From positions 1-11,155 of the forward strand of contig PWHN01000075.1 in the NCBI GenBank assembly GCA_003554945.1: 11,155 nucleotides of DNA. The letters run 5' to 3'. Positions 1-11,155 of this stretch are shown here, piece after piece. Each line of letters starts with the position of its first letter. Position 1 is the first letter of the stretch. Source of the DNA: a bacterium (GTDB lineage Bacteria > T1Sed10-126). Position numbers and translations under genes: made by a program. The notes below the pieces were generated by a model that worked only from the letters and a program-made list of their open reading frames with translations, ran no database searches and had not been told where the DNA came from.

Positions 1-52
1 AACCGCAATAAAGTATATTCACCGATAACCAGGCTTATTGGAGTAGCTTTTA

Positions 53-81
53 TTGACCTCACCGGCTATTTTAACTAATAT
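53..81 (+). promoter_or_regulatory. sigma-A type promoter for the zinc-ribbon protein gene
   Basis: A -35 box TTGACC (53-58) and a -10 box TAATAT (76-81) are separated by exactly 17 nt, which places the transcript start near 88 and gives a leader of about 65 nt. The promoter lies inside an inverted repeat (GGCTTATT at 32-39 with AATAAGCC at 95-102), and the small dyad GCTAT/ATAGC (65-69/80-84) spans the -10 box. A repressor or DNA-structure effect is therefore possible but unproven. Confidence 0.6.
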
Positions 82-154
82 AGCTTCTGAGAAGAATAAG
101 CCGAATTTAAAAATTCCTATCAACGAATTGAATACTGGATAAGGAGCAATGAGC

Positions 155-1234
155 ATGTCGTATTCCATAGCGCTGGACACAAATGATTCGCCTGAACTGC
201 TGGACTGGCGGGAGCTCACCAAGAGGCAGATGGACCGACTTCTGTCCTCGGAGTGGTACGATCCGGACGGGGTCGTCCGTCTGAACGACGAGCTGGGTTC
301 GGACCTAGTGAACAAAGCTCTAATTATGAATAATGCGAGGATTTTACTGGAAGAAGCACGAAACGGATTGGAAACGACCGCCCGGGGCAATCTTAAACGA
401 AACGTGGTGGATGATTTCCTCGAGCGAATGCAATGGCCCGAGGGATACGAGGAGGACATCCGGAAGTACAACAAGGTCATCAACGAAGGGGACGTATGGC
501 TGTTGCACCGCCTGCGTGTACTGGTGGAGCTGGCCGGACTCATCGAAGATACCGGGGGCGCGTTTGAACTCACTCGTGAAGGTCGTAATGCTCTTCGTCC
601 TGAGATGGCGGGGACGCTTTACTCGACTCTGTTTCACGCCCAGTTTCAAGTGATGAACTTAAATTATCGCTCCCGGTTTTCGGGGCTTGAGAACTTCCAG
701 GCGACCATCAATTACACGTTGTTCCGGCTCTCCGAGCTGGACGATCGCTGGTACGAAGAGCAACAGCTTCTCTCGCACATAATCTGGTTTCCAATGTATC
801 TCAAACATTTCAAAGAAGAGGAAGGGAAGGACATGGCTTGGGGACTGTACTGGCGATTGTTTGAGCCCCTGCGGTTGTTTGGCTTGTTGAACCTACGTGA
901 AACACGTTCTTCGGAAGAAACGAACCGGTTTCTCAAAAAAACGGAGCTTTATAATGATTTCTTGAGCTTCAACCTGCCGGATCCGGAGCCTGAGGCGTCG
1001 GACGAACCCGGGGAAATTCCAATCTCCCGCGAGGAACTTCTCGACGACATTTCGGCGGACAATCTGGAACGCATCCTGGACAACGTGTTCTGTCTGGATT
1101 GCGGTACCGTGCGGATCGTGGACTATGAGAACTCGATTTACCGGATTCAGCACGGGGACACGGTTCTGCGGGGCAGGTGTGCGGAATGTGGTCGAGAGGT
1201 TGCGCGGACCATTGAGACGGGTGATCACTGGTGA
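155..1234 (+). CDS. uncharacterised protein with C-terminal zinc ribbon
   Basis: The start at 155 (MSYSIALD) is preferred over the ATG at 149 because AAGGAG (141-146) lies 8 nt from 155 but only 2 nt from 149. The product is about 359 residues, soluble, with no signal peptide or membrane segment. The middle part (around residues 95-150) has the pattern helix, LAGLIED, then 'LTREGRNAL', which resembles a winged-helix wing and recurs in a family of unannotated bacterial and archaeal proteins sometimes found with pRiA4b ORF-3-like proteins; this is family recall, not a search. The C-terminus has CLDC and CAEC about 30 residues apart, a zinc ribbon that probably binds one metal. An acidic, Pro-rich linker separates the two parts. 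Substrate and role are unknown. It has its own promoter and is followed by a 448-nt spacer, so it is probably monocistronic. The gene call is secure; the function is not. Confidence 0.85.
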   Translation: MSYSIALDTNDSPELLDWRELTKRQMDRLLSSEWYDPDGVVRLNDELGSDLVNKALIMNNARILLEEARNGLETTARGNLKRNVVDDFLERMQWPEGYEEDIRKYNKVINEGDVWLLHRLRVLVELAGLIEDTGGAFELTREGRNALRPEMAGTLYSTLFHAQFQVMNLNYRSRFSGLENFQATINYTLFRLSELDDRWYEEQQLLSHIIWFPMYLKHFKEEEGKDMAWGLYWRLFEPLRLFGLLNLRETRSSEETNRFLKKTELYNDFLSFNLPDPEPEASDEPGEIPISREELLDDISADNLERILDNVFCLDCGTVRIVDYENSIYRIQHGDTVLRGRCAECGREVARTIETGDHW

Positions 1235-1467
1235 CTGTGATTGCCGACGAGGAGGAAATCAAGGGCCGTATCTCGATGCTGAGTGATTCTCAGTAACCGA
1301 AGAGTAAATGTAGGACAACGTATCAAACACGGTTGAAACCGGAGCCGTCGCCACCCGGCTGGAAGATCGATGATTACTCCCGAAAACTGTTCCCTTCTAC
1401 GAACTTTAAGCTTGTTATGTAATAATTTAGAAGAAAAGGCTTTATAGAGATCCCAACGCGAAATGTA

Positions 1468-1592
1468 GTTTTGGACCCTTGCGATACTCATTCTCAATTC
1501 GCCTCCAGCGAATCTCCGAGGTATAGAAATTAGTAATCAGCCCATCCGGGGGCTACTAATTTCTATAAATCCGTATACGAAGGGTCCAAAAC
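1468..1592 (+). ncRNA. candidate structured RNA, three-way junction, copy 1 (nfu leader)
   Basis: The closing stem is GTTTTGGACCCTT (1468-1480) with AAGGGTCCAAAAC (1580-1592), 13 bp perfect, then ATAC/GTAT after a 3x3 internal loop. Inside it come, in order, TCATTCT (1488-1494); hairpin B, ATTCGC-ctcca-GCGAAT (1497-1513); TCCGAGG (1515-1521); hairpin A, 46 nt (1522-1567), with a perfect 14-bp stem TATAGAAATTAGTA/TACTAATTTCTATA, a one-sided ATCA(G) bulge and a GCCC/GGGC tip; then AATCC (1568-1572). The same plan with different stem sequences is present at 3946-4130. The element ends 90 nt before the nfu start and faces the same way, so a 5' leader role is possible, but no clear promoter is seen in front. 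The strand is inferred from gene orientation. A mobile structured repeat is the main alternative. Confidence 0.7.
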
Positions 1593-1651
1593 CTTTTATC
1601 GAAGTTAAAAGGTAAATCCTAAGTTTTTCTACGGAGCCGAAGAAAACTAAG
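1591..1651 (+). other. two further hairpins between element copy 1 and nfu
   Basis: The first hairpin is ACCTTTTA (1591-1598) with TAAAAGGT (1606-1613), an 8-bp stem whose first two bases overlap the end of the preceding closing stem. The second runs 1619-1651: its arms pair over 13 positions with two A-A mismatches and one bulged T, and CGG-ag-CCG forms the tip. Neither is followed by a T-tract, so neither is a plausible intrinsic terminator for the plus strand. The rest of the spacer 1235-1467 holds no supported gene or site. Confidence 0.45.
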
Positions 1652-1682
1652 AAGAATAATTTGACTCTTTGGAGGTTACATT

Positions 1683-1910
1683 ATGCAAGAAGAAGTTGAA
1701 GAAGTCCTGGCAAAAATTGAGCCCGCGCTGGCCGCCGACGGCGGCGGGATCGAGCTGATCGACGTGGACGAGGACGAAGGTATCGTCGAGGTCCGTCTGA
1801 CCGGTGCTTGCGGCGGCTGTCCGATGTCGCAGATGACCCTTACCAACGTCGTCGAACGCACGCTGAAAAGTGAAGTTGAAGGAGTCAAGAAAGTAGAAGC
1901 GGTAGAATAG
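1683..1910 (+). CDS. nfu: Nfu-type iron-sulfur scaffold/carrier protein (NifU C-terminal domain)
   Basis: This 75-residue protein consists only of the NifU C-terminal domain. It opens with the typical 'VLAKIEPALAADGGG' helix and contains the CGGCPMS motif (Cys43 and Cys46), the cysteine pair with which a dimer holds a [4Fe-4S] cluster for transfer to apo-proteins in the cytoplasm. The length is normal for stand-alone Nfu. GGAGG (1671-1675) lies 7 nt before the ATG. The 5' region carries the three-way-junction element and extra hairpins. The next gene, a Crp/Fnr regulator, starts 1 nt after the stop, so the two are almost certainly one transcript with coupled translation. Asp and Glu are frequent, as in proteins of salt-in halophiles. 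The family assignment is firm; the client proteins are unknown, though the ferredoxin at 10432 is an example of a possible client. Confidence 0.93.
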   Translation: MQEEVEEVLAKIEPALAADGGGIELIDVDEDEGIVEVRLTGACGGCPMSQMTLTNVVERTLKSEVEGVKKVEAVE

Positions 1911-1911
1911 C

Positions 1912-2610
1912 GTGCAGACCGTCATTCCCGTCCTCAAGCAGACGGAGCTTTTTTCCGGTCTGGAGAGCGAGGCCCTGCAGAAGATTGCCAGGATAACAAT
2001 AAGCGAACAATACGAAGCGGGAAACATCGTCTTTCTGGAAGGCGATGAATTACGCGGGTTTTACGTCCTGGCCGAAGGACGGGCCAAGGGCTACCGCAAC
2101 TCACCGACCGGCAAGCAGCAGATAATTAAGATACTCGAACCCGGTGACGTCGTCGCCGAGGCAGTTATTTTTGCCGGTGAAGGCTATCCGGTCAGTCTTG
2201 AGGTAACCGAGCCTTCACGTCTGCTCTTCATCCCCCGAAATGAATTCATAGACCTATTGCACGAGGAACCGGACTTTGCCGTCCGCATGCTGGGGGAGCT
2301 AACCCGCCGTCTACGGTTTTTAGTCGGACTGGTCGAGGACCTCTCACTCAAGGAGGTCTCCTCGCGTCTCGCCAAATACCTGCTCGACCGGGCCGTGAGC
2401 AAACACGAGCAACTACAGGACGAGATGGAAATAACTCTGGCCGCCCCCCACCACGAGCTGGCCGCTGCACTGGGGACAACTCCCGAAACACTCTCTCGCA
2501 ACCTCAAAAAATTAGAGGAGAAAAAAATAATCGAAAAGAAAAACAAGACAATAACCCTCAAGAACATTCCCCGCCTGCAGCAGCTTTCCGCAGGCAAAAC
2601 AGGAAGTTAA
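1912..2610 (+). CDS. Crp/Fnr-family transcription regulator
   Basis: The product has 232 residues. Residues about 10-125 form a cyclic-nucleotide-binding-type beta barrel ('LFSGLESEAL', 'GNIVFLEGDELRGFYVLAEGRAKGY'). A long dimerisation helix follows (about 120-160), and the C-terminus is a Crp winged helix with recognition helix TPETLSRNLKKL (190-201). It has no cysteine at all, so it cannot carry an FNR-type Fe-S cluster. The region where Crp places its cAMP phosphate-binding Arg reads 'AEAVIFAGEGYPVSLEV' without the RSAxV pattern, so cAMP is unlikely; a DNR- or HcpR-like sensor of NO or redox state is one option (inference). The start is GTG at 1912, 1 nt after the nfu stop and with no good ribosome site of its own, which implies coupling. 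Palindromes at the porin promoter 40-80 nt downstream are candidate targets. Confidence 0.93.
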   Translation: MQTVIPVLKQTELFSGLESEALQKIARITISEQYEAGNIVFLEGDELRGFYVLAEGRAKGYRNSPTGKQQIIKILEPGDVVAEAVIFAGEGYPVSLEVTEPSRLLFIPRNEFIDLLHEEPDFAVRMLGELTRRLRFLVGLVEDLSLKEVSSRLAKYLLDRAVSKHEQLQDEMEITLAAPHHELAAALGTTPETLSRNLKKLEEKKIIEKKNKTITLKNIPRLQQLSAGKTGS

Positions 2611-2630
2611 GTCTTTTTTAAAGAAGTAAC

Positions 2631-2690
2631 TTGACATAATCAATCATCTTAGTTTAGAATCTAAACAAGGTGTTGATCAGTGCTCATCAA
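2631..2690 (+). promoter_or_regulatory. porin promoter with two palindromic operator-like sites
   Basis: TTGACA (2631-2636) and TAGAAT (2655-2660) are 18 nt apart, giving a start near 2667. GTTTAGAATCTAAAC (2652-2666) is a perfect 7-1-7 palindrome laid over the -10 box, where a bound protein would block transcription. A second imperfect dyad, TTGATCAGTGCTCATCAA (2673-2690), lies just after the start point; its half-sites TTGAT/ATCAA are those of Fnr/Crp-type sites but with 8 nt between them instead of the usual 4. The -35 box also overlaps an AT-rich hairpin (AAGTTA at 2604-2609 with TAACTT at 2627-2632) at the end of the preceding gene. Confidence 0.65.
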
Positions 2691-2710
2691 TTTTTAAAGA
2701 AGAATTATTT

Positions 2711-3820
2711 ATGCGTAAGTTCATTTTGTTAATCTGCTCATTAGCTTTACTCGTTGTTTTTTCATCAATATCAATCCAGGCAGAGGTTAATGTCCAGAGG
2801 GAGGACAGACTCAGTTTCGAAACCGAGGACGGTGATTTTTCACTTTCCATAGGCGGACGGCTTCAGCCGCGCTACGAGTATGAAAGCAAGGAGGCCGACA
2901 GGAGCTTCTCAACGTTTGACATCCGGCGGGCCCGGCTTGATTTCCGCGGTCACATTTTCAGTCCGGACTTAACCTACCGGATCGAATCGGACGCTAAAAG
3001 CGGATCTTTGGAAAGCGGTTACTTCAACTATAAGGTCTCACCAGCTCTGGAGATTCAGTTTGGCCAGGACGACATTCCCTGGGGCTGGGAGCGAGCCACT
3101 TCCTCAAGCCGACACATGGTTATTGAGCGTTCGGTCGCCAACAGCGAATTTGAGTGGCCTGACGACGACATCGGCCTGCTTTTCCACGGCGAACTGGGAG
3201 ACTTCTCTTACGGCGCCGCCGTCATGTCCGGCGAAGGCCCTGTGGACGGCCGCACTGACACAGCAACCCACGGCAATCTCTACGGTGCCCGGCTGGAATA
3301 CGTCCCTCTGGGCGAGCAGCCCAAGCCGGAGGCAATACTCCAGCCCGTCGAGGGCTTGAACTTGGGGCTTGGTCTCGGAGGTTACCACGCCCGGGACAAT
3401 CATCTAATTGACTGGACTGAGCATAATGGTAACAATGGTGAAAGTGCCGACCGGGTTACCGGTTACACTGCCGACCTTGCCCTGCAGACGGGACGTTTCA
3501 CCCTGCAGCTTCAGGGTTTTGACCGTTCAATTGAACCGGCAAACAATGATGACGATATTGACGGCCAGGGTTACACGGCCGGAGCCGGTTACCTCCTACG
3601 TCCGGAAGAGCTCTTCCTCGGAACAAGGTTTTCCTACTCCTACCCCAACGAGGACGATCGGGAAACTCGGAAACGGGAGACAAACCTGGCCCTGCAGTGG
3701 TTTCACAACGGCCACGAGCGTAAAACGCATCTGGAGGTAGGTCGTCAGGAAGATTACGAAAGTAATGGCGACTGGGAGGAGACTGATTTAGTTCGACTGC
3801 AGCACCAACTGCTTTTTTAA
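2711..3820 (+). CDS. outer-membrane porin, phosphate-selective porin O/P family
   Basis: The 369-residue precursor begins with a Sec signal peptide (MRKF, hydrophobic core to about residue 20) with likely cleavage at IQA|EV after residue 24. The mature part starts with the hallmark 'SIGGRLQPRYEYE' strand and 'FDIRRARLDFRGHI', typical of OprP/OprO-like porins, followed by alternating strand patterns and a C-terminal strand ending in LLF; a terminal aromatic residue is the outer-membrane insertion signal. It would form a beta-barrel channel in the outer membrane. Anion or phosphate selectivity is family-based and not shown here. The gene has its own regulated-looking promoter and only a weak AAAGAAGAA ribosome site. 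It is the best evidence in the window that the host is diderm. The final domain call is firm, the substrate is not. Confidence 0.9.
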   Translation: MRKFILLICSLALLVVFSSISIQAEVNVQREDRLSFETEDGDFSLSIGGRLQPRYEYESKEADRSFSTFDIRRARLDFRGHIFSPDLTYRIESDAKSGSLESGYFNYKVSPALEIQFGQDDIPWGWERATSSSRHMVIERSVANSEFEWPDDDIGLLFHGELGDFSYGAAVMSGEGPVDGRTDTATHGNLYGARLEYVPLGEQPKPEAILQPVEGLNLGLGLGGYHARDNHLIDWTEHNGNNGESADRVTGYTADLALQTGRFTLQLQGFDRSIEPANNDDDIDGQGYTAGAGYLLRPEELFLGTRFSYSYPNEDDRETRKRETNLALQWFHNGHERKTHLEVGRQEDYESNGDWEETDLVRLQHQLLF

Positions 3821-3860
3821 GCTGATTGCCTCCCCGGGAGTGGTTAGGCGCTTCATCAGC
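3821..3860. other. hairpin directly after the porin stop
   Basis: GCTGAT (3821-3826) pairs with ATCAGC (3855-3860), and GCCT (3828-3831) with AGGC (3846-3849), around an asymmetric 1x5 internal loop. It starts right after the porin stop codon but no T-tract follows, so it may protect or process the transcript end rather than terminate it intrinsically. Confidence 0.35.
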
Positions 3861-3921
3861 CACCCTACGAACCATAAGAACCAAGCTTTAACACTAAATT
3901 TCAATCGTTGACGTAAGCGGC

Positions 3922-4204
3922 TCTATTGAAAACCTTGTTAAAGACGGGCTACTCAAAGGTGTTGGGACTCATTCTTCCGAGCACTCAATTTAAAGCGTAA
4001 GAAGTAATAGATGTCAAAATTTGCTTTCATATGTTTTATTGAGTGCTCGGTCCGAGGTATAACTGGCAATAATCAGATCCTCCAGGATTTATTGTCAGCT
4101 ATAAATCCGTAAAACACCTTTGAGTAGCCCAATTAAAGTTTATGACTATTCAAAAGGTAGCACTAATCAATTGCTCTCTAAGATAGCAAAAAGGATTTCA
4201 ATAG
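3922..4204 (+). other. long outer stem enclosing element copy 2 (chemoreceptor leader)
   Basis: CTATTGAAAACCTTGTT (3922-3938) pairs with AAAAAGGATTTCAATAG (4188-4204), 15 of 17 positions, bracketing the whole three-way-junction element. The 3' arm belongs to a second conserved motif, CAATTGCTCT (4168-4177), 10 nt, then AAAAAGGATTTCAA (4188-4201), then TTGAGCTAT (4226-4234), found again in the ferredoxin leader. GTAGC (4157-4161) can also pair with GCTAC (4246-4250), which directly adjoins the ribosome site GGGGAGG (4240-4246), so folding could influence translation of the chemoreceptor. No convincing -35/-10 pair was found in 3861-4253. Confidence 0.5.
3946..4130 (+). ncRNA. candidate structured RNA, three-way junction, copy 2 (chemoreceptor leader)
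   Basis: The closing stem GGGCTACTCAAAGGTGTT (3946-3963) with AACACCTTTGAGTAGCCC (4113-4130) is 18 bp perfect. Inside are TCATTCT (3969-3975), hairpin B with a 13-bp stem CCGAGCACTCAAT/ATTGAGTGCTCGG (3977-3989/4038-4050), TCCGAGG (4051-4057), hairpin A of 46 nt (4058-4103) and AATCC (4104-4108). Hairpin A again has a 14-nt arm (one mismatch, one G-U), then ATCAG on one side only and an ATCC-tcca-GGAT tip. Compared with copy 1 the single strands are identical while the stems differ, several positions by paired changes. TTAAAG occurs 2 nt outside both ends (3938-3943 and 4133-4138), which could be chance or a target duplication. Confidence 0.72.
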
Positions 4205-4253
4205 TACCAAGCAAGCAACTAAATTTTGAGCTATTATCCGGGGAGGCTACAAA

Positions 4254-6353
4254 ATGCGCAAAAAAATTCGTAATTTACTACTGGGTATCGTAGCCGTGAT
4301 AGCGATTATCGCCGTCACGGTCGGGGTCAGCGTCACTTATGTTCAGGGCAACCTGCTGGAGTCCATCGTCGCCGATCGTATCGACTCATCCATCCAGGCC
4401 ACCGAAGGAATGCTGAACGAAAAGATCGAGCAGTCCCTCATGGCTTCTGTTTCCGTCGCCAACATGCCCGGAGTTACTGGTGCAGCAGACCGCGGTGACC
4501 GCGAGGACGCTATCGACCACATAATGCCCGTCTTTGAATCCCTCCGAGAACATTTCAACGTCGAAGTAATGCACCTGCGCGTGCCTCATAACACTTCGTT
4601 CATCCGCGCCCACGCCCTGGAGCGCTACGGTGACGAGACCGACCGGCAGGCCATACTGGACGCCGCCGACCAGGAACGTCCGCTCAGCGGCTACCACCAA
4701 GGTGCCTTCGGCATGGGAATGCGCGGCTGGAGCCCGGTTTTTCACGAGGATCAGCTGATAGGTGTGAACGAGGCTAACATTGACTTCAGCGACGAAATAC
4801 TGAACGAGTTGAGCGAGGCCGTCGGTGTTGACTATGCCGTTTATGAACCAGCGGAAGATGACTTTGAAAATATAGCCGCAACCCTGTCTGAACCTCCCGA
4901 TGTGCCCGAGAGTTTGCTCGAGCAAGCGCGGGAGGAACAAAGCGACGTCCGGGTTGTCGGAGAACAGGCTTATGCCCTCTTCCCGGTGCGCGACTACGAC
5001 GGCGAGCTACTCGTGTTGATAGGTACCTTCGTCGACGTCTCCGACTACAACGCTCTGATCAGCAGAGGTCGCAACTGGATTCTGTTTCTCCTGGTTGTCA
5101 TCGGCCTCCTGTCCCTGGGCGCCATATACTGGCTGACAAAACGCATGATCGAGCAACCCGTGAACATCCTTCAGACCCAGGCCCGGGCGATTGCCCGCGG
5201 TGAATTCGACGCTCCGGTGCTGGCCGAGAAAGTTGAGGGAACGCTCGGGGAAACTTTCGGCGAGATGGTCGAAGTCCTCGTTACCCTGACCCGGCAGGCG
5301 GAGACAATAGCCGAAGTTGACCTTGACGCCGACATACTGGAGCAAGACATAGAAGGGGACCTGGGGCGCGCATTCGATCAAATGGTGGAGAGCCTGCGCG
5401 ACCTCGTGGATCAGGCCGACGCTATTGCCGCCGGTCGACTTTCCTCTGATGTTCTGGACCGCCGCCTTGCCGGCGATCTCGGTGCCGCCTTCAGCCGCGC
5501 CGTCAACCAGCTGCGAAAATTGACTCGCCAGGCCGAGGCAATTGCGGAGCTGGACCTCGCCAACCCGGTGCTTGATGAAAAAATTGAAGGTGAGCTGGGA
5601 GATGCCTTCTCTGAAATGACTGCTCGACTGGCCAATTTCGCCCAAAAACTCGACAACCTGGCCGGTGAAGTAAACAGCTCCAGCCGTGAGCTGGCGGCCA
5701 GCTCACAACAACAGGCCGCTTCACTACAAGAAACTACGTCTGCCGTTGAAGAGATCGCTTCAATGATTGATCGGAGCGCCGATAACGTACAGGACAGCGA
5801 ACAACTATCAAATGAAGCCGCATCCACGGCGGCCGACGGACAGAGTCAAATCGACAAGATGGCCGAGACTATGGAACAGATTAACGCCGACAGCACGGAT
5901 ATCACCCGGGCCGTTGAGATGATTGACGACATCGCTTTTCAAACTAATCTGCTGGCCTTAAATGCTGCTGTTGAAGCAGCTAACGCCGGCGAACATGGTG
6001 CTGGCTTTGCCGTTGTCGCCGACGAAGTACGGCAGCTCGCCCAACGGAGCGCCGCGGCAGCTGACGAAATTAGCGAAATCATAGAAACAAGCGTCAAAAA
6101 AACCAGCGAGGGTACCCGGAAGGCTGAACGCTCACGGGAGGTGCTGGACGAAATCAACGAAAAATTTAACCGGGTCAACAAGCTGGTTGAAGAAATGGCC
6201 GCAGCTACTAAGGAACAAGAGGCAGGAATCGAGGAGATTAACCGGGCGATGACCGAGCTGGAGACGACCACCGACGAGAACGCCTCGCAGGCGGATCAGT
6301 TGGCGACAGCCAGTAACCGCCTGGCCGACCTTGCAGCCGAAATTAATCTCTAA
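4254..6353 (+). CDS. methyl-accepting chemotaxis protein, double-Cache sensor with four HAMP-like repeats
   Basis: The product is a 699-residue inner-membrane receptor. TM1 lies at about residues 8-30 and TM2 at 274-295; the roughly 240-residue extracytoplasmic part between them ('[21 protein letters not shown]', 'ERYGD') looks like a double-Cache (dCache_3) ligand domain. Next come four gapless 39-residue repeats (309-347, 348-386, 387-425, 426-464) of the form QAxAIA...VL...GdLGxAFxxM, which are compact HAMP-like units. The long coiled coil then carries the conserved signalling tip at about 556-600 ([27 protein letters not shown]) that binds CheA and CheW. There is no C-terminal NWETF-type CheR tether. 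GGGGAGG (4240-4246) lies 7 nt before the ATG. The leader is highly structured. The ligand is unknown. The gene converges with the iron transporter operon, stops 6 nt apart. Confidence 0.95.
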
Positions 6354-6359
6354 TAGCCG

Positions 6360-7415
6360 TCAACGGCGGGGAAAAGCAACCAGCTCGTGACCGGGGTCTA
6401 TTTTAACTTCCACCGGCGTGCCACCCGGCAGCAGGCGGGAGTGGTGCAGCAGGCTGTGGACCCGGCGGCCGGAGCTTAATCTAACCCGGTAACGAAATAG
6501 TCCGCCGAGAAACTCATCCTCTTCTACTACACCGTCTGCCTTCCCCTCAGCCTCCCTTATAAGAACATCGTCGGCCCTGAGCATCAGGTCATATTCTTCG
6601 GCCTCTCCCTTAAAATCAATCATTTGCAAGGGCAGTTTACCTATCTCTGTTCGGGCGGCCTTCCCTTCCAGAGTTACCGGAACAAAATCAGTTGGTCCCA
6701 GAAACTCAGCAACAAAACGGGTCTCAGGTTTAATCACCACTTCTTCGGGTGCACCGATTTGTTCCAGCCGTCCACTCCGCATTATTCCCATCCGATCGCC
6801 CAGATACAGCGCCTCCTCCTGATCGTGAGTTACAAATATAGCCGGAGTGTCACTTTCTTTAAGAATTTTTCTGATATCACTTCTCATTTTTTGGCGCAGC
6901 TCTTCTTCGAGATTGCTCAGCGGCTCGTCAAGAAGTAAAACTCGCGGCCGCGTTACCAGCGACCGGGCCAAGGCTACCCGCTGGCGCTGACCGCCGGAAA
7001 GCTGTTCCGGATAACAGCTTTCCCGCCCCTCGAGACCTACCAGTTCTAGGACTGATTCAACTCGTGAACTCGCCTCAGCGCGGGAACAGTCCAGGCCAAA
7101 ACAGACGTTCTCACGCACGGTGAGGTGCGGGAACAGAGCTAGGTCCTGAAAAACCAGTCCAATATCCCGCTGCTCGGGTATGATAAAATCCACCTGATCA
7201 GAAATTATCTTCCCCTGCAATTTTATCTCTCCCCTGTCAGGCCTCTCAAGACCACTAATCAGACGCAAAACAGTAGTCTTGCCACAGCCGGAGGGACCAA
7301 GCAGCGTAACAATTTCAGAGTCGTTGAGCTGAAAGTTAAAATCATGAACAGCCGGGGGCTCCCCCGGTTTGTAGCGTTTGGTTAAAGAACTCAACTCCAG
7401 GACAGGAACAGTCAT
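6360..7415 (-). CDS. fbpC: ferric-iron type ABC transporter ATP-binding protein
   Basis: This 351-residue ATPase energises the importer encoded just upstream on the same strand. The motifs are complete: Walker A GPSGCGKTT (40-48), Q-loop Gln90, signature LSGGQRQR (139-146), Walker B LLLDE (160-164), switch His197 in FVTHDQEEAL. About 110 C-terminal residues form a TOBE-like regulatory domain, as in FbpC/PotA/MalK-type ATPases; the overall length matches FbpC. The ATG at 7415 is 2 nt after the permease stop codon, and GGAGGAG lies within the end of the permease gene, so translation is coupled. It is the last gene of the operon, and its stop faces the chemoreceptor stop across a 6-nt gap with only a tiny hairpin (GCCGT/ACGGC, 6356-6367) there. 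ABC ATPase is certain; iron is inferred from the binding protein. Confidence 0.93.
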   Translation of the reverse strand: MTVPVLELSSLTKRYKPGEPPAVHDFNFQLNDSEIVTLLGPSGCGKTTVLRLISGLERPDRGEIKLQGKIISDQVDFIIPEQRDIGLVFQDLALFPHLTVRENVCFGLDCSRAEASSRVESVLELVGLEGRESCYPEQLSGGQRQRVALARSLVTRPRVLLLDEPLSNLEEELRQKMRSDIRKILKESDTPAIFVTHDQEEALYLGDRMGIMRSGRLEQIGAPEEVVIKPETRFVAEFLGPTDFVPVTLEGKAARTEIGKLPLQMIDFKGEAEEYDLMLRADDVLIREAEGKADGVVEEDEFLGGLFRYRVRLSSGRRVHSLLHHSRLLPGGTPVEVKIDPGHELVAFPRR

Positions 7416-7417
7416 AA

Positions 7418-9022
7418 CTATACTTTCTCCTCCTCAATAAAATCCGGATTTAAGTAAAATATTATCCCCACTACCAGCAGGGTAACACCTATCAGAACAA
7501 GTCCGTGAAGTCCAGCACGGGCAAAAAATGCTTCCTCGGTGGACTCCCAGATTCGAGTGGCAAGCGTATTGAAACCGGTTGGTCGCAATAACAGGGTCGC
7601 TGGCAACTCCTTCATCGTACTTAAAAATACCAGTACCAACCCGGAAAGCAAGCTGGCTCTAATCAGGGGGAGAACTATTTTAGAAAAAATTAGAATTTCG
7701 CCCCGGCCAAGTGTCCGGGCCGCTTCAAAAAGTCGCCGGTTTAGATTTGCTAACGAGTTTACTGTCGGTTCCAACTGCAGTGGCAAGAACCTGATTGTAT
7801 AACCAATTATCAGCAAAGCAAAAGTCTGATAAAGAAGCGGAAAATGAGAAATAGATAAAAATATTAAGGCCAGACCTACGACGAGGCCCGGTAAAGCATA
7901 ACCAATGTAAGCCAGACGATCAGTTAGCTTCCCTAACCCCCCTGAATTTAAATTAATAAAATAGGCAAGTGGCAGGGAAATTAGCAAACAGACGATACCA
8001 GCCAGCAGTGCTACGCCCAGCGAGTTCACTGTCGCCTGCCAGGGAAAGCCTGGAAGCATACCACTGAAGTAACCACGCCAGACCCAATACCCGGAGACGG
8101 CTACCGGTAGCAATATTGTTAGAGAAAAAATCAGGCTCATAAATAATTGGGCCGGGATCTGCAGCAAACCAAGAGAATAACGCTCAGTCTTCAAGCGAGC
8201 ATCCACATCGGCGGTGCGACGACTACCTAACTGATTTCTAAACCAGTTTTCCAGTAAAAGTATAAACAGAGTAAGAACCACAAGGAGCAGAGAATAAAAA
8301 GCCGCGAGATGGCGGTCAAAACTAAAACGATACTCAACATAAATTACACGGGTGAAGGAGTCGAACTGGAGCAGAGAAACGGCACCAAAATCGCTGAGTG
8401 TATAAAGAGCCACAAGTAGCGAACCGGCTCCGAGAGCAGGCACGAGGTAGGGGAAGACTACTTTAAAAAAAGCAGTTAACTTATTTTTTCCCAACGTCCG
8501 GGCGGCCTCAAACATCCGGGGGTCTAACGATTTGAAGGCAGCGTTTAAAGGTAGATAGAGAAACGGATAGGTGAATAGCGTGATTACTATTACGGCTCCC
8601 CCCCAACCGTAAATAGACGGTAATTCCGTGACACCGAGAGGAGCCAGCCAGCGCTGGAGAATACTACCCCGCGGCCCGGCAAAAGCAATCAAAGCAAAAG
8701 CACCGATGTAGCTGGGAACCACAAGGGGCATAGCAGCGGCAACTTCCCAGAAGCGCCGAAACCTTAAGTCCGTCTTTGTAATCAAAATTGCAAGCGGGAA
8801 AGACAGAAAAGACGAAAAAATCACCACCGCAACAGCAAGGCCAACACTATTTAGAAGAACACGAGCGGTCTCAGGACTGGTAATAGTTTCAGCTATAACT
8901 GCCGGAGAAACGCCAAGCGCACGCACAGAGAGATAAAACACGGGAGCAAGGATAAGAACTGCCACGCCCAGAGAGAAAATCGCCCCGAGAGTCCACCAGC
9001 TTACGTCAAAACGTTTCCACAT
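7418..9022 (-). CDS. fbpB: ferric-iron type ABC transporter permease, two permease domains in one chain
   Basis: This 534-residue inner-membrane protein has about twelve hydrophobic segments arranged as two homologous halves. Each half carries the cytoplasmic coupling loop that docks on the ATPase: EAARTLGKNKL (172-182) and EAARTLGRGEIL (433-444). One polypeptide therefore supplies both halves of the channel, as in FbpB/SfuB/FutB of ferric-iron importers. The GGGGAGAA ribosome site is about 7 nt before the ATG at 9022, and the start is 38 nt after the end of the binding-protein gene. The C-terminus is short and acidic (FIEEEKV). Order and spacing (binding protein, permease, ATPase) are those of a classical iron operon. 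The permease assignment is firm. Thiamine importers share the fused architecture, but the binding protein argues for iron. Confidence 0.92.
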   Translation of the reverse strand: MWKRFDVSWWTLGAIFSLGVAVLILAPVFYLSVRALGVSPAVIAETITSPETARVLLNSVGLAVAVVIFSSFLSFPLAILITKTDLRFRRFWEVAAAMPLVVPSYIGAFALIAFAGPRGSILQRWLAPLGVTELPSIYGWGGAVIVITLFTYPFLYLPLNAAFKSLDPRMFEAARTLGKNKLTAFFKVVFPYLVPALGAGSLLVALYTLSDFGAVSLLQFDSFTRVIYVEYRFSFDRHLAAFYSLLLVVLTLFILLLENWFRNQLGSRRTADVDARLKTERYSLGLLQIPAQLFMSLIFSLTILLPVAVSGYWVWRGYFSGMLPGFPWQATVNSLGVALLAGIVCLLISLPLAYFINLNSGGLGKLTDRLAYIGYALPGLVVGLALIFLSISHFPLLYQTFALLIIGYTIRFLPLQLEPTVNSLANLNRRLFEAARTLGRGEILIFSKIVLPLIRASLLSGLVLVFLSTMKELPATLLLRPTGFNTLATRIWESTEEAFFARAGLHGLVLIGVTLLVVGIIFYLNPDFIEEEKV

Positions 9023-9060
9023 AAATCTATTCTCCCCAATTTCTAATTTCGGAACGCAAA

Positions 9061-10065
9061 CTACAGAACGTTGACATCACGTAGTAAATCAACTGTCTCC
9101 TGTAGTTCAGCCAGGTCTTCCACCTGAATCTGGGGAATCTGAATTTCTTCCAGCGGCTTCTGGCGCCCAACTGTCTCAATGCCTTTAAGAAGCGGATATT
9201 CGTGAGTCTCAGAGGAAAAATACCTCTGGTGCTTTTCGGATAAAAGCTGCTCAATCACCTGACGCGCCTTTTTTTCCCGATTAGATCCCGTTACGATTCC
9301 AATACCGCTAACATTCATCATAGCACCGGCGTCTCCAGCAGTATAATGTTCGCCCACCGGAAAATCAGGGTCTTCTTCCAGAAAACGGTAGAGATAATAA
9401 TTATTCACCAGGCCGAGCGAAATTTCACCACGACCCAGCGCCTCAACTATCGGTGTGTTACGGGGATACCTACGGGGCTGGTTGGCCTTCATCTCCTCCA
9501 GCCATCGGCGCGCCTCGTCCTCGCCCTCGAGCTGGCGAAGCGCCGTCACAAACGCATGGAAGGAGGCGTTCTCCGGGGCCCAGCCTATCTCTCCCTCCCA
9601 GCGCGGGTCGGTCAAATCCCAGATAGAATCGGGCAGTTCTTCCGCCTCTACCAGCTCGGTGTTGTAATTTATGACGCGGGCTCGACCACTTATTCCGATC
9701 CAGTAGTCTTCGGCAGAACGAAATACTGGCTCTACTTTTTCCAACAATTCGGCGGGCAGCTTCTTTAGTTTGCCCTCCGCCTGCAAAGCCCCCAGGCCGC
9801 CGGCATCCTGGGCGTAGTAAAGGTCGGCCGGCGTCCGTTCGCCCTCCTCCTGGATGGTCGCGGCCAACTCCGCAGTTGAACCGTAACGCACCTGTATTTC
9901 AAAAGGTAGCTCCCTGGCAATCTCCTGGAAGACCGGATCAACTAATTCAGCGCTGCGACCCGAATAGACTACGACAGCATCTTCATCCGGGGCACAGGAG
10001 TAGAATAAAGTTACAACTCCGAGTAATAGTATTAAACAACTAATTTTCAATTTAAAACGCAGCAT
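9061..10065 (-). CDS. fbpA: ferric-iron ABC transporter substrate-binding lipoprotein
   Basis: The start at 10065 (MLRFKLKISC, 334 residues) is chosen over the ATG at 10098 because AAGGTG (10080-10075) lies 9 nt upstream of it, while nothing resembling a ribosome site precedes 10098. The N-terminus is a lipoprotein signal peptide, with Cys24 in LFYSC as the probable lipidation site; Phe at -3 is unusual for a lipobox. The mature part follows the FutA/FbpA pattern closely: VVVYSGRS, VRYGSTAELA, SGRARVINYNT, GWAPENASF, and VNNYYLY with the adjacent tyrosines 223-224 that ligate Fe(III) in this family; Tyr134 and Tyr34 are other likely ligands. In a diderm cell it would be membrane-anchored and deliver iron in the periplasm. 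It is the first gene of the operon, read divergently from the ferredoxin. Confidence 0.92.
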   Translation of the reverse strand: MLRFKLKISCLILLLGVVTLFYSCAPDEDAVVVYSGRSAELVDPVFQEIARELPFEIQVRYGSTAELAATIQEEGERTPADLYYAQDAGGLGALQAEGKLKKLPAELLEKVEPVFRSAEDYWIGISGRARVINYNTELVEAEELPDSIWDLTDPRWEGEIGWAPENASFHAFVTALRQLEGEDEARRWLEEMKANQPRRYPRNTPIVEALGRGEISLGLVNNYYLYRFLEEDPDFPVGEHYTAGDAGAMMNVSGIGIVTGSNREKKARQVIEQLLSEKHQRYFSSETHEYPLLKGIETVGRQKPLEEIQIPQIQVEDLAELQETVDLLRDVNVL

Positions 10066-10107
10066 GAAAATCAACACCTTTCGATTAATCTCAACCATTG
10101 TTAGATA

Positions 10108-10136
10108 AGTTTAACATTTATTTGAATTATTTGCAA
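10108..10136 (-). promoter_or_regulatory. probable promoter of the iron transporter operon
   Basis: Read on the minus strand, TTGCAA (10136-10131) and TAAACT (10113-10108) are 17 nt apart, which puts the transcript start near 10101 and gives a leader of about 35 nt to the ATG at 10065. The -10 box is only a moderate match. An interrupted dyad GTTA-N8-TAAC (10100-10115) overlaps it. I could not make out a convincing Fur box, so iron control is not shown. Confidence 0.4.
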
Positions 10137-10214
10137 AGTTTTATACGCTTAACTTTTTGCCGGGGGGTTCATGTTACCTCTGCACTCTTGTATTATCCAT
10201 GAGATACATCAATT

Positions 10215-10244
10215 TTTACACACATTTACTTGCATGACTATAAT
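10215..10244 (+). promoter_or_regulatory. promoter of the ferredoxin gene
   Basis: TTTACA (10215-10220) and a perfect TATAAT (10239-10244) lie 18 nt apart, predicting transcription from about 10251. The ferredoxin start codon is at 10432, so the message has a leader of about 180 nt whose first hairpin begins within 10 nt of the start. The spacer between this promoter and the divergent iron-operon promoter (10137-10214) shows no further supported site. Confidence 0.65.
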
Positions 10245-10259
10245 TATTTTTTCATATCC

Positions 10260-10382
10260 CCGTTGAAATCCTGGCAGTCAACGGACCACTCAATTGCTCT
10301 AAAGAAAACAAAAAAGGATTTCAACAGAGGCCTCTTCAATTAACTACTGTAAAAATTGAGCTATATCAAGGAAGTGGTGTCC
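10260..10382 (+). other. structured ferredoxin leader with competing stems
   Basis: Two pairings share the same bases: the local hairpin CCGTTGA/TCAACGG (10260-10266/10278-10284) and the long-range stem GTTGAAATCCT/AGGATTTCAAC (10262-10272/10315-10325, 11 bp). ACCACT (10285-10290) can pair with AGTGGT (10373-10378), and CTCAATT (10289-10295) with AATTGAG (10354-10360). The core CAATTGCTCT, exactly 10 nt, AAAAAGGATTTCAA, then TTGAGCTAT matches the chemoreceptor leader at 4168-4234 with identical inner spacing. There is room for a switch between folds, but no clear terminator; the ribosome site is about 35 nt further down. Confidence 0.55.
10347..10373 (+). repeat. 27-nt direct repeat, copy upstream of ferredoxin
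   Basis: CTGTAAAAATTGAGC, 4 variable bases, then TCAAGGAA. The same 27 nt, 23 or more identical, recur at 10659-10685, so the ferredoxin gene is bracketed by two direct copies. Confidence 0.7.
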
Positions 10383-10431
10383 AAAGTTCTCTATACTTTC
10401 ACTGGAAAGTTTAAAAGAGGAGGTGATCAAA

Positions 10432-10650
10432 GTGGCTAAGGTTGAAATTGACGAAGATCTCTGTATTGCCTGCGGCATCTGCTACGGTAGCCATCCTGAT
10501 ATTTTTGCCGACGACGGAGAAGGAAACGCAATCCTTGTCGACAAGTTTCAAACCGATGGTCAGCAGACGGGTGAAGTCCCGACAGAGCTGGGAGATTCCG
10601 CCCGGGAGGCTGCCGAACTGTGCCCGACTGAAGCAATAACGATTAATTGA
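10432..10650 (+). CDS. single-cluster [4Fe-4S] ferredoxin
   Basis: This small cytoplasmic electron carrier has 72 residues. Cys11, Cys14 and Cys17 in CIACGIC plus Cys64 followed by Pro (ELCPTEAI) are the four ligands of one [4Fe-4S] cluster; there is no second cluster motif, as in Thermotoga- or Desulfovibrio-type monocluster ferredoxins. The insertion between the cysteine motifs (residues 18-63) is acidic, in keeping with a halophile. The start is taken as GTG 10432 (MAKVEID) rather than GTG 10423: the ribosome site, GGAGGTGATC (10419-10428), covers 10423 itself and leaves a normal 8-nt spacing from AGGAGG to 10432. That site is a near-complete complement of the 16S rRNA 3' end, so strong translation is expected. 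The gene has its own promoter, a structured leader and flanking 27-nt repeats. Redox partners are unknown. Confidence 0.92.
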   Translation: MAKVEIDEDLCIACGICYGSHPDIFADDGEGNAILVDKFQTDGQQTGEVPTELGDSAREAAELCPTEAITIN

Positions 10651-10658
10651 ACTATCTC

Positions 10659-10685
10659 CTGTAAAAATTGAGCCCTGTCAAGGAA
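10659..10685 (+). repeat. 27-nt direct repeat, copy downstream of ferredoxin
   Basis: This is the second copy of the sequence at 10347-10373, beginning 8 nt after the ferredoxin stop codon. Both copies are preceded at a short distance by AACTA. A small CCGG-actt-CCGG hairpin (10690-10701) follows, with an AT-rich stretch after it that is too weak to call a terminator. Confidence 0.65.
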
Positions 10686-10757
10686 ATCTCCGGACTTCCG
10701 GGGTATATTATTAGAGACGAAGAGACGAGCTTGAGAAGAGGTGCAAGACCGAAAATT

Positions 10758-10811
10758 AAGTTCAAGAGAAAGGTCAAGTTCAAGAGCATGAGTAAGATTA
10801 AGATTATGAGA
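10758..10811 (+). repeat. degenerate hexamer tandem repeat
   Basis: Nine consecutive six-base units fit the pattern AAGNNN/ATGAGN: AAGTTC, AAGAGA, AAGGTC, AAGTTC, AAGAGC, ATGAGT, AAGATT, AAGATT, ATGAGA. The purine bias extends back to about 10712. No reading frame here looks like protein; open frames on either strand are low-complexity. Confidence 0.6.
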
Positions 10812-10830
10812 ACTTAATGAATTTAAATTA

Positions 10831-10858
10831 GCTTTCAGCTTTTGGCTTTGAGCTTTAG
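10831..10858 (+). repeat. heptamer tandem repeat GCTTTNN x4
   Basis: GCTTTCA, GCTTTTG, GCTTTGA and GCTTTAG follow one another without gap, with a fifth partial unit GCT at 10859. The first five bases of each unit are invariant and the last two vary, and the unit length differs from the hexamer array 20 nt upstream. No coding or RNA feature explains it. Confidence 0.65.
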
Positions 10859-10914
10859 GCTGAAGTTTTGCGATGGGGCGAGTGGGGGATGAAGACAAAT
10901 AAATATATTAACAG

Positions 10915-11155
10915 AAACAAAAAAGCTAACCCGCTTAATGCATGAAAATTTAATTTTCTTGCATTAAGCGCCTCTACGAGGCAGCCGTCAAACTTAAAAC
11001 GCCAAATAAATCAAGTTCTAATAAAATGTCCAGGTTTACAGAGTGTTTTTATGGCAATAATTCTATTAGTTTGACAGCTGGGTTAGCCCAGCCCTCAGCG
11101 CCCTGAGGGCTGTCCTCTGGACGAATTATGCTCAAAGATCGCAACTCTTTGTGCA
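10915..11155 (-). ncRNA. candidate large structured RNA, four-way junction (runs past window end)
   Basis: Helices abut without unpaired bases: P1 GCTAACCC/GGGTTAGC (10925-10932/11080-11087); P2, a hairpin of GCTTAATGCA/TGCATTAAGC (10933-10942/10960-10969) topped by GAAAAT/ATTTTC; P3 GCCTC-tac-GAGGC (10970-10982); P4 AGC-c-GTCAAACT with AGTTTGAC-a-GCT (10983-10994/11068-11079). Next to it is a perfect 10-bp hairpin CAGCCCTCAG/CTGAGGGCTG (11089-11112). Further arms, ATAATTC/GAATTAT (11057-11063/11123-11129) and CAAAGA/TCTTTG, continue to the end. On the minus strand P1 is followed directly by TTTTTTGTTT (10924-10915), which looks like an intrinsic 3' end; that is why the minus strand is preferred. 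The family is not recognised. Alternatives are a leader on the plus strand or the inverted-repeat end of a mobile element. Confidence 0.5.

Follow-up and report, generated by a model that had tools for sequence, protein, structure and literature searches.

A three-way-junction fold borne by MITEs with unrelated ends in several bacterial phyla, and its possible link to CsrA

A stretch of 11,155 nucleotides from the bacterium T1Sed10-126, here called the window, carries directly upstream of a putative nfu-like ORF an element in which short fixed strands join helices of variable sequence. A second copy lies further along the window. The question is whether this element belongs to nfu, to a known class of RNA, or to neither. 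In copy 1, a 13-bp closing stem, GTTTTGGACCCTT/AAGGGTCCAAAAC (1468-1480 and 1580-1592), encloses two hairpins, as a first, sequence-only reading had described. The linkers TCATTCT (1488-1494 in copy 1, 3969-3975 in copy 2), TCCGAGG (1515-1521 and 4051-4057) and AATCC (1568-1572 and 4104-4108) are identical in the two copies, and the hairpin that this reading called A is indeed 46 nt in each (1522-1567 and 4058-4103). The closing stem of copy 2 is a perfect 18 bp (3946-3963/4113-4130), and its hairpin B is far longer than that of copy 1. Folding z-scores are -7.4 for copy 1 and -10.7 for copy 2, with 0 of 200 shuffles folding equally well. The features of the window are as follows.

1430-1437, unstranded: left target-site duplication GAAGAAAA of insertion 1; the same 8 bases stand at 1639-1646
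1438-1638, minus strand: MITE 1, 201 bp, separating nfu from the ORF upstream; its terminal inverted repeats, GGCTTTATAGAGATCC/GGCTCCGTAGAAAAAC, are imperfect
1468-1592, minus strand: putative three-way-junction RNA, copy 1, on the complement, the strand with the wobble pairs
1468-1487 and 1573-1592, minus strand: P1 arms of copy 1
1488-1495, minus strand: conserved junction strand of copy 1, GAGAATGA on the complement and TCATTCTC on the plus strand, near-invariant in the alignments
1496-1514, minus strand: hairpin P2 of copy 1, apical loop TGGAG on the complement
1515-1521, minus strand: conserved junction strand of copy 1, CCTCGGA on the complement and TCCGAGG on the plus strand, kept in the alignments
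1522-1567, minus strand: hairpin P3 of copy 1 (the earlier hairpin A), with a 4-nt bulge and an apical loop containing GGA on the complement
1568-1573, minus strand: conserved junction strand of copy 1, CGGATT on the complement and AATCCG on the plus strand, kept in the alignments
1639-1646, unstranded: right target-site duplication GAAGAAAA of insertion 1
1683-1910, plus strand: putative nfu-like ORF (an assignment of the sequence-only reading), downstream of insertion 1 and antisense to the folded strand
3919-4208, minus strand: MITE 2, 290 bp, with terminal repeats GGCTCTATTGAAAACC/GGTACTATTGAAATCC
3946-4130, minus strand: putative three-way-junction RNA, copy 2, with a long P2
10258-10331, unstranded: short MITE of the type-2 terminal-repeat family lacking the three-way junction (direct repeat D2; terminal repeat at 10316-10331)

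The three-way junction lies inside a MITE that has transposed and duplicated its target. The duplication around MITE 1 is a perfect 8 bp, and a full-length relative elsewhere in the genome is 92% identical to it; the 8-mers flanking MITE 2, ACGTAAGC/AAGCAAGC, agree at 6/8 positions. For most other copies in the source genome the flanking 8-mers agree at 6-7/8, and one (L158) has TTACAAAA on either side, again a perfect 8-bp duplication. Full elements found there by DNA searches measure about 200 to 290 bp, too short to encode a protein, and the genome has a GGCTCTATTGAAATCC terminal-repeat family. No obvious transposase ORF or autonomous partner was seen by eye in nine stretches around solo terminal repeats. 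Mini relatives of 66-77 bp (including L267 1553-1618, L550 and L551) have the same terminal repeats without the fold, so that the fold is ‘cargo’, separate from the transposition ends. The far end of the window holds other repeats. Related 25-39 nt repeats of the TGTAAAAATTGAGCTATATCAAGGAA type, one of them inverted, lie around a ferredoxin-like ORF (10423-10650) at 10196-10220, 10335-10373 and 10647-10685, and are possibly the remains of another small mobile element. A near-perfect palindrome, CGCTTAATGCATGAAAATT/AATTTTCTTGCATTAAGCG, within AGCTAACCC...GGGTTAGC at 10924-11088 may be a further MITE.

The sequence-only reading had placed the element in front of nfu, and a cis-regulatory leader, either a riboswitch or a protein-binding leader, would account for the position of copy 1 directly upstream of that gene. 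Against this stand the perfect target duplication around copy 1, a folded strand that is antisense to nfu, and the presence of dozens of copies elsewhere in that genome. Nor is there a preferred orientation in other genomes: by simple ORF calls, both neighbours lie on the strand of the element in 18 cases and both on the opposite strand in 13, with 9 divergent and 9 convergent, so that orientation relative to neighbouring genes is near random. A cis-regulatory role is rejected on these grounds of orientation and target duplication, and the probability left to an nfu leader is negligible.

The further copies that the sequence-only reading proposed to look for turned out to be many, in the source genome and in other phyla. 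The exact linker pattern occurs 15 times in the source genome, in two types that each lie between recurring flanks, and the reversed pattern not once; in 59 relatives of the source genome it gave only chance matches without structure. A first covariance model, built from six copies, has 64 matches in the source genome at E<1, of which about 57 have E-values under 1e-7; the matches fall into several subfamilies with unrelated stems. Scanning GTDB with a pattern of fixed junction strands and spacings only, pairing not being required, gave at least 117 stretches, where about 17 are expected from a uniform-base estimate. By their record titles the matches listed come from Nitrospirota, Desulfobacterota, Latescibacterota, Spirochaetota, Gemmatimonadota, Omnitrophota and others, and nearly all of the junction-only matches listed fit the model and share the fold, although no pairing had been asked for. 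Three loci (L292, L297 and L331) were chance occurrences of the pattern that do not form the fold. A broader covariance model finds at least 1,033 copies in the 35 genomes behind the listed loci, with at least about 107 in the richest. Under strict filters 8 of 386 genomes, mostly from different families, were positive; the spread across phyla is patchy, in the manner of mobile DNA. In viral contigs the tight pattern had no match, and the 120 stretches given there by a looser pattern were at chance level and were discarded. At three loci (L188, L190 and L195) one three-way junction is apparently nested in P2 of a larger one, the outer ends being ACTAAAGTTTTGC.../...GCAAAACTTTAGT.

The same fold is carried by MITEs with unrelated terminal repeats. 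Those of a Nitrospiraceae genome (G128) measure 184-186 bp, end in CCNGAATTGTCATTAG and have mostly perfect 5-bp duplications, whilst those of a deltaproteobacterial genome (G110) end in CCTAAGCTGAGCGAT, also with 5-bp duplications; further carriers end in CCCAAATCCAGC or GTAACTATTCAG. Perfect 5-bp duplications flank 7 of 12 and 3 of 5 scored copies in two genomes, the register being free by 1-2 bases. Duplications are thus 5 bp in G128 and G110 and 8 bp in the genome of the window, and elements of at least two transposase types probably carry the one fold.

The stems differ completely between copies, and pairing is retained. In 23 diverse copies 85.9% of cells are paired, compared with 52.3% after shuffling, and both sides have changed in 226 cells, compared with 71.5 (sd 7.1). 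The covariation score is 0.817 (0.184 when shuffled) and drops to 0.12-0.21 when the partners are slid by 1-3 columns. Counts of stems are limited to copies with a paired P2; at junction-only loci the outer P2 pairs are Watson-Crick in 438 of 492 cases (89%), compared with 40% when the arms are dealt among copies. The three-way fold is under selection across phyla, which bears out the earlier proposal of conserved single strands between covarying stems; of the two observations named in advance as fatal to it, an Rfam match and copies in which stems unpair while the junctions vary, neither was made. That a MITE-borne, selected fold is present we regard as very probable.

Which of the two strands folds can be read from the mismatches, since RNA tolerates G.U but not A.C. 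When 205 copies are grouped by distinct stems into 92 clusters, the mismatches on the strand chosen by the sequence-only reading are A.C in 73 cases and G.T in 25 (p=1.3e-6), a ratio of 2.9 with a bootstrap interval of 1.9-4.9. An excess of A.C on the plus strand means that the complement has G.U wobbles and is therefore the folded molecule; selection acts on this one single strand. After the wobble count the top strand was dropped as the RNA, the earlier choice of strand is reversed, and copy 1 becomes antisense to nfu. An internal loop in P1, TC/TC in 32 of 88 clusters, is a tandem G.A on the complement. One opposing feature is GG/AA at the base of P3, which would make a tandem G.A on the strand first chosen. 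The plan of the complement is 5'-P1-GCGGAUU-P3-CCUCGGA-P2-GAGAAUGAGC-P1'-3'.

Strict pairing and near-perfect long P1 arms are also what arm-to-arm correction by template switching during replication predicts, and short MITEs without the fold do occur in the same genome; the palindromes might then be functionless hairpins kept perfect by replication. Such a process leaves unexplained why unpaired junction strands are identical across phyla and unrelated MITEs, why wobbles prefer one strand, and why both loops carry GGA, and we consider it most improbable.

The loops suggest what the folded strand may engage. Of the 92 clusters, 69 have GGA in the apical loop of P2 on the complement, compared with 15% for shuffled P2, and 61 have it in that of P3. 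The CsrA/RsmE motif CA(N)GGANG describes P2 in 49 clusters, of which 28 read CANGGANG and 21 CAGGANG; the P2 loop in the window, CTGGAGG, deviates from the ideal CANGGANG. The best site for RsmE is an ANGGAX hexaloop directly on a stem, an AGGAX pentaloop being weaker (PMC4005645), and the CA(N)GGANG loops correspond to one or other of these. The source genome encodes CsrA. CsrA was searched for in 80 genomes; among the carriers with scored copies, csrA was detected in 22 and not in 13. In each of the 22 CsrA-encoding carriers half or more of the P2 loops contain GGA, whereas 6 of the 13 without detected csrA have no GGA loops (Fisher p=0.001 compared with the CsrA-encoding set). In an rpoB tree four of these six form one clade within GGA-bearing Nitrospirota and G118 is distant; the short fragment rows of G110, G124 and G104 group artificially, so that G124 cannot be placed. 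GGA loops are retained in seven genomes without detected csrA. Close relatives of three of these encode CsrA, and rpoB is missing as well from two of the seven, so that gaps in the assembled genomes are the likely cause. The association was noticed post hoc, and much of it comes from one Nitrospirota clade and one or two other lineages. It is supportive of a link with CsrA, through few independent events.

Several genomes add detail. G118 (L294, L320 and L335), a small genome labelled Candidatus Spechtbacteria and possibly mis-binned, has several copies of the fold without GGA loops. At L290 (4837-4952 and 2891-3001) and L275 (7311-7438), where csrA was not detected, GGATT of the complement junction strand has become GGCTT or GGGTT and GGA is lost. 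Two independent carriers, G159 (L560, L567, L571 and L575) and G331 (L563), have no GGA loops, whilst a third, G319 (L559 and L570), has CATGGATG loops; from the loops, csrA is predicted to be absent in G159 and G331 and present in G319.

We somewhat favour the complete explanation in which a structured RNA encoded on the complement strand is non-coding MITE cargo that binds CsrA; for the binding itself the chances seem to us about even. Transposition moves the MITE copies, and read-through or transcription would yield an RNA that shows two apical GGA loops, A(N)GGAX, on stems. The two loops could hold both binding sites of one CsrA dimer. Numerous copies might then sequester CsrA, or an insertion might place the flanking transcript under CsrA control. 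Action as RNA, CsrA binding and a decoy function of the copies are all inferred. Genomes that lack CsrA retain the junction strands and hairpins; since the fold persists there whilst the loops lose GGA, CsrA binding cannot be its sole role, and it would have another that does not depend on CsrA, possibly in the stability of the RNA or in mobility. No conserved promoter or terminator was found; a consensus scan saw no terminator-like site on the complement of either window element and one promoter-like match (9/12) within P3 of copy 2.

The lack of a visible internal promoter, the mobility of the copies with their target duplications, the near-random orientation and the retention of junction strands in the absence of CsrA would all suit a fold of single-stranded DNA, as would strict Watson-Crick stems with few wobbles in total. 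The MITE strand would fold during replication or transposition, a nuclease, transposase or repair factor would read the junction strands, and the element would never be a working RNA. However, the wobble asymmetry would then require a strand-specific factor. Terminal repeats flanked by duplications of 5 and 8 bp point to DDE transposases, and these act on duplex ends. A fold common to MITEs of different transposases is a poor fit to a transposase-specific signal, and the GGA loops track CsrA. We think a DNA fold unlikely, if worth serious attention.

Short conserved junction strands, free stems and tandem G.A are, on the other hand, typical of small ribozymes, and the fold is retained where the loops lack GGA. 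The junction might form the centre of a self-cleaving ribozyme not yet described, or of another protein-binding RNA, with the GGA loops serving as tertiary contacts or being optional. Nothing in this analysis supports catalysis, Rfam ribozymes do not match, and the sequence of the loops follows both the CsrA motif and the presence of CsrA; we hold this to be distinctly improbable.

The usual view of MITEs is that they are empty remnants of transposons. That MITEs of different transposases and phyla have one selected RNA fold in common implies a shared benefit on the side of the host, for which the GGA loops name a testable candidate. Three things go beyond the sequence-only reading: the cross-phylum spread, the GGA loops and the fact that unrelated MITEs carry the fold. 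More tentatively, unrelated MITE families across phyla may have taken up one class of RNA because it engages CsrA, supplying dispersed, multi-copy CsrA decoys where no CsrB-type RNA is known, with loops that decay when CsrA is lost. CsrA is widespread. CsrB-type RNAs were stated in 2014 to be known solely from Gammaproteobacteria (PMC4333381), and if the proposal is true, a repeat-borne CsrA RNA elsewhere would fill that gap.

How, then, does the element compare with known systems? The view that the pattern is foreign to known riboswitches and ribozymes holds: Rfam gave no credible match at E<=10 for the window and 20 loci, or at E<=5 for six loci, and the sub-threshold matches were eukaryotic hairpin families on single stems only. 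No description of the fold was found in the open-access literature. With CsrB/CsrC and RsmX/Y/Z it shares stem-borne apical GGA loops, A(N)GGAX, and several GGA per RNA, but those RNAs come from sRNA genes of Gammaproteobacteria that have a promoter and a terminator, whereas here the RNA would be a repeated three-way junction in other phyla for which a promoter was not recognised. TwoAYGGAY (RF01731) and the reverse complement of Bacillaceae-1 (RF01690) are proposed CsrA-binding RNAs outside Gammaproteobacteria (PMC4333381). Both have a hairpin pair with GGA loops; tandem G.A is reported in a stem of the first, and the CsrA motif of the second likewise lies on the reverse complement. The element described here differs in its three-way junction without Rfam match, its conserved junction strands, its hosts and its carriage by MITEs. 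CGTC-tagged REPs and dRS3 (PMC3733652) are also dispersed palindromes, with ends similar by eye to TCATTC and AATCC. Those REPs are single hairpins of 20-40 bp (PMC3733652) defined by one 8-9 bp hairpin, a CGTC tag and a CCA tail, in contrast to a MITE-internal junction of three helices with a core of about 100 nt. Finally, bcr1, NEMIS, ERIC/YPAL, RUP and Nezha are short, non-coding, mobile and RNA-foldable, with terminal inverted repeats and target duplications, as here. Each of them is one terminal-repeat family with a narrow host range (PMC3733652 and general knowledge), whereas the three-way junction spans several unrelated terminal repeats and several phyla.
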